Part shown: one piece after another, positions 1 through 57,832 of the stretch
How the letters are laid out: each line of letters opens with the position of its first letter
How positions within the stretch are numbered: the first letter of the stretch is position 1
Assembly (NCBI GenBank): GCA_902615975.1
Contig: CACMRC010000003.1
Location: forward strand, 1-57,832
Source of the DNA: an uncultured Pelagibacteraceae bacterium
GTDB taxonomy: Bacteria; Pseudomonadota; Alphaproteobacteria; Pelagibacterales; Pelagibacteraceae
Direction of reading: 5' to 3'
Length of the DNA stretch: 57,832 bases
Notes under the pieces: model-generated
Seen by the model: the letters and a program-made list of their open reading frames with translations, nothing else
Told to the model about the DNA's origin: nothing
Databases searched by the model: none
Made by a program: the position numbers and the translations under genes

Positions 1-1
1 G

Positions 2-460
2 TGTATTCTTGATAGACCAAGACATAAAGAAATTATAGATGAGTTGATTAAATTAAAAGTTAATCTAAAATTAATTACGGACGGTGATGTTTCGGGAGCA
101 TTACTGGTTACTGAAGAAAAATATAGTGTTGATTTATTTTTGGGTATTGGAGGTGGTCCAGAAGGTGTTCTTGCCGCAGCAGCTTTAGATTCATATAATT
201 GTATTTTTCAAGGGAGATTTTTATTTAAAACTGACGAGGATAAAGCAAGAGCTAAAAATATGGGTATAAATGATTTAACAAAAAAATATAAATTAAATGA
301 AATAGTGACAGGTGATTCTATTTTTTGCGCAACAGGAATTACTTCCGGTGATTTAGTTAAAGGTATTGAAATTCAAGGCAATGATTTTGTTTCAGAGACA
401 TTCGTTACACATAAATCTACAGGTCTTAAAAAGGTAGTAAAACTAAAACAAAATTTGTAA
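2..460 (+). CDS. glpX: Fructose-1,6-bisphosphatase class II (GlpX), 3' part
   Basis: C-terminal 152 residues of a class II fructose-1,6-bisphosphatase, which hydrolyses FBP to fructose-6-phosphate in gluconeogenesis. The reading frame is open from base 2, so the gene is cut by the window edge; an internal TTG at 44 is not the true start. GlpX-typical stretches are LDRPRHKEII near the left edge, ITDGDVSGAL, and GIGGGPEGVLAAAA, the glycine-rich active-site loop, followed by CATGITSGDLVKGI. The gene ends 47 bp before a tRNA-Glu. In many alphaproteobacteria glpX lies directly beside hom; here hom is 7 kb away on the other strand, with accessory genes between. Confidence 0.93.
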   Translation, partial: CILDRPRHKEIIDELIKLKVNLKLITDGDVSGALLVTEEKYSVDLFLGIGGGPEGVLAAAALDSYNCIFQGRFLFKTDEDKARAKNMGINDLTKKYKLNEIVTGDSIFCATGITSGDLVKGIEIQGNDFVSETFVTHKSTGLKKVVKLKQNL

Positions 461-507
461 TGATATGCTTGATTAATTGTTGATTTTACAATAAAAAGCA
501 GCAATTT

Positions 508-582
508 GGTCCCTTCGTCTATCGGTTAGGACACGTGGTTTTCATCCTCGAAAGAGGGGTTCGATTCCCCTAGGGACCGCCA
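508..582 (+). tRNA. tRNA-Glu (TTC anticodon)
   Basis: A complete cloverleaf. The acceptor stem is GGTCCCT (508-514) with AGGGACC (572-578), then discriminator G579 and an encoded CCA (580-582). The T arm is AGGGG-TTCGATT-CCCCT. The anticodon loop TTTTCAT gives anticodon TTC. The anticodon stem CGTGG/CCTCG contains one T-T opposition in its middle pair. It marks the left edge of an accessory-looking block. Confidence 0.95.
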
Positions 583-600
583 TAAATTATATAACATCTT

Positions 601-861
601 ATGGTTTATTACGTATATTTAATAAAAACTTTAGATGGCTATTCAGGTAAAACATACGTTGGTTACACTAATAATTTAACCAAAAGATTAATTAAGCATA
701 ATTCAAATTTAGGTGCCAAGTCAACTAAAGGGTATAAATGGGAAATTATTTACAAAAAAAAATTTTATTCAAAATCAAAAGCACTTTCATTTGAATATAA
801 GTTAAAAAAGGATAGAAAAGAAAGATTGAGATTATTATATGAATTTAAAAAAAAATCTTAA
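601..861 (+). CDS. GIY-YIG domain protein
   Basis: An 86-residue single-domain GIY-YIG protein of the small UPF0213/YhbQ-like kind. The two tyrosine motifs are at the N-terminus (YYVYLI, residues 3-8, and TYVGYTNNLTKRL, about 19-31, including the conserved Arg), and a conserved Glu lies in SFEYKLKK (about 63-70). The fold cuts DNA with one catalytic Glu in UvrC and homing endonucleases; the cellular role of these small versions is not established. It starts 18 bp after the tRNA-Glu, and its last 23 bp overlap the glycosyltransferase start, so the two may be co-translated. Confidence 0.85.
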   Translation: MVYYVYLIKTLDGYSGKTYVGYTNNLTKRLIKHNSNLGAKSTKGYKWEIIYKKKFYSKSKALSFEYKLKKDRKERLRLLYEFKKKS

Positions 862-2956
862 TATAGCAACTATCTTACCTTATAAAGAAAATTATACATT
901 TACTAAAGCATCTGCTGCATCTCTTTGGGTTTCTGAATTTTTCAAAAAATCGAAATATAAAAAAAATAATATTATTTATGGTCATACAAAATTAAAAGAT
1001 TATTTAAGCAAAAATTATAAAAATATAAATTTATTAAATTTAAAATCAAAATTAAAAAGTACTACTAACGAATATGCTGAAAAGTTAATAAAAGAAATTA
1101 ATAATAATAATTTCGATATTGTAGAAGTTCACAATAGACCACTGTTATTATTTAAATTAATAAATAAAGTTAAAAGTAAATTTATTTTTTATTTTCATAA
1201 TGATCCTTTATCAATGAAAGGATCAAAATCAGTTAAAGAAAGATTAAAAATATTAGAAAATGTTGAAAAAATTATATTTGTCAGTGAATGGGTTAGGGGA
1301 AGATTTTTTTTAGATATAGATCAAAAATTACAAACGAAAACTGAAATTGTTTACCCAAGTGTCAATAAACAAAAAAAAATAAAGAAAGAAAAAAATATAA
1401 TTTTTGTAGGAAGATTAAATTATTCTAAGGGATATGATATTTTTAAAGATGCTACATTAAAAATATTAGAAAAATTTCCTAGATGGAAAGCTTATTCAAT
1501 TGGGAATGAAGATAGAAGAAATATTTATATTAATCATCCAAGGCACAAAGAGTTTGGATTTCTTAATCATAAAAAAACTTTAAATATTTTAAATAGGTCC
1601 GAAATTGCAGTTGTACCATCAAGATGGGAAGAGCCATTTGGCAGAACATCATTAGAAGCTACATCTAGAGGATGCGCCACAATAATTAGTAATAAAGGTG
1701 GTTTAAAAGAAACTACTAACTCTGCCATTATTTTAAAAAAACTAGATTCAGATGAACTTTATTTAGAGATTAAAAAATTAATTACAAACAATAAAAAAAG
1801 AAAAATATTACAATCTTTTGGTAGAAAAAATATTAAACACTTAATAAGTGAAAATACAAAAATATTAGATCAAATAAGAGAAAGTTGTGTACCTTTTTTT
1901 AATATTAACTTCAATAAGAAAAAATTAAAAATAATTAATTTATACAATCAAGGTCAGAAATTAAATCACAGATTATACAATATTTCATTAGGTAAAAAAT
2001 TTACAAATGGTTTTGTAAGAAATGGTCATGATGTTCTAGAAATTAGCGATAGAGACTTTTTAAGGAATAATAAATCATTTAGTTTAATTCCTAACAGAAG
2101 TAATTTTCAAACCTTCTTGATTGATACTTTCAAAAATTATAATCCAGACATTCTTTTTTTTGGACATACAAAAAATCTTGAACTTAATACTTTAGATGCT
2201 TTTAAATCTATTAATAAAAATCTCATTTTATCACAGTGGAATGAAGATCCAGTAATGCCCAGTCTTAATTATTCAAAACAAAACATTTCAAATATAAAAC
2301 TATATTCAGATTTTGTTGACCATAATTTTATCACAACGGATCCTTTAATTCTAAACAAAACAATTAATAAAAATAATTTTAGTTTTTTCTTTGTGCCTGT
2401 AGATAATAATATTGAAAGTTTTGATGTTTATAAAATGAAACCAAAAAAAGATTTATTTTATGCAATGAGTCACGGTGTAAATAGAGCCACACTTAAAGAG
2501 GGTGTTGAAGATGACAGAATTAATTTCTTGAATAAACTAGTAAATAAAATTCCTAATATAAAATATGATTTTTATGGATTTGCGAACAAACAGCCAATTT
2601 GGGGCAATGATTTCAACAATGCACTAATTAATTCAAAAATGGGTCTTAACCTAAGCAGAGGTAAACCTACCAAATATTACTCTAGTAACAGAATCGCTTC
2701 AATAATGGGAAATGGTTTACTAACATTTATTGATGAAAAAGTTCAAATGAGTGACTTTTTCAATAAAAATGAAATTATTTTTTACAAAAATATTAACGAA
2801 TTAGCTGATAAAATTAAATATTATTCAAAAAATGAAAAAGCAAGAATTAAAATTGCTCGTAATGGTAAAAAAAAATATTTTAAACTTTTTAATGAAACAA
2901 AAATTACAAAATATTTTGTCGATATATCTCTAGGTAACAACGCTTCTCTATTTTAA
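839..2956 (+). CDS. Two-domain glycosyltransferase (GT4 plus CgeB-like)
   Basis: A 705-residue protein with two glycosyltransferase-like halves. Residues 1-350 resemble GT-B family GT4 enzymes: VGRLNYSKGYDIF near 197, and the nucleotide-sugar binding segment PSRWEEPFGRTSLEA near 258, with the E-x7-E pattern. Residues 370-700 resemble CgeB/DUF3880-type transferases, with KPTKYYSSNRIASIMGNG near 610 and a tail typical of Glyco_trans_1_2. No signal peptide or membrane segment is visible, so it is probably cytoplasmic and acts on surface polysaccharide; donor and acceptor are unknown. The coding sequence is extremely A-rich (Lys, Asn, Ile), even for this genome. The methyltransferase starts 3 bp after its stop. 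Confidence 0.82.
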   Translation: MNLKKNLNIATILPYKENYTFTKASAASLWVSEFFKKSKYKKNNIIYGHTKLKDYLSKNYKNINLLNLKSKLKSTTNEYAEKLIKEINNNNFDIVEVHNRPLLLFKLINKVKSKFIFYFHNDPLSMKGSKSVKERLKILENVEKIIFVSEWVRGRFFLDIDQKLQTKTEIVYPSVNKQKKIKKEKNIIFVGRLNYSKGYDIFKDATLKILEKFPRWKAYSIGNEDRRNIYINHPRHKEFGFLNHKKTLNILNRSEIAVVPSRWEEPFGRTSLEATSRGCATIISNKGGLKETTNSAIILKKLDSDELYLEIKKLITNNKKRKILQSFGRKNIKHLISENTKILDQIRESCVPFFNINFNKKKLKIINLYNQGQKLNHRLYNISLGKKFTNGFVRNGHDVLEISDRDFLRNNKSFSLIPNRSNFQTFLIDTFKNYNPDILFFGHTKNLELNTLDAFKSINKNLILSQWNEDPVMPSLNYSKQNISNIKLYSDFVDHNFITTDPLILNKTINKNNFSFFFVPVDNNIESFDVYKMKPKKDLFYAMSHGVNRATLKEGVEDDRINFLNKLVNKIPNIKYDFYGFANKQPIWGNDFNNALINSKMGLNLSRGKPTKYYSSNRIASIMGNGLLTFIDEKVQMSDFFNKNEIIFYKNINELADKIKYYSKNEKARIKIARNGKKKYFKLFNETKITKYFVDISLGNNASLF

Positions 2957-2959
2957 TTT

Positions 2960-3664
2960 ATGACTAAATTTTTTAAAAATTTATATCGTTTAATCCTAAT
3001 TGGAACACCTTTATTTATTATATCCAATTATATTAGAAATTTTTTACCCAACTATAAAACTAAAAAAAAATCAAAAAAAATTGAAAATGATATTTACGAG
3101 AATTTTAAAAGTATAAATTACAACGAAAAATGGTTTTGTAATAATCTTAATTATTTAACTGTTAATTTTAAAACTGTAAAAAATGTGAAAAAAATACTTG
3201 AAATTGGCTCTTACGAAGGAAGAAGTGCAATTTTTTTTTTAAAAAATTTTTCCAACAGTAATATATCTTGTGTTGATACTTGGTCTGGAAGTGACGAACA
3301 TAACAGTGCTAATTTTCAATTAATAGAAAAAAATTTTGATTTTAATACATCATTTTATCAATCTAATAACATTTTAAGAAAATACAAAATGACATCTAAT
3401 GTTTTTTTTAAAAATAATGATAAATATTTTGATTTAATATATGTTGATGGTGATCATTCTTCTAATCAAGTCAAAATTGATTTAATTAATTCTTGGAATG
3501 TTTTAAAAAGTGGTGGTTTCTTAGTATTAGATGATTATATGTGGTGGTATTATAAAGATTATAAAAAAAATCCATCAACTCCTATAAACAATTTTATTAA
3601 AGAAAATATTTTAAATATTTCAAAATTAACTGTTTGGCATCAAGTAATAATTCAAAAAACTTAA
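2960..3664 (+). CDS. Class I SAM-dependent methyltransferase
   Basis: A 234-residue protein with a Rossmann methyltransferase domain. Motif I is ILEIGSYEGRSAIFF (about 78-92), motif II is the acidic CVDTWSGSD, and motif IV is FDLIYVDGDHSS (about 156-167). A later LDDYMWW segment fits the Methyltransf_24 group often found in polysaccharide loci. Residues 9-25 form a hydrophobic stretch that may anchor it to the membrane. It sits 3 bp behind the glycosyltransferase, so methylation of a surface glycan is a reasonable inference, not shown. Its stop codon abuts the stop of the recombinase on the other strand. Confidence 0.8.
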   Translation: MTKFFKNLYRLILIGTPLFIISNYIRNFLPNYKTKKKSKKIENDIYENFKSINYNEKWFCNNLNYLTVNFKTVKNVKKILEIGSYEGRSAIFFLKNFSNSNISCVDTWSGSDEHNSANFQLIEKNFDFNTSFYQSNNILRKYKMTSNVFFKNNDKYFDLIYVDGDHSSNQVKIDLINSWNVLKSGGFLVLDDYMWWYYKDYKKNPSTPINNFIKENILNISKLTVWHQVIIQKT

Positions 3665-4618
3665 TTATAATTTTACTTTATTTAAAGCATTATTTTTGAA
3701 TAGATTTGCTTCTTTTATATACCTTCTTACCATTTGAGTTGTTTTATGACCTGTCATAGCCATTATACTTCTTTCATCTGCACCAGATTCAGCTGCTACT
3801 GTCGCAAAACCCGATCTTAAACTATGACCTGCGAAATTTTTATTTTCTATTCCTGCTAAGTTTAAATACTCTTTCATTAATAAAACTACAGATTGGTCAG
3901 ATAATCTTGTATCTGTTAAGAACGATCCTTTTGAAAATCTTCTAAAGATAGGTCCAGATTTTATTTTAGAAATATCTAGCCACTTTTTTAGGTTAACTAT
4001 AGGACAATAAATTTCATTGGAAAAGTAGGGTAATCCTTTTATCATACCCTCACCAAATTGATCTGTTTTTGATCTTTTTATATTAATTTTAAGACCTTCA
4101 GGAACAAATTCTAAATCCTCATAATCAATTGAAATAAGCTCAGTTCTTCTAAAGCCACCACTAAAGCCAATTAAAATTATAGATTTGTCTCTTAATTTCT
4201 TAATTTCCTCAACTTTTTTCTCATTTATTGCATTAATTACTAATTTTAAATGATTGATTAATATAGGTTTTTTTCCTTTTTGAATACTTCCTTTAACTCT
4301 TCTTATTCCCATTAGATTTTCAACAATGATTGGATGTTTTGTATCTAAATAATGGCCTTTTAGTTTATGGACCACACCAATAGATACCAATCTTCTTCTT
4401 AGTGTGCTTATTTTTGAATTTTTAGAAAGATGGGTTAAGTATAATGAGACAATTTTAGGTTCTGTTGGTAAAGAATTTAAACCATGTTTTGCACAAAAAG
4501 CTCCAAAATCTTTAAAGTCAGATTTATAAGCTCTTAAAGTATTATTTGCTTTAGAACTTTTGAGGTTATTTAAAGTTGCCTCATGTAATGATTTTAAGTC
4601 TGTTGTAAGTTCATTCAT
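3665..4618 (-). CDS. Tyrosine recombinase (phage integrase family)
   Basis: A 317-residue site-specific recombinase. An N-terminal SAM-like core-binding domain (about 1-105, with NNTLRAYKSDFKDF) precedes the catalytic domain. All six catalytic residues can be seen: Arg in GGFRRTELI, Lys in IKRSKTDQ, His-x-x-Arg in GHSLRSGFATVAA, His in TGHKTTQMV, and the nucleophile Tyr in RRYIKEAN. It therefore looks active. It differs from housekeeping XerC/XerD in sequence feel and stands at the end of an accessory block that begins at tRNA-Glu, which suggests an island integrase. A 35-bp dyad lies 4 bp upstream of its start codon. Confidence 0.9.
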   Translation of the reverse strand: MNELTTDLKSLHEATLNNLKSSKANNTLRAYKSDFKDFGAFCAKHGLNSLPTEPKIVSLYLTHLSKNSKISTLRRRLVSIGVVHKLKGHYLDTKHPIIVENLMGIRRVKGSIQKGKKPILINHLKLVINAINEKKVEEIKKLRDKSIILIGFSGGFRRTELISIDYEDLEFVPEGLKINIKRSKTDQFGEGMIKGLPYFSNEIYCPIVNLKKWLDISKIKSGPIFRRFSKGSFLTDTRLSDQSVVLLMKEYLNLAGIENKNFAGHSLRSGFATVAAESGADERSIMAMTGHKTTQMVRRYIKEANLFKNNALNKVKL

Positions 4619-4621
4619 ATA

Positions 4622-4656
4622 ATTACTATTGATAACAATTAATTATCGTTAGTAAT
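4622..4656. promoter_or_regulatory. 35-bp dyad beside recombinase start (candidate core site or operator)
   Basis: The left arm ATTACTATTGATAA (4622-4635) and the right arm TTATCGTTAGTAAT (4643-4656) are reverse complements at 12 of 14 positions, around a 7-bp spacer, CAATTAA. The ATAA-spacer-TTAT centre resembles tyrosine-recombinase core sites (dif-like), which have two inverted arms around a 6-8 bp crossover region. It could equally be an operator controlling the recombinase gene, or part of its leader. The function is inferred from symmetry and position only. Confidence 0.45.
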
Positions 4657-4753
4657 ATATCAAACGTTTTATAATGTCAAATAAAATAATTTATTAATTA
4701 AAAGGACAATTAATGACATTGTGAGGACAACAAGTATGAAATAATATTTAAAA

Positions 4754-4924
4754 ATGGGCATAGACGGAGTAATTGAACCGATATATTTCTTAATAACATC
4801 TTTTGGTTTTGCAATATTGAGCTTTATTAATTATAGAAAATCTGGAAAAACACTGGAAACTATTTATCTTTCAATTTTAACTGTTTTCTTTATAGCTTGC
4901 TTCATTATTTTAAATTTCTATTGA
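4754..4924 (+). CDS. Small two-helix membrane protein, coupled to MGMT-like gene
   Basis: A 56-codon frame, ATG at 4754 and TGA at 4922-4924. Two hydrophobic helices (about residues 8-26 and 36-54) are joined by a basic loop, INYRKSGKTLE, as expected for a hairpin inner-membrane protein. I recognise no family. The best support is the junction: its TGA overlaps the downstream ATG as TGATG, the classic geometry of translational coupling. No strong ribosome binding site is visible before it. It could be a chance frame, but the overlap and clean membrane profile argue against that. Confidence 0.55.
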   Translation: MGIDGVIEPIYFLITSFGFAILSFINYRKSGKTLETIYLSILTVFFIACFIILNFY

Positions 4925-5193
4925 TGAATGGTACTAAATTTCAATTAAAAGTCTGGAATTACCTAAAAACTATACCAAAAGGCACAGTTAAAACTTATAA
5001 ACAGGTAGCAATAGCTATAAATAGCCCTAAATCAGCTCGTGCAGTGGCTAATGCATGTGGAAAAAACCCGTATGCTCCCAAAATACCCTGTCATAGAGTA
5101 ATTCGGTCTGATGGAGGCCTTGGTGGATATTCAGGGAGGGGTGGAATTAAGACAAAGCTGCGATTATTGAGATCTGAAAAAGTTGATATTTAG
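4924..5193 (+). CDS. MGMT-family DNA alkyltransferase domain protein
   Basis: An 89-residue protein consisting only of the DNA-binding/active-site domain of O6-alkylguanine-DNA alkyltransferases. Visible are the helix-turn-helix with arginine finger (SARAVANACGKNP, about 35-47), the acceptor motif PCHRVI (about 53-58), and GGYSGRGGIKTKLRLL. The active Cys is kept, so direct repair of alkylated guanine is possible, unlike ATL proteins where it is replaced. The N-terminal domain of Ogt/Ada-C (about 60-80 residues) is absent. The start is placed at ATG 4924 because it matches the family N-terminus (FQLKVWNYLKTIPKGTVKTY) and forms the TGATG overlap; the frame also opens from TTG at 4897. Confidence 0.82.
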   Translation: MNGTKFQLKVWNYLKTIPKGTVKTYKQVAIAINSPKSARAVANACGKNPYAPKIPCHRVIRSDGGLGGYSGRGGIKTKLRLLRSEKVDI

Positions 5194-5706
5194 TGGCTTT
5201 TTTGGCCTATTTTATGGTAAAAAACACTAGTAAAATCAACGTTTTTTCAATATTTAAGTTTATTTTAACATGATTAGCAATATTCACCCTTCAGTTGCAC
5301 TATATATCTATATATAACAAAATAAAGCACCTCTATGGCCGATTAAAGCGTATATTCTATAACTGCATTGCTCTACTTTTCAATGATACCAAGGTTAAAT
5401 TTGTTGTCAAATTTACATAGTTTTTAAAAATTTTTGTTCCCCTATCCACTTATTAAAAATAAAAATTTTGAATTTTGCTTTTAATTAGCTAATAAAACCA
5501 TTGGTATTAAACACTTTTAAGTATTGTGGTTTATTTTCTTAATTAAGATTGCTATTTTTGCCTTTATCTATTTAAAATAATGGTTATTAATTGGATAATT
5601 TGTTAAAATTTAACTATATTGATATTAATTAAAACATAATAATTACAATAGTTTAAATTTATATCTTAAAGTAATAGATTATATATTAGTAACTATTTAT
5701 TTACTA
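5194..5706. other. 513-bp gap without a recognised gene
   Basis: Stop codons occur in all frames and I find no convincing gene or RNA gene. It lies downstream of both flanking genes (MGMT-like on plus, permease on minus). Two symmetric elements can be seen. ATACCAAGGTT (5386-5396) is complementary, with one bulged base, to AACCATTGGTAT (5496-5507). TAGTAA (5687-5692) faces TTACTA (5701-5706) across 8 bp. By the standards of this genome it is an unusually long spacer and may be island debris or hold an unrecognised RNA. Confidence 0.5.
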
Positions 5707-6558
5707 TTAGTTAGAGCGAGTAAGCAAATATTCTCTTCTAGAAATATATAGACCACTGAGAACAATGATAAATAAACCTAAATAAGTCCAGTTATCAGGC
5801 AATTCATGAAAGAAATAATAACTAATTAGTATATTGGTAATTATCTCTGTATAGCCTAAAGGAGCTAATTTAGAAGCATCAGCGTATTTGAGCGATAATA
5901 TAAGAAAAAGATGCGCTACAGAGGCTATAAGGCCGATTAAAGACATTAAAATCCACTGATTTGAAGTAGGATTAACCCAAACTGAGGGCATAAATAGGCT
6001 AATTATAATGGTTCCTATTAAACCTGATAGTAAAAGGGTTAAAAGAGGATTGTCAGAGGTACTGAGCTTCCTCGTGATAATAAGATAAAACCCATAGCAA
6101 ATTCCATTACCTAAAGCTGCCATAGTAGCTAAGTTAAGCTCAATAAAACCAGGTCTAATTACAATTAAAGTTCCAATAAAACCTAATGATACAGCAGTCC
6201 ACCTCTTCACCCCTACTTTCTCATTTAAAAAAAATGGAGATAAGGCTGTAACACAAATTGGAGCAACAAAAGCTAAGGTTAAGGCTTTAGGAAGTGAAAT
6301 TTCCGATATTGCATAAAAGAACAAATAAGTAGAAAACACAAAAATTAATCCTCTAATTAATTGAAGAGCTGGTTTTTTCGTCCAAACTAATGAATTCCTA
6401 TAAAAAATAAGCATTAGAGATAATGTAAAGACTACAGTAAAAAAATATCTTGCCCACGTTATCTGTAAAACATCCATAGATGAGCTTAAATATTTAGCAA
6501 AAGCATCCATTACAGGAACAATCATCCAAGCAGATGCATTTAAAATTATAGCCTTCAT
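5707..6558 (-). CDS. EamA/DMT-family permease
   Basis: A 283-residue integral membrane protein with about ten hydrophobic segments in two repeated halves, the drug/metabolite transporter (EamA, RhaT-like) fold. Typical stretches are ITWARYFFTVVF, near the end of TM2, and LTLAFVAPICVTALSPFFLNE in the first repeat, with the matching LAPLGYTEIITNILISYYFF in the second. Members export or import small metabolites; the substrate cannot be told from sequence. It is the last gene of a minus-strand run behind hom and an AEC permease, 16 bp after the latter, which raises amino-acid export as an inference. Confidence 0.85.
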   Translation of the reverse strand: MKAIILNASAWMIVPVMDAFAKYLSSSMDVLQITWARYFFTVVFTLSLMLIFYRNSLVWTKKPALQLIRGLIFVFSTYLFFYAISEISLPKALTLAFVAPICVTALSPFFLNEKVGVKRWTAVSLGFIGTLIVIRPGFIELNLATMAALGNGICYGFYLIITRKLSTSDNPLLTLLLSGLIGTIIISLFMPSVWVNPTSNQWILMSLIGLIASVAHLFLILSLKYADASKLAPLGYTEIITNILISYYFFHELPDNWTYLGLFIIVLSGLYISRREYLLTRSN

Positions 6559-6574
6559 AAAAGAAGGATATCTC

Positions 6575-7474
6575 TTAATAGAAGTATTTTAAAGCAAAGA
6601 ATAATGTAATCGGAATAGTGAATAAGGACATGATTGTAGATACTACAATTGTACTAGATATATTATCTACAATTTCTTTAGGAGAATACATGTGCGCAAT
6701 CAAATAACACAAAATTGCGCTAGGCATACAAGACTGAATTAACAGAACACCAGCTGGTATACCAGATAAATTAAAAAATTTTATAACAGCAAATCCTATA
6801 ATAGGACCTAATATTACTCTTCCAAAAGAAGTTATTAATGCATCTTTAAAAGAAAATACTTTCATTTGTGTAAGAGCCACGCCTAACGACATAAGGATCA
6901 TTACAATCATTCCATAAGCTAAAAGCATTACAGTATTTAATACAAATTGAGGAAACGGAATTTCAAAATACAAAAAGAGTACTGTTATTAAAATTGCATA
7001 AAATGATGGACTTTTTAATATTGTTTTAAAATCAAAGGCTCGTTTTGCTAAAAAAATATTTAAAGTAAAGTGGAGTAAAACAATTAGAGATGAAATTGCA
7101 GCTGCTATACCCATTCCTAATTCACCATAGGCAAATAAACAAATCGGAATACCCATATTTCCAGTATTTGGTAAGATAAAAGTTGGTAATTCACGAATAT
7201 AATCCTTCTTCATAAGAATAAGAAAAATTAAACCTACAATCCCAAATAATGTTAATAAGATAATTGCGTAACCAAAATATTCACTAAATAACTCAAAAGT
7301 TACTCCACCTGCTGTAATAGCAAAAATAACAAGAGCTGGAGTACCAAAATTACCAGCGTATGTAGTTATAAATGATGTATCGAAATCAGGATTTTTTTTA
7401 CCCAAATGATATCCAAGACCTACTATTAGGAATACTGGAAATAAAACTTCAAAAAGTTTTAAATAAATTTCCAT
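6575..7474 (-). CDS. AEC-family transporter
   Basis: A 299-residue membrane protein of the auxin efflux carrier (Mem_trans) family, with about ten hydrophobic segments in a 5+5 layout. The family's marker in the first half is LPNTGNMGIPICLFAYGELG, and the matching segment in the second half is LIQSCMPSAILCYLIA. Bacterial relatives (MdcF, YfdV and others) move organic acids or amino acids; the substrate is not inferable here. Its ATG overlaps the hom stop by one base, so it is co-transcribed with the aspartate-family biosynthetic gene, suggesting a link to export or overflow of that pathway. Confidence 0.85.
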   Translation of the reverse strand: MEIYLKLFEVLFPVFLIVGLGYHLGKKNPDFDTSFITTYAGNFGTPALVIFAITAGGVTFELFSEYFGYAIILLTLFGIVGLIFLILMKKDYIRELPTFILPNTGNMGIPICLFAYGELGMGIAAAISSLIVLLHFTLNIFLAKRAFDFKTILKSPSFYAILITVLFLYFEIPFPQFVLNTVMLLAYGMIVMILMSLGVALTQMKVFSFKDALITSFGRVILGPIIGFAVIKFFNLSGIPAGVLLIQSCMPSAILCYLIAHMYSPKEIVDNISSTIVVSTIMSLFTIPITLFFALKYFY

Positions 7475-8766
7475 TAACCAAGCAATCTAATTAATGTTGG
7501 TGTTTTTAAAATATTTTTATTCTTTTTGAAAATAGACAAGCAATTATGAATATTAGTTTCAGTTGTTTTATGAGTTATAATAACTATTGTTGCCTTATTG
7601 TTTTTCTTATCAGGTGTCTGGATTAGTCTTTTAACTGAAATTTTGTATTTAGCTAAACGATTAGTTATTTCGGATAATACACCAGGCTTATCTTTTACTT
7701 CAAATCTTAAATATAATGAATTTACATAATTATTTACATTATATGGCTTTAAAGATTTAAGCTTAGAAACACTAACACCGAAAGGTTTTTTTATATTTCC
7801 ACGCAAAATTGATAATAAATCAGAAAGTAATGATGAAGAAGTGGGACCTGGTCCAGCACCCTCACCTTGTAATACACTTTCACCAACAGGTTTACCTTGG
7901 AGAATTACTGCATTCATTACACCGTTCACATTACCAATATATGATTTTTTACTAACTAGACATGGGTGGACGGTTTCAAAAAGATGATTATTCTTTAACT
8001 CAGAAATTCCCAGTAGCTTTATTCTTAAATCTAATTGATTTGCAATTTTAATATCTTTTAATTCAATTTTTTCAATTCCTTCCATTAAACATTTATGTTT
8101 AGAAATTTTACTATTAAAGGCTAAAGCAGACAAAATTCTTACTTTGGCAAATGCATCAAAACCATTTAAGTCTAATTTTGGATTACCAGGTTCGGCATAA
8201 CCAAGTATCTGTGCTTTTTTTAAAACATCTGCAAAATTTTCATCTGAATATTCCATTTCGGATAGTATGTAATTTGAAGTACCGTTCAAAATTCCATAAA
8301 CTTTTGATATTTTGTTTGTTGCCAATCCTTCTTTAATAGATCTTAATATTGGAATACCACCAGCAACTGATGCTTCAAATTCCAAATTAACTTTATTTTT
8401 TTCTGCAAGTTTTGCTAACTCATTACCATGTTTTGATATTAAAGCTTTATTAGGTGTAATAACATGAATTTTATTTTTTAAAGCAGTTTCTACAACTTTT
8501 TTAGAAATTCCATCTGATAAACCTATGGCTTCAAACAATATATCAATGTTATTTTTTTTAAAAATTTCTAAAGGATTTTTGTAAAATATTTTTTTATTAA
8601 CTTTAAATTTTCGTTTTTTATTAATACTTCTTGCAGATACAGCTACTACATTTATTCTCTTACCTGTTTTAAGCTCTATGTCTCTCTTTTTTGTATTTAG
8701 TTCGTTTAGCAAATAATTGCCAACCTGACCAAGTCCTACTACTGCAATATTCATTAATTTACTCAT
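7474..8766 (-). CDS. hom: Homoserine dehydrogenase
   Basis: A 430-residue NAD(P)-dependent enzyme that reduces aspartate semialdehyde to homoserine, precursor of threonine and methionine. The N-terminal Rossmann motif is VVGLGQVGNYLL. The catalytic domain carries EASVAGGIPILRSIKEGL and GILNGTSNYILSEM, and the catalytic-Lys region is DLNGFDAFAKVRILSALAF. A C-terminal ACT domain (about 350-430, LRFEVKDKPGVLSEITNRLA) is the usual allosteric site. It overlaps the upstream lipoprotein gene by 4 bp and the downstream AEC permease by 1 bp, within a run that begins at rplM-rpsI-argC. Homoserine made here feeds the metY reaction encoded nearby. Confidence 0.96.
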   Translation of the reverse strand: MSKLMNIAVVGLGQVGNYLLNELNTKKRDIELKTGKRINVVAVSARSINKKRKFKVNKKIFYKNPLEIFKKNNIDILFEAIGLSDGISKKVVETALKNKIHVITPNKALISKHGNELAKLAEKNKVNLEFEASVAGGIPILRSIKEGLATNKISKVYGILNGTSNYILSEMEYSDENFADVLKKAQILGYAEPGNPKLDLNGFDAFAKVRILSALAFNSKISKHKCLMEGIEKIELKDIKIANQLDLRIKLLGISELKNNHLFETVHPCLVSKKSYIGNVNGVMNAVILQGKPVGESVLQGEGAGPGPTSSSLLSDLLSILRGNIKKPFGVSVSKLKSLKPYNVNNYVNSLYLRFEVKDKPGVLSEITNRLAKYKISVKRLIQTPDKKNNKATIVIITHKTTETNIHNCLSIFKKNKNILKTPTLIRLLG

Positions 8767-8990
8767 TTACTTATATCTGGATATTTACTTTTTTTTGTAT
8801 AGTCATCTATATAAATCTCATATTCCTCTAATGTCATTGACGTTATATCATCTGCCTTTTTTAATATTTGATTTAATTTTTTTTGATTATTTTTATTTTC
8901 AATAGAATTTTCTGTCCAATATTGAGAATCTTTGTTTAAAGAACAATTGGCTAATATTAATGAAAAAAAAATTATTATAAATTTTCTCAT
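8763..8990 (-). CDS. Small predicted lipoprotein
   Basis: A 75-residue protein with a lipoprotein signal: basic MRK, a hydrophobic core (IIIFFSLI) and the lipobox LANC, placing the lipidated Cys at residue 16. The mature part is about 60 residues, polar, rich in Lys, Asn, Glu and Tyr, and probably helical. No family is recognised. The start and stop each overlap the neighbours by 4 bp (argC upstream, hom downstream), strong evidence that it is a real gene translated with them. Its role is unknown. Similar small lipoproteins commonly sit beside biosynthetic genes in compact alphaproteobacterial genomes. Confidence 0.8.
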   Translation of the reverse strand: MRKFIIIFFSLILANCSLNKDSQYWTENSIENKNNQKKLNQILKKADDITSMTLEEYEIYIDDYTKKSKYPDISK

Positions 8991-10009
8991 TTTAATCCAG
9001 TCTTTTCAGGAAAATTAAATTTATTATTTAAATTTTGTATAGCTTGACCTGCCCCACCCTTAATCAAATTATCAATAGCAGATAAAATGATTAATTTATT
9101 TCTATATTTAGATTTGCACACAGAAATATAACAATTGTTAGTATTTATTACGTCATTGGTACTTAATAATGTGCCAAACTTTAATATTTTTACAAAGCTT
9201 TCATTTTTGTAAAAACTAACTAATGTTTTTAATAATTTTGTTTGTGAAATATTATTTTCCAAATCAACATATATAGTACTAAGAATACCTCTAAACATTG
9301 GTGATAAGTGAGGAGTAAAACTAAATTGAAATTTTTTCTTAGTAAATTTTCTTAACATTTGATCTATTTCAGAATTGTGACGATGAAAACCAACTCCATA
9401 TGCGCTTAAAGATTCATATAGATTTTTATCTTTATATTTTTTATGAACTCCTCTACCAGCACCTGAATATCCAGATTTTGAATCAATTATAATATTATTA
9501 AATTTAATTAAATTTTTCTTAAATAAAGGAAATAGAGGAAGCAATATTGATGTTGGATAACATCCTGGACATGAAATAATATTATATTTTTTAATTTCTT
9601 TTCTATTAATTTCAGGAAGTAAATAAATACTTTTTTTTATTAAATTAGCTGCTCGATGTTTTTGTTTATACCACTTTAAGTAATCAGAAGCTTTTTCTAA
9701 TCTAAAATCTGCAGCAAGATCTATTAAAGTATGATTTTTGCTCAATTGTTTAGATATATCCTGCGCTTCCCCATTTGGAAGTGCTGTAAAAATAATATGA
9801 ACGTCTTTTAATAATTTTTTATTAAATTTTAAAATTTTTGGTAGTTTATATTTAGATAAAGATTTATCGTAAAATTTGACGTGTTTACCCACAGAAGAGT
9901 TTCCACAGAGGTATTTAATATTAATATATTTGTGTTTAACTAATAATTTAATTAATTGAACACCAATATATCCAGTTGATCCAGCGACTAATGCGTTAAG
10001 CTTAGGCAT
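8987..10009 (-). CDS. argC: N-acetyl-gamma-glutamyl-phosphate reductase
   Basis: A 340-residue NADPH-dependent reductase for the third step of arginine synthesis (N-acetylglutamyl phosphate to the semialdehyde). The N-terminal nucleotide-binding motif is AGSTGYIGVQLIKLL, and FTALPNGEAQD follows. The catalytic Cys is in ISCPGCYPTSILLPL, and the second active-site region is SGYSGAGRGVHKKY. FSFTPHLSPMFRGILSTIYV and LIKGGAGQAIQNLN near the C-terminus are also typical. The length is normal for the long form. It lies 33 bp downstream of rpsI in the same direction and overlaps the small lipoprotein gene by 4 bp. Confidence 0.95.
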   Translation of the reverse strand: MPKLNALVAGSTGYIGVQLIKLLVKHKYINIKYLCGNSSVGKHVKFYDKSLSKYKLPKILKFNKKLLKDVHIIFTALPNGEAQDISKQLSKNHTLIDLAADFRLEKASDYLKWYKQKHRAANLIKKSIYLLPEINRKEIKKYNIISCPGCYPTSILLPLFPLFKKNLIKFNNIIIDSKSGYSGAGRGVHKKYKDKNLYESLSAYGVGFHRHNSEIDQMLRKFTKKKFQFSFTPHLSPMFRGILSTIYVDLENNISQTKLLKTLVSFYKNESFVKILKFGTLLSTNDVINTNNCYISVCKSKYRNKLIILSAIDNLIKGGAGQAIQNLNNKFNFPEKTGLK

Positions 10010-10042
10010 TTTTTATTATAACAGTTAAAAATTAAAAAAAAA

Positions 10043-10480
10043 TTATCTTTTAGAGAATTGGAAGCTTCTTCTAGCTTTTCTTCTACCGGGTTTTTTTCTT
10101 TCAACTGCTCTTGAGTCTCTGGTAGTAAGTTTCTCTGTTTTTAAGGTGGCTTTTAGATTTTCATCAAATAATACTAAAGCTTTTGAAATACCATGAACCA
10201 TAGCCCCTGCTTGGCCTGTAGGTCCTCCTCCTTTTACACTGCATCTTACATCATAATCAGTAGCCTGATTAATTATCTCAAAGGGTCTTGTAATTTGCAT
10301 TTTATGAGTTTCGTCAGCAAAATAGTCACTAAATAATTTACCATTTACATAAATTTTGCCAGAACCTTTTTTTAACCAAACTTTTGCGATCGAAGTTTTT
10401 CTTCTACCAGTAGCGTATTTACTATCTTTAAAATCTAATTTTAATTTTGGAGATTTTGATGCTGATTGAGTATTTTCCAT
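10043..10480 (-). CDS. rpsI: 30S ribosomal protein S9
   Basis: A 145-residue S9, a small-subunit protein whose C-terminal tail reaches the P-site tRNA. The core begins at YATGRRKTSIAKVWLKKGSG; VKGGGPTGQAGAMVHGISKAL and the tail RDSRAVERKKPGRRKARRSF are diagnostic, ending in the conserved FSKR. It carries about 20 extra N-terminal residues relative to E. coli S9, as is usual in alphaproteobacteria. The gene follows rplM by one base, the universal rplM-rpsI pair. The start is the first ATG after the rplM stop. Confidence 0.97.
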   Translation of the reverse strand: MENTQSASKSPKLKLDFKDSKYATGRRKTSIAKVWLKKGSGKIYVNGKLFSDYFADETHKMQITRPFEIINQATDYDVRCSVKGGGPTGQAGAMVHGISKALVLFDENLKATLKTEKLTTRDSRAVERKKPGRRKARRSFQFSKR

Positions 10481-10481
10481 C

Positions 10482-10940
10482 TTAGTTTCTAGCTATATTT
10501 TTACTGTTTAATTTATGTAACTCTATTACAGTTGGATTTTGTGCTGAATGCGGATGTTCATTTCCTGCATAAATTTTTAATTTTGTTAATTGTTTTCTCC
10601 CCAATACTCCACCAGGTAACATTCTTTTAACTGCCATTTTTAAAGTTTCTCCAGGTTTTTTTTCATGAAGTTTCTCAGGTGTTATAACTTTAATTCCACC
10701 TGGATGACCAGTGTGTCTGTAATATTTTTTATCTTGAAATTTTTTTCCAGTAAATTTTGCTTGTTCAATATTTTTAACAACAACAAAGTCACCATCATCC
10801 ATATGAGGTGTGTATGTAGTTTTGTTCTTGCCTCTTATGATATTGGAAACAACAGTCGCTAATCTTCCAACTACTGCATTCTTCGCGTCTATTTCATACC
10901 AATTTGAATTTAATTGGTCTTTTTTAGTGAATTTTGTCAT
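10482..10940 (-). CDS. rplM: 50S ribosomal protein L13
   Basis: A 152-residue L13, an early-assembling large-subunit protein that binds 23S rRNA domains II and VI. Recognised by WYEIDAKNAVVGRLATVVSN, RGKNKTTYTPHMDDGDFVVV, YYRHTGHPGGIK, and MLPGGVLGRKQLTKLKIYAG followed by HPHSAQNP. The length matches the family. It is the first gene of a minus-strand run (rplM-rpsI-argC-lipoprotein-hom-AEC-EamA). Its upstream region is shared with the divergent riboswitch-controlled metY gene (212 bp between the start codons). No clear Shine-Dalgarno sequence precedes the ATG. Confidence 0.97.
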   Translation of the reverse strand: MTKFTKKDQLNSNWYEIDAKNAVVGRLATVVSNIIRGKNKTTYTPHMDDGDFVVVKNIEQAKFTGKKFQDKKYYRHTGHPGGIKVITPEKLHEKKPGETLKMAVKRMLPGGVLGRKQLTKLKIYAGNEHPHSAQNPTVIELHKLNSKNIARN

Positions 10941-10991
10941 TGTGCGAGGATTAATACTATTAATAATTACAAAGTCAATTTTATATTTAGC

Positions 10992-11019
10992 TTGAAATAT
11001 GTAGCTTATATGCTAGAAA
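10992..11019 (+). promoter_or_regulatory. Candidate metY promoter
   Basis: A sigma-70-like pair sits just ahead of the first riboswitch: TTGAAA (10992-10997) and, 16 bp on, TAGAAA (11014-11019) preceded by an extended TGC. A start about 6-7 bp downstream would begin the transcript at or just inside the 5' strand of the first aptamer. Both boxes are imperfect, so this is a position-supported guess. Confidence 0.35.
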
Positions 11020-11023
11020 TCAC

Positions 11024-11066
11024 TTGCCGATTTGATCCTATTGCGGGCATATAACTGCTAAAAAGG
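11024..11066 (+). ncRNA. SAM-II riboswitch aptamer upstream of metY
   Basis: Matches the SAM-II (metA-type) aptamer. The P1 stem is TGCC (11025-11028) with GGCA (11046-11049). Between them lies a 17-nt loop running from GATTTGAT to TATTGC, close to the loop I remember for the published SAM-II RNA (GAUUUAACC..UAUUGC) and of the same length. The strongly conserved 3' element GCTAAAAAGG is at 11057-11066, forming the pseudoknot side. S-adenosylmethionine binding is expected to lower expression of the downstream methionine gene. It lies about 27 nt before a second, distinct SAM aptamer. Identified by eye; no covariance model was run. Confidence 0.82.
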
Positions 11067-11090
11067 AAATTTCATAAAATTAATAAAATC

Positions 11091-11148
11091 GGTAGGCATT
11101 TGAACTGTATTGTGCGCCTAACATAATGTTGAAGCACTAAAAAAGGAG
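11091..11148 (+). ncRNA. SAM-V riboswitch overlapping the metY ribosome binding site
   Basis: P1 is TAGGC (11093-11097) with GCCTA (11116-11120). The loop between contains ATTTGAACTGTATTG and ends in GTGC (11112-11115), which can pair with GCAC (11134-11137) to make the pseudoknot. The 3' conserved CACTAAAAAAGGAG runs straight into the Shine-Dalgarno GGAG (11145-11148), four bases before the metY ATG. Ligand binding would stabilise the pseudoknot beside the ribosome binding site and repress translation. This arrangement fits SAM-V, described from Pelagibacter and marine metagenomes ahead of sulfur and methionine genes. Confidence 0.85.
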
Positions 11149-11152
11149 TAAA

Positions 11153-12481
11153 ATGACTAAAAAAAGAAATAACCCTGAAACTATTGCCATACATGGTGGT
11201 GACTATAGGAGTGATCCAGCGACGAACGCGGTAGCTGTTCCAATTTATAGAACAACATCATACCAATTTAACAACACAGAGCACGCTGCTAACCTTTTCG
11301 CTCTTAAAGAATTTGGTAACATATACACCCGTATAATGAACCCTACAAATGATGTCCTGGAAAAAAGAGTTGCCGCTCTTGAAGGAGGTCTGTCATGTGT
11401 AACTGTATCTTCAGGTCAAACCGCTTCAACGTTTGCTGTATTAAATGTAGCCCAAGCCGGTGATAATATAGTTAGCTCAACCGATCTTTATGGTGGAACA
11501 GTATCTTTATTCACACATACGCTTAGTAAACTTGGTATAGAGATAAGATATGCAGATCCAAGTAATCCTGAAAATTTTGAAAAGTTAATAGATGATAAAA
11601 CTAGAGCTTTTTATGGTGAAACTCTACCCAATCCATATTTAAGAGTCTTTCCAATAAAGGAAGTTTCTGACATTGGAAGAAAATATAATATACCATTAAT
11701 CATGGATAACACAGCAGCACCAGTAATATGCAAACCGATTGAACACGGAGCTGCAGTAGTAATTCACTCACTTACAAAATATATCGGTGGGCATGGTACA
11801 GCAGTTGCAGGAAGTATAGTTGATAGTGGTAATTTTGATTGGACTGCAGATCCTAAGAGACAACCATTATTTAACGAACCAGATGCAAGTTATGGTGGTG
11901 TTGTTTGGGGAAAAGCTGTACCGGAATTAACTGGTGCTAATGTTCCCTTTGCTGTTAGAGCAAGAGTTTGTTTATTGAGAGACTTGGGATCAGCTCTAGC
12001 TCCAGATAATGCTTTTGCAATAATTCAAGGACTTGAAACGGTTGCTTTAAGAATGAGACAACATTGTGCTAACGCCGAGTATGTTGTTGATTTTCTTAAA
12101 AAACATAAAGAAGTTACAAAAGTTATTTATTCTACAGAGCACGATAAACCCATTGCCGATAGAGCTAAAAAATATCTTAAAGGTGGAAATGGACCAATGA
12201 TTGGTATCGAACTTAAAGGTGGAATTGAAGCTGGTAAAAAATTTATCGAGTCTTTAAAAATGTTCTATCACGTAGCTAATATTGGTGATGCTAGAAGTTT
12301 AGCAATTCATCCAGCAAGTACAACTCATAGTCAATTAAATGAGAAAGAACTAGCTGCATCAGGTGTTACCCAAAGTTACGTAAGACTTTGTATCGGTATT
12401 GAACACATTGATGATATTATTGAGGATCTTGATCAAGCATTGAATAAATCTTCAAAGGGTAATTTAAAAGCTGTAAGCTAA
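11153..12481 (+). CDS. metY: O-acetylhomoserine sulfhydrylase (thiol-lyase)
   Basis: A 442-residue PLP enzyme of the Cys/Met metabolism family that makes homocysteine, or methionine if methanethiol is used, from O-acetylhomoserine. Features are the N-terminal IAIHGGDYRSDPATNAVAVP, YTRIMNPTNDVLEKRVAALE, the PLP-contact segment STDLYGGTVSLF, and the Schiff-base Lys in HSLTKYIGGHGTAVAG. The C-terminal SLAIHPASTTHSQL is the family signature. At about 430-440 residues it fits MetY rather than the shorter cystathionine gamma-synthase (about 380-400). Two stacked SAM riboswitches precede it, so expression should fall when S-adenosylmethionine is plentiful. Confidence 0.95.
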   Translation: MTKKRNNPETIAIHGGDYRSDPATNAVAVPIYRTTSYQFNNTEHAANLFALKEFGNIYTRIMNPTNDVLEKRVAALEGGLSCVTVSSGQTASTFAVLNVAQAGDNIVSSTDLYGGTVSLFTHTLSKLGIEIRYADPSNPENFEKLIDDKTRAFYGETLPNPYLRVFPIKEVSDIGRKYNIPLIMDNTAAPVICKPIEHGAAVVIHSLTKYIGGHGTAVAGSIVDSGNFDWTADPKRQPLFNEPDASYGGVVWGKAVPELTGANVPFAVRARVCLLRDLGSALAPDNAFAIIQGLETVALRMRQHCANAEYVVDFLKKHKEVTKVIYSTEHDKPIADRAKKYLKGGNGPMIGIELKGGIEAGKKFIESLKMFYHVANIGDARSLAIHPASTTHSQLNEKELAASGVTQSYVRLCIGIEHIDDIIEDLDQALNKSSKGNLKAVS

Positions 12482-12510
12482 TTCGAGGATTTAATGTCTA
12501 CCGATAGAAA

Positions 12511-13536
12511 CTAATAAATATCCTCTTTATATTTTGTAATATAAAGAAAATACAAAGTTGAAAGTATTATTAAAATAGAATTTATCTGGTGTAGAGATGC
12601 ATAAAGCATTTTTACTCCAGATAAAATTGTAAGAACTCCCAAAAAAATTTGAAATAATAAAGAAATTCCAATAATGAAGATTGGAATCCTTAAATTTATA
12701 TTTCCATTCTTTAAAACAAAATAAAGTATGTAAAAATATATTATGACAATTAAATATGCTAAATTTCTATGAATAAATTGAACAAGTGATTGATCATCAA
12801 ATACTGTGAGATTAAATAAATCATTAATTACACTGTCATCTGGAAAATATGATGAGCCCATTAATGGCCAAGTATTATAAATTTTTCCTGCATCCATCCC
12901 AGATACAAATGCTCCAATTATTAATTGTAAAAATAATAATAAAAGAAAAAATTTAATTGGGTTTAATTGAATATTAATATGATTAATTTTTATATCAGTT
13001 AGATTTAAATATTTCCAAAAAACTATAGACAAAATGATAAAAGCTGTAACTAAGTGTAGTGATAATCTATAATGACTAACATCAATTCTATCAATTAATC
13101 CACTTGATACCATGTACCATCCAATAAATCCTTGAAAACACACTAAGAAAAAAATAATTGAATATTCTTTTAAAATCCAAAAACCATTTTTAATTGTAAA
13201 ATAGATCATTGGAAAAAGAACAGTTAGACCAATTAATCTCCCCAATTGACGATGTGCCCATTCCCACCAAAAAATAATTTTAAATTCATTTAAAGTCATA
13301 TTAAAATTTTGCTCTTTAAATTCAGGTATTGTTTTATAGAGATCAAAATATTCTATCCATTTATTATTTGTTAAAGGGGGTAATGAGCCAATAAAAAGTT
13401 CCCAACTTGTAATAGATAGTCCAGAGTCTGTTAATCTAGTTAGACCCCCTACTAAAATAATAAGCACGATCATCACTAATAAAGTGATCATCCATATTTT
13501 TAATTGAGAATTTAAAGAATAATTCTGACTGTACAT
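12511..13536 (-). CDS. ctaA: Heme A synthase (CtaA/COX15)
   Basis: A 341-residue inner-membrane enzyme that oxidises the C8 methyl of heme O to a formyl group, giving heme A for cytochrome aa3 oxidase. It has about eight transmembrane segments. The family markers are VGGLTRLTDSGLSITSWE near the N-terminus; EWAHRQLGRLIGL, with a heme-ligand His; HLVTAFIILS; GAFVSGMDAGKIYNTWPLMG; QFIHRNLAYL; and LASLHQINSILI-type residues (YASLHQINS) with the last His. The long type-2 (COX15) form is usual in alphaproteobacteria. It converges with metY, 29 bp apart. Confidence 0.95.
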   Translation of the reverse strand: MYSQNYSLNSQLKIWMITLLVMIVLIILVGGLTRLTDSGLSITSWELFIGSLPPLTNNKWIEYFDLYKTIPEFKEQNFNMTLNEFKIIFWWEWAHRQLGRLIGLTVLFPMIYFTIKNGFWILKEYSIIFFLVCFQGFIGWYMVSSGLIDRIDVSHYRLSLHLVTAFIILSIVFWKYLNLTDIKINHINIQLNPIKFFLLLLFLQLIIGAFVSGMDAGKIYNTWPLMGSSYFPDDSVINDLFNLTVFDDQSLVQFIHRNLAYLIVIIYFYILYFVLKNGNINLRIPIFIIGISLLFQIFLGVLTILSGVKMLYASLHQINSILIILSTLYFLYITKYKEDIY

Positions 13537-13579
13537 GATTAAATAAATATAATAATTATTAATTAAACCAATAAATTAA

Positions 13580-13870
13580 ATGTCGCCTAAAAACAAAAAA
13601 AAATTAGAAATAATAAGATCTAAATTGGATAAGTTAGATAATAAGTTATTATCTTTAATTAAATATAGAACAAATCTTGTAAAAGAAGTTTTAAAGCTTA
13701 AAGAATTTAAAAAAGAAATAGTAGATAAAAAACGTATCAATTTTATACTTAAAAAAATTCACTCAAAATCTAAAAAACTAAAGATTGATCCTAAAATTAC
13801 TAATCGTATATGGAAAAATATGATTTTGTCTTATATCGATTACGAAAAGAGAAACTTTAAAAAAAAATAA
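13580..13870 (+). CDS. Chorismate mutase (AroQ type)
   Basis: A 96-residue all-helical protein matching AroQ-class chorismate mutases, which convert chorismate to prephenate for Phe/Tyr synthesis. The first helix shows IRSKLDKLDNKLLSLIKYRT, with the conserved Arg and the LD-x2-D/N-x2-L-L pattern. KEIVDKKRINFILKKI corresponds to the second conserved region, with its Asp-Arg, and the last helix has NRIWKNMILSYIDYE. It is a stand-alone monofunctional enzyme. Its stop codon touches the stop of rpmG on the other strand with no spacer. Identification rests on a short, divergent sequence, so moderate confidence. Confidence 0.8.
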   Translation: MSPKNKKKLEIIRSKLDKLDNKLLSLIKYRTNLVKEVLKLKEFKKEIVDKKRINFILKKIHSKSKKLKIDPKITNRIWKNMILSYIDYEKRNFKKK

Positions 13871-14062
13871 TTACTTACTGTGTGGCGGAAGCTTTTTTTC
13901 CACAAACATTTCGTGTTTTCTTGTATCCGGATTGTATTTCTTTGCTGAAAGTTTAACTTTGGCCTTCTCACCTCCAGCAGGTTTTTTCACATAATAGAAG
14001 TAAGGGCTATCAGGTTTAGCCTCTGGAACCATTCTTACTTTAACGTGCGTTTTTTTTGCCAT
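13871..14062 (-). CDS. rpmG: 50S ribosomal protein L33
   Basis: A 63-residue protein read as L33 from MAKKTHVKVRMVPEA at the start, SPYFYYVKKPA in place of the usual FFYVTKKN, and the C-terminal KKYNPDTRKHEMFVEKKL that closely matches L33 ends. It is longer than typical L33 (about 55 residues), with a glycine-lysine insertion (AGGEKAKVKLS) and a few extra C-terminal residues. The zinc-ribbon cysteines are absent, as in the C-minus form. The first 28 bp overlap the 3' end of the MerR-family gene, so translation may be coupled. Confidence 0.88.
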   Translation of the reverse strand: MAKKTHVKVRMVPEAKPDSPYFYYVKKPAGGEKAKVKLSAKKYNPDTRKHEMFVEKKLPPHSK

Positions 14063-14421
14063 TTTAATTCTTTTAATTTATTAGAAATTTTTAATAATTT
14101 ATTTTTTAAATTTTCAGTTCTTATAGATTTATATGCAATTTCGTCAAGCTTTAAAGAATCTTCATTATTTAATATTTTCTTTACACCCTTTATTGTCATA
14201 CCTTGATCTTTAAGTAAAAATTTAACTTTTTTAAGAAGATTTATTGTTTTTTCATCATAATATCTTCTATTAGAATTTAATATCTTTGGTTTAATTTGTT
14301 TAAATTGAGTTTCCCAAAATCTAATTACGTGTGTCGGTAAAGCTCCTTTATCATTTGATTTAAGATTTAATATTCTAGCTACTTCACCAATAGTTTTGTA
14401 AGCGCTATTTGATTTATCCAT
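14035..14421 (-). CDS. MerR-family transcriptional regulator
   Basis: A 128-residue regulator with a MerR winged helix at the N-terminus: YKTIGEVARILNLKS (helix-turn-helix), HVIRFWETQFKQIKP and NRRYYDEKTINLLKKVKFLLKDQG (wing and second helix). A short helical tail from about residue 75 on serves as a dimer coiled coil. There is no ligand-sensing domain and no cysteine cluster. In alphaproteobacteria this short MerR protein commonly follows ihfA, as here (8 bp overlap). Its targets are unknown. The downstream rpmG begins inside its last codons. Confidence 0.87.
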   Translation of the reverse strand: MDKSNSAYKTIGEVARILNLKSNDKGALPTHVIRFWETQFKQIKPKILNSNRRYYDEKTINLLKKVKFLLKDQGMTIKGVKKILNNEDSLKLDEIAYKSIRTENLKNKLLKISNKLKELKWQKKRTLK

Positions 14422-14713
14422 TATCCTTTAAATTAACAAATTCTTTAAATTCTTTTGATGGCTTAAACAATACGACATCTCTGCTTGAAATTACTTTTGT
14501 TTCTTTAGTTTTTGGATTTCTACCAATCCTAGATTTTTTTTGTCTAATAGAAAAAGTTCCAAATTTAGATAATTTTAATTTTTTTTCATTTTTGATGTTA
14601 GTAACTATAGTTGATAAAAAATCCTCAATTAAATTTTCTGATATTTGTTTTGAAAAACCAAGCTGCATATAAACCAAATTAACCAAGTCTTTTTTAGTTA
14701 AATTAATTCTCAT
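14414..14713 (-). CDS. ihfA: Integration host factor subunit alpha
   Basis: A 99-residue HU/IHF DNA-bending protein. The N-terminal helices MRINLTKKDLVNLVYMQLGF fit IHF-alpha rather than HU, and the beta-arm region has KLKLSKFGTFSIRQKKSRIGRNPKT, with the GRNP-type turn and the intercalating Pro. The C-terminus is VVLFKPSKEFKEFVN. IHF bends DNA for recombination, replication and promoter architecture. It lies 1 bp after plsX and overlaps the MerR gene by 8 bp. In most relatives fabH sits between plsX and ihfA; it is not here. Confidence 0.93.
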   Translation of the reverse strand: MRINLTKKDLVNLVYMQLGFSKQISENLIEDFLSTIVTNIKNEKKLKLSKFGTFSIRQKKSRIGRNPKTKETKVISSRDVVLFKPSKEFKEFVNLKDNG

Positions 14714-14714
14714 A

Positions 14715-15716
14715 TTAAATATTTTGCTTAATCTTTTCTATCAAATTGCCTTTTACAATTCTATTACAAACATCTAGGGAGTTTGAAAAGCCAATATGGT
14801 CAGTTCCTCCATGACTTTTAACAACTGGAGAGTCTAAACCAATAAAAATTGCTCCATTATATAATCTTGGATCTAGTCTTTTCTTAAATTTCGTTAAGTT
14901 TGATATATTTAATATAGATGAAATTTTACCTATTAATGTACCTGTCATCGCATTTTTTAATTCACTGGTTATAAAATTCGCAGTACCCTCTGCCGTTTTT
15001 AATGCAACATTTCCTGTAAAACCGTCTGAAACTATTACATTAACCTCTCCATCCATAAGATGATTTCCCTCAATGTAACCAGCAAAGTTATAATTATCTG
15101 AATTTTTTTCATTTAATAATTGATAAGTTTCTTTAATAGTCTCATTTCCTTTTAATTCTTCTGAACCGATATTTAATAATGCTACGTTTGGTTTGTCATT
15201 CGGATAAAGTGAGGTATATAAAGAAGCTCCCATAATTGAAAAGTCTGATAAATTTTTAGAACTACATTCAATGTTGGCACCTAAATCCAAAACAACACTC
15301 ATGCCCTTTTTATTTGGCCATAATGCAGATAAAGCTGGTTTGTCTATGTTTTCTATCATTTTTAAATTCAATTTCGATACAACTAACAATGCACCTGTGT
15401 TACCTGCTGATATAACTATATCTGCTTCTTTATCTTTAACACTTTGAATGGCAAGCCACATACTAGTATCTTTCCCTCTTTTTGCACCCTCAAGAGGACT
15501 ATCAGTGCTTTCAATTTTTTTTTCAGTGTGAATTATTTCAAAAAATTCTGCAGGTATTTTTCCTATAATTAATGGATCTATTTTATTTTTATCCCCAAAT
15601 ATTTTAAAAAAATTATTTTTATTATTAGAATGATTTAAGATAATACCATCTATTATTTTCTTTGGTGATCCATCACCACCCATTGCATCCACTGCAATTT
15701 TAATCAAATCTGACAT
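14715..15716 (-). CDS. plsX: Phosphate acyltransferase PlsX
   Basis: A 333-residue enzyme that makes acyl-phosphate from acyl-ACP, the donor for PlsY (encoded later in this window at 51743). Hallmarks are IAVDAMGGDGSPKKIIDG at the N-terminus, KRGKDTSMWLAIQSVKDKEA, DIVISAGNTGALLV, the ALSALWPNKKG segment, and VSDGFTGNVALKTAEG. The length is normal. It follows rpmF by 18 bp, the common rpmF-plsX pairing. It is a peripheral membrane enzyme by family knowledge; no transmembrane segment is seen. Confidence 0.96.
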   Translation of the reverse strand: MSDLIKIAVDAMGGDGSPKKIIDGIILNHSNNKNNFFKIFGDKNKIDPLIIGKIPAEFFEIIHTEKKIESTDSPLEGAKRGKDTSMWLAIQSVKDKEADIVISAGNTGALLVVSKLNLKMIENIDKPALSALWPNKKGMSVVLDLGANIECSSKNLSDFSIMGASLYTSLYPNDKPNVALLNIGSEELKGNETIKETYQLLNEKNSDNYNFAGYIEGNHLMDGEVNVIVSDGFTGNVALKTAEGTANFITSELKNAMTGTLIGKISSILNISNLTKFKKRLDPRLYNGAIFIGLDSPVVKSHGGTDHIGFSNSLDVCNRIVKGNLIEKIKQNI

Positions 15717-15734
15717 TTTAATTGATATAATATA

Positions 15735-15917
15735 CTATTCTTTTGGGTCTAAAACTTGTCTTCCCTTATACATGCCAGTTTTAAGGTCTAAATGATGAGA
15801 TAGCCTGTATTCACCTGATTTTTTATCCTCAACTATATTTTTAGTTGAAAATTTCATTGTTTGAGCTCTTCTCATCCCTGTTCTGGAAGGGGTTTGTTTT
15901 CGTTTTGGTACAGCCAT
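15735..15917 (-). CDS. rpmF: 50S ribosomal protein L32
   Basis: A 60-residue L32 with the invariant start [19 protein letters not shown] and the alphaproteobacterial continuation [21 protein letters not shown]. The zinc-ribbon cysteines of some L32 proteins are missing, as is usual in this class. It begins 2 bp after the stop of the cytochrome bc1 chaperone gene and precedes plsX. The DUF177/YceD gene that usually sits immediately ahead of rpmF is absent from this spot. Confidence 0.96.
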
Positions 15918-15919
15918 AA

Positions 15920-16387
15920 TTAAGGGTTACTTACACTTTTTAAATAAGAATTCAAAGTTTTTTTTGATAAATTAGCATTAAAAAGATCAAAATATTCCAA
16001 TAATTCTTCATTATTTTGAAAATCACTTAAAAAAGTAGAAATTTTTTTTAATTTATCTGACTTTGATAAATCATCCCAGAAATGAATTTCGGAAACCATT
16101 GAATGAAATAAATTAATATAATCTTTCATTTTCTTATTAATAGACTGGTCTCCATAACCTATTTCTCTAATACTCAATTCAAGTTGCCTGAAATTATAGT
16201 CATAAATTTCCTGTAGAATTTTCTTGTTTTCCTCATTTTTATAATTTTTTAGAAAAAATGAAAAATGAAGTAAAAAAATGGTTAATCTATCGGAAAAATT
16301 ATCCTCTCTATCAAGATTTTTATATAAATCTTTATTTCTAGTGTAATTAATTAAATTATTATAAATATGTATATATTTTTTGTTCAT
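15920..16387 (-). CDS. Ubiquinol-cytochrome c chaperone (CBP3/UQCC1 family)
   Basis: A 155-residue helical protein that I place in the CBP3/UQCC1 family (ubiquinol-cytochrome c chaperone), which assists cytochrome b and bc1 complex assembly. Matching elements are [18 protein letters not shown] near the N-terminus, [16 protein letters not shown] in the LH region, and the strongest match, [20 protein letters not shown] (about residues 72-91), followed by FHSMVSEI. The sequence is divergent. Context agrees: in alphaproteobacteria it is found between bamE/smpA and rpmF-plsX, as here. Its ATG and the bamE ATG on the other strand overlap within a CATG. Confidence 0.83.
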
Positions 16388-16871
16388 GAATAAAATATTA
16401 TATATAATTTTTATATCTTTTATAGTTTCAAATTGCTCATTTAAACCTGTGGTAAAACATCATGGTGTACCCTTTTTAGAAAAAAAACAATTAGAACTTA
16501 CAGTTAACAAAAGTAATAAGAACGATATTAGAAAAATTTTAGGTAATCCTTCTACAAAAAGTAAATTTAATAATGATATATGGATTTATATTGAACGAAA
16601 ACAAACCCAGTCAAAGTTGAAAAATTTAGGTAAAATGAAAATTTTTAAAAATGATGTTTTAGTTTTGGAGATAGATAATTACGGAATTTTAAAAAAAAAA
16701 GAATTTTATAATAAAGAAGATATGGAAAAGATTAAAATTGTAGAAGCAACAACAGAAGCAGGTTTCAAACGGAACTCTTTTATTTATGACTTTATGTCAA
16801 GTATGAGACAAAAGATTAATGACCCTCTTGGACAGAGGGCCAAAAAACGTAAAGAAATTAGCCAGCGATAA
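16386..16871 (+). CDS. bamE: Outer membrane assembly lipoprotein BamE (SmpA/OmlA)
   Basis: A 161-residue lipoprotein of the BAM complex, which inserts beta-barrel proteins into the outer membrane. The signal peptide is [17 protein letters not shown], with lipobox VSNC and the lipidated Cys near residue 17. The SmpA/OmlA domain follows: [20 protein letters not shown], the turn [15 protein letters not shown] (the family D-V-x3-LG-x-P pattern) and [13 protein letters not shown] choose ATG 16386, since it begins the signal peptide; an upstream TTG at 16380 adds only two residues. Its 3' end overlaps the 3' end of hppA by 14 bp. Confidence 0.9.
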
Positions 16872-18963
16872 CAGCTAGAAGAAGTAAAGCTACTATATTA
16901 GTAATTTTAATCATTGGGTTTACTGCTGGTCCAGCTGTATCTTTATAAGGATCACCAACCGTATCACCAGTTACAGCAGCTTTGTGGGCTTCTGAACCTT
17001 TTCCACCATGATTTCCATCTTCAATATATTTTTTTGCATTATCCCAAGCACCACCACCTGCAGTCATTGATACAGCGACAAACAAACCTGTGATTATAAC
17101 ACCAAGTAACATTGCACCAACTGCAGCTAAAGCAGCAACTTGACCACCAATTGATAGAATTATAAAATATAAAACTACAGGAGATAAAACTGGTAATAGA
17201 GATGGTATAATCATTTCCTTGATAGCAGCTACAGTAAGTAAATCTACTAGCTTAGCATAGTCAGGTTTTTGTTTTCTTTTCATTATACCTGGAAATTTTT
17301 TAAATTGTCTTCTTACTTCAACAACAACAGCTCCCCCTGCTCTTCCAACAGCTTGCATTCCCATTGAACCAAAAAGATAAGGTAACATTCCTCCAATTAA
17401 TAAACCAACTACCACGTAAGGATTAGATAAATCAAAAGTAACCACAATACCTTCTAATGCAGATCCTGCTTCTTTTGAAAAATGTTTTATATCTTCTGTG
17501 TAGGCAGCAAATAAAACTAATGCACCTAGACCAGCTGAACCAATTGCATAACCTTTAGTAACTGCTTTTGTAGTGTTACCTACAGCATCTAAAGCGTCAG
17601 TAGTTTTTCTAACTTTTTTATCAAGGTTAGACATTTCTGCAATACCACCAGCATTGTCCGTAACAGGTCCATATGCATCTAAAGCTACAACCATACCTGC
17701 TAAAGCAAGCATAGTAGTCACCGCGATAGCAATACCGAAAAGTCCAGCAATAGAATTTGTAATAAGTATACCAGCAACAATTATTAATGCAGGAATAGCA
17801 GTTGCTTCCATAGAAACAGCTAAACCTTGAATAACGTTTGTACCATGACCAGTGGTAGATGATAATGCAACAGATTTTACAGGTCTATAACTTGTTCCTG
17901 TATAGTATTCTGTAATCCAGATTAATAATCCAGTAATAACTAACCCTATAACACCACAATAATATAGATCCATTCCATTAAAAGTCTTATCGTTTACTGT
18001 ATATTCATTTGTAAAACCAATTACGTGATCTGTAACAGGCCATAATATTACTAAAGATGCTAAAGCAGAAACAACAAATCCTTTATACAAAGCATTCATA
18101 ACATTATTACTTTTACCAAGTTTAACAAAAAAAGTTCCAATAATAGAAGTTAACAAACATGCAGCGCCAATAGATAATGGGTAAATCATCATATTTATAT
18201 TACCAACAAAGAAAATTGAAGATAAAACCATTGTAGCAACAATAGTTACTGCGTAAGTTTCAAATAAATCAGCAGCCATCCCTGCACAGTCTCCAACGTT
18301 ATCACCAACGTTATCTGCGATTACAGCAGGGTTTCTGGGATCGTCTTCAGGAATTCCTGCCTCAACTTTTCCAACTAAATCAGCACCTACATCTGCACCT
18401 TTCGTAAAAATTCCACCACCTAATCTTGCAAAAATTGAAATTAATGAAGCTCCAAAACCCAATGCAACTAAAGCATTTACAATTTCTCTTTCATCTACAT
18501 TAGATTTTAATAATATATAATAATAAACAGCTATAGATAATAGCGCTAAACCAGCAACCAACATTCCAGTTACAGCACCAGATTTAAATGCAACGGATAG
18601 ACCTTGAGCCAAACCTTTTCTAGATGCCTCTGCTGTTCTTACATTAGCTTCTACAGAAACTAACATACCAACGTAACCTGCAATACCTGATAGAGCAGCA
18701 CCAATTAAATAACCAAGACCTACTAGTGGACTAAATGCAATACTCACAATTACTAAAACTACAGCACCAACAATAGCAATAGTTTTATATTGTCTTGCTA
18801 AATATGCTTTTGCACCAATTTGAATTGCAGATGCAATATCTTGCATTTTTGCATTTCCTGCACTTGAATTCAGAATGTTTTTACCAGTTAAAAATCCATA
18901 AACGATAGATAATAAACCAGCTCCAATTGTGTATAATAGTATTGTTTCGACTGTTCCGCTCAT
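16858..18963 (-). CDS. hppA: Proton-translocating pyrophosphatase, K+-independent
   Basis: A 701-residue membrane pyrophosphatase with about 16 transmembrane helices that couples PPi hydrolysis to H+ export. The substrate-binding signature is [20 protein letters not shown], followed by [19 protein letters not shown]. The second acidic cluster is [17 protein letters not shown], and the third is [18 protein letters not shown] near the C-terminus. In [20 protein letters not shown] the Lys in the GNTTKA position (Ala in K+-dependent enzymes) marks the K+-independent, H+-pumping subclass. It is monocistronic on the minus strand and would save energy from biosynthetic PPi. Confidence 0.97.
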
Positions 18964-19041
18964 ATTAACCTTAAGTTGTTGGTTGTTAAATTTTTAAGCC
19001 CGCACAATACAAAAAAAGATAGAAAAGACAACGATTAACTT

Positions 19042-20001
19042 CTAAAACCGATGAATATAACCTTTGGATTTAGCTCGTATTTGCTTGCCTTTTTCATCGA
19101 ATATCAAAGATCTATCTTTACCAGATACAATTTTACCAATTTTAGTTATTTTAATTCCAGTTGTTTTAGAAGCTTTTTGAATGATTCTAGCTTTCTTATT
19201 ATCTGCAGTAAATAAAACCTGATAATCATCTCCATTAGAAATTAGATTAATTTTATTTAATCTTTGTTTTTTAATAAAATTACTCAATTTATTTGAAACA
19301 GGTATTTTATTTTCAAATAAGTGAAATGATAAGTTTTGTCTGTTAATCATTTTTGCCAAATCATCAATTAATCCATCTGAAACATCGATAGAGCAATTAG
19401 CAAATTTTATTAAATATTTTGTTAAATTTAAAGGTAAGTCTGGTTTGTAATACTTATCTACAAAGAATAATTTGTCTTTATTTTTAATTTTAACTTTATT
19501 ACTTAATGCTTTAAGTCCTAAATAACTATCTCCCAAATTCCCAGTTACATAAATATCGTCATTTGATTTAGCTTTATTACGATAAATTATTTTATTCGAA
19601 TATCCTAATGTAGTGATTGTGAAACTTAGTTTGTTTGAAAAAGTTGTGTCTCCACCACATAAATCAATATTAAATTTATTTTGTTCTGATTTAAGTGATT
19701 TTGAGATTTTATGTAAATTATTTTTTGTAAATGTTTTTTTATTACCAGAGCCAGAAATAAAATAAAACTTTGGTGAAACACCTTTGCAAATTAAATCAGA
19801 AATTGATGACCTTAGTATTTTTTTAATTACTAAATCTGGTGATTTAAAATCAAAAAAATGCGTACCAATATTGTATGTATCAACAGATATAACAACACCT
19901 CTTTTTTTATCAAAAAAAACATCATCATTTAGATTAAGAGCAGATTTATTTTTTTTAGCTATTTTAAAAAAATAATTATTAATTAGATCAAATTCATGCA
20001 T
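19042..20001 (-). CDS. thiL: Thiamine-monophosphate kinase
   Basis: A 319-residue PurM/AIR-synthase-fold kinase that phosphorylates thiamine monophosphate to the active diphosphate. Recognised by MHEFDLINNYFFKIA at the start, LNDDVFFD (metal-binding Asp pair), SISDLICKGVSPKFYF, CGGDTTFSNKLSFTITTLGY, CSIDVSDGLIDDLAKM, and the C-terminal ISNGDDYQVLFT. Several motifs are slightly off consensus, for example VDTYNIGTHFF where others have TDMLVEGVHF, but the acidic residues remain. Its start overlaps the nusB stop by 8 bp in the nrdR-rib-nusB-thiL order typical of alphaproteobacteria. Confidence 0.92.
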   Translation of the reverse strand: MHEFDLINNYFFKIAKKNKSALNLNDDVFFDKKRGVVISVDTYNIGTHFFDFKSPDLVIKKILRSSISDLICKGVSPKFYFISGSGNKKTFTKNNLHKISKSLKSEQNKFNIDLCGGDTTFSNKLSFTITTLGYSNKIIYRNKAKSNDDIYVTGNLGDSYLGLKALSNKVKIKNKDKLFFVDKYYKPDLPLNLTKYLIKFANCSIDVSDGLIDDLAKMINRQNLSFHLFENKIPVSNKLSNFIKKQRLNKINLISNGDDYQVLFTADNKKARIIQKASKTTGIKITKIGKIVSGKDRSLIFDEKGKQIRAKSKGYIHRF

Positions 20002-20398
20002 TGTTAGATCTTAATTTTTTTCCAACATTATCTAATAAAGCATTAAGATATTTTGTTTGTGAATCTTCAAGAAAAAAATTAGATGAATTCAAATATTCTT
20101 TAATGATTATATTTATAGATAAATTTGGTTTGTACATAAATTCATAAGTTGCAGCTTTTAAAATAGTTTGAAAAACTTTATCTAATTTTTCAAATACAAA
20201 TTCATCTCCTAATTTATTATTTAATTCATCTAAAATTAGATCATTTCTTTCTATTGTTCCTAAAACTATATCCTTAATAAATTTTTTAAATCTATGTTTT
20301 GGAAAATCTAAATCAACATCTTGATTATAAAACTTCCCATATAATTTCTGAATAATTATAACTCTAGGGTTATTTTTCGGATTAAAATGAGTTTTCAT
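19994..20398 (-). CDS. nusB: Transcription antitermination protein NusB
   Basis: A 134-residue all-helical NusB, which with NusE (S10) binds boxA RNA in rRNA antitermination. The first helix pattern is PRVIIQKLYGKFYNQD, and the best conserved parts are the second half: ERNDLILDELNNKLG, LDKVFQTILKAATYEFMYKP, the INIIIKEYLNSSNFF segment (the family I-N-E-x-V-E-L-A-K helix) and TKYLNALLDNVGKKLR (the F-V-N-G-V-L-D/N end). It is short and divergent but supported by its place between ribH (4 bp overlap) and thiL (8 bp overlap). Confidence 0.9.
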   Translation of the reverse strand: MKTHFNPKNNPRVIIIQKLYGKFYNQDVDLDFPKHRFKKFIKDIVLGTIERNDLILDELNNKLGDEFVFEKLDKVFQTILKAATYEFMYKPNLSINIIIKEYLNSSNFFLEDSQTKYLNALLDNVGKKLRSNNA

Positions 20399-20787
20399 TT
20401 TTGAGACAAAACTGAAATCACAGCTTGTGCAGCTTCAGCACCTTTTTCCCTTCTGGCTCTTGCTTGAGTCATATTGAGACAGGTAATTATTCCATTTCCA
20501 ATTGGTTTTTTGCTATCTATAGATAATTTCATTATGGCGTCTGTTGATGCTTGAGAAATGAAATCGAAATGAGGTGTTTGACCTTTGATCACACATCCTA
20601 AGGCTAAAAAACCATCAAATTTTTTTATATTTTTGGAGATAGTAACTGGAATTTCAAAAGCACCGGGTACTTTAATAATTTTTATTATATTTTTTTTTGG
20701 AATTATTTTCAACGCGCTTTTTATTAGGCCTTCAGCAATGTCTTTGTAATAATCTGCTACAACAATTAGATATTTTTTTTTCATCAA
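20395..20787 (-). CDS. ribH: 6,7-dimethyl-8-ribityllumazine synthase
   Basis: A 130-residue lumazine synthase, which condenses ribityl-aminouracil with dihydroxybutanone phosphate. Seen are VVADYYKDIAEGLIKSA; VPGAFEIPVTI, with the substrate-binding PGAFEIP; GFLALGCVIKGQTPHFDFIS, with the catalytic His in the GQTPHF segment; and GNGIITCLNMTQARARREK (family G-x-L-T-x-N-x-x-Q-A). It is about 20 residues shorter than many homologues, mainly at the N-terminus. It overlaps ribB upstream and nusB downstream by 4 bp each, so the riboflavin genes form one tight operon. Confidence 0.95.
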   Translation of the reverse strand: MMKKKYLIVVADYYKDIAEGLIKSALKIIPKKNIIKIIKVPGAFEIPVTISKNIKKFDGFLALGCVIKGQTPHFDFISQASTDAIMKLSIDSKKPIGNGIITCLNMTQARARREKGAEAAQAVISVLSQK

Positions 20788-21884
20788 ATTAATTCCTGCT
20801 TTGTAATTTTTATACCATAACCATCAAGACCAATAACTTTTTTTGGTGATTTGGTGATTAATATCATGTTTTTAATTTTTAAGTCTTTAATAATTTGAGC
20901 TCCAATACCATAATTTCTTATTAACTTATCATTTCCCTTTTTATAAAAGTCTTTGTTTTTATAATCTTTTAATGTCTGAGTTACTGATTTTAAATTTGAG
21001 TCTTTTATAAATACTAAAACACAATTTTGATATTTTTTAAAATAATTTAAGGTCTTATTAAATGAATTTGGTAATGATTGATTTATTAAATAGTTTTGGA
21101 CGACATTAGATGAAATTACTCTTACTCTTGGAGTAATACCTTTTTTTATTTTACCTTTAATCAATGCAAAATGTTCTGAACCATCTAAAAGATTCTCATA
21201 AATTCTAATATTGTATTTTTGATTTTTTACATAAATCTTGCTTTGCTTTTTCAGTTTAATAAGTTTTTCTTTTTTTAGTCTATATGCAATTAGATCTTCT
21301 ATCTTTCCAATTTTTAATTTATGTTTTTTTGCAAAATTGATTAAATCCTGACCTTTAGCCATTGTTCCATCTTCGTTCATAATTTCACAAATTACAGCAG
21401 AGTTATTTTTTTTTGCTAATTTTGATATATCGACAGAAGCTTCAGTGTGCCCTGCTCTAACAAGGACTCCACCATCTTTAGCTATAATTGGAAACACGTG
21501 ACCAGGTGAAACAATCTCATTTTTATTTACATTTTTTTTAGATGCAATTTTGATTGTTCTGGCTCTATCTTTAGCAGATATACCTGTTGTTATTCCTTTT
21601 TTTGCTTCAATAGAAATTGTAAAAGCCGTCTTGTTTCTTGATTGGTTTACTGGAGACATTAAAGATAAATTTAATCTTTTTGCTTGAATTGAATCAAGTG
21701 CTAAACAAATTAAACCTCTCCCGTATTTTGCCATGAAGTTAATGTTCTTTGCAGTTGAGTCTGATGTTGATATAACTAAATCTCCTTCATTTTCTCTTTT
21801 TTCATCATCCACTAAAATAAACATACCACCTTTTTTGGCTACGCTTATAATTGACTCTATTGAGGTAAAGTTATTTTTTTCCAT
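20784..21884 (-). CDS. ribB: 3,4-dihydroxy-2-butanone 4-phosphate synthase with degenerate GTP cyclohydrolase II domain
   Basis: A 366-residue RibBA-shaped protein. The N-terminal half is a good DHBP synthase: FILVDDEKRENEGDLVI (catalytic Glu/Asp), MAKYGRGLICLAL, TGISAKDRARTI and SPGHVFPIIAKDGGVLVRAG. In the C-terminal half the GTP cyclohydrolase II fold is recognisable only at its end (RNYGIGAQIIKDLKI and GLDGYGIKI). The zinc site, normally an SECLTGD segment followed by RCDCG, is replaced by ISSNVVQNYL with no cysteines. It should therefore supply RibB activity only, and the true RibA must be elsewhere. Such forms occur in other alphaproteobacteria (RibBX). Confidence 0.92.
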   Translation of the reverse strand: MEKNNFTSIESIISVAKKGGMFILVDDEKRENEGDLVISTSDSTAKNINFMAKYGRGLICLALDSIQAKRLNLSLMSPVNQSRNKTAFTISIEAKKGITTGISAKDRARTIKIASKKNVNKNEIVSPGHVFPIIAKDGGVLVRAGHTEASVDISKLAKKNNSAVICEIMNEDGTMAKGQDLINFAKKHKLKIGKIEDLIAYRLKKEKLIKLKKQSKIYVKNQKYNIRIYENLLDGSEHFALIKGKIKKGITPRVRVISSNVVQNYLINQSLPNSFNKTLNYFKKYQNCVLVFIKDSNLKSVTQTLKDYKNKDFYKKGNDKLIRNYGIGAQIIKDLKIKNMILITKSPKKVIGLDGYGIKITKQELI

Positions 21885-22464
21885 TAAAATAGTTCCTAAC
21901 GTATTTAGACAAGATATCTATCTCAATGTTAACTAAACTAGATTTTTTTAAGGTTGATAAATTCGTTTCTTTGTAAGTGTGAGGGATAATCCAAATTTGG
22001 AAACCTTTTTTAGTCACTTTTGAAATTGTAAGAGAAATACCGTTTACAGAGATTGATGCTTTTTCTATTAAGTTTTTTCTTTCCTTTTTAGGTAAATCAA
22101 AGTCAAAAAGAAATGATTTATCTATTTTTTTAATACTTAATACTTTACCAACAGTATCAACATGTCCTTGACAAATATGTCCTGAAATTTTTGTTCCATA
22201 TTTTAAAGGTAATTCTAAATTTATTTTATCTCTTATTTTTAAAAATTTAAATTTTGAACGAATTATTGTTTCTTTAGATAGATAAAATTCCATAATTTTT
22301 GATCTATATGATATTAAAGTTAAGCAAACACCATCACATGCAACTGACAAGCCTATATCTTTTTTTGAGACTCTAAGATTACTTTTTACAAAAATATTAA
22401 GACCCTTGGGTCTTTTAATAATTTCAGTAATAATACCTTGGTTATAAATTATTCCGTTAAACAT
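21871..22464 (-). CDS. ribE: Riboflavin synthase alpha subunit
   Basis: A 197-residue riboflavin synthase, the last step of the pathway (dismutation of two lumazines). It is built of two lumazine-binding repeats: MFNGIIYNQGIITEI with SVACDGVCLTLISY, and KISGHICQGHVDTVGKVL with ASISVNGISLTISKV. The order -GVCLTL- then -GHICQGHVDT- is standard for RibE. IIPHTYKETNLSTLKKSSLVNIE closes the second barrel. It ends 14 bp inside the start of ribB and begins 5 bp after ribD, in the ribD-ribE-ribB-ribH operon. Confidence 0.95.
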   Translation of the reverse strand: MFNGIIYNQGIITEIIKRPKGLNIFVKSNLRVSKKDIGLSVACDGVCLTLISYRSKIMEFYLSKETIIRSKFKFLKIRDKINLELPLKYGTKISGHICQGHVDTVGKVLSIKKIDKSFLFDFDLPKKERKNLIEKASISVNGISLTISKVTKKGFQIWIIPHTYKETNLSTLKKSSLVNIEIDILSKYVRNYFNGKK

Positions 22465-22469
22465 AATTT

Positions 22470-23573
22470 CTATCTATATAGTGTTATTCTGTCTTTTCGC
22501 AAATTCAGATTTAAATTAATCTTTGTTGTATACTTTTGATTTAATGTGTTCAGGCCACTAAATTTTAAATATTCTGAGCTTTTAGAAAGATTTTTAGGGC
22601 TTTTGAATAAATAAAATTTATTAAAAATTTTGTTTTTGAGCAGGTTATTCGTTAGTTCATTTCCGCCCTCTATCAATAAATTTCTGCAGCCAAAATTATA
22701 TAGTTTTTTTAAAATTTCTCTCATACGAAATCTGTTATTTCTATCTATTTTAGATTTAACGAGGGTAATGCCTTTTCTTTTGAATTTAGAAATTTTTGAT
22801 TTATCAGCTTTGTTGTAAAATATTAAAGTATTTTTGTTATTAGAGGATTTTATTATATAGCTATTTGTTTTAGTGTTTAAATTATTATCTAAAATAATTC
22901 TTTTAGGAGAAAAATTTTTCACACCTTTTAAACGACAATTTAATCTTGGATTATCTTTATTTAGTGTTTTGTATGTAATCATCAAACAATCGTTTTGATA
23001 TCTCAAAAGATGTGAAAACATATCTGAATAAATATTTGTGATTTTTTTTTGATAATTAGTATAAATAATATTGTTTTTTGAAATAGCTATTTTGCCAGTA
23101 ACATAAGGTAATTTTTTCTTTCTATTAAAAAAATAAGGATAATAAAAGTTTTCTATTTTATTTTTTAACAAACCTTTTTTTACAATTATTTTTTTTGAAT
23201 TTAAAATTTTAAAACTTTTATTGCTAACTCTTTTATCTATATCTGTTACAGAATATATGACCTCAGAAATTTTTGATTTAATTATTGAGTCAGTGCACGG
23301 TGGTGTTAAACCATGATGACAACATGGCTCAAGGGTAACATACATTTTTGAGCCTTTTAAATCTTCTAAACTATTTTTAATTGCATTAGATTCAGCATGT
23401 GGTCTTCCATTAAATGACGTTTGACCTATAGAGACTATTTTATCATTTTTAACAATTACACACCCTACTGAAGGATTTGATCCGGTAAGGCCATGTCGAG
23501 ATCTAGCCAGATCCAAGGCTATCTCCATGTAAAATTTATCTTTTAGTGTAAATTTATGTTTTTTTGTAGACAT
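22470..23573 (-). CDS. ribD: Bifunctional pyrimidine deaminase/reductase RibD
   Basis: A 367-residue bifunctional enzyme. The deaminase domain comes first: [41 protein letters not shown] with the zinc His and catalytic Glu, and [16 protein letters not shown] with the two zinc Cys. The reductase domain follows, with [21 protein letters not shown] and [16 protein letters not shown] place the start at ATG 23573 ([14 protein letters not shown]...), which fits the family N-terminus; the frame is open to 23636 but that extension lies inside nrdR. A 20-bp overlap with nrdR remains. The reductase half is divergent. Confidence 0.92.
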
Positions 23574-24012
23574 TAAGTTTGTCCACGAATTGCACAAAAT
23601 CTTTTTCTTCTCTAAAGTTTCTATAAACTGAAGCAAACCTTACGTAACCAACAGGATCTAAATCCTTTAAACCATCCATAACCATTGTTCCAATTGTATT
23701 AGTAGATATTTCACTTTGACCAATTTCCTCTAATGATCTTGAGACCTGACTTATAAATTTTTCTATTGTTTCGGTGTCTATAGGTCTTTTCTTTAAGGCA
23801 ATGTAAATAGATTTTGATAGTTTATCTCTATCAAATACTGATTTTCTACCATTTTTTTTTACTACCATTAATTCTCTATATTGGACTCTTTCAAAAGTTG
23901 TAAAACGAGCTCCGCAGGTACAAAGTCTTCTTCTTCTTATAGCAGTACCATCTTCTGTTGGTCTAGAGTCGACAACTGAGGTCTCCCCTTTTTTACATAT
24001 TGAGCAAATCAT
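23554..24012 (-). CDS. nrdR: Transcriptional repressor NrdR
   Basis: A 152-residue ribonucleotide-reductase repressor. The N-terminal zinc ribbon ([20 protein letters not shown], then [20 protein letters not shown]) has four Cys and the RRRR DNA-binding patch. The ATP-cone follows: [20 protein letters not shown], where nucleotide is sensed. The C-terminal half has [19 protein letters not shown], the signature end of the domain. It is located 3 bp after glyA and directly before ribD, the normal alphaproteobacterial order. I see no convincing NrdR box inside this window. Confidence 0.97.
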
Positions 24013-24015
24013 TTA

Positions 24016-25323
24016 CTAAAGGTTCTTATATATCGGAAATGACGAAGTTAAAGAAATAACTTCATTTTTTACTTCTTCTTCTATTTTACTATTATCTGAC
24101 GGGTTTTCAGATAAACCTTTTAAAGTTTTTGTGATTAATTCACCTACAGTTTTAAACTCACTTAATCCAAATCCTCGTGTTGTAGCTGCTTGTGTGCCTA
24201 ATCTAATACCTGAAGTAATCATGGGTTTTTCTGTATCAAAAGGAATACCATTTTTATTACACGTAATATTTGCTCTAGATAAACTTTCAGCTGCAAGATT
24301 ACCTTTTACATTATAAGGTCTTAAATCTACCAACATTAAATGCGTATCTGTTCCATCAGAGTATATTTTAAATCCATTATTTTTTAATGTCTCTGCAAGC
24401 ATTTTAGCGTTTGCTAAAACAGATTTAATATAATTTTGAAATTCTGGCTGTAAGGCCTCCAAAAATCCAGCAGCCTTAGCAGCAATGATATGCATCAAAG
24501 GTCCACCCTGATAACCAGGAAAAACTGCTGTATTAAATTTTTTAGCAAGATCCTCGTGATTAGTTAAAATTATACCACCTCTTGCACTTCTAAAAACTTT
24601 GTGTGTAGTTGATGTAACAACATGTGCATAGTCACAAGGATTAGGATAACCTTTACCTGCAACTAAACCAGAGAAGTGTGCCATATCAACCATTAAATAT
24701 GCTCCAACTTTATCTGCTATTTCTCTAAATCTCTTAAAGTCAATTACTCTAGAATAAGCACTTCCACCCGCAATTATTAGTTTAGGTTTATGTTCTAAAG
24801 CAAGTTTTTCAACATTATCATAGTCAATCAATTCTGACTCTTTATCAACATCATATCCTATTGCGTTGAACCATTTACCAGACATTGAAATTTTTAATCC
24901 GTGTGTAATATGACCACCTGAATTTAAACTCATACCCATAAATGTATCTCCAGGGCTTAACAAAGCTAAAAATACTGCGCCATTTGCTTGAGCCCCTGAA
25001 TGTGGTTGCGCGTTTGCAAATTTACAATTAAATAATTTTTTTAATCTTTCAATCGCTAGATTTTCTGCAACATCAACATGCTCACAACCATTGTAATATC
25101 TTTTACCAGGATACCCTTCTGCATACTTATTTGTTAAAACTGAGCCTTGTGCTTCTAATACTGCTTGAGAAACTATATTTTCAGAAGCGATTAGTTCTAT
25201 ATGCTGCTGTTGTCTGATTAATTCATCTTTAATAGCTTTATAAAGCTCTGGATCCTTTACTGACAAACTGTCTTCAAAGAAACTTTTATAACTATCGTTT
25301 AAATAATTTTTTTCACTAGACAT
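24016..25323 (-). CDS. glyA: Serine hydroxymethyltransferase
   Basis: A 435-residue PLP enzyme interconverting serine and glycine with tetrahydrofolate, the main source of one-carbon units. Seen are [76 protein letters not shown], the PLP Lys in [15 protein letters not shown], and [18 protein letters not shown] small variation is [10 protein letters not shown] for the common HKTLRGPRGG. It sits between rpiB (2 bp) and nrdR (3 bp). It connects with the sarcosine oxidase genes later in the window, which also feed folate one-carbon pools. Confidence 0.97.
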
Positions 25324-25325
25324 AT

Positions 25326-25751
25326 TTATATTTTTTTAACTCTTTTTAAGTGTCTACCACCATCAAATTTAGTATTTAAAAAAACACTTATAAACTTTAA
25401 AGCATTTTTTTTAGATATCAATCTTGAACCTAATGTAATGATGTTTGCATCATTATGCAATCTGGATAATTTTGTTGATTTTAGATTAAAACATTGTGCT
25501 GCACGCACATTTTTATGCTTATTTGCCGCAATATTCATACCAGTCCCAGAACCACACACTAAAATACCAACATTTCTCTTATTAAGTTTAACTTTTTTTG
25601 CAACTTTATGTGCATAGTCAGGATAATCAACACTACTATTGTCTTTAGGACCAAGGTCCTCAAATTTTACTTTTTTATTTTTTAAATAATCTTTGATTGA
25701 CTCTTTTAATTTAAATCCAGCGTGATCTGATGAAATAAATATTTTTTTCAA
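25326..25751 (-). CDS. rpiB: Ribose-5-phosphate isomerase B
   Basis: A 141-residue isomerase of the RpiB/LacA family, interconverting ribose-5-P and ribulose-5-P. The motifs are [18 protein letters not shown] with the phosphate-binding Asp-His, [15 protein letters not shown], the catalytic Cys in [25 protein letters not shown], and [17 protein letters not shown]. The ending [13 protein letters not shown] is typical. It is followed by glyA, and together rpiB-glyA-nrdR is a conserved alphaproteobacterial string. It starts 1 bp after the stop of the hydroxylase gene. Confidence 0.96.
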
Positions 25752-25752
25752 A

Positions 25753-26394
25753 TTAATTAAATTTGTAATCTAAAACACAAGCAACTAAATGTATTCTATT
25801 CTCTTCACCACCATTAAATGCATTGTGATATTTCGTATTATTTGTAACCCATACTGACCCATCAGCAGGCATGTGCTTTGCAACATTATCAATTACCATG
25901 ATACAGCCAGGGTTAGTAATTATAGGTATATGTAATCTTGGCTCAGGATCTCTATGCCAACTCAAAGTTGATCTTGGTTCTTTTAAAAGAATTCTAACTC
26001 TTCCTAATTTATATTTAGATGACAGAGCATCGTATACTTCTTTGAAATAAGTATTCTCATAATCTTTTATAAATTCTGAATATTGTGTCTCATCAAGAGA
26101 TTCATCTCTAACTACTTCATTTCCTGATTTATCAGGTTTTGTCCAATATACTCCACGAGCTTTGTTACCTTTAATTGAATCTGGATCACCCGGTATTTGG
26201 GTTAATGATATAGCTCCAAAGTGAGTAACACCTGCATCTTCAAATTTTTTAATCTTAACTATTTGATGATAAGCTTCTTGCAACTTTTCTATATCAAACT
26301 TAATTTCTTGTTTCTGGAAATCGCTAAAGTCTAAAATTCTATCTTTCTTTTTGACATTTAGGTCTATAACTTTTGAATTTTCTGTCGCCATCAT
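25753..26394 (-). CDS. Aspartyl/asparaginyl beta-hydroxylase-like 2OG-Fe(II) dioxygenase
   Basis: A 213-residue protein with the iron facial triad of 2-oxoglutarate dioxygenases: H-x-D in TLSWHRDPEPRLHIPIIT and the distal His in NTKYHNAFNGGEENRIHLVA, where the Arg would bind 2-oxoglutarate. This layout (WHxD, LHIPI, then a late H and R) matches the aspartyl/asparaginyl hydroxylase family. The substrate is unknown; it could be a protein side chain or a free amino acid. The N-terminal 70 residues look specific. It is the first gene of the rpiB-glyA-nrdR-rib string and diverges from hemB across 70 bp. Two tandem ATG codons (26394, 26391) compete as start. Confidence 0.78.
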   Translation of the reverse strand: MMATENSKVIDLNVKKKDRILDFSDFQKQEIKFDIEKLQEAYHQIVKIKKFEDAGVTHFGAISLTQIPGDPDSIKGNKARGVYWTKPDKSGNEVVRDESLDETQYSEFIKDYENTYFKEVYDALSSKYKLGRVRILLKEPRSTLSWHRDPEPRLHIPIITNPGCIMVIDNVAKHMPADGSVWVTNNTKYHNAFNGGEENRIHLVACVLDYKFN

Positions 26395-26464
26395 GATTGC
26401 TTTCTACCCTTTTTTTTGTATATGTGTATATTACATTTGTCGCAATATAAAAGTAAATTAAAAC

Positions 26465-27454
26465 ATGATTATTGGTAAATATCCGAGTCTTAGACTTAGA
26501 AGAAATAGAAAAGAATCTTGGTCAAGAAGACTGATTCAAGAAAATACCTTAAGTCCAAATGACTTTATATTACCTATTTTTTTAATTGAAGGTTCAAATA
26601 AACGTCAAGAGATTTCATCGATGCCGGGCGTGTACAGATATACAATTAATAGATTGAGTCAAATAGTGGATAGAGCCATAAAAAAAAAGATACCAATGGT
26701 TGCACTTTTTCCAAAAACCCAAAATGTACATAAAGATGAATTGGGAACAGAATCACTTAATGAAAAAAATTTAGTTTGTAGAGCAATTAAAGAAATTAAA
26801 AAAAAATACAAAAATCAAATAGGTATAATGTGTGACGTAGCATTAGATCCCTATACATCACATGGTCATGACGGTTTAATTAAATCTAACACTATTCTAA
26901 ACGACGAAACTATAGAGGTGCTGATTAATCAATCGTTACTTCAGGCAGAGATGGGTTGTGATGTCATTGCCCCATCAGACATGATGGATGGCAGAATAGG
27001 AAAAATAAGAAAAGCTTTAGATAAAAATAAATTCCAAAACGTTCAAATATTATCTTATGCTGCAAAATACGCTTCAAGCTTTTACGGACCTTTTAGAGAT
27101 GCTGTTGGATCTAAAGGTTCATTAAAGGGAGATAAAAAAACCTATCAGATGGATTACAAGAATTCTGATGAAGCTTTAAGGGAAGTTGCTTTAGATATTA
27201 AAGAAGGTGCTGATATGGTAATGGTTAAACCAGGTATGCCCTATTTAGATATTATAAAATCTATAAAAGAAAAATTTAAATTACCAGTTTTTGCTTATCA
27301 GGTATCAGGAGAGTATAGTTTGATTGAAACAGCTATAAAGAAAAAATTAATTAATAAAGATGCTGTATACGAAAGCTTAGTTGCTTTTAAAAGAGCTGGA
27401 GCCAATGCTATAGTAAGTTATTACGCTGATAAAATTGATAAAATAATAAAATAA
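26465..27454 (+). CDS. hemB: Delta-aminolevulinic acid dehydratase (porphobilinogen synthase)
   Basis: A 329-residue enzyme joining two 5-aminolevulinates into porphobilinogen for heme. The N-terminal arm has RLRRNRKESWSRRLIQEN. The metal-site segment is CDVALDPYTSHGHDG: aspartates where zinc enzymes have a cysteine triad, so the Mg-dependent class is expected. The first Schiff-base Lys is in ILSYAAKYASSFYGPFRDA, and the second in MVMVKPGMPYLDII. SPSDMMDG is read here as APSDMMDGRIG. It is a single plus-strand gene whose stop codon abuts the recO stop on the other strand. Confidence 0.96.
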   Translation: MIIGKYPSLRLRRNRKESWSRRLIQENTLSPNDFILPIFLIEGSNKRQEISSMPGVYRYTINRLSQIVDRAIKKKIPMVALFPKTQNVHKDELGTESLNEKNLVCRAIKEIKKKYKNQIGIMCDVALDPYTSHGHDGLIKSNTILNDETIEVLINQSLLQAEMGCDVIAPSDMMDGRIGKIRKALDKNKFQNVQILSYAAKYASSFYGPFRDAVGSKGSLKGDKKTYQMDYKNSDEALREVALDIKEGADMVMVKPGMPYLDIIKSIKEKFKLPVFAYQVSGEYSLIETAIKKKLINKDAVYESLVAFKRAGANAIVSYYADKIDKIIK

Positions 27455-28135
27455 TTATTTTAAGGTATTTAAAAATAACAACCTGCTATTTGGATAATTT
27501 AAATTATTTGGTCTTAATATGGTTTTGTCCAAATAATCACTTACCAATTTTAAACCGTTCAATAAAGTACCGAGATCATTAACTTCTATATCTTTTTCAA
27601 TCAAAAAATTAGGTACATATTTTTTTTCGTTTAAAGTGCTAGCATAATATACAGTTTTGTTACCTTCTAAATCTTTTTCAACTAAATTTTCAAGAGCCAA
27701 GTCATATCCTAATATTTTAAGTAGCTCCAATTCCCAAAATATATATTTTTTCAGCCAATCTTTTTCTTTTAAAATTAAAAATAAGTTTTGAATTATAAAA
27801 TAAACTTTATCATTAGATTGAGATTCTGCAGTTAATATTTTGATCAAATTCATGGCAGATGTAATACAGGATAACTTTTGTTTGTGATCAAAATATAATG
27901 GGGTATAGGCATTTAAAATTTCAATTTTAAAATAACCTATCCTGTTTTCATTTTTAGAATTGTAATTAACATGGAGTTTATTACCAACTTGAAGATAATT
28001 TTTAATTTTTTTTGAAGTACCGCCAAATATAATTCCGGATATCTTTCCTTTATCTTTTGTGAATAATTCTGCAATTAATGAATTTTCATTATATCTAGTT
28101 TTACTTATTAAAAATCCTTCGTCTGACCAATTCAT
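27455..28135 (-). CDS. recO: DNA repair protein RecO
   Basis: A 226-residue RecO, which anneals SSB-coated DNA and loads RecA. The N-terminal OB-fold region reads WSDEGFLISKTRYNENSLIAELFTKDKG, quoted here only in part (DEGFLISKTRYNE and FTKDKGKISGIIFGG). The helical C-terminal domain contains FWELELLKILGYDLAL, the best family marker. The zinc-finger cysteines of many RecO proteins are missing. It overlaps rnc by 4 bp. In most proteobacteria era lies between rnc and recO; there is no room for it here. Confidence 0.92.
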   Translation of the reverse strand: MNWSDEGFLISKTRYNENSLIAELFTKDKGKISGIIFGGTSKKIKNYLQVGNKLHVNYNSKNENRIGYFKIEILNAYTPLYFDHKQKLSCITSAMNLIKILTAESQSNDKVYFIIQNLFLILKEKDWLKKYIFWELELLKILGYDLALENLVEKDLEGNKTVYYASTLNEKKYVPNFLIEKDIEVNDLGTLLNGLKLVSDYLDKTILRPNNLNYPNSRLLFLNTLK

Positions 28136-28800
28136 TTTTTATTTATATTTTTTAAACATTCTATTGCAGCATTTTGTTCAGCATCTTTCTTTGATTTCCC
28201 TGTAGCTATAAAATATTTTGTATTGGGCAATTTTACTCCAACTTTAAATATAGGTTTGTGTCTTGGACCTGTATTTGAAATTAATTTATAAGTAGGTAGT
28301 TTTTTAAAGTTTTTTAAAGTTAGTTCCTGTAACTTTGTTTTTGCATCTATTTCTGTAACTACACTTTTTTCAATATGATCTTGCCACAATTTTAAAATTG
28401 TTTTTTCAACAATTGTAAAACCTTTATCAAGATAAATAGCACCAACTAATGCTTCACAGCTATCAGATATAATTTTGTCCTCAATTTTTATTTTTTTATT
28501 GTTGGGGTTAAATGTTTTAACGTAACTAGCTAAATTGATTTTTTTTGCTATATCCAAACAAGTTTTTTTATTCACTAACGATGCAAATTTTTTATCAAGA
28601 ATACCTTCTTTTTCTTCAGGATAAATTTCTAAAAGCTTTTTTGCTATTACCAAGCCTAGAACTCTATCACCCAGAAACTCTATCTTTTCATTATTTTCAT
28701 TTGGATTAAAGCTTTTATGTGTGAGTGCTTGAATAAGTAGATCTTTATTTTTAAATTTTATGTCAATTTTTTTTTCTAAACTCTGATAGTTAATTTTCAT
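28132..28800 (-). CDS. rnc: Ribonuclease III
   Basis: A 222-residue dsRNA endonuclease for rRNA processing. The catalytic signature is NEKIEFLGDRVLGLVIAK, with the acidic Glu/Asp residues. KFASLVNKKTCLDIAK, ISDSCEALVGAIYLDKG (second metal-binding Asp/Glu) and a C-terminal dsRNA-binding domain, from about residue 150 (KTKLQELTLKNFKKLPTYKL to GKSKKDAEQNAAIECLKN), complete it. It overlaps lepB by one base upstream and recO by four downstream. Confidence 0.96.
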   Translation of the reverse strand: MKINYQSLEKKIDIKFKNKDLLIQALTHKSFNPNENNEKIEFLGDRVLGLVIAKKLLEIYPEEKEGILDKKFASLVNKKTCLDIAKKINLASYVKTFNPNNKKIKIEDKIISDSCEALVGAIYLDKGFTIVEKTILKLWQDHIEKSVVTEIDAKTKLQELTLKNFKKLPTYKLISNTGPRHKPIFKVGVKLPNTKYFIATGKSKKDAEQNAAIECLKNINKK

Positions 28801-29537
28801 TAATTAATTTTATTAAATGTTCTATTAAATCTTATTGACTTATGCCATTTCCAAAATTCTATAAAACTTCCTATTTTTTTATCAGAAGAAAAAAATATAA
28901 ATTGAGCTTTTCCTACTAAATTATCTTTATGCACATACCCTACACTAGTTAAGTACCTGCTATCTTTAGAACAATCTCTGTTATCCCCTAAAAAAAAATA
29001 ATGATCCTTTGGGACAGTAAACACGTCGGAATTTTGATAGGTATAATCTTTTAGATAAACAGTATGAAACTTTTTTCCATTTGAAAGCTTTTCCTCAAAC
29101 CTATAAACATCAATACTTTTGTCTCCGCAGAAAATAGTGGTTTTGTTATTAATTTTAGATTTAATAATTTCAGAAGTATTTAAATATAAATTAGAGTCTA
29201 TAAATTGAATTTTATCACCAGGTAGGCCAATCAGTCTTTTAATATAATCTGTTCGATTATCTGCTGGTGTTTTAAATACTATTACATCACCTCTTTCTGG
29301 GCTGCTAAACATAATTCTTTTGTTTAAAATTGGAGGGCTAAAAGGAAATGAATGCTTGCTATATCCATAGGTATATTTTGTTACAAACAATCGATCACCT
29401 ACTAATAAAGTTGGTTCCATGGATGATGATGGAATGTAAAATGGTTGTACTAAAAGCGATCTAATTATAACTGCAATTATTAATGCATAAATTAAAGTTT
29501 TTATATTTTCAGAAAAAAAATTTTTATCTAATTTCAT
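28800..29537 (-). CDS. lepB: Signal peptidase I
   Basis: A 245-residue inner-membrane protease that removes signal peptides. One N-terminal transmembrane helix (about 12-32) precedes box B with the nucleophile, FYIPSSSMEPTLLVGDRLFV. The general-base Lys is in DYIKRLIGLPGDKI, and box E is FFLGDNRDCSKDSR. It carries a single membrane anchor, usual for alphaproteobacteria. It overlaps acpS and rnc by one base each. It would process the exported proteins seen here (Slt, the small exported protein and others); lipoproteins use a different peptidase. Confidence 0.96.
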   Translation of the reverse strand: MKLDKNFFSENIKTLIYALIIAVIIRSLLVQPFYIPSSSMEPTLLVGDRLFVTKYTYGYSKHSFPFSPPILNKRIMFSSPERGDVIVFKTPADNRTDYIKRLIGLPGDKIQFIDSNLYLNTSEIIKSKINNKTTIFCGDKSIDVYRFEEKLSNGKKFHTVYLKDYTYQNSDVFTVPKDHYFFLGDNRDCSKDSRYLTSVGYVHKDNLVGKAQFIFFSSDKKIGSFIEFWKWHKSIRFNRTFNKIN

Positions 29538-29920
29538 TATGATTGAATAATTGCAAATGCTGTTGAATAATTTTTTTCATCTGAAATTGATAGAAAACAT
29601 TTAAAATTTTTGATTTTAAAGTTCTTTTGAATGATTTTTCTAATTTTTTTATTTTTAACATAATATGGCTTTCCATTTTTGTTATTAACAACTTCTATAT
29701 CTTTAAAATTTAAATTCATACGAAAACCTATACCAAGAGCTTTAGAAAATGCTTCTTTTGCAGCAAATCTCTTAGAAAAATAAGCTACCTTATTGTTTAC
29801 AGTATTAGATTGTTTTAATTCTTTAGATGAGTAAATTCTTTTTTTAAATAAAGGATTTTTAATCGATTTTTGAATTCTTTTATTTTCAACAATATCAACA
29901 CCAATTCCTAGAATTTTCAT
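29537..29920 (-). CDS. acpS: Holo-[acyl-carrier-protein] synthase
   Basis: A 127-residue enzyme that transfers 4'-phosphopantetheine from CoA to apo-ACP. The Mg-binding start is ILGIGVDIVENKRIQ, and the second motif is YFSKRFAAKEAFSKALGIG (W/F-x-x-KE-A-x-x-K). The NNKNGKPYYV segment and SISDEKNYSTAFAI near the end are also characteristic. It lies directly between pdxJ (no spacer) and lepB (1 bp overlap), an order typical of alphaproteobacteria. Confidence 0.95.
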   Translation of the reverse strand: MKILGIGVDIVENKRIQKSIKNPLFKKRIYSSKELKQSNTVNNKVAYFSKRFAAKEAFSKALGIGFRMNLNFKDIEVVNNKNGKPYYVKNKKIRKIIQKNFKIKNFKCFLSISDEKNYSTAFAIIQS

Positions 29921-30640
29921 TTATTTTTTTATAATTTTTTTAAAGTTTTTAATTACTTTTGAAAGTCCATCAAATATTGACTCTCCAATTATAAAATGTC
30001 CAATATTATACTCCTCAATATCTATTATTTTTGTTAACATATTGGTGGTTTTATAGTCTAAACCATGACCAGCATGGACTTCTATATTTAAACTTGATGC
30101 TAATTGAGCACTTTTTTTAATTCTGTTTAATTCACTAGAATAATTTTTTTTTGATTTAACTAAGTTTGCTAGTTTTCCTGTATGTATTTCAATACAATCA
30201 GCATTTAATTTTTTAGCAAGTTTAATATCATTAGGAGCAGGATTAATAAATAAACTTGTTCTTATCTTTGCTTTTTTAAATTTTTTAATTATTTTCCTTA
30301 ATTTGTTAAGATTGTTTTTTATATTTAAACCTCCCTCAGTAGTAATTTCTTTTCTATTTTCTGGAACTAAACAAATAAAATTTGGTTTTATCTTAAGTGC
30401 TTTATTAACAATTTTTTTATTCATAGAAATTTCAAGGTTTACAAAAACATTTTTTAAACCACATATTTTTTTGGCATCGATATCATTTATATGTCTTCTA
30501 TCTTCTCTTAAATGAATTGTTACAGAATCAGCTCCATAACTAATAACTTTTTTTGCCGCATATATTGGATCTGGATGTTTCTCTCCACGAGCGTTTCGTA
30601 AAGTTGCAATATGATCTATATTTACACCTAACCTTTTCAC
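29921..30640 (-). CDS. pdxJ: Pyridoxine 5'-phosphate synthase
   Basis: A 239-residue TIM-barrel enzyme that makes pyridoxine 5'-phosphate from deoxyxylulose-5-P and aminoacetone-phosphate derivatives. Diagnostic parts are LGVNIDHIATLRNARGEKHP, GADSVTIHLREDRRHI with the phosphate-binding residues, NLEISMNKKI, CLVPENRKEITTEGGLN, and EVHAGHGLDYKTTNML. Its presence shows that the cell makes vitamin B6 by the DXP-dependent route. It overlaps pyrE by 4 bp and its stop is followed at once by acpS. Confidence 0.96.
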   Translation of the reverse strand: MKRLGVNIDHIATLRNARGEKHPDPIYAAKKVISYGADSVTIHLREDRRHINDIDAKKICGLKNVFVNLEISMNKKIVNKALKIKPNFICLVPENRKEITTEGGLNIKNNLNKLRKIIKKFKKAKIRTSLFINPAPNDIKLAKKLNADCIEIHTGKLANLVKSKKNYSSELNRIKKSAQLASSLNIEVHAGHGLDYKTTNMLTKIIDIEEYNIGHFIIGESIFDGLSKVIKNFKKIIKK

Positions 30641-31224
30641 TTAATAAATCTGCTTCCTGGTGTTGTTACTGGTATTGATTTAAGTTCTGGTGGCAATTTA
30701 TTTGCTCTAAAAGTTGGAACATCGATTTTTAGATGTGATGCTATTCCAGTTTTTATTTTTAAAGATTTTTTGGTTGATCGATCAATTATAGATGCAAATC
30801 CAACTAATTTTGCTTTTGATTTTTTAATTAACTTTACACACTCTAAACTTGATTTTCCTGTAGTAATTACATCTTCTACAATTAAAACTCTTGCACCTTT
30901 TTTAATATTGAAACCTCTTCTAAGAGTAAATTTGCCATTTACCCTTTCACAAAAAATTGTTTCTTTTTTTAGCAATTTACCTATTTCATATCCTATAATC
31001 ACTCCCCCCATTGCAGGAGCTAGTATTAAATCAATTTCTTTAAATTTTTTTTTAATTTTATTTGCTAAAGATTTACAAATTTTATCAGCTAAATTAGGGA
31101 AACTTAAAAGTTTTGCACACTGAATATATTTTGAAGAATGTAGACCTGAGGATAGAACAAAGTGACCTTCTAATAATGCATTAGTTTTTTTTAAAATATT
31201 TAAGGATTTTTTGTGTGAAAGCAT
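30637..31224 (-). CDS. pyrE: Orotate phosphoribosyltransferase
   Basis: A 195-residue type I phosphoribosyltransferase converting orotate and PRPP to orotidine monophosphate. Recognised by ALLEGHFVLSSGLHSSKYIQ, LAPAMGGVIIGYEIG, FCERVNGKFTLRRGF and the PRPP loop RVLIVEDVITTGKSSLECV. The C-terminal LPPELKSIPVTTPGSRF is typical of this bacterial group. The ATG lies 44 bp inside the rsh 3' end, on the same strand. That is long for an overlap, but no later start codon fits the conserved N-terminus. Confidence 0.95.
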   Translation of the reverse strand: MLSHKKSLNILKKTNALLEGHFVLSSGLHSSKYIQCAKLLSFPNLADKICKSLANKIKKKFKEIDLILAPAMGGVIIGYEIGKLLKKETIFCERVNGKFTLRRGFNIKKGARVLIVEDVITTGKSSLECVKLIKKSKAKLVGFASIIDRSTKKSLKIKTGIASHLKIDVPTFRANKLPPELKSIPVTTPGSRFIK

Positions 31225-32926
31225 TTCTTTTTTCTTCGTGTCTAATTATCTTAAATTTTATACTCTTTTGTTTTAGCTCTGCAATAAAATTAGTAAAATT
31301 TTTAAGGTTTCTAATAATTAATTTAAATTTAAAATTAATATAATTGGGATTTTTACCAACCATTTCTAAGCTTGATATATTTAATTTATGACTTCCAATT
31401 AGTGAACTTATATCTCCTAACTGACCTGGCTTATCAGGTAATGACATCCAAAGTGTAGTATTATATTTTTTCGTTTTTTCCTCTTTTTGCTCTCCTTTAT
31501 CGTGCCAATATCTTCTTATTGCTGCTCTAGCTTTTCCTGTTTTTGTTGTTGGTATCCAATGAAGTGACGGTGAATTATTTTTTGATGTTATAATTTTAAC
31601 ACGATCACCATTTCTTAAAATAGTTTGTAGTTCGTTTTTGTTTCCGTTAATTTCACAACCAACTGCTGAATTACCAATTTTAGTATGAACAGCATATGCA
31701 AAATCTATAGCTGTTGCGTCTTTAGGTAATTTTATTACTGAACCTTTTGGTGTGAAACAAAAAACGTTTTCTTGAAACATTTGTAGTTTTGTATACTCAT
31801 AAGAGTCCTCAGGGTTTTCATTTTTTTCTATAATCTCCACAAGATCTTTTAACCAATCATACTCCTTCCAGCTTAAAGAATTAAATTTTTCAGAAGATTT
31901 ATACTGCCAATGAGATGCGACACCTCTTTCTGCAAATTCATGCATTTCGTGTGTTCTAATTTGAATTTCTATTGGTTTTTTATTTGAACCAATTACAGAA
32001 GTATGAATAGATTTGTAACCATTGATTTTTGGAGATGAAATGTAGTCTTTAAATTTTCCTGGTATGCAATTCCATTTTTTATGAAAAATACCAAGAGTTT
32101 TGTAACAATCGTCTACATTTTTTAATATTATCCTAAATCCAATAATATCTGTTATTTGCTCAAGTGAAACTCTTTTTTTTTGGACTTTTCTCCAAATTGA
32201 AAAAGGTGTTTTTTCTCTACCATGAATCTCGGCATTAATTTCATTATCGTTCAAGATTTCACTTAACTCAAAAGATTGTTCTTCAAATAAATCTTTTCTA
32301 TCTAATTTAATTTCATCAAGTCTTTTTTTAATTAATTTTCTTGCATCATTATTTAAAATTTCAAAAGACAAATCTTCCAATTCGTCTCTTATTCTATGCA
32401 TGCCCATTCTATCGGCTAATGGCGCATAAATTTCCATGGTTTCTTGAGCTATCCTTTTTCTTTTATCCTCTTTTGTAATCGCTTTGATGGTCCTCATGTT
32501 ATGTAGACGATCAGCAATTTTGACTAACAGCACTCTGATGTCTTTTGATGTTGCTAAAATTAATTTTCTGAAATTCTCAACTTTGGAATTAGCTCCAGCT
32601 GAATTTTCAAATGCTGAAATTTTAGTTACACCATCAACTAAATCAGCAACCTCATCTCCAAATTCTTGTTTTATAGTTTCATAAGTTGCAAAAGTATCTT
32701 CTATAGTGTCATGTAATAGACCTGTTGTAATTGTAGCGCTATCTAATTTTAATTCAGTTAGAATATTTGCAACCTCAATTGGGTGAACAGAATAAGGATC
32801 ACCCGATGCTCTTTTTTGACTCTTGTGTGCATTAACAGCAAAATTATATGCTTTATCCAATTTTTCAGGATTTAGAAATTTATTATAATTCTTAACTTTA
32901 TTTATAAGTTCATTTGAATTAAGCAT
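31181..32926 (-). CDS. RelA/SpoT-family (p)ppGpp synthetase/hydrolase, shortened
   Basis: A 581-residue stringent-response enzyme. Domains in order: HD hydrolase (about 20-170, with HPIEVANIL, GLLHDTIEDT and ADRLHNMRTI), synthetase (about 230-350, with GREKTPFSIWRKVQKK, DIIGFRIIL and FKDYISSPKINGYKSIHTSV), TGS (about 385-450, VFCFTPKGSVIKLPKDATAIDF in part), and a C-terminal ACT (about 490-565, SLPDKPGQLGDISSLIG). Only about 25 residues separate TARAAIRRY-type residues at the TGS end from the ACT domain, so the helical and zinc-finger domains of normal long RSH proteins (about 700-750 residues) are missing. It is probably the only RSH and bifunctional. Confidence 0.94.
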   Translation of the reverse strand: MLNSNELINKVKNYNKFLNPEKLDKAYNFAVNAHKSQKRASGDPYSVHPIEVANILTELKLDSATITTGLLHDTIEDTFATYETIKQEFGDEVADLVDGVTKISAFENSAGANSKVENFRKLILATSKDIRVLLVKIADRLHNMRTIKAITKEDKRKRIAQETMEIYAPLADRMGMHRIRDELEDLSFEILNNDARKLIKKRLDEIKLDRKDLFEEQSFELSEILNDNEINAEIHGREKTPFSIWRKVQKKRVSLEQITDIIGFRIILKNVDDCYKTLGIFHKKWNCIPGKFKDYISSPKINGYKSIHTSVIGSNKKPIEIQIRTHEMHEFAERGVASHWQYKSSEKFNSLSWKEYDWLKDLVEIIEKNENPEDSYEYTKLQMFQENVFCFTPKGSVIKLPKDATAIDFAYAVHTKIGNSAVGCEINGNKNELQTILRNGDRVKIITSKNNSPSLHWIPTTKTGKARAAIRRYWHDKGEQKEEKTKKYNTTLWMSLPDKPGQLGDISSLIGSHKLNISSLEMVGKNPNYINFKFKLIIRNLKNFTNFIAELKQKSIKFKIIRHEEKRNAFTQKILKYFKKN

Positions 32927-32947
32927 AAATCATATTATACCACTAAA

Positions 32948-33466
32948 TCAAATTTGTTTAATAGATCTAATGTCTCTATCAGGAAGTAGAGAAATCAAGG
33001 TTTTAACATCAATTTGTTTATCGGGATGGATCCAATTCTTTTGAATCTCAAATAATGGAAATAATACAAAGTTTCTTTTGTGCATCATTTTATGCGGTAA
33101 ATTAATCTTAGAATTTTTTTTTGATACCAGATTATTAAAATCGATAATATCTAAATCACATGTACGAGGAGCATTTTTTTTTGCTTTTTTTCTACCTAAT
33201 TGATTTTCTATAGATTTACATATTTTTAACAGTTCTTGAGGACTGTAATAACAATTTAATTTTAAAATTATATTTAAGAACTTAGGTTTTCTTGGGTCAG
33301 GCCAGGAAGGGGTTTCATAATAACTAGATACCGAGAGTACATCTAAGTTATGTTCTGCTAATAAAAATTTTGCTTTTTCTATATTTCTTTTTCTTATACC
33401 TAAATTTGAACCTATTCCTAAAAAAACAATTTTAGCTTGATTTTCTAATATATCTTGCCTTTTCAC
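32948..33466 (-). CDS. folK: HPPK, 6-hydroxymethyl-7,8-dihydropterin pyrophosphokinase
   Basis: A 172-residue folate-pathway kinase that transfers pyrophosphate from ATP to hydroxymethyl-dihydropterin. Motifs are [58 protein letters not shown] (catalytic R..DLD) and [20 protein letters not shown] place the start at GTG 33466: the frame runs back to a TTG at 33526, but that extension is read from conserved smpB codons and does not resemble FolK. Even so it overlaps smpB by 35 bp. Confidence 0.9.
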
Positions 33467-33902
33467 GATTCCAATCTCTACTTTTTTTTGTTGCTCTTTT
33501 ATCGTATTGCTTTTTCCCTTTTGCAACAGCTATTTCTATTTTAGCCTTTCCTTTTTTAAAATACATTTTTGTTGGAACTAATGTGAAACCATCTCTTTGC
33601 ATTTTACCTATCAATTTATTTATTTCTTTTTTATTAAGTAGCAATTTTCTATCATCGGTTGGATTATGATTAGAGTAACTAGCTTGCTTGTATGGAGATA
33701 TATGTGAATTAATTAAAACAATTTCACCTCCCTTTTCAACAGCATAAGACTCAGCGATATTCACCTTGCCCTCTCTTACTGATTTTATCTCTGATCCCTT
33801 TAAAACAATTCCAGCTTCAAAAAGATTCTCAAAAAAATAGTTAAAACTAGCTTTTCTATTTAAACAAATGATTTTCAAACCAGGATTGGTTTTTTTGTTC
33901 AT
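33432..33902 (-). CDS. smpB: SsrA-binding protein SmpB
   Basis: A 156-residue tmRNA-binding protein for ribosome rescue. Recognised by [98 protein letters not shown] and the C-terminal [20 protein letters not shown], the tail that enters the mRNA channel. The length is normal. It overlaps dapA by one base upstream and folK downstream. Confidence 0.97.
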
Positions 33903-34783
33903 TAAATTAACTTAGCAGACTGAAGAGCTTTTTTTACAATTTCTTTTGTTGTGTCTGTTACTTTTACAAGTGGTAGTCTTACATTGTCATCACAAAGTCC
34001 TAAAAGTTTTGCAGCATATTTTACAGGACTAGGATTGCTCTCAACAAACATTGAGTGATGAACTGGTTGTAGTATTTTATCTAATCTTTCTGCTTCTTTA
34101 ATTTCATTATCGGTGTCTGATTTGGAAAATTTTTGAAAATCTGAACAAAGTTTAGGTGCAATATTAGCTGTTACACTAATAGTACCTACCCCACCACGTT
34201 TATTAAATTCAAAAGCATTATCATCATTACCAGTTAATTGAATAAAATCTTTACCCATTTTTTCAAGTGTCTGATTAACTCTATCTAAATCACCTGTTGC
34301 ATCTTTAACACCAACTATATTTTTTAATTCAAAGAGTCTGGCCATTGTATCAACTGTCATATCAATCACAGATCTACCAGGAATATTATAAATTATAATT
34401 GGAATGCCACACTTGTCATTAATTGCTTTATAATGTTGATACAAGCCTTCTTGAGTTGGTTTATTGTAATAAGGTGTAACTATCAAAGCACCGTTAGCTC
34501 CTGCTTTTTCTGCATGTGTGGTTAAAGAAATAGCCTCCTCAGTTGAGTTAGAACCCGTACCAGCAATAACTGGAATTTTTCCATTACTTTCTTTTATACA
34601 TAAATCTATTACTCTTTGATGCTCATCATGACTTAACGTAGGGGATTCACCTGTTGTACCAGCCGGCACAAGTCCATTAGTACCATTATCGATGTGGAAA
34701 TGGATTAATTTTATATATGCTTCCTCATCTAGACCATTATTTTTAAATGGTGTAATTAAAGCAACATTTGATCCTTTGAACAT
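33902..34783 (-). CDS. dapA: 4-hydroxy-tetrahydrodipicolinate synthase
   Basis: A 293-residue TIM-barrel aldolase condensing pyruvate with aspartate semialdehyde, the first step toward lysine and diaminopimelate. Seen are [51 protein letters not shown], the catalytic Tyr in [30 protein letters not shown], and the Schiff-base Lys in [34 protein letters not shown] is typical. It competes with hom for the same substrate. The gene starts a minus-strand group (dapA-smpB-folK) and diverges from slt across 43 bp. Confidence 0.97.
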
Positions 34784-34826
34784 AAATACTTATAACATAG
34801 TTTAAAGATTCATATACTAAAAGATT

Positions 34827-37052
34827 ATGTTCAAAAAAATATTATTTTTAGGTTTCACCGTATCCATATTAGTATTTTCAAATAATCTCTTTGCCGAAAT
34901 CAATTCAGTTGTACCTTTAAAAAAACCTATTTTAAGTAAAGAAGAAATTCAAAAGAAAATATCTATAAATATCCTTAAACCATTAAAGAAGCCTACGAAA
35001 ACCAAAGAAATAAAAATCGAAGAAGTGATTGTTAAAAAAGAGTTGGTTTTAAAAGAAAAAAAATTAAGTTTTAAAATACCAAAGAAAAAACCAACTATAG
35101 CTGGCACTAGCACAGCTAAAAATATTAAGATTTCAAGATATTATAGTAAAAAAGACTTCGGGTTAGCTAAAAAAGCCATTTCAGAGATACAGAAAAGCAA
35201 ATGGTCATCTGCTCTTAAAATAGCAAAAAAAGCAAAAGATAACTCTATTTATAATTTTATACAATGGAGACATCTTTTAACGTCAGGTAACCAGGCGTCC
35301 TTTTACGATTATCAAGTTTTTTTAAATAAAAATTCAGATTATCCTAGAATAAGCAGAGTTAAATATCTTGCTGAGCATAAACTATCTACAGAAAGTGTTT
35401 CACCTAAAAAAATAATAAAATGGTTTGGAGAAAATGATCCATTAAGTGGTTATGGAAAAATGATTCTTGGAGAAAGTCATATTTTAATTGGAGACAAAAA
35501 TAAAGGTACAAAATTAATTAAAGAAGGTTGGGTCACAGCAGATTTATCCAAAAACGAATTAAAATATTTTAGAAAAAAATATAAAAAATATTTAAATGCT
35601 GATGACTATATTAAACGAGCTGATTATTTGGCTTGGAACGGGGATCGTTGGGATTTACGAAGATTAATAAGGTATCTGCCAAAAGATTACGAACTTTTAT
35701 ATAATGCAAGACATCTTTTAATGAGTAAAGGTTATGGGGTTGACCAAGCCATAGCAAATGTTCCTCAAAAATTTAAGAATGATGCTGGGCTAAACTATGA
35801 TCGATTGAAATGGAGAAGAAAAAAAGGACGTGTGGACTCTTCAACAGAAATCTTATTGAAAATAAGAAATGATAAAGAGTATTTAGTTAGGCCTGACAAA
35901 TGGTGGAAAGAAAGAGAAATTATTTCAAGAGCGTTGCTTTATAAAAAGAAATATGAAATTTCATATAAAATTTCAAGCAATCATGGAATGACTGAAGGAT
36001 CTGAATATGCAGCTGCTGAATGGATGAGTGGATGGATAGCATTAAGTTTTTTAAATGATCCAATAACTGCTAAAGATCATTTTAAAAATTTTTATGAAAA
36101 TGTTAGTTATCCAATAAGTTTATCTAGAGGTGCTTATTGGCTTGGAAGAACATATGAAAAAATTGGCGAAAGAGAGCAATCAAATAATTGGTACAGAGAA
36201 GCCACAAAATATCTTACTACTTACTATGGTCAGCTAGCTTTTTTGAAATTAAATCCAAATGGAAAATTTGAATTAGAAAAAGATATGGAAATTGATCCAA
36301 AATATAGAATTCAATTTTTTAATAAAGAGCTTGTAAAAATTTCTTATCTTCTAGATGAATTAAAGAAAGACAAATATACAAAACATATTTTAAGGCATTT
36401 AGCTAACGACAATATAGCCAAGGGTAGTGAGGTTTTGGCTGCAGAATTAGCTACAAGTATAAACAGATATGATTTTGCTATTCAGGTTTCAAAAATTGCT
36501 TCTTATCAAAAAAGATTTCATAATAAATACAATTATCCAATAATTAGTACTCCTAAATATATTAATAAAAGAAAAATTCCAGAAAGTGCTTTGATCTTAT
36601 CCATAATTAGACAAGAAAGTGAATTTGATTTGGAAGCTAATAGTCATGCTGGTGCAAAAGGATTAATGCAATTAATGCCATATACTGCAAAATTAGTTTC
36701 AAAACAAGCTAAACTTCCTTATTCAAAATCAAGATTAACCACTGATCCAGAATATAATATTAATTTAGGTTCACATTATATTGCAGGTTTAATTCTACAA
36801 TATGATGGTGCTTACCCTTTTGCAGTGGCTGCTTATAATGCTGGACCTAACAGAGTTAAATATTGGAAAAAAATAAATAAAGATCCACAAAAAAAACAAG
36901 TTGATTATGTTGATTGGGTTGAATTAATAAAATTTAGAGAAACAAGAAATTACGTTCAGCGTGTAATGGAAAATTATAATGTCTATAGATATATTTTAGA
37001 ACAACGACCTGTACCTATGAAGAATTTTTTTAAAGATCAGCCTCTATTTTAG
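34827..37052 (+). CDS. slt: Soluble lytic murein transglycosylase (Slt-type)
   Basis: A 741-residue periplasmic enzyme that cleaves peptidoglycan with formation of anhydro-muropeptides. It has a signal peptide (about 1-23, ending NLFA), then a Lys/Pro-rich linker to about residue 100. A long alpha-helical superhelical region (about 110-580) with repeat-like segments follows, then the lysozyme-like SLT domain: LILSIIRQESEFDLEANSHA (catalytic Glu), GAKGLMQLMPYTAKLV, NLGSHYIAGLI and FAVAAYNAGPNRV. It is longer than E. coli Slt70 (645) because of the N-terminal linker. Its TAG stop directly abuts the CCA end of the tRNA-Ser on the other strand. Confidence 0.94.
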   Translation: MFKKILFLGFTVSILVFSNNLFAEINSVVPLKKPILSKEEIQKKISINILKPLKKPTKTKEIKIEEVIVKKELVLKEKKLSFKIPKKKPTIAGTSTAKNIKISRYYSKKDFGLAKKAISEIQKSKWSSALKIAKKAKDNSIYNFIQWRHLLTSGNQASFYDYQVFLNKNSDYPRISRVKYLAEHKLSTESVSPKKIIKWFGENDPLSGYGKMILGESHILIGDKNKGTKLIKEGWVTADLSKNELKYFRKKYKKYLNADDYIKRADYLAWNGDRWDLRRLIRYLPKDYELLYNARHLLMSKGYGVDQAIANVPQKFKNDAGLNYDRLKWRRKKGRVDSSTEILLKIRNDKEYLVRPDKWWKEREIISRALLYKKKYEISYKISSNHGMTEGSEYAAAEWMSGWIALSFLNDPITAKDHFKNFYENVSYPISLSRGAYWLGRTYEKIGEREQSNNWYREATKYLTTYYGQLAFLKLNPNGKFELEKDMEIDPKYRIQFFNKELVKISYLLDELKKDKYTKHILRHLANDNIAKGSEVLAAELATSINRYDFAIQVSKIASYQKRFHNKYNYPIISTPKYINKRKIPESALILSIIRQESEFDLEANSHAGAKGLMQLMPYTAKLVSKQAKLPYSKSRLTTDPEYNINLGSHYIAGLILQYDGAYPFAVAAYNAGPNRVKYWKKINKDPQKKQVDYVDWVELIKFRETRNYVQRVMENYNVYRYILEQRPVPMKNFFKDQPLF

Positions 37053-37144
37053 TGGCGGAAGAGGAGGGATTCGAACCCTCGGTACAAGTTTCCTCGCACG
37101 GTCATTTAGCAAACGACTGGTTTCAGCCTCTCACCCACTCTTCC
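37053..37144 (-). tRNA. tRNA-Ser (GCT anticodon)
   Basis: Minus-strand class II tRNA. The acceptor stem GGAAGAG (37144-37138) pairs with CTCTTCC (37063-37057), followed by discriminator G and encoded CCA (37055-37053). The anticodon stem GTCGT/ATGAC closes loop TTGCTAA, anticodon GCT, reading AGC and AGU. A long variable arm is present, and the T arm is CGAGGG-TTCGAAT-CCCTC-like. The CCA touches the stop codon of slt with no spacer. Confidence 0.95.
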
Positions 37145-37170
37145 GTATGACATTGTGTATTAAGCGATTG

Positions 37171-37186
37171 TATTGAAAATTCAATA
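37171..37186. promoter_or_regulatory. Candidate operator dyad between tRNA-Ser and soxB
   Basis: TATTGAA (37171-37177) and TTCAATA (37180-37186) form a perfect 7+2+7 dyad 25 bp before the soxB start, followed at once by a TATATAAAG stretch that could be a -10 region. Its size and place suit a dimeric regulator of the sarcosine oxidase operon, but in such AT-rich DNA a chance dyad is possible. Confidence 0.35.
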
Positions 37187-37211
37187 TATATAAAGTAATT
37201 ATTCAATTATT

Positions 37212-38465
37212 ATGAGAAATAAGTACTCGGTATTTTCGTTAATTAAAAATGCTCTTTCATATCATGAAAATTGGCAAAGAGCGTGGAAAGATCCTACTCC
37301 TAAACAAGAATACGATGCAGTTATTGTTGGTGGTGGTGGTCATGGATTAGCAACAGCCTACTATTTAGCAAAAAAACACAATATGAATAATATTGCCGTA
37401 GTCGAGAAAGGTTGGATTGGTGGAGGAAATACTGGACGAAATACTACAATTATTAGATCAAATTATTTATGGGACGCTAGTGCAGGATTATATGATCATG
37501 CATTAAAAATTTGGGAAGGTCTATCTCAAGAACTAAACTACAATGTAATGTTTAGTCAAAGAGGTGTAATGAACCTTGCACATAATTTACAAGATGTTAG
37601 AGATTTAAAAAGACGAACACATGCAAATAGACTAAATGGAATTGATGCAGTCTACTTAAGCACTGAAGAAGTTAAAAAATTTTGTCCAATTATAAACACA
37701 TCACCAGATATTAGATACCCTGTTTTAGGAGGAACTTTACAACGAAGAGCTGGTACAGCAAGACATGATGCTGTTGCTTGGGGATATGCAAGAGGAGCTG
37801 ATGCAATGGGTGTTGATATTATTCAAAATTGTGAAGTTAAAGGAATTAAAAGAAATGGAGATAGTGTTGAAGGAATAGAAACTACAAAAGGATTTATAAA
37901 AACTAAGAAAGTTGGTGTAGTTGCAGCTGGACATTCTAGCGTAATAGCTAATATGGCTGGTCTAAGACTTCCACTTGAAAGTAAACCTTTACAAGCTTTA
38001 GTTTCTGAACCTGTAAAACCAATTATTGATACAGTTGTAATGTCTAACGCAGTGCATGCTTATGTTAGTCAATCTGATAAAGGAGAATTGGTTATTGGCG
38101 CTGGAACAGACGACTATGTTTCTTATACTCAAAAAGGAAGTCACCAAATAGTTGAAGGAACATTAAATGCTATTTTAGAATTATATCCAATTTTTAGTAG
38201 AATGAGAATGTTAAGACAATGGGGAGGAATAGTAGATATTTGTCCTGATGCTAGTCCAATTTTAAGTAAAACTTCAATTAAAGGTTTATACTTCAATTGT
38301 GGTTGGGGTACTGGAGGATTTAAAGCAACTCCTGGATCTGGAGATTTGTTTGCACATACTATTGCAAATGATGAGCCACACAAACTTAATGCTGCATTTA
38401 ATTTAAATAGATTTGTAAGCGGTGACCTTGTTGATGAACATGGCGCTGCAGCGGTTGCTCATTAA
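37212..38465 (+). CDS. soxB: Sarcosine oxidase beta subunit
   Basis: A 417-residue flavoprotein subunit of heterotetrameric sarcosine oxidase, where sarcosine is demethylated. The FAD-binding motif is [20 protein letters not shown] (about 37-56), followed by [20 protein letters not shown]. The segment [20 protein letters not shown] holds the His used for covalent FMN in known enzymes. The end, [19 protein letters not shown], is characteristic. It is the first gene of soxB-D-A-G, and its stop overlaps the soxD ATG by one base. The operon lets the cell burn N-methyl compounds and feed methylene-THF. Confidence 0.96.
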
Positions 38466-38740
38466 TGTTTTTAATAAACTGTCCATACTGTGGGGAACGA
38501 GATCAGCAAGAATTTAAGGCTGGTGGTGAAGCTCATATCGAGAGACCTAAACAGCCAACAGAATTAAGTGATGATGAGTGGGCAGAATATTTATTTATGA
38601 GAAAAAATATTAAAGGTGTTCAATTTGAAAGATGGAACCATGCACATGGTTGTCGTAAATGGTTTAATATGGTTAGAGACACTTCTAACGATGAAATAAA
38701 AGCAATTTATAAAATGGGTGAAAAACCACCTTCTCAATAA
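38465..38740 (+). CDS. soxD: Sarcosine oxidase delta subunit
   Basis: A 91-residue small subunit with the zinc site expected of SoxD: CPYCGERDQQEFKAGGEAHI (first Cys pair and His) and, later, WNHAHGCRKWFNMVRDT (His and third Cys). It is structural, packing against the alpha subunit. The gene is tightly placed: 1-bp overlap with soxB and 1 bp before the soxA ATG. Confidence 0.95.
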   Translation: MFLINCPYCGERDQQEFKAGGEAHIERPKQPTELSDDEWAEYLFMRKNIKGVQFERWNHAHGCRKWFNMVRDTSNDEIKAIYKMGEKPPSQ

Positions 38741-38741
38741 A

Positions 38742-41700
38742 ATGACTAAAAACTTAAGAGTAAAATCGAGTGAGTACATTGATGAAACTAATAGAATTTC
38801 CTTTAAATTTAATGGCAAAACTTACCATGGATTTAAAGGCGATACTTTAGCATCAGCATTACTTGCAAACGATGTTCATTTAGTTGGAAGAAGTTTTAAA
38901 TATCATAGACCAAGAGGAATTATGACTTCTGGTTCTGAAGAACCAAATGCTATAGTTCAAGTAAATCCTGGTACCAACAGAACAGAACCTAATGTTAGAG
39001 CGACAGAAGTCGAGATTTACGAAGGTTTAGAGGCATCCAGTCAAAATTGTTGGCCAAGTGTAGAATTTGATATTGGAGGAATAAACAATTTTCTCTCCCC
39101 TTTTTTTCCAGCAGGTTTTTATTACAAAACATTTATGTGGCCTGCTAGTTTCTGGGAGAAATATGAATTTTTCATAAGACACTCCGCTGGTTTAGGGAAA
39201 TCACCAACAACAACTGATCCTGACATTTATGATCACCGTACTGTTCACTGTGATGTATTGGTTGTAGGTGCAGGTATATCGGGAATTATGGCAGCAAAAA
39301 ATGCAGCTAAAAATAATTTTAAAACGTTGTTAGTTGAAGAAAAAAATGAACTTGGTGGATCAACTATTTATGAAAATAATGAATTTAACAAAATTGATAA
39401 CAAAGCCCCTTCAGAGTGGTTAAAAAAAGAAATAGAGGAACTTAAAAATATTAAAAACCTTGAAATAAAAACTAGAACAAGTGTAGCTGCTTATCATCAA
39501 TATAATTATCTTTTGGCTAGAGAAAATCTAACTGATCATTTAGAGGCAAAAGATAAAACAAATAAAATCAGACAAAGACTTCTTAAAATTAGAGCTAAGA
39601 AAGTTATTTTAGCTACAGGTGCATTAGAAAGACCTTTGATATTTAATAATAATGATAGACCAGGAATAATGCTTTCATCTGCAATAAAAAAATACAGTGA
39701 ATTTTATGGTGTTGCGTGTGGTAGTAAAAATGTCTTTTTTACTAATAATGATAGTGCCTACGAAAGTGCTATTTCACTATACAATAAAGGTATCAATGTT
39801 GAAGCAATAATTGATATTAGAGAACAATCCGAAAGTAAAATTGTTAAAAAAGTAAAAGAAGCAGGTATTAAAATTTACTGGTCACACTCAATTGTTGATA
39901 CAACTGGTTATAAAAGACTAAATAGTATTTCAATAATGAAACTATCTAATGATGGTGCTTCAGTTACCGGAAGTAAAATTTCTATTTCGTGTGATTGCTT
40001 AGGAGTTGCTGGTGGCTGGACACCTGCTGTACATTTATATACACAATCAGGAAGCAAACTTAAATTTGATGAAGAAAAAAAAATTTTCTTACCAAATCAG
40101 AATACATCTGAACAAATAAGTGTAGGATCTTGTGGTGGAGATTTTAAAATTGATGAAATCATTAAAAATCTAAATCAAAAACTTAAAGATACTCTTAATA
40201 TTAATGAAACAGATTTAGATAGTATTAAAGTTGAGATTGATCAGGAAAATTCAAAAAGAAATATTTGGTTACTTCCTTCTGATAAACCTTTGGGCAAAAC
40301 TAAACCATTTGTAGATTATCAAAACGATGCAACGGCTAAAGATATAAAATTAGCATTAAGAGAAGGTTTTAGATCTATTGAGCATGTTAAAAGATACACA
40401 ACTACGGGTATGGGAACTGATCAAGGTAAACTGGGAAATATGCATGCATTAGGAATAATTGCAGATACTGCCGGCGTTAAAATGGGAGAATTAGGAACTA
40501 CTACATTTAGACCTCCTTACACACCATTAACATTTGGAACTATTGTAGGTCGAAATGTAGGAAAGTTTTTTGATATTTTTAGAAAAACGCCAATGAATGA
40601 TTGGCATGTTGAAAATAAAGCTGAATTTGAAAATGTCGGTCAATGGAAGAGAGCCTGGTACTACCCTATTAACGGAGAAACTATGCATCAAGCAGTACAA
40701 AGAGAAAGTAAAGCTGCTAGAGAAAGTGCTGGTATATTAGATGCCTCTACTCTTGGTAAAATTGATATTCAAGGAAGTGATGCTTCTGAATTTTTGAATA
40801 GAGTTTATACAAATGCTTGGTCAAAATTAGCTATAGGAAAATGTAGATATGGGCTAATGCTAAATGAAGATGGTATGGTTTATGATGATGGAGTTACAAC
40901 AAGATTAGGTGAAAATCATTACATCATGACCACAACAACTGGTGGAGCAGCAAATGTTTTGGGTAAACTTGAAGACTATCTTCAAACAGAATGGCCTGAG
41001 CTTGATGTTTACCTAACCTCTGTAACAGATCATTATGCTACAGCGAGTTTATGCGGACCTAATAGTAAAAAAATTCTTAAAAAAATAATTCCTGATTTAG
41101 ATTTATCAGATGAAAACTTTCCTCACATGTCATTCAAAGAATCGAAAATTGGCAATATTCAATGCAGAATAATGAGAATTAGTTTTACTGGAGAACACAG
41201 CTACGAAATAAATGTTCAAGCATCTTATGGAAAAGATTTATGGGAAAAATGCATGGAAGCAGGTCAAGAGTTTAACATTACACCTTATGGAACTGAGACA
41301 ATGCACTTATTAAGGGCAGAAAAAGGTTTCATCATTGTAGGTCAAGATACAGATGGAACAATGACCCCTATCGACCTTCAAATGGATTGGATAGTAAGCA
41401 AGAAGAAATACGATTTCATAGGTAAAAGATCTCTTTATAGATCTGATACAATGAGAGAAGATAGAAAGCAATTAGTAGGTTTATTAACAGAGGATCCAAA
41501 TGAAGTTTTAGAGGAAGGAGCACAAATAGTTTCTGAATTAAATCAAAGTCCAATAGAAATGCTTGGACATGTAACTTCAAGTTATTTCAGTCCAAACCTA
41601 AACAAATCAATAGCCCTTGCAGTAGTTAGAGGTGGAAAAGATATGATGGGAAAAAAACTTTTTGTGCCAATGGAAAATAAAAATATTAACGTCACTGTTG

Positions 41701-41747
41701 CAAATCCAGTATTTTACGATAAGAAAAATGAGAGGTTAAATGCTTAA
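38742..41747 (+). CDS. soxA: Sarcosine oxidase alpha subunit
   Basis: A 1001-residue subunit. The N-terminal part has a ferredoxin-like domain (about 20-110, with LASALLANDVHLVGRSFKYH and GIMTSGSEEPNAIV). An NAD-binding flavoprotein-like domain follows (VLVVGAGISGIMAAKNAAK near 170), and the C-terminal 400 residues form a GcvT-like folate-binding domain (DASTLGKIDIQG, YGLMLNEDGMVYDDGVT, LLRAEKGFIIVGQDTDGT), where formaldehyde is passed to tetrahydrofolate. I use ATG 38742, one base after soxD; a GTG at 38718 in frame would run into soxD. It overlaps soxG by 8 bp. Confidence 0.96.
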   Translation: MTKNLRVKSSEYIDETNRISFKFNGKTYHGFKGDTLASALLANDVHLVGRSFKYHRPRGIMTSGSEEPNAIVQVNPGTNRTEPNVRATEVEIYEGLEASSQNCWPSVEFDIGGINNFLSPFFPAGFYYKTFMWPASFWEKYEFFIRHSAGLGKSPTTTDPDIYDHRTVHCDVLVVGAGISGIMAAKNAAKNNFKTLLVEEKNELGGSTIYENNEFNKIDNKAPSEWLKKEIEELKNIKNLEIKTRTSVAAYHQYNYLLARENLTDHLEAKDKTNKIRQRLLKIRAKKVILATGALERPLIFNNNDRPGIMLSSAIKKYSEFYGVACGSKNVFFTNNDSAYESAISLYNKGINVEAIIDIREQSESKIVKKVKEAGIKIYWSHSIVDTTGYKRLNSISIMKLSNDGASVTGSKISISCDCLGVAGGWTPAVHLYTQSGSKLKFDEEKKIFLPNQNTSEQISVGSCGGDFKIDEIIKNLNQKLKDTLNINETDLDSIKVEIDQENSKRNIWLLPSDKPLGKTKPFVDYQNDATAKDIKLALREGFRSIEHVKRYTTTGMGTDQGKLGNMHALGIIADTAGVKMGELGTTTFRPPYTPLTFGTIVGRNVGKFFDIFRKTPMNDWHVENKAEFENVGQWKRAWYYPINGETMHQAVQRESKAARESAGILDASTLGKIDIQGSDASEFLNRVYTNAWSKLAIGKCRYGLMLNEDGMVYDDGVTTRLGENHYIMTTTTGGAANVLGKLEDYLQTEWPELDVYLTSVTDHYATASLCGPNSKKILKKIIPDLDLSDENFPHMSFKESKIGNIQCRIMRISFTGEHSYEINVQASYGKDLWEKCMEAGQEFNITPYGTETMHLLRAEKGFIIVGQDTDGTMTPIDLQMDWIVSKKKYDFIGKRSLYRSDTMREDRKQLVGLLTEDPNEVLEEGAQIVSELNQSPIEMLGHVTSSYFSPNLNKSIALAVVRGGKDMMGKKLFVPMENKNINVTVANPVFYDKKNERLNA

Positions 41748-42303
41748 TTATAATTCAGTTATTAAAAATGAAATTAATCAAGAAAGTGTTTCTGTAAAAG
41801 AAATCTCTCCAGTAATAAAAATTAATTTGAGAGGTAAAAAAAGAGAGTTTTTAACAAATGTTGGTAAAAACCTTAATATGATCTTGCCTACAGAAGCAAA
41901 CACTTCAACAACAAGTGATAAATTAACAGCAATATGGCTTAGTCCAGACGAATGGATGATAATCTCAAACGATCTGGCAAGTAAAGACACTAATAAATCC
42001 GATCTATATGAAATGTTATTTAATAGTATTTCAAAAACAAATTTAGGCGCTGTTATAGATGTAACAGATCAATTTGTTCAATTAGAGCTTAAAGGTGAAA
42101 ATGTCTATGAAATCTTTTCAGCAGGATCTCCCTTTAATTTTAATGAATTTAAAGAAAAAAAAGGATCAACAACTCAGACAGTTTTAAATCATGTAGATGT
42201 AATTCTGCATCATAAAGATGAAAATATTTTAAATCTGTTTGTTAGAAGATCTTTTGCTGAACATCTTTGTTCTTGGATTGAAGACTGTGCATCAAGATTA
42301 TAA
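41740..42303 (+). CDS. soxG: Sarcosine oxidase gamma subunit
   Basis: A 187-residue gamma subunit with the weak GcvT-like fold of SoxG. Recognisable parts are LPTEANTSTTSDKLTAIWLS, SPDEWMIIS (family P-D-E-W/F-L), the AVIDVTDQFVQLELKG segment (family D-V-S-H), and FVRRSFAEHLCSWIED at the C-terminus. It is the last gene of soxBDAG, starting inside the end of soxA. It converges with the nuclease gene, two bases between stop codons. Confidence 0.93.
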   Translation: MLNYNSVIKNEINQESVSVKEISPVIKINLRGKKREFLTNVGKNLNMILPTEANTSTTSDKLTAIWLSPDEWMIISNDLASKDTNKSDLYEMLFNSISKTNLGAVIDVTDQFVQLELKGENVYEIFSAGSPFNFNEFKEKKGSTTQTVLNHVDVILHHKDENILNLFVRRSFAEHLCSWIEDCASRL

Positions 42304-42305
42304 AC

Positions 42306-42833
42306 TTATTTTTTTCTTCTAAAGTCCCATGGCATTTCAAATTTACCTTGCCAAAGGCCTTTTTTTTCATTTTTAGCATTAATTTCGTTTGATATATATT
42401 TTTTTGAGTATTTTCTATAAGCTACTGCATAACCGTTTGAAACTAGCCAAGAATTCAAGTTTAAATTTCTTTTATAACATTCTCCAATAAATCTTTTGTA
42501 TCTATCAACATCCAAAATTTTACAAGTTATTACTTTGTTATTTATTTTTTTTTGTAATTTTTGAGTTGAAATTTTTCCACATGGATAATCTTTAGTAAAA
42601 GTAAAAAAAATTATTGTTAGATATGGTTTTTTACACATTTGCTTGAATTCAGGTGCATCAATTCCATGCAATCTTATCTTTTTTGAATTTATTTTAATTG
42701 TATCACCATCAATAATTTGAGCATTTCCAGAAATTTCTTTAATCTCTTCGGACCTAACATCGTTATATGTGAGAATAAAAAAAATCGAACAAATTATAAT
42801 TAAAATTATCGCTTTTCTTTTTGTAAAAAACAT
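42306..42833 (-). CDS. Exported staphylococcal-nuclease-like (SNase) protein
   Basis: A 175-residue protein with an N-terminal hydrophobic segment (about 8-24) that is either a signal peptide or an anchor, then an SNase/OB-fold domain. The pattern IIDGDTIKINSKKIRLHGID holds the metal Asp and first catalytic Arg, then APEFKQMC, CKILDVDRYKRFIGECY with the second Arg region, and LVSNGYAVAYRKYS. The length suits secreted thermonuclease-like proteins. It probably degrades nucleic acid outside the cytoplasm, perhaps to scavenge phosphate and nucleosides; that is inference. It is 12 bp downstream of a MATE exporter. Confidence 0.87.
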   Translation of the reverse strand: MFFTKRKAIILIIICSIFFILTYNDVRSEEIKEISGNAQIIDGDTIKINSKKIRLHGIDAPEFKQMCKKPYLTIIFFTFTKDYPCGKISTQKLQKKINNKVITCKILDVDRYKRFIGECYKRNLNLNSWLVSNGYAVAYRKYSKKYISNEINAKNEKKGLWQGKFEMPWDFRRKK

Positions 42834-42845
42834 ACTTAAAAAATA

Positions 42846-44183
42846 TTAAATATTAGCTAATTTATGTTTAATATAATATTTGACATAAAAAAGTAACATC
42901 AATGATATCAACCATTGAAAGATAGCCCAAATATAAAAAAAAGTTTTAAAATCTGCATTTAAATACTTTGCAATGTAAAAGGATAAAACTGGTACTATAA
43001 CATTTCTGGCAATATTATTAACCATGGCTTTTTCAGATTTTTTTAAAGCCATAAAAAATCCATTTGATAAGAAAAATATTGGATAAGCAGGTAAAATAAA
43101 TGCTGAAATCTTAAGGTACATCGAGCCATACATAATTACCTCTGGGTTTGAAGAAAAGAATTTAGGAACAATGTCAGCACTTATAAAAATAACTACACCA
43201 GCGATTAACATTATAAATAGACCGTATTTTATTGAGGTAAAATAGGATTGCTCCACTCTATCGTAATATTTTGCACCAATATTTTGCGCTATTATAGAAA
43301 TTATTGCTGTATTGATTCCTAATATTGGTAACAGAACTACTTGCTCAATTCTTGTGGCAGATCCATAACCTGCTACAGCATACTCACCAAATAACCCAAC
43401 ATATGTAAAAACGATTGTTGCAGCAATAGAATACCCTAATATTGCAATTGTAATTGGCATTGATTGAAAAAAAATATTTTTTAAGAAAAAAAATTTAGCT
43501 TTGAAATGGTCTAAAGTTATTTGTTTAATTCTTTGATTATTCAATATTTTTATCAAAATAACCAACAAAGATACAAATTGAGCAATTAAAGTTGCTATCC
43601 CAATACCAGTTATTCCTAATGGTGGTATAAATAAAAAACCAAATATAAAAATTGGATTTAAAATAATGTTTAAGAAAAAAGAAAATATTAGAACATTTCT
43701 GTAAGTTTTAGTATCTCCTTCTGCGTGTAAGAATGAATTTAATGCTACTACTAAAATAAATAATATCGTACCTAAAAAAATTACATTTATATATTCAAGT
43801 CCAAGAATTGTTACTTCTTGAGAGGAATTCATTAATAAGAATATCTTTTCACCAAAAGCAAATCCTAAAATAGATACAACTATTGAGATTATAATCGAAT
43901 AAATGATTACATTTCCAAAATAACTTAAAACATTTTTTTCGTTTTTTTCTCCTATACTACTGCCAATCAATGATGTTCCTGCTACGGTAACTCCAATGGA
44001 TGTCGCAATAATCAAAAAATATATCGGAAAAGACTTGCTCAAAGCTGATAAGGCTTCTGGCGAAATTTTTCCTGCATAAAAAGTATCTACGATTGTATAA
44101 AGTGTTTGGAATAAGGTTCCTACACTTGCTGGTACAGCAAGTTTTCTTACTAACAACGAAACTTCATCTTTTAATAAATTCAT
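42846..44183 (-). CDS. MATE-family efflux transporter
   Basis: A 445-residue protein with twelve predicted transmembrane helices in two six-helix halves, the multidrug and toxin extrusion fold. The first helix reads LAVPASVGTLFQTLYTIVDT, as in DinF/NorM relatives. The matching region in the second half is QSMPITIAILGYSIAATIVF. It exchanges organic cations or other metabolites for Na+ or H+; the substrate is not predictable. It is at the distal end of a minus-strand run headed by gatCAB, 14 bp after trhO. Confidence 0.9.
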   Translation of the reverse strand: MNLLKDEVSLLVRKLAVPASVGTLFQTLYTIVDTFYAGKISPEALSALSKSFPIYFLIIATSIGVTVAGTSLIGSSIGEKNEKNVLSYFGNVIIYSIIISIVVSILGFAFGEKIFLLMNSSQEVTILGLEYINVIFLGTILFILVVALNSFLHAEGDTKTYRNVLIFSFFLNIILNPIFIFGFLFIPPLGITGIGIATLIAQFVSLLVILIKILNNQRIKQITLDHFKAKFFFLKNIFFQSMPITIAILGYSIAATIVFTYVGLFGEYAVAGYGSATRIEQVVLLPILGINTAIISIIAQNIGAKYYDRVEQSYFTSIKYGLFIMLIAGVVIFISADIVPKFFSSNPEVIMYGSMYLKISAFILPAYPIFFLSNGFFMALKKSEKAMVNNIARNVIVPVLSFYIAKYLNADFKTFFYIWAIFQWLISLMLLFYVKYYIKHKLANI

Positions 44184-44197
44184 TAATTTAAGATTTG

Positions 44198-45103
44198 TTA
44201 ATACTCTTTTTGGAAGATATGTCTTTTTCCTGCTTCTTTAGCAAGATTAATTTGTTTTTGTCTCATCCTAAATCTTGATTTTTGATGATCTGTTAGATTG
44301 TCGTGACAATTTGGACATGAAACACCCTCTTCATATTTTTTTGATTTTTTGTCCTTACGAGATACAGGCTTCCTGCAACCGCTACACATTGAGTAAGAAC
44401 CAACTTTTAGACCATGTTTTAAACTAATCCTGTTATCAAAAACAAAGCATTCACCTTTCCATAAACTTTTTTTCTTATTTGTTTTTTTAAGATAATTTAA
44501 AATTCCACCATTTAACTGATAAATGTTATTAAACCCTTTATTCTCCAAATAAACAGATGCCTTTTCACAACGAATTCCACCAGTACAAAACATGGCAATA
44601 GGTTGATTTTTTTTTAATTTTTTTAGATATTTTGGAAAATCTCTAAAGTTATCAACATTAGGATTGATTGCTCCCTTAAATGTTCCAACATCGTACTCAA
44701 ATGGTTTTCTCGCATCTATAAGAACAGTATCATTTTCTTTAATCAGCTTATTCCATTTGATTGGATCTACATGACTATCTTTTTTCTTTATTCTTTTTTT
44801 TAAAGTTAAATTCATAGGAACAACTTCATTTTTAACTTTAACTTTAGGTTTGTGAAACGGTTGGAATAAACTTTTGGAGACATTACTGCTATTAAATTCT
44901 TTAAATTTAAGAGTTCTTTTTAAATTGTTAATTGTGAATTTAATGTCTGCAGCTTTACCAGAAATAGTTCCATTTACCCCTTCTTTAGAGATAATTATCG
45001 TACCTCTAATATTTTTCTTTTTTAAAGTTTCAAGCAAAACTTTTTGATTTTTCTTTAGATAAGAAATTTTGACAAATTTATAAAAACCAACTACTTCAAA
45101 CAT
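44198..45103 (-). CDS. trhO: tRNA uridine(34) hydroxylase TrhO (rhodanese family)
   Basis: A 301-residue YceA-type protein that, in E. coli and Bacillus, hydroxylates U34 of tRNA with prephenate-independent, oxygen-dependent chemistry (TrhO). An N-terminal acylphosphatase-like domain (ISKEGVNGTISGKAADI) precedes the rhodanese domain with the active Cys loop MFCTGGIRCEKASVYL. A C-terminal zinc-like cluster follows: CSGCRKPVS and GVSCPNCHDN. It overlaps the O-methyltransferase gene by one base. O-methylation of the 5-hydroxyuridine is done by other enzymes (CmoB, TrmR); TrmR is an O-methyltransferase, which makes its neighbour interesting. Confidence 0.93.
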   Translation of the reverse strand: MFEVVGFYKFVKISYLKKNQKVLLETLKKKNIRGTIIISKEGVNGTISGKAADIKFTINNLKRTLKFKEFNSSNVSKSLFQPFHKPKVKVKNEVVPMNLTLKKRIKKKDSHVDPIKWNKLIKENDTVLIDARKPFEYDVGTFKGAINPNVDNFRDFPKYLKKLKKNQPIAMFCTGGIRCEKASVYLENKGFNNIYQLNGGILNYLKKTNKKKSLWKGECFVFDNRISLKHGLKVGSYSMCSGCRKPVSRKDKKSKKYEEGVSCPNCHDNLTDHQKSRFRMRQKQINLAKEAGKRHIFQKEY

Positions 45104-45753
45104 TATAATTTTCTACAAACAGTCATACCATCACCAAGAGGAATTATTAACTTTTCAACCCTTGTATCCTTTGAGATATGACTATTAAACTCTTTAATAT
45201 TTTTAGTAAATTTATCATTATTGTTTTCATTCACAACTTCTCCATACCATAAAACATTATCAATGATTATTAGACCATTTTTGTTCAATAATTGTAAAGA
45301 ACGTTCATAGTATTCAATGTAATTCATTTTATCAGCATCAATAAAAACTAAATCAAACTTTTCATTTTTAATTTCATCTAAACTTTCTAAAGCAGGTTTA
45401 ATTAATGTTTTTATTTTATGATCTTGATTAGCTTTTTTAAAAAAATCTATTGCAACTTTATTAGTTTCTTCATTTTTATCTAAAGCAATTATTTTGCCGT
45501 CATCTGATAATGCCAAAGCCATAGATAACGTACTTAATCCTGTAAATGTACCTATCTCTAAAATTTTTTTGATATTTGAAATTTTTATAATTAAATACAG
45601 AAATTGACTTTGTGAAATTGATATTTGCATTCTTTTGATATCACCAAGAGAAGTGTTGTAATCAATTATTTCTTTTTGGACTGGATGTAAATTAAATCCA
45701 TGACTTAAAATATACTCTTGGAGTTCTTTAGTTATATTTAGGTCTGAACCCAT
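45103..45753 (-). CDS. Class I SAM-dependent O-methyltransferase (Methyltransf_3)
   Basis: A 216-residue methyltransferase of the catechol/caffeoyl-CoA type. Motif I is KILEIGTFTGLSTLSMALAL, the acidic loop is IIALDKNEETNKVA, and the metal-binding region is DLVFIDADKMNYIEYYERSL. NGLIIIDNVLWYGEVVNE and IPLGDGMTVCRKL close the domain. The Bacillus enzyme TrmR, which methylates 5-hydroxyuridine-34 of tRNA, belongs to this family. Since this gene runs straight into trhO (1 bp overlap), I propose TrmR function here. Other small-molecule substrates remain possible. Confidence 0.88.
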   Translation of the reverse strand: MGSDLNITKELQEYILSHGFNLHPVQKEIIDYNTSLGDIKRMQISISQSQFLYLIIKISNIKKILEIGTFTGLSTLSMALALSDDGKIIALDKNEETNKVAIDFFKKANQDHKIKTLIKPALESLDEIKNEKFDLVFIDADKMNYIEYYERSLQLLNKNGLIIIDNVLWYGEVVNENNNDKFTKNIKEFNSHISKDTRVEKLIIPLGDGMTVCRKL

Positions 45754-45758
45754 AAATT

Positions 45759-47222
45759 CTAAAGTTTTTTCTTTAAAATCTCATTAACTAATTGAGGATT
45801 TGCTTTTCCACCAGAAACTTTCATTACTTGACCTACAAAAAAACCAAATAATTTAACTTTACCTGATTTATATTCTGTAGCTTTGTCTCTGTTATCATCA
45901 ATAACCTTATCTATCAGTGCCTCAAGTGCTTTTGGATCACTCTCTTGTTTTAAACCTTTTTCTTCAACAATTTTCTGAGGATCTTTGTCACCTTCCATCA
46001 TTTGTTCGAAAACTGTTTTTGCAATTTTTCCAGAAATTGTTCCATCTTTAATTAAATTAATTAATTTTGATAAGTTGCCTGCGCTTATAGGGCTTTCAGT
46101 TATTTCTAAATTTTTTTCATTTAAGGCTGCAAATAATTCTCCAATTATCCAATTTGTTGCAAGTTTTACATCCGATTTCTTAATTACATTTTCAAAGTAA
46201 TTTGACGTTTCAATATCAGAAACTAAAATATTTGCTTCGTAAGGTGATAATTTGAATTTTTCTATAAACCTTTTTTTCTTTTCATCTGGTAGCTCTGGAA
46301 TTTCTGATTTTAAGTTTTCAATAAAATCATCTGAAACTTCTAATGGCAATAAGTCTGGATCTGGAAAATATCTATAATCATGAGCATCCTCTTTTGATCT
46401 CATTGATCTAGTTTCATTCTTTTTAGTATCAAAAAGTCTTGTTTCTTGATCAATAGTTTGACCATCCTCGATTAAATCAACTTGCCTGTTAGCCTCGTAT
46501 TCAATTGCCATCTGCATGAACTTTATTGAGTTAACATTTTTAATCTCACATCTAGTTCCAAACTCTTTTGAACCTTTTTTTCTAACAGATACATTTACAT
46601 CGGCTCTTAAAGATCCTTCCTGCATGTTTCCATCGCAGGTGCCTAAATATCTCATTATAGATCTTAATTTTTTAATATATGCATTTACTTCATCTGGGGA
46701 CCTTAGGTCAGGTTTACTTACAATTTCCATTAAAGCCACACCTGATCTATTTAAATCTACAAAAGTATTTTTAGGATCTAGATCATGAATGCTTTTACCT
46801 GCATCTTGCTCCAAGTGTAATCTTTCTATACCTACCTCTTTTTGACCATCTGGCATATCAAGTATTACTTTACCCTCACCTACGATTGGATCTTTGAATT
46901 GTGAGATTTGATATCCCTGAGGTAAGTCTGCATAAAAATAATTTTTTCTATCAAAGACAGATCTCTTATTGATTTTAGCTTTTAAACCAATTCCTGTTTT
47001 GATAGCTTGTTTTACGCAATACTCGTTTATTACCGGCAACATTCCTGGAAATGCTGCATCAACTAAACTTACTTGGGTATTTGGCTCAGCTCCAAATTTG
47101 GTCGCTGATGTTGAGAATAATTTTGACTCCGATGTAACTTGTGCATGAACCTCTAAACCGATGACAACTTCATATTGACTATCATGTCTATTAATTAGAT
47201 ATTCAGATTTGTTCTTACTCAC
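45759..47222 (-). CDS. gatB: Aspartyl/glutamyl-tRNA amidotransferase subunit B
   Basis: A 487-residue GatB, which phosphorylates and amidates misacylated Glu-tRNA(Gln) or Asp-tRNA(Asn). Seen are [87 protein letters not shown] (partly quoted), and the tRNA-binding tail domain GKAKxV-like ([15 protein letters not shown]) with [14 protein letters not shown] at the end. It overlaps gatA by 4 bp. Confidence 0.97.
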
Positions 47223-48676
47223 TTAATCCACCAATCATTAATATTGTTTTTAAAATTAATTTTTTCTTCCATAGCATACGCAATGTTTAAAATATTTTGT
47301 TCATCAAAAGCTTTGCCGATTATCTGTAATCCTAATGGATATCCTTTAGCATCATGGCCTGCAGGTATAGAAATTCCAGGTAAACCTGCTAAATTTACAG
47401 GAACAGTAAAAATATCATTTAAATACATTGAAACCGGGTCATTTGTTTTTTCACCAATTTTAAAAGCTGAACTTGGAGTGGATGGAGTTAGAATTGCATC
47501 AACTTTTTTATAAGCATCGTCAAAATCATTTTTAATAAGTTTTCTTACCTTTTGTGCTTTAAGATAATAAGCATCATAATATCCTGAAGATAAAACATAA
47601 GTTCCAATCATTATTCTTCTTTGAACTTCAGCACCAAATCCTTCAGATCTTGTTTTTTCATACATATCAATAAGATTTTCCCCTTCTGCTCTAAAACCAT
47701 ATTTAACTCCGTCGTATCTAGCCAAATTAGATGAGGCCTCTGCTGGTGCTACTATGTAATAAGTTGGTAGTGCATAATTAGTATGAGGTAGAGATATATC
47801 GATAATCTCAGCACCACAATCTTTTGCATATTCAATACCTTTTTTCCACAGGTCTTCTATTTCTTTAGGCATGCCATCTACTCTATATTCTTTGGGTATT
47901 CCTATTTTTTTTCCTTTAATATCTTTTGTTAATTCTTTGCTGTACTCGTTTCTTTTAAAGTCTATTGATGTAGAATCTTTTTCGTCATAAGTGCTAATAA
48001 CTTCCTGCAACAATGCACAATCTTTAACATTTTGCGCCATTGGACCAGCTTGATCTAAAGATGATGCAAATGCTACAATTCCATATCTGGAGCAACTACC
48101 ATAAGTAGGTTTTAATCCAACAGTTCCTGTAAATGAAGCAGGCTGTCTTATAGATCCACCTGTATCTGTTCCAATAGTTATTGGCGTTAATTGTGCTGCT
48201 AAAGCAGAAGACGAACCACCTGAAGAACCTCCCGGAACTAAATTCTTATCAATTGGGTTTTGTACATTACCAAAAAAACTAGTTTCATTAGAAGAGCCCA
48301 TTGCAAATTCATCACAATTTAATTTCCCCATTAGGATAGCTCCCTCATTCCAAATGTTTTGTGTGACTGTTGACTCGTATGTTGGAACAAAGTTATTTAA
48401 AATCTTGCTACCTGCCGTAGTTCTTAAATCTCTTGTACAAAATAAATCTTTTACAGCCATTGGAATGCCAGGTAATTTCAGATCAAGATTAGGTTTTTCA
48501 TCAAATTTTTTTGCTTTATTTAAAGCATTTGTATAATCTTCAGTTATATATGCATTTAATTCTTTTGATTTTTCTGATCTTTCAACAAATGCTTTAGTAA
48601 CTTCACTTGAGGAAAGTTTTTTACTTTTTATATTTTCTACTAACTCAGATAATGATTGTTTAGTTATATCTGACAT
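47219..48676 (-). CDS. gatA: Aspartyl/glutamyl-tRNA amidotransferase subunit A
   Basis: A 485-residue amidase-signature protein that releases ammonia from glutamine for GatB. The Ser-cisSer-Lys triad can be seen: the Lys in [13 protein letters not shown], the serines in [20 protein letters not shown], and [25 protein letters not shown] [16 protein letters not shown] and [20 protein letters not shown] are also GatA-specific. It overlaps gatC by one base and gatB by four. Confidence 0.97.
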
Positions 48677-48963
48677 TATTCAATTACCTTTGGTACTACA
48701 AAATAATCTTCATTTTCCTTAGGAGAATTTTTTATTACTTGATCTCTTAAGTTTTTACTTTTTACTTCATCTGATCTTAGTTTTAGAGTTGTTTCAGCAA
48801 CAGAAGTTAATGGTTCAACATTGTCAGTTTTTAATTCGTTAAGTTTTTCAATAAAATCGAAAATTGAATTTAAATCACCTGCAAGTTTCTCTGCTTTTTT
48901 CTCATCTACAGAAATTCTTGATAGTTTAGATATGTGCTTTATTGTTTTAAGATCGATGCTCAT
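48676..48963 (-). CDS. gatC: Aspartyl/glutamyl-tRNA amidotransferase subunit C
   Basis: A 95-residue belt subunit that holds GatA and GatB together. The start [20 protein letters not shown] and the end [20 protein letters not shown] are standard, with [20 protein letters not shown] between. I set the start at ATG 48963, which matches the family; the frame extends to 48993 with ten unrelated residues. It leads the run gatC-gatA-gatB-O-methyltransferase-trhO-MATE and diverges from ruvX across 50 bp. Confidence 0.95.
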
Positions 48964-49013
48964 ATGGTATTTAAATATGTCGCAAACTATCACTTAAGTT
49001 TAAAATATACAAT

Positions 49014-49469
49014 ATGATCACTATTGAAGAATTCAAAAAAAAACAGTCTGAAACCTGTAGATTGATTGGTTTAGATCTTGGTTCAAAAAGAATCGGTGTA
49101 TCAATTTGTGATGAAAAACAGTCAATAGCCACACCTTTTAAAACGATCAACAAAACCAATAATGATGATCTAATCAACGAATTAAAAAAAATAATAGAGG
49201 AATACAATATTAAAGGAATTATCATTGGATATCCAATTAACATGGATGGTACGTTAGGTCCTTCTGCTCAATCAGTAAGTGATGTGTCTAAAAATATAGA
49301 CAAAAATGTTAATATAGATGTTTGTCTTTGGGATGAAAGACTTTCAACTGTTGGGGCATTTAATCTATCTAGTCAGCTTGATGTTAATGTTTCTAGACGT
49401 GAAAAAAACATAGATCAAAATGCAGCTGCATTTATTCTTCAAGGAGCTATAGATTATTTAAATAATTAA
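49014..49469 (+). CDS. ruvX: Holliday junction resolvase-like protein RuvX (YqgF)
   Basis: A 151-residue RNase-H-fold nuclease, implicated in 16S rRNA 5'-end maturation and possibly junction resolution. Seen are RLIGLDLGSKRIGVSICDEK with the first catalytic Asp, IIGYPINMDGTLGPSAQSV, VCLWDERLSTVGAFNL with the second acidic pair, and the DQNAAAFILQGAIDYL end with the last Asp. It is the first gene of a plus-strand run into pyrB (42 bp to the chosen ATG). Confidence 0.93.
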   Translation: MITIEEFKKKQSETCRLIGLDLGSKRIGVSICDEKQSIATPFKTINKTNNDDLINELKKIIEEYNIKGIIIGYPINMDGTLGPSAQSVSDVSKNIDKNVNIDVCLWDERLSTVGAFNLSSQLDVNVSRREKNIDQNAAAFILQGAIDYLNN

Positions 49470-49511
49470 TCCTTGCCATTTAGGGGCTTTATAGCTATAG
49501 AGTTAATTTTA

Positions 49512-50453
49512 ATGGCAATTAAAACCAATAAAGCTATTAAAATCTCACAAAAACATCTGTTAGGTATCCAAGATTTATCAGTTAATGATATTAATTATAT
49601 CCTAGATGAGTCAGAAGCTTTCATAAAATTAAACCAGAGTAAAAATAAAAAAATTGATGTGTTAAGAGGCAAGACACAAATAAACTTATTCTTTGAGCCA
49701 TCAACTAGAACACAAAGCTCATTTGAACTTGCTGGAAAAAGACTTGGTGCGGATGTTATGTCAATGAATATGGGTAACTCTGCAATTAAGAAAGGTGAAA
49801 CTTTGATTGATACGGCCATGACCTTAAATGCAATGCATCCTGATATAATTGTGATCAGACATCAAGACTCTGGTGCTTGTAATCTATTATCTCAAAAAGT
49901 TAATTGTGTAGTTTTAAACGCTGGTGATGGTAGACGCGAACACCCTACCCAAGCATTATTAGATGCGTTAACAATTAGAAATCGAAAAAAAAAAATTCAG
50001 GGATTAAAAATAGCTATATGTGGAGATATACTTCATTCAAGAGTAGCTAGATCAAATATTTATCTTCTTACAATGTTAGGAGCAGAAGTTAATATAGTTG
50101 CACCATCCAATCTTATGCCAAAAGAAATTGAAAAGTTTGGTGTTAACACTTTTACTGATATGAAAAAGGGTCTCAAAGATTGTGATATTGTAATGATGCT
50201 TAGATTACAAAATGAAAGAATGACTAGTTCATATCTTTCATCGAATAGAGAATACTATGAATATTATGGATTAACACCAGATAAACTTGATCATGCAAAG
50301 TCAGATGCTTTAATTATGCATCCTGGTCCAATGAATAGAGGAATTGAAATTGATACAAGATTAGCTGATGACATAAACAAAAGTGTAATTAAAGAACAAG
50401 TTGAATTAGGTGTTGCTGTAAGGATGGCATGTTTAAAAATATTTTGTGAATAA
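49512..50453 (+). CDS. pyrB: Aspartate carbamoyltransferase catalytic subunit
   Basis: A 313-residue transcarbamoylase making carbamoyl-aspartate, the first pyrimidine-specific step. Visible are the carbamoyl-phosphate loop [72 protein letters not shown] and [14 protein letters not shown]. The start is taken as ATG 49512; the frame opens at TTG 49473 but that part does not match the family. It is followed immediately by a pseudo-dihydroorotase, which in Pseudomonas-type enzymes forms a dodecamer with PyrB. Confidence 0.96.
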
Positions 50454-51740
50454 ATGAAAAAACAATACTTTATAAATGCAAACATTATAGATCCTCATAA
50501 TTCCATAAATGAAAATGGTGGATTAATAATTGGAGAAAACGGAAAGATAGAAGCAATAGGAAAAAAGGTAAATACAAATAATTTACCAACTAGAGAAAAA
50601 CCTACTGACTTAAAAGGTAAATATATATTTCCTGGTATAGTGGATATGAGAGTTTTTGTAGGCGAGCCAGGATATGAATATAAAGAAAATTTTAGGACTT
50701 TAAGTAATGCAGCATTATCTGGAGGAGTAACTTCCGTCGTAACCATGCCTAATACAGATCCAATTATAGATAATGTATCAATTGTAGATTTTTTAAAAAG
50801 AAGAGGACGTGATAAGTCTAAAATAAATATTTTTCCTTGCGCTTCATTAACTCAAAACACTGATGGCACCAATATGACTGAATTTGGTTTACTGGCTAAA
50901 AAAGGAATTATTGCTTTTACTGACGGAGTAAAAACAATTCAAAATACTAGACTTATGTCTAGAATTATGAATTCAGCTAAAGATTTGGGATGTCTTATAA
51001 TGCAACATGCTGAAGATTACGATTTAGCTAAAAATGGAATGATTAATTCTGGTATTATTGCAACAAAACTAGGCTTATCAAGCATACCAGATATTGCTGA
51101 AAGAATTATAATTGAGAGAGATCTTACTCTCTTAGAAAAAACTAAATGTCGATATCACATATCTCAACTATCAGCAGGAAAATCTGTAGATATAATTAAG
51201 GAACGTAAACAAAACGTTAAATTTACTTGCGGTGTATCAATAAACAATCTTTCATTAAATGAAAATGATATTGGAGATTTTAGAACATTTTTAAAATTAT
51301 CACCTCCACTGAGAAGAGAAGAAGATCGAGAAGCTTTAGTTCAAGGATTAAAAGATAAAACTATTGATGTAATTGTTTCTGACCATAAACCTGAAGATGA
51401 AGAATCCAAAAGATTAACTTTTGCACAAGCTGCAACTGGTGCATCTGGTATTGAAACATTGTTATCCTTAAGTTTAGAATTATTTCATAATGGATCTGTA
51501 AAACTTGAAACTATAATTCAAGCTTTAACCTCTAACCCAGCAAAAATATTAAATATAAATAAAGGAAACCTGTCTATTGGTAATGATGCAGATTTTTGTA
51601 TAGTAGATATCAATAAACCATGGATTGTAAAAAAAGAAAATTTAATCTCTAAATCTAAAAATACTTCAATTGAAGATAAGAAACTTCAAGGAAAAGTAAC
51701 CAATACATTTGTAAAAGGTATAGAATTATTTAAAATATAA
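50454..51740 (+). CDS. pyrX: Dihydroorotase-like protein lacking metal-site histidines (PyrC', PyrX)
   Basis: A 428-residue amidohydrolase-fold protein clearly related to type I dihydroorotases (GKYIFPGIVDMRVFVGEPGY, GGVTSVVTMPNTDPIID, CRYHISQLSAGKSVDII, VSDHKPEDEESK). The zinc ligand motif, normally D-x-H-V-H-x-R-E-P-G, reads DMRVFVGEPG: both histidines and the Arg are lost. It is thus expected to be catalytically dead and to act as the structural partner of PyrB, as the Pseudomonas PyrC' does. Its ATG begins on the base after the pyrB stop. A genuine PyrC must be elsewhere. Confidence 0.9.
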   Translation: MKKQYFINANIIDPHNSINENGGLIIGENGKIEAIGKKVNTNNLPTREKPTDLKGKYIFPGIVDMRVFVGEPGYEYKENFRTLSNAALSGGVTSVVTMPNTDPIIDNVSIVDFLKRRGRDKSKINIFPCASLTQNTDGTNMTEFGLLAKKGIIAFTDGVKTIQNTRLMSRIMNSAKDLGCLIMQHAEDYDLAKNGMINSGIIATKLGLSSIPDIAERIIIERDLTLLEKTKCRYHISQLSAGKSVDIIKERKQNVKFTCGVSINNLSLNENDIGDFRTFLKLSPPLRREEDREALVQGLKDKTIDVIVSDHKPEDEESKRLTFAQAATGASGIETLLSLSLELFHNGSVKLETIIQALTSNPAKILNINKGNLSIGNDADFCIVDINKPWIVKKENLISKSKNTSIEDKKLQGKVTNTFVKGIELFKI

Positions 51741-51742
51741 AA

Positions 51743-52321
51743 ATGGAACTTTTTATAATAGGTATAATCTCATACCTAATGGGATCAATTCCTTTTGGAT
51801 TAATTTTAACCAAAGTATTTTTAAAAAAAGATATTAGAGAAATTGGTTCTGGTAATATTGGCGCAACAAATGCTTTAAGAACTGGTAATAAGTTAATTGG
51901 TTATTCAACACTAATACTTGATGTGTTAAAGGCAGTAATACCTGTTTTATACATTAAAATTAATTTTCCTGATGTAGTATATATATCGGCTTTATGCGCT
52001 TTTATAGGTCATGTGTTTCCAGTATGGTTAAAATTTAAAGGTGGCAAAGGTGTAGCGACATATGTTGGGATACTTTTTTCTTTAAATATTATTTTTGGTT
52101 TGGTGTTTGGTATTTGTTGGTTAATAATCTTTTTTATTTCTAAATATTCATCTTTATCTTCCTTGATAGGATCACTTTCTATACCGGTTTATATTTTATT
52201 TTTTGAGGGTTCAGAAAATGTATTTTTTTACGTAATAATGTTTATTTTAATATTTTTCACCCACAGAGAAAATATTAAACGCTTGAAAAATAAAGAAGAA
52301 ACTAAGACAAAAATTTATTAA
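51743..52321 (+). CDS. plsY: Acyl-phosphate glycerol-3-phosphate acyltransferase PlsY
   Basis: A 192-residue inner-membrane enzyme with about five transmembrane helices that transfers the acyl group from acyl-phosphate (made by PlsX) to glycerol-3-phosphate. The motifs are YLMGSIPFGLILTKVFLKKD, IREIGSGNIGATNALRTGNK, and HVFPVWLKFKGGKGVATYVG, with the glycine-rich active-site loop. FTHRENIKRLKNKEE ends it. It starts 2 bp after the pseudo-pyrC. dprA often follows plsY in relatives; here topA does, after 37 bp. Confidence 0.95.
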   Translation: MELFIIGIISYLMGSIPFGLILTKVFLKKDIREIGSGNIGATNALRTGNKLIGYSTLILDVLKAVIPVLYIKINFPDVVYISALCAFIGHVFPVWLKFKGGKGVATYVGILFSLNIIFGLVFGICWLIIFFISKYSSLSSLIGSLSIPVYILFFEGSENVFFYVIMFILIFFTHRENIKRLKNKEETKTKIY

Positions 52322-52330
52322 TTTGACTAT

Positions 52331-52351
52331 CAAACTCTTTTGAGTAGTTTG
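52331..52351 (+). terminator. Hairpin between plsY and topA (possible terminator or leader)
   Basis: CAAACT (52331-52336) pairs with AGTTTG (52346-52351). An alternative inner stem is ACTC/GAGT with a TTTT loop. A TTATTTT run follows and then the topA ATG. It could end some plsY transcripts or structure the topA leader. The stem is short and AT-rich. Confidence 0.3.
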
Positions 52352-52358
52352 TTATTTT

Positions 52359-54941
52359 ATGAATCTAGTCATAGTTGAAAGCCCTGCTAAAGCGAAAACA
52401 ATTAATAAGTATTTAGGTGATAACTATACCGTTTTAGCAAGCTATGGTCATATTAGAGATCTTCCTTCAAAAAATGGATCAGTTGATCCTGATCAAAATT
52501 TTAAAATGGAATGGGAAGTTGATAGCTTTTCAAAAAAATATTTAAAAGAAATTACTGATGCTGCGAAAGATTCTTCAAAAATAATTCTTGCTACTGACCC
52601 AGATCGTGAGGGTGAGGCAATAGCATGGCATGTAAAAGAGTATTTAAATGAAAAAAAACTTTTAAAGGATAAAGAAATTGAACGTGTGGTATTTAACGAA
52701 ATAACAAAAAAAGCTGTCACACATGGTATTGAAAATCCAAGACAGATAGAGCCCTTATTAGTCGATGCATACATGGCTAGAAGAGCACTAGATTATTTGG
52801 TAGGATTTAATATATCACCAATACTTTGGACTAAACTACCTGGTTCAAAATCTGCAGGTAGAGTTCAATCTGTTGCATTGAAATTGATCACTGAAAGAGA
52901 GCATGAAATTGAATTATTCAAGCCTGAAGAATTTTGGACATTAAGTATTAATTTTCAGGATAAAAACAAAAGCAACATTACAGCAAGTATTTCTCAACTT
53001 GATGGAGAAAAAATTGAAAAATTTTCATTTAAAAATAAAGAAGAAATTGGGAAGGCAATTGATAATATTAGGAACAAAAAATTTAACATAACTGATATTT
53101 CCTCAAAAGTTGTTAGCAGAAATCCCTCAGGACCCTTTACTACTTCAACACTTCAGCAAGTTGCCTCTAGTAGATTAGGTTTTGGAGCATCAAGAACAAT
53201 GCAAATAGCACAAAAACTTTATCAAGGAATAGAAATTGAAGGAGATACAGTTGGGTTAATTACATATATGAGAACGGATGGAACTAATTTGTCAGCTGAT
53301 GCTGTTACTGATTTTAGAAATTTTATTAAAAAAGAATATGGTAACGAATACTTGCCAGAAAACCCAAATAATTACTCAGGAAAAAAAGCAAAAAACGCTC
53401 AGGAAGCTCATGAAGCAATAAGACCAACTGATATTAATAGAAATCCAGACTCTATTAAAAAGTATTTAAGTTCTGACCAGCAAAAATTATATTCTTTAAT
53501 TTGGTCTAGAGCTCTATCGTCTCAAATGGAAACAGCAAAATTTGACAGAAATACAATAACAATTGAGTCTGAAGACGGTAAAACTATATGTAAATCAAGC
53601 GGATCGGTTTTGAAATTTGATGGATTTTTAAAAGTTTATTCAAATCAGAGCAAAGATGATGATGAGCAAATTTTACCTGAGATGTCAAAAGGACCAATTA
53701 ATATAGAAGCTCTTATTGATGAACAACATTTTACCCAACCTCCCCCACGTTACTCTGAGGCGAGTTTGGTTAAAAAATTGGAAGAGTTAGGAATTGGAAG
53801 ACCTTCAACTTATGCAAGTATCATTTCAACAATAGCAAATAGAGGTTATGCTGAAATAGTTAACAAAAGATTTTTTCCAACTGATAGAGGTAAATTAATT
53901 TCTGCGTTTTTAGAAAAACTATTTTCAAAGTATGTAGATTATAACTTTACAGCTGGACTAGAGGATCAGCTAGATGAAATAACTTCTGGAAAAGAAAGTT
54001 GGTTAAAAGTCTTAGAAATGTTTTGGAAAGATTTTAATAGTAATGTTTCAGAGGTAAAAGAAAAAAGAACTAGAGAAGTTTTAGATCTTTTAAATGAAAG
54101 TTTGGGAGCATTGATATTTGACACTGATAAAGAAGGAAAGATAGTTAGAAAATGTCAGTTATGTGAAACGGGTTCCCTTAGTTTAAAAAATAGTTTTAGA
54201 GGAGGTGCCTTTATTGGATGTTCAAACTATCCAGAATGTAAATTTACAAGACCACTATCAAAAGCTAAAGCGGCTACTCAATCACAACTTGCTGAACCAA
54301 AATTTCTTGGAAAACACGAAAATGGAAATGATATTTTTCTAAAAAATGGAAGATTTGGTCCTTATCTTCAGTATGAGAAAGTTCTTGAGGAGAATATTGA
54401 TGAAGAAAAACCTAAAAAAAGAAAAAAAACTAAGAAAAAGAAACCTGAAGTTAATGAACTATTGAAAAATGTATCTATACCAAAAGGAATTAAATTAGAA
54501 AGTATTGATTTAGATAAAGCAAAATTTTTATGTTCACTTCCTAAATCATTAGGCGTTAATCCAGAAAATCAAAAAGAAATCACTTTAAATACTGGTAGAT
54601 TTGGACCATATTTAAAGTGTGAAAATAAATCAGCTAGAATAGAAAATGTCGAAGAAATTTTTTCTATAGGATTAAATAGAGCAATTACACTCATAGCTGA
54701 AGCAAAACCTGGAAGGATGTCTTCTTCAATTATAAAAGATTTAGGGGAGCATCCTGAGGATAAAAAGCCAGTCCGAATCATGAAAGGTCAATATGGACCA
54801 TACATAAAATACAAATCTCTAAATGCAACAATCCCAGAGGAAAAAGACCCAGTAGAACTAACAATGGAAGAGGCTCTTATACTAATTGAGAAAAGAAGAG
54901 AATACGATAAAAATAAAAAATCTAAAAAAAAGAAAAAATGA
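52359..54941 (+). CDS. topA: DNA topoisomerase I
   Basis: An 860-residue type IA topoisomerase relaxing negative supercoils. The Toprim domain has LVIVESPAKAKTINKYLG and ATDPDREGEAIAWHV (metal-binding acids), and the nucleophile Tyr is in GLITYMRTDGTNLSADAV. RPTDINRNP and ELGIGRPSTYASIISTI are typical. After the core come one zinc finger (CQLCETGSLSL to CSNYPECKFTRPLS) and three Toprim_Crpt-like repeats, marked by RFGPYLQYE, RFGPYLKCE and QYGPYIKYK, with lysine-rich linkers. A hairpin in the leader (52331-52351) lies just before the start. Confidence 0.97.
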   Translation: MNLVIVESPAKAKTINKYLGDNYTVLASYGHIRDLPSKNGSVDPDQNFKMEWEVDSFSKKYLKEITDAAKDSSKIILATDPDREGEAIAWHVKEYLNEKKLLKDKEIERVVFNEITKKAVTHGIENPRQIEPLLVDAYMARRALDYLVGFNISPILWTKLPGSKSAGRVQSVALKLITEREHEIELFKPEEFWTLSINFQDKNKSNITASISQLDGEKIEKFSFKNKEEIGKAIDNIRNKKFNITDISSKVVSRNPSGPFTTSTLQQVASSRLGFGASRTMQIAQKLYQGIEIEGDTVGLITYMRTDGTNLSADAVTDFRNFIKKEYGNEYLPENPNNYSGKKAKNAQEAHEAIRPTDINRNPDSIKKYLSSDQQKLYSLIWSRALSSQMETAKFDRNTITIESEDGKTICKSSGSVLKFDGFLKVYSNQSKDDDEQILPEMSKGPINIEALIDEQHFTQPPPRYSEASLVKKLEELGIGRPSTYASIISTIANRGYAEIVNKRFFPTDRGKLISAFLEKLFSKYVDYNFTAGLEDQLDEITSGKESWLKVLEMFWKDFNSNVSEVKEKRTREVLDLLNESLGALIFDTDKEGKIVRKCQLCETGSLSLKNSFRGGAFIGCSNYPECKFTRPLSKAKAATQSQLAEPKFLGKHENGNDIFLKNGRFGPYLQYEKVLEENIDEEKPKKRKKTKKKKPEVNELLKNVSIPKGIKLESIDLDKAKFLCSLPKSLGVNPENQKEITLNTGRFGPYLKCENKSARIENVEEIFSIGLNRAITLIAEAKPGRMSSSIIKDLGEHPEDKKPVRIMKGQYGPYIKYKSLNATIPEEKDPVELTMEEALILIEKRREYDKNKKSKKKKK

Positions 54942-55222
54942 AAATAATTAAAATCATAATTTCAGTTTTATTCATTTCTTTATTTAGCTATACATTTTCA
55001 TCTGCTGAGGATTGTTCAAAATATGACAAATTAAGTAAAGATTATGCAAAATGTACATCTGATAAATTAAAGAAAGAAACCTCACAAAAAGCAGAGGAAA
55101 TAAAATCTAAAACTGCAAAGAAAATAGAAGAAAGTAAAAAAAAATTAAAAAACTTTAATTTAAAAGATAAGCTTAATAAATTTAAAAATAGCAAAACTCA
55201 TAAGGAGTTTTCTGAAAAATAA
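54938..55222 (+). CDS. Small exported coiled-coil protein
   Basis: A 94-residue protein with a signal peptide (MKIIKIIISVLFISLFSYTF, cleavage expected near SSA-ED at about residue 23). The mature part carries two cysteines close together (DCSKYDKLSKDYAKC) and then a Lys/Glu-rich segment of probable helix or coiled coil (KKETSQKAEEIKSKTAKKIE and on). No known family. It overlaps topA by 4 bp and ends 1 bp before the RidA gene, so it is very likely translated. The two cysteines could form a disulfide in the periplasm. Confidence 0.75.
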   Translation: MKIIKIIISVLFISLFSYTFSSAEDCSKYDKLSKDYAKCTSDKLKKETSQKAEEIKSKTAKKIEESKKKLKNFNLKDKLNKFKNSKTHKEFSEK

Positions 55223-55223
55223 A

Positions 55224-55685
55224 ATGGATTTTGAAAATAAAATTAAAGAATTAAAGATTAATCTTCCTGATGCAAAACCACCTGTTGGTTCTTATGTTGC
55301 AATAAAAATTGTTGGTAATTTACTTTATATTTCAGGACAAATTTCTATTTCAGAAAATGGTGAATTAATAAAAGGAAAAGTTGGAAAAGATCTATCAGTA
55401 GATGATGGTTACAAAGCAGCTGAAAGATGTGGTTTAAGTATAATATCGCAAGCAAAAGTAGCTTGTCATGGAGATCTTTCTAAAATTAAATCCTGCGTAA
55501 AATTAACAGGTTTTGTCAATTCAACTGATAACTTTACAGATCAACCAAAAGTAATTAATGGAGCTTCTGATTTAATTGCTTCTATTTTTGGTGAAGCAGG
55601 AATGCACACTAGAGCAGCTGTTAGTACAAATAGCTTACCACTTGGCGTGTCTGTTGAAGTTGATGCAATTTTTGAGTTAAATTAA
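55224..55685 (+). CDS. RidA-family (YjgF/YER057c/UK114) protein
   Basis: A 153-residue RidA-family protein. Classic members deaminate reactive enamine/imine intermediates from PLP enzymes. NLLYISGQISISENGELIKG, KVGKDLSVDDGYKAAERCGL and VKLTGFVNSTDNFTDQPKVI can be followed, as can the C-terminal MHTRAAVSTNSLPLGVSVEV, where the Arg that binds the carboxylate is kept. It is longer than classical RidA (about 130) and belongs to the longer bacterial subgroup whose function is less clear. Last gene of the ruvX-topA run. Confidence 0.9.
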   Translation: MDFENKIKELKINLPDAKPPVGSYVAIKIVGNLLYISGQISISENGELIKGKVGKDLSVDDGYKAAERCGLSIISQAKVACHGDLSKIKSCVKLTGFVNSTDNFTDQPKVINGASDLIASIFGEAGMHTRAAVSTNSLPLGVSVEVDAIFELN

Positions 55686-55686
55686 A

Positions 55687-56985
55687 TTATCTTCCAATTC
55701 CAAAATATTTAAATCCTAGTTTTTTAATTTTATTTGGTGAATAAATATTTCTCATATCATAAATAATAAGTTTTTTATTTTTTGAAAATTTTTTGAAATT
55801 AATTGATTTAAAATCGTTCCATTCCGTATGTATGATTGCGATATCTGATCCTTTGATTGATTCCTTTATTGAATTAGAAAATTCAACATTTTTTAATTTT
55901 TTAAATTCTTTTTTTGATCCTGTAGGATCATAATATTTAATTTTTGCACCTTTTTTGGATAAAAATGGAATTAATTTCAGGCTAGACGAGTCTCTCATAT
56001 CATCAGTATTTGCTTTAAAAGTTACACCTAAAAAGGATACAACTTTATTTTTAATTTTATTATTTAAAATCAAACTCACTCTTTTAGATAATAATTCAGA
56101 TCTTAAATCATTAGATCTGATAACGCTTTTTACAACTGACAAATTAGTTTTGAATTTATCAGCAGTTGAAACTAAAGCTTTGGTATCTTTTGGAAAACAT
56201 GACCCGCCGTATGCAGGTCCAGCTCTTAAAAATCTGCTACCAATTCTTTTATCTAGTCCAATTCCTATTGAGATATCTTCAATATCTATACCTGTTTTTT
56301 CACATAAATTTGATATTTCATTTATAAATGTAATCTTAGTTGCTAAAAAAGCATTTGAAGCATATTTAATTAATTCAGCTGCTCTTCTTTTTGTAGAAAG
56401 AAATTTTGTACCTTTTGATATTAGTGGTGAATATAAACTTTTTAATATTCTCTGGGATTTACTATCATTTGACCCAACTACAACTCTATCTGGATAGATA
56501 AAATCTCTAATAGCCTCACCTTCTCTTAAAAATTCAGGATTAGATACTACTGAAAAAAATTTTTTATTTACTTTTTTAGATATAATTTTTTCAATCTCAT
56601 CACCTGTTGTCACAGGCACAGTCGATTTATTGATTATAATTTTAAATTTTTTAATAGATTGAGATATTTCTTTTGCAACAGCATATACTTGGCTTAAATC
56701 AGCACTATTACTGTTTTTTTTGGTTGGTGTTCCCACACATATAAAAACAATATCTGATTTTTTCACTGAATCTTTTAGGTTTGTTGAAAAATTCAATCTT
56801 TTATTTTTATAGTTTTTTAATACTAACTCTTCTAAACCAGGTTCGTAAATAGGAACAATACCTTTTTTTAAATTGTTAATTTTTTTTAAATCTTTATCAA
56901 CACATATGACATCATTACCTAAATCAGAAAAACAAACGCCACTAACTAAACCAACATAACCTGTGCCAATCATACATAACTTCAT
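55687..56985 (-). CDS. ugd: UDP-glucose 6-dehydrogenase
   Basis: A 432-residue enzyme that oxidises UDP-glucose to UDP-glucuronate with NAD+. The Rossmann motif is MKLCMIGTGYVGLVSGVCFS. IVFICVGTPTKKNSNSADLS, NKSTVPVTTGDEIE and NPEFLREGEAIRDFIYPDRV are diagnostic, and the catalytic Cys is in GPAYGGSCFPKDTKALV. The start ATG 56985 overlaps the galU TGA as ATGA; longer in-frame starts (to 57036) do not fit. With galU it forms a two-step pathway from glucose-1-P to UDP-glucuronate for surface polysaccharide or lipid. Confidence 0.96.
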   Translation of the reverse strand: MKLCMIGTGYVGLVSGVCFSDLGNDVICVDKDLKKINNLKKGIVPIYEPGLEELVLKNYKNKRLNFSTNLKDSVKKSDIVFICVGTPTKKNSNSADLSQVYAVAKEISQSIKKFKIIINKSTVPVTTGDEIEKIISKKVNKKFFSVVSNPEFLREGEAIRDFIYPDRVVVGSNDSKSQRILKSLYSPLISKGTKFLSTKRRAAELIKYASNAFLATKITFINEISNLCEKTGIDIEDISIGIGLDKRIGSRFLRAGPAYGGSCFPKDTKALVSTADKFKTNLSVVKSVIRSNDLRSELLSKRVSLILNNKIKNKVVSFLGVTFKANTDDMRDSSSLKLIPFLSKKGAKIKYYDPTGSKKEFKKLKNVEFSNSIKESIKGSDIAIIHTEWNDFKSINFKKFSKNKKLIIYDMRNIYSPNKIKKLGFKYFGIGR

Positions 56986-57797
56986 ATTTTTCCTATTTCT
57001 TTCGAGGAGTTGATATAGCCACTCATCGTTCCACAATCAAGATACTTACCTTCAAAATTATGAGCTATGAATTTTTCTTTATCATTAATTAATAGCTGTA
57101 TTGCATCAGTAATGTGTATCTCTTTACCTTTACCAGGTTTAAGAGATTTTATTTTTTTAAAAATTGTACGCGGTAATATATATCTTCCAATAACAGCATT
57201 GTTAGATGGTGCCTTTTTTACTGATGGTTTTTCAACTACACCATCAATAAGATAATTTCTTTTATTTAATTTTTTATTAATTTTATATACTCCCCATCTT
57301 GAGACATTATTTTTTTTTACTTTCATAGATGCCATAACTGAAGCTTGATATTTTTTATGAACCTTGATCATTGACTTAGAACAATTTTTTTTAATTATTA
57401 AATCATCTGGTAACAACATTAAAAAATATTTATTTTTAATATATTTTTGTGTCTTAAGAACGGCATCACCTGTGCCCTTTGGAATATTTTGAAAAACAAA
57501 CTTAATTTTACTCTTATATTTAAGTATTTTTTTATATTCATTAATAATTCTAAGATCTTTCTTTTTTTTAATAATATTTTTATAAAATTGATCACTGTAA
57601 AAATATTTTTTAATCATTATTTTTTTAGTAGAGATAATAAAAACAATCTCTTTAATACCTGCATCAATGCATTCATCTAGAATATATTCAATTCCTGGTC
57701 TTCCATTTATAGGTAAAAGCTCTTTAGCAAAAACACTTGTTAAAGGTAATAACCGAGTTCCAAGTCCTGCTAATGGAATAATTGCTTGTTTAATCAT
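56982..57797 (-). CDS. galU: UTP-glucose-1-phosphate uridylyltransferase
   Basis: A 271-residue nucleotidyltransferase making UDP-glucose. The N-terminal signature is AIIPLAGLGTRLLPLTSVFA, with KELLPINGRPGIEYILDECI following. FVFQNIPKGTGDAVLKTQKY and LMLLPDDLIIKKNCSKSMIK (metal-binding Asp pair) are as expected. VVEKPSVKKAPSNNAVIGRY and the late LDCGTMSGYINSSKEIG finish the fold. It is about 20-30 residues shorter than many GalU. The gene is complete, starting 35 bp from the window edge, and overlaps ugd by 4 bp. Confidence 0.95.
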   Translation of the reverse strand: MIKQAIIPLAGLGTRLLPLTSVFAKELLPINGRPGIEYILDECIDAGIKEIVFIISTKKIMIKKYFYSDQFYKNIIKKKKDLRIINEYKKILKYKSKIKFVFQNIPKGTGDAVLKTQKYIKNKYFLMLLPDDLIIKKNCSKSMIKVHKKYQASVMASMKVKKNNVSRWGVYKINKKLNKRNYLIDGVVEKPSVKKAPSNNAVIGRYILPRTIFKKIKSLKPGKGKEIHITDAIQLLINDKEKFIAHNFEGKYLDCGTMSGYINSSKEIGKI

Positions 57798-57832
57798 TTA
57801 AATGTTTTACTTATTAAATATTTTTATACAAA

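What the first reader, a model, noticed from the sequence alone, without database searches (positions are those of the whole stretch)
11024..11148. Tandem SAM-II and SAM-V riboswitches before metY
Two different SAM-binding pseudoknot aptamers lie head to tail. The first (11024-11066) has the 17-nt SAM-II loop and GCTAAAAAGG. The second (11091-11148) has P1 TAGGC/GCCTA and pseudoknot GTGC/GCAC running into the Shine-Dalgarno. The second can only act on translation by its position; the first may act on transcription or processing. Stacking two classes for one ligand could give a two-level or cooperative gate. The class pairing is known from literature on SAR11-like sequences; what each member does in cells is less clear.
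Basis: partly seen in the sequence, partly recalled or inferred. Interest (0 to 1): 0.75.

Follow-up and report, generated by a model that had tools for sequence, protein, structure and literature searches.

The report
Cryptic second SAM sensor before metY
In SAR11 ocean bacteria the RNA leader of a methionine-making gene holds, just ahead of its known SAM-V riboswitch, a second conserved element that is predicted to sense the same metabolite and would likely work with it through one shared switch, and the papers I could read list only the known one there.

Summary
SAM-V at 11085-11151 scores 81.1 bits (cut-off 41). The upstream element, 11026-11066, scores only 14.0 bits for SAM-II (cut-off 36), but the published bhmT SAM-II of HTCC1062 is as low (15.5). 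It is real: of 153 SAM-V loci taken on SAM-V alone, 132 have its 5' half upstream and all 132 also carry GCUAAANNGG; in the unranked census, 15 of 24. It precedes metY and mmuM in the genome that I take, by coordinates, for HTCC1062; two readable papers list SAM-V only there. It is not the published SAM-II/SAM-V tandem: no terminator is found between the aptamers. Instead the linker ends in a complement of the element's 5' strand, flush against SAM-V P1, in 128 of 128 such metY leaders and 0 of 20 SAM-V leaders without the element; mmuM leaders differ (0 of 4). A conserved promoter puts the predicted mRNA start at P1. Likely, SAM binding would undo this helix, so both aptamers share one translational platform; mRNA stability is the main rival. 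Ligand binding, start site and sign of coupling are untested. New variant of a known kind.

The parts
10482..10940 (-). rplM (L13), divergent neighbour; the 212-nt gap to metY has the same length and neighbours as listed for HTCC1062
   Evidence: TIGR01066 177.2 bits, cut-off 93.05; gap; HTCC1062 table in PMC2704228 passages
10992..10997 (+). predicted -35 (TTGAAA)
   Evidence: T/T/G at -34/-33/-32 from the G of GCC in 99/88/81% of 186 metY-class leaders; letters; not listed by the consensus scan
11011..11019 (+). predicted extended -10 (TG, then TAGAAA 11014-11019)
   Evidence: T -15 85%, G -14 82%, T -12 86%, A -11 91%, A -9 86%; best TATAAT match starts at -12 in 107 of 186; letters
11026..11026 (+). 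predicted transcription start, first G of the SAM-II-like P1
   Evidence: inference from the promoter spacing and -1 T in 81%; no measured start
11026..11066 (+). SAM-II-like compact aptamer: P1 11026-11028/11046-11048, L1 GATTT 11029-11033, CC 11037-11038/GG 11065-11066, GC 11043-11044/GC 11057-11058, UAAA 11059-11062
   Evidence: Rfam sub-threshold
11086..11093 (+). 3' strand of the competing helix H_alt (AAATCGGT), complement of 11026-11033, flush with SAM-V P1
11085..11151 (+). SAM-V riboswitch with its translational platform (AGGAG 11144-11148)
   Evidence: 81.1 bits; letters
11153..12481 (+). metY, O-acetylhomoserine sulfhydrylase
   Evidence: TIGR01326 574.3 bits, cut-off 495.1

Best explanation
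The metY leader holds a SAM-V riboswitch and, 18 bases upstream of its Rfam match, a compact SAM-II-like element that is predicted to bind SAM and that likely acts without a transcription terminator, by giving up a helix (H_alt) between the predicted 5' end of the mRNA and the base of SAM-V, so that both elements would work through SAM-V's single translational platform. Step 1 (inferred): RNA polymerase starts at the first base of P1. Step 2 (inferred): with little SAM, the 5' strand GCCGAUUU pairs with AAAUCGGU in the linker once that is made, which takes the L1 'third strand' out of the SAM pocket and seats an 8-bp helix against SAM-V P1. Step 3 (inferred): with SAM bound before the linker is made, P1 and the pseudoknot hold that strand and the linker stays free. 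Step 4 (inferred, sign uncertain): the helix holds the leader in the ON state and its absence lets SAM-V close over the ribosome site, so metY would be shut only when both aptamers are filled. Shown: both elements, their conservation, the competing complementarity before metY, and that no terminator-like site is found. Not shown: SAM binding by the first element, the start site, which conformer forms in the cell, and the sign of coupling. My confidence is about 0.9 for a SAM-II/V-type aptamer, 0.75 for H_alt as its competitor, 0.4 for coupling through SAM-V.
For: SAM-V. Upstream element conserved: 132 of 153 SAM-V loci, 132 of 132 of these with GCUAAANNGG, 3-bp P1 closing in 131 of 131 with two changed forms, ACC/GGU and GCU/GGC; 15 of 24 in the unranked census of 61 genomes. 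Core letters equal the SAM-II consensus core GAUUUG, UUGC, GCUAAA (alignment). H_alt: with no linker letters imposed, YGGY stands flush before SAM-V P1 in 128 of 128 metY leaders with the element (103 of 103 distinct linkers; 102 also keep the T that pairs with A5) and in 0 of 20 SAM-V leaders without it (a stricter pattern on a larger set gave 169 of 185). The predicted fold pairs CC with the linker in 116 of 124 leaders (200 of 620 with shuffled linkers); duplex mean -11.5 against -5.3 kcal/mol. Starting at the predicted first base: 155 of 186 (180 of 930 shuffled), window 5.9 kcal/mol better than with the strand held open. No terminator-like site in the window leader; six or more T in a row in 4 of 132 linkers. 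Conserved promoter spacing. Copies before metY and mmuM in what I take to be HTCC1062.
Against: Covariation does not prove H_alt: its 5' strand hardly varies, and 49 of 500 shuffles reach the observed score. The apparent extension of H_alt into SAM-V P1 shows no covariation (opposite the P1 A: T 135, A 27), and those bases may not be transcribed, so H_alt may only abut SAM-V P1 rather than block it; stacking could even help SAM-V fold. Partition-function runs showed no general rise of SAM-V P1 when the 5' strand is held (rise over 0.2 in 28 of 172 metY-class and 0 of 19 mmuM leaders, fall in 4 and 1), though they cannot model pseudoknots. mmuM leaders lack the flush form (0 of 4; 1 of 12), pair in other registers or not flush, and only 2 of 4 predicted folds have H_alt. 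Five mmuM leaders keep the element where Rfam finds no SAM-V (L049, L087, L091, L099, L134), so it may have an output of its own. The HTCC1062 metY linker itself has a run of six T. In the bhmT tandem the linker blocked SAM-II and no synergy was seen in vitro (PMC11508383).
Confidence: 0.42

Rival explanations
1. The upstream element works on mRNA abundance: H_alt buries the 5' end of the mRNA and keeps it stable at low SAM; SAM binding would open it, expose the A/U-rich linker and let RppH and RNase E start decay, while SAM-V separately controls translation.
For: Predicted start at the first base of P1 and a complement that ends with the partner of that base, T or C in 128 of 128 metY leaders. 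In HTCC1062 under sulfur limitation metY mRNA rises 7.14-fold and protein 2.24-fold, and mmuM mRNA 6.08-fold, although these leaders are listed as translational SAM-V (PMC5069961 section 6). The window's genome has RNase E/G (322 bits) and an RppH-like protein (194.8 bits, cut-off 116). Element kept in five mmuM leaders without a detectable SAM-V.
Against: The complement sits flush against SAM-V P1 while linker length varies from 24 to 34 nt, which hints at a SAM-V partner. mRNA changes can follow from blocked translation alone (general knowledge).
Confidence: 0.27
2. The helix stacks on SAM-V P1 and helps SAM-V fold, so the first aptamer, when it binds SAM, weakens the second; the pair would then widen or shift the response rather than sharpen it.
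For: Flush adjacency in 128 of 128 metY leaders; in HTCC1062 metY the predicted fold has H_alt directly beside SAM-V P1.
Against: Two repressors of one gene for one ligand working against each other is a less economical design; no direct data.
Confidence: 0.12
3. Two independent modules: the SAM-II-like element acts on transcription through Rho or pausing, SAM-V on translation, and H_alt is only the apo fold of the first.
For: The published bhmT tandem is read as two separate levels (PMC9481103 passages).
Against: No terminator-like site; linker of 24-34 nt with 15% C. The H_alt strand is conserved only where the element is present.
Confidence: 0.12
4. The upstream element has changed its ligand and gives a two-input gate.
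For: Compact P1, and R1 scores SAM-II and SAM-V copies about equally.
Against: The core letters are those of SAM-II (alignment) and it precedes genes already under SAM control.
Confidence: 0.04
5. Vestigial or chance sequence.
For: Rfam score below threshold.
Against: 132 of 132 conservation of the 3' half; same score range for the published bhmT SAM-II.
Confidence: 0.02

Closest known systems
[quoted passage not shown] Pelagibacter ubique bhmT (bi-mechanism type)
   Same: Same order, same predicted ligand, same lineage; the bhmT leader of HTCC1062 was read here.
   Different: bhmT SAM-II is followed by a hairpin and nine T before SAM-V, 63 nt on the count that gives 33 nt in the window and 30 in HTCC1062 metY; the review states a terminator for all 120 original examples. 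The metY leader has a 3-bp P1, no terminator-like site and a 5'-strand complement.
SAM-V riboswitch of metY, RF01826 (structure PMC6061858, passages seen)
   Same: The downstream aptamer is this one.
   Different: The passages I saw treat metY as SAM-V alone; here an upstream aptamer precedes it.
SAM-II riboswitch, RF00521 and RF01726
   Same: H-type pseudoknot with GAUUU, UUGC, GCUAAA core and a CC/GG pair.
   Different: P1 of 3 bp at the predicted mRNA start; below both gathering scores; loop UAUUGC close to SAM-V.
Cooperative tandem aptamers with one expression platform (glycine riboswitch)
   Same: Two aptamers for one ligand before a single platform, in my reading.
   Different: The review defines that type by highly similar aptamers; here two types are mixed, and no cooperativity is measured.

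Membership tests
SAM-V (RF01826) | Score above the curated gathering threshold over the whole model | tested here: met
   81.1 bits, cut-off 41, model 1-66 of 66
SAM-V (RF01826) | P1 and P2 pseudoknot with the ribosome site just 3' of P2 | tested here: met
   TAGGC/GCCTA, GTGC/GCAC, AGGAG 11144-11148
SAM-V (RF01826) | SAM binding | not testable with these tools
   cited for HTCC1062 metY with KD 15 uM (PMC5069961 passages)
SAM-II (RF00521 / RF01726) | Score above the curated gathering threshold | tested here: not met
   14.0 of 36 and 13.4 of 44 bits; the published HTCC1062 bhmT SAM-II has 15.5, so the threshold misses it too; filed as SAM-II-like only
SAM-II (RF00521 / RF01726) | P1 plus pseudoknot with core GAUUU / UUGC / GCUAAA | tested here: met
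   132 of 132 with GCUAAANNGG not imposed, P1 closes in 131 of 131; in the 68-leader alignment 100% of cells pair, but the pattern that picked those rows imposes part of the letters
SAM-II (RF00521 / RF01726) | SAM binding | not testable with these tools
   needs in-line probing or SHAPE
Bi-mechanism SAM-II/SAM-V tandem | Intrinsic terminator after the SAM-II aptamer | tested here: not met
   0 terminator-like sites in 10930-11200; T6 or longer in 4 of 132 linkers and 9 of 186
Bi-mechanism SAM-II/SAM-V tandem | SAM-V downstream at the ribosome site | tested here: met
Cooperative aptamers with one platform | Ligand binding at one site changes affinity at the other | not testable with these tools
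   no binding data
Cooperative aptamers with one platform | Highly similar aptamers | tested here: not met
   R1 gives at most 15.9 bits on SAM-V copies against 57-67 on its own kind in Pelagibacter

The most novel reading that the evidence does not exclude
SAR11 metY mRNAs that carry SAM-V mostly begin with a hidden second SAM aptamer whose first bases either close its SAM pocket or clamp the mRNA's own 5' end onto the base of SAM-V: a heterotypic two-aptamer riboswitch with one output, overlooked in the model strain HTCC1062.
Probability: 0.4. Interest if true: 0.8.

Novelty: new variant of a known kind. Interest (0 to 1): 0.6.

Why it matters
SAR11 are abundant ocean bacteria with few protein regulators (general knowledge), and sulfur limitation in HTCC1062 acts on exactly these genes. 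metY and mmuM mRNAs rise 6-7-fold there although their leaders are listed as translational SAM-V switches (PMC5069961 section 6). An overlooked upstream aptamer would give a testable reason, and would turn the metY leader, source of the SAM-V crystal structure, into a two-aptamer system whose first half is not annotated there in the papers I could read.

Tried and rejected
A longer P1 in the window (the ATATGC before the element with GCATAT): broken in L004 (GGGCTTAT) and others, and upstream of the predicted start; rejected.

H_alt as direct strand invasion of SAM-V P1: the window allows 11 bp, and 137 of 173 anchored leaders overlap P1 by at least one base, but without covariation, and the bases -1 to -3 are probably not transcribed. 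Demoted. In one search the anchor imposed [CT]GG, so its 173 of 173 for the CC and G4 pairs is circular; only the outer pairs there inform, and repeats the flush test with no linker letters imposed.

Covariation proof of H_alt: not obtained (49 of 500 shuffles reach the score; one double change, C-G to U-A in L024). A hunt for more 5'-strand variants gave 2 of 399 and 1 of 399 genomes.

Partition functions with the 5' strand held: not decisive, pseudoknots are not modelled. Gene labels are rough in three scripts: genes are told apart by Shine-Dalgarno letters and three mmuM leaders stayed unanchored; by translated motifs; the mmuM label failed, so its 186 leaders are metY and mmuM together. 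Shuffle controls shuffle single bases of the linker and keep its last six.

Promoter scan tool: does not list the promoter that I infer from conservation. Viral contigs: 0 matches. Of the 153 SAM-V loci, 129 come from the top of a score-ranked, cut list, hence the separate 24-locus census, whose filters also lose some weak matches. Only 184 of 399 genomes of the genus gave a SAM-V match; metY leaders without SAM-V were not looked at. Of 70 leaders chosen for alignment A2 two (L087, L091) were dropped for lack of a clear SAM-V. L149 (cut by a contig end; it has GCTAAAATGG and the flush YGGY) was left out of the 20 leaders without the element. L139 (Treponema) was left out of the model and leader sets.

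Print check: searches; passages of PMC2704228, PMC5069961 (plus section 6), PMC9481103 and PMC6061858; abstract and sections 3, 4 and 8 of PMC11508383. Poiata et al. 2009, the primary SAM-V paper, is not held, so it may mention the element.

Full report
OBSERVATION. Rfam finds SAM-V over its full length at 11085-11151 with 81.1 bits (cut-off 41). The upstream element, GCC GATTTGATCCTATTGCG GGC ... GCTAAAAAGG at 11026-11066, scores 14.0 bits for RF00521 (cut-off 36) and 13.4 for RF01726 (cut-off 44). These scores alone would not support a SAM-II riboswitch, but the bhmT SAM-II of HTCC1062, whose SAM binding is cited with KD 1.2 uM (PMC5069961 passages), scores 15.5, and SAM_alpha was listed for 5 of 10 other SAM-V leaders, at 19.8-23.1 bits. 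The Rfam threshold thus misses the SAR11 copies tested here.

CONSERVATION. RF01826 was searched in 61 genomes (own plus relatives): 19 hold 24 SAM-V loci. Of these 24, 15 have the upstream element (11 metY, 4 mmuM), 5 have by eye a classic SAM-II with hairpin and T-run, and 4 metY leaders have SAM-V only. In 399 genomes of the genus, 184 have SAM-V; 129 further loci were read from the top of that ranked list (29 new loci and 100 stretches). Of all 153, 132 have the 5' half of the element within 90 nt upstream (128 metY, 4 mmuM) and 132 of 132 have GCTAAA and NNGG after it, which was not imposed. The 3-bp P1 closes in 131 of 131 with a full 5' strand: GCC/GGC 129, ACC/GGT 1, GCT/GGC 1. Of the other 21, 14 have a T-run of seven or more; two metY leaders (L236, L270) look like a classic SAM-II with a shorter T-run; four are SAM-V only; one is cut by a contig end. 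An exact pattern scan of named genomes met its limit at 120 loci, 119 of them titled Pelagibacteraceae, Pelagibacterales or Ca. Pelagibacter and one Treponema.

HTCC1062. A model of the element (R1, 45 rows) run on the own and 22 nearly complete genomes of the genus hits 11 of 23. One, G816, is a single contig of 1,308,759 bases with hits at 1005763-1005804 (+) and 732863-732904 (-). Meyer et al. 2009 list HTCC1062 intergenic regions 1005679-1005890 (metY, SAM-V) and 732778-732938 (mmuM, SAM-V) (PMC2704228 passages). I therefore take G816 to be HTCC1062. Both leaders were read and hold the element, with complements in the linker. The same paper counts two SAM-II riboswitches in HTCC1062, and PMC5069961 places them at bhmT and metX (passages). 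In the papers that I could read, the copies at metY and mmuM are thus not described; the primary SAM-V paper is not held.

NO TERMINATOR. The bhmT leader of HTCC1062 shows the published logic: GCTAAAGCG, then a hairpin containing CGCTTTAG and nine T, then SAM-V, 63 nt on my linker count. The review says that SAM-II always precedes a terminator in the original 120 tandems (PMC9481103 passages). The window linker has 33 nt and no terminator-like site. Six or more T in a row occur in 4 of 132 linkers and in 9 of 186 in the larger set; HTCC1062 metY has such a run.

COMPETING HELIX. The linker ends in AAATCGGT, the complement of GCCGATTT, which is P1 5' strand plus L1 of the first aptamer. With no linker letters imposed, YGGY stands flush before SAM-V P1 in 128 of 128 metY leaders with the element (103 of 103 distinct linkers), in 0 of 4 mmuM leaders with it, and in 0 of 20 SAM-V leaders without it; a stricter pattern on a larger set gave 169 of 185 and, for mmuM, 1 of 12. 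The predicted fold uses the pairing in 116 of 124 leaders against 200 of 620 with shuffled linkers; mean duplex energy is -11.5 against -5.3 kcal/mol, and 116 of 124 are in the best 5% of their own shuffles. With the RNA begun at the predicted first base the figures are 155 of 186 against 180 of 930, and the window gains 5.9 kcal/mol. The base opposite G1 is T (159) or C (14) in 173 anchored leaders, never A or G. mmuM leaders use other registers or positions, for example GATCAAAT against ATTTGATC in L027 and a TTGGT not flush with P1 in L014 and L023. Formal covariation is not significant because the 5' strand is nearly fixed; sliding the register lowers paired cells from 85.5% to 48.3% at most, but the structure was read from these sequences. 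H_alt and the SAM pocket cannot form together, because both need the same bases; that follows from the sequence. Which one forms in the cell is inference.

START OF THE mRNA. Over 186 metY-class leaders T/T/G stands at -34/-33/-32, TG at -15/-14, T, A and A at -12, -11 and -9, and T at -1, counted from the G of P1; the best TATAAT match starts at -12 in 107 of 186, and in 8 of 17 mmuM leaders. This is the spacing of a sigma-70 promoter starting at that G (general knowledge). No start site was measured, and the consensus scan lists other matches instead.

MECHANISM. My reading: a SAM-II-like aptamer at the mRNA's 5' end competes with H_alt. With SAM absent, H_alt forms and abuts SAM-V P1; with SAM present it does not. 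Since SAM shuts these genes, I expect H_alt to mark the ON state and SAM-V to close only when the first aptamer is filled. The sign is uncertain: stacking of H_alt on SAM-V P1 could help SAM-V instead, and the partition-function test was not decisive. The main rival is control of mRNA stability at the 5' end: metY mRNA rises 7.14-fold and protein 2.24-fold, mmuM mRNA 6.08-fold under sulfur limitation (PMC5069961 section 6), RNase E/G and an RppH-like protein are encoded, and five mmuM leaders keep the element where Rfam finds no SAM-V at E<=1. Riboswitches that act on mRNA levels besides translation are known in E. coli, through Rho or RNase E (PMC11487190 passages). In the bhmT tandem the linker blocks SAM-II in vitro and no synergy was seen (PMC11508383, sections read), which both parallels H_alt and warns against assuming cooperation.

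CLASS OF THE FIRST ELEMENT. R1 scores 57-67 bits on this kind, 44.5 on a Treponema copy that runs into a Shine-Dalgarno, 31.5 on what looks like a short-P1 SAM-II with terminator in another alphaproteobacterium (L291), 8-16 on SAM-V copies and 9-14 on classic SAR11 SAM-II copies. It is therefore a compact relative near both named classes, and I call it SAM-II-like for its core and short P2. In the class-wide search 9 of 386 genomes had a match.

VERDICT. What is new is the arrangement: no terminator found, a competing helix, predicted at the very start of the mRNA, and present in most SAM-V-bearing SAR11 metY leaders examined, including what I take to be HTCC1062. It is a new variant of a known kind; function untested.

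Noticed in passing
L049, L087, L091, L099, L134 (mmuM leaders): The SAM-II-like element stands before mmuM where Rfam finds no SAM-V at E<=1; L087 looks by eye like a diverged SAM-V, in L134 a complement of L1 (GATCAAAT) is kept, in L099 the start codon is 27 nt after the element.
   Followed up: partly
L139, minus strand 1728-1771: Treponema sp. UBA1747 holds the motif with P1 GTCC/GGAC and GCTAAAAAGGAGG running towards an ATG: a compact SAM-II-like element apparently on the ribosome site (R1 44.5 bits).
   Followed up: partly
L291 1501-1545: What looks like a SAM-II with short P1 (TTGCC/GGGCAA) followed by a hairpin and a T-run in another alphaproteobacterium, a possible link between this element and classic SAM-II.
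   Followed up: partly
L274 1501-1575 (own genome C1:62584-62658, minus strand): The window's genome has one other SAM-II candidate (RF01726 32.9 bits, cut-off 44; RF00521 25.2 bits, cut-off 36); the downstream gene was not tested.
   Followed up: partly
L311 161-213, minus strand: Rfam's SAM_V model weakly matches the upstream element of HTCC1062 mmuM (19.8 bits, E 9.3), in line with a form near both SAM-II and SAM-V.
   Followed up: no
window 10984-10989: A block at -42 to -37 from P1 (consensus TATTTA) is conserved in 70-92% of 186 leaders; it may belong to the divergent rplM promoter region.
   Followed up: no
L003, L191, L252 (classic SAM-II/SAM-V leaders): A similar 24-codon reading frame (MNLTLLLERY.. 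type) follows SAM-V at the usual start distance before the main gene; L177, L187, L192, L201 lack an ATG frame there.
   Followed up: no
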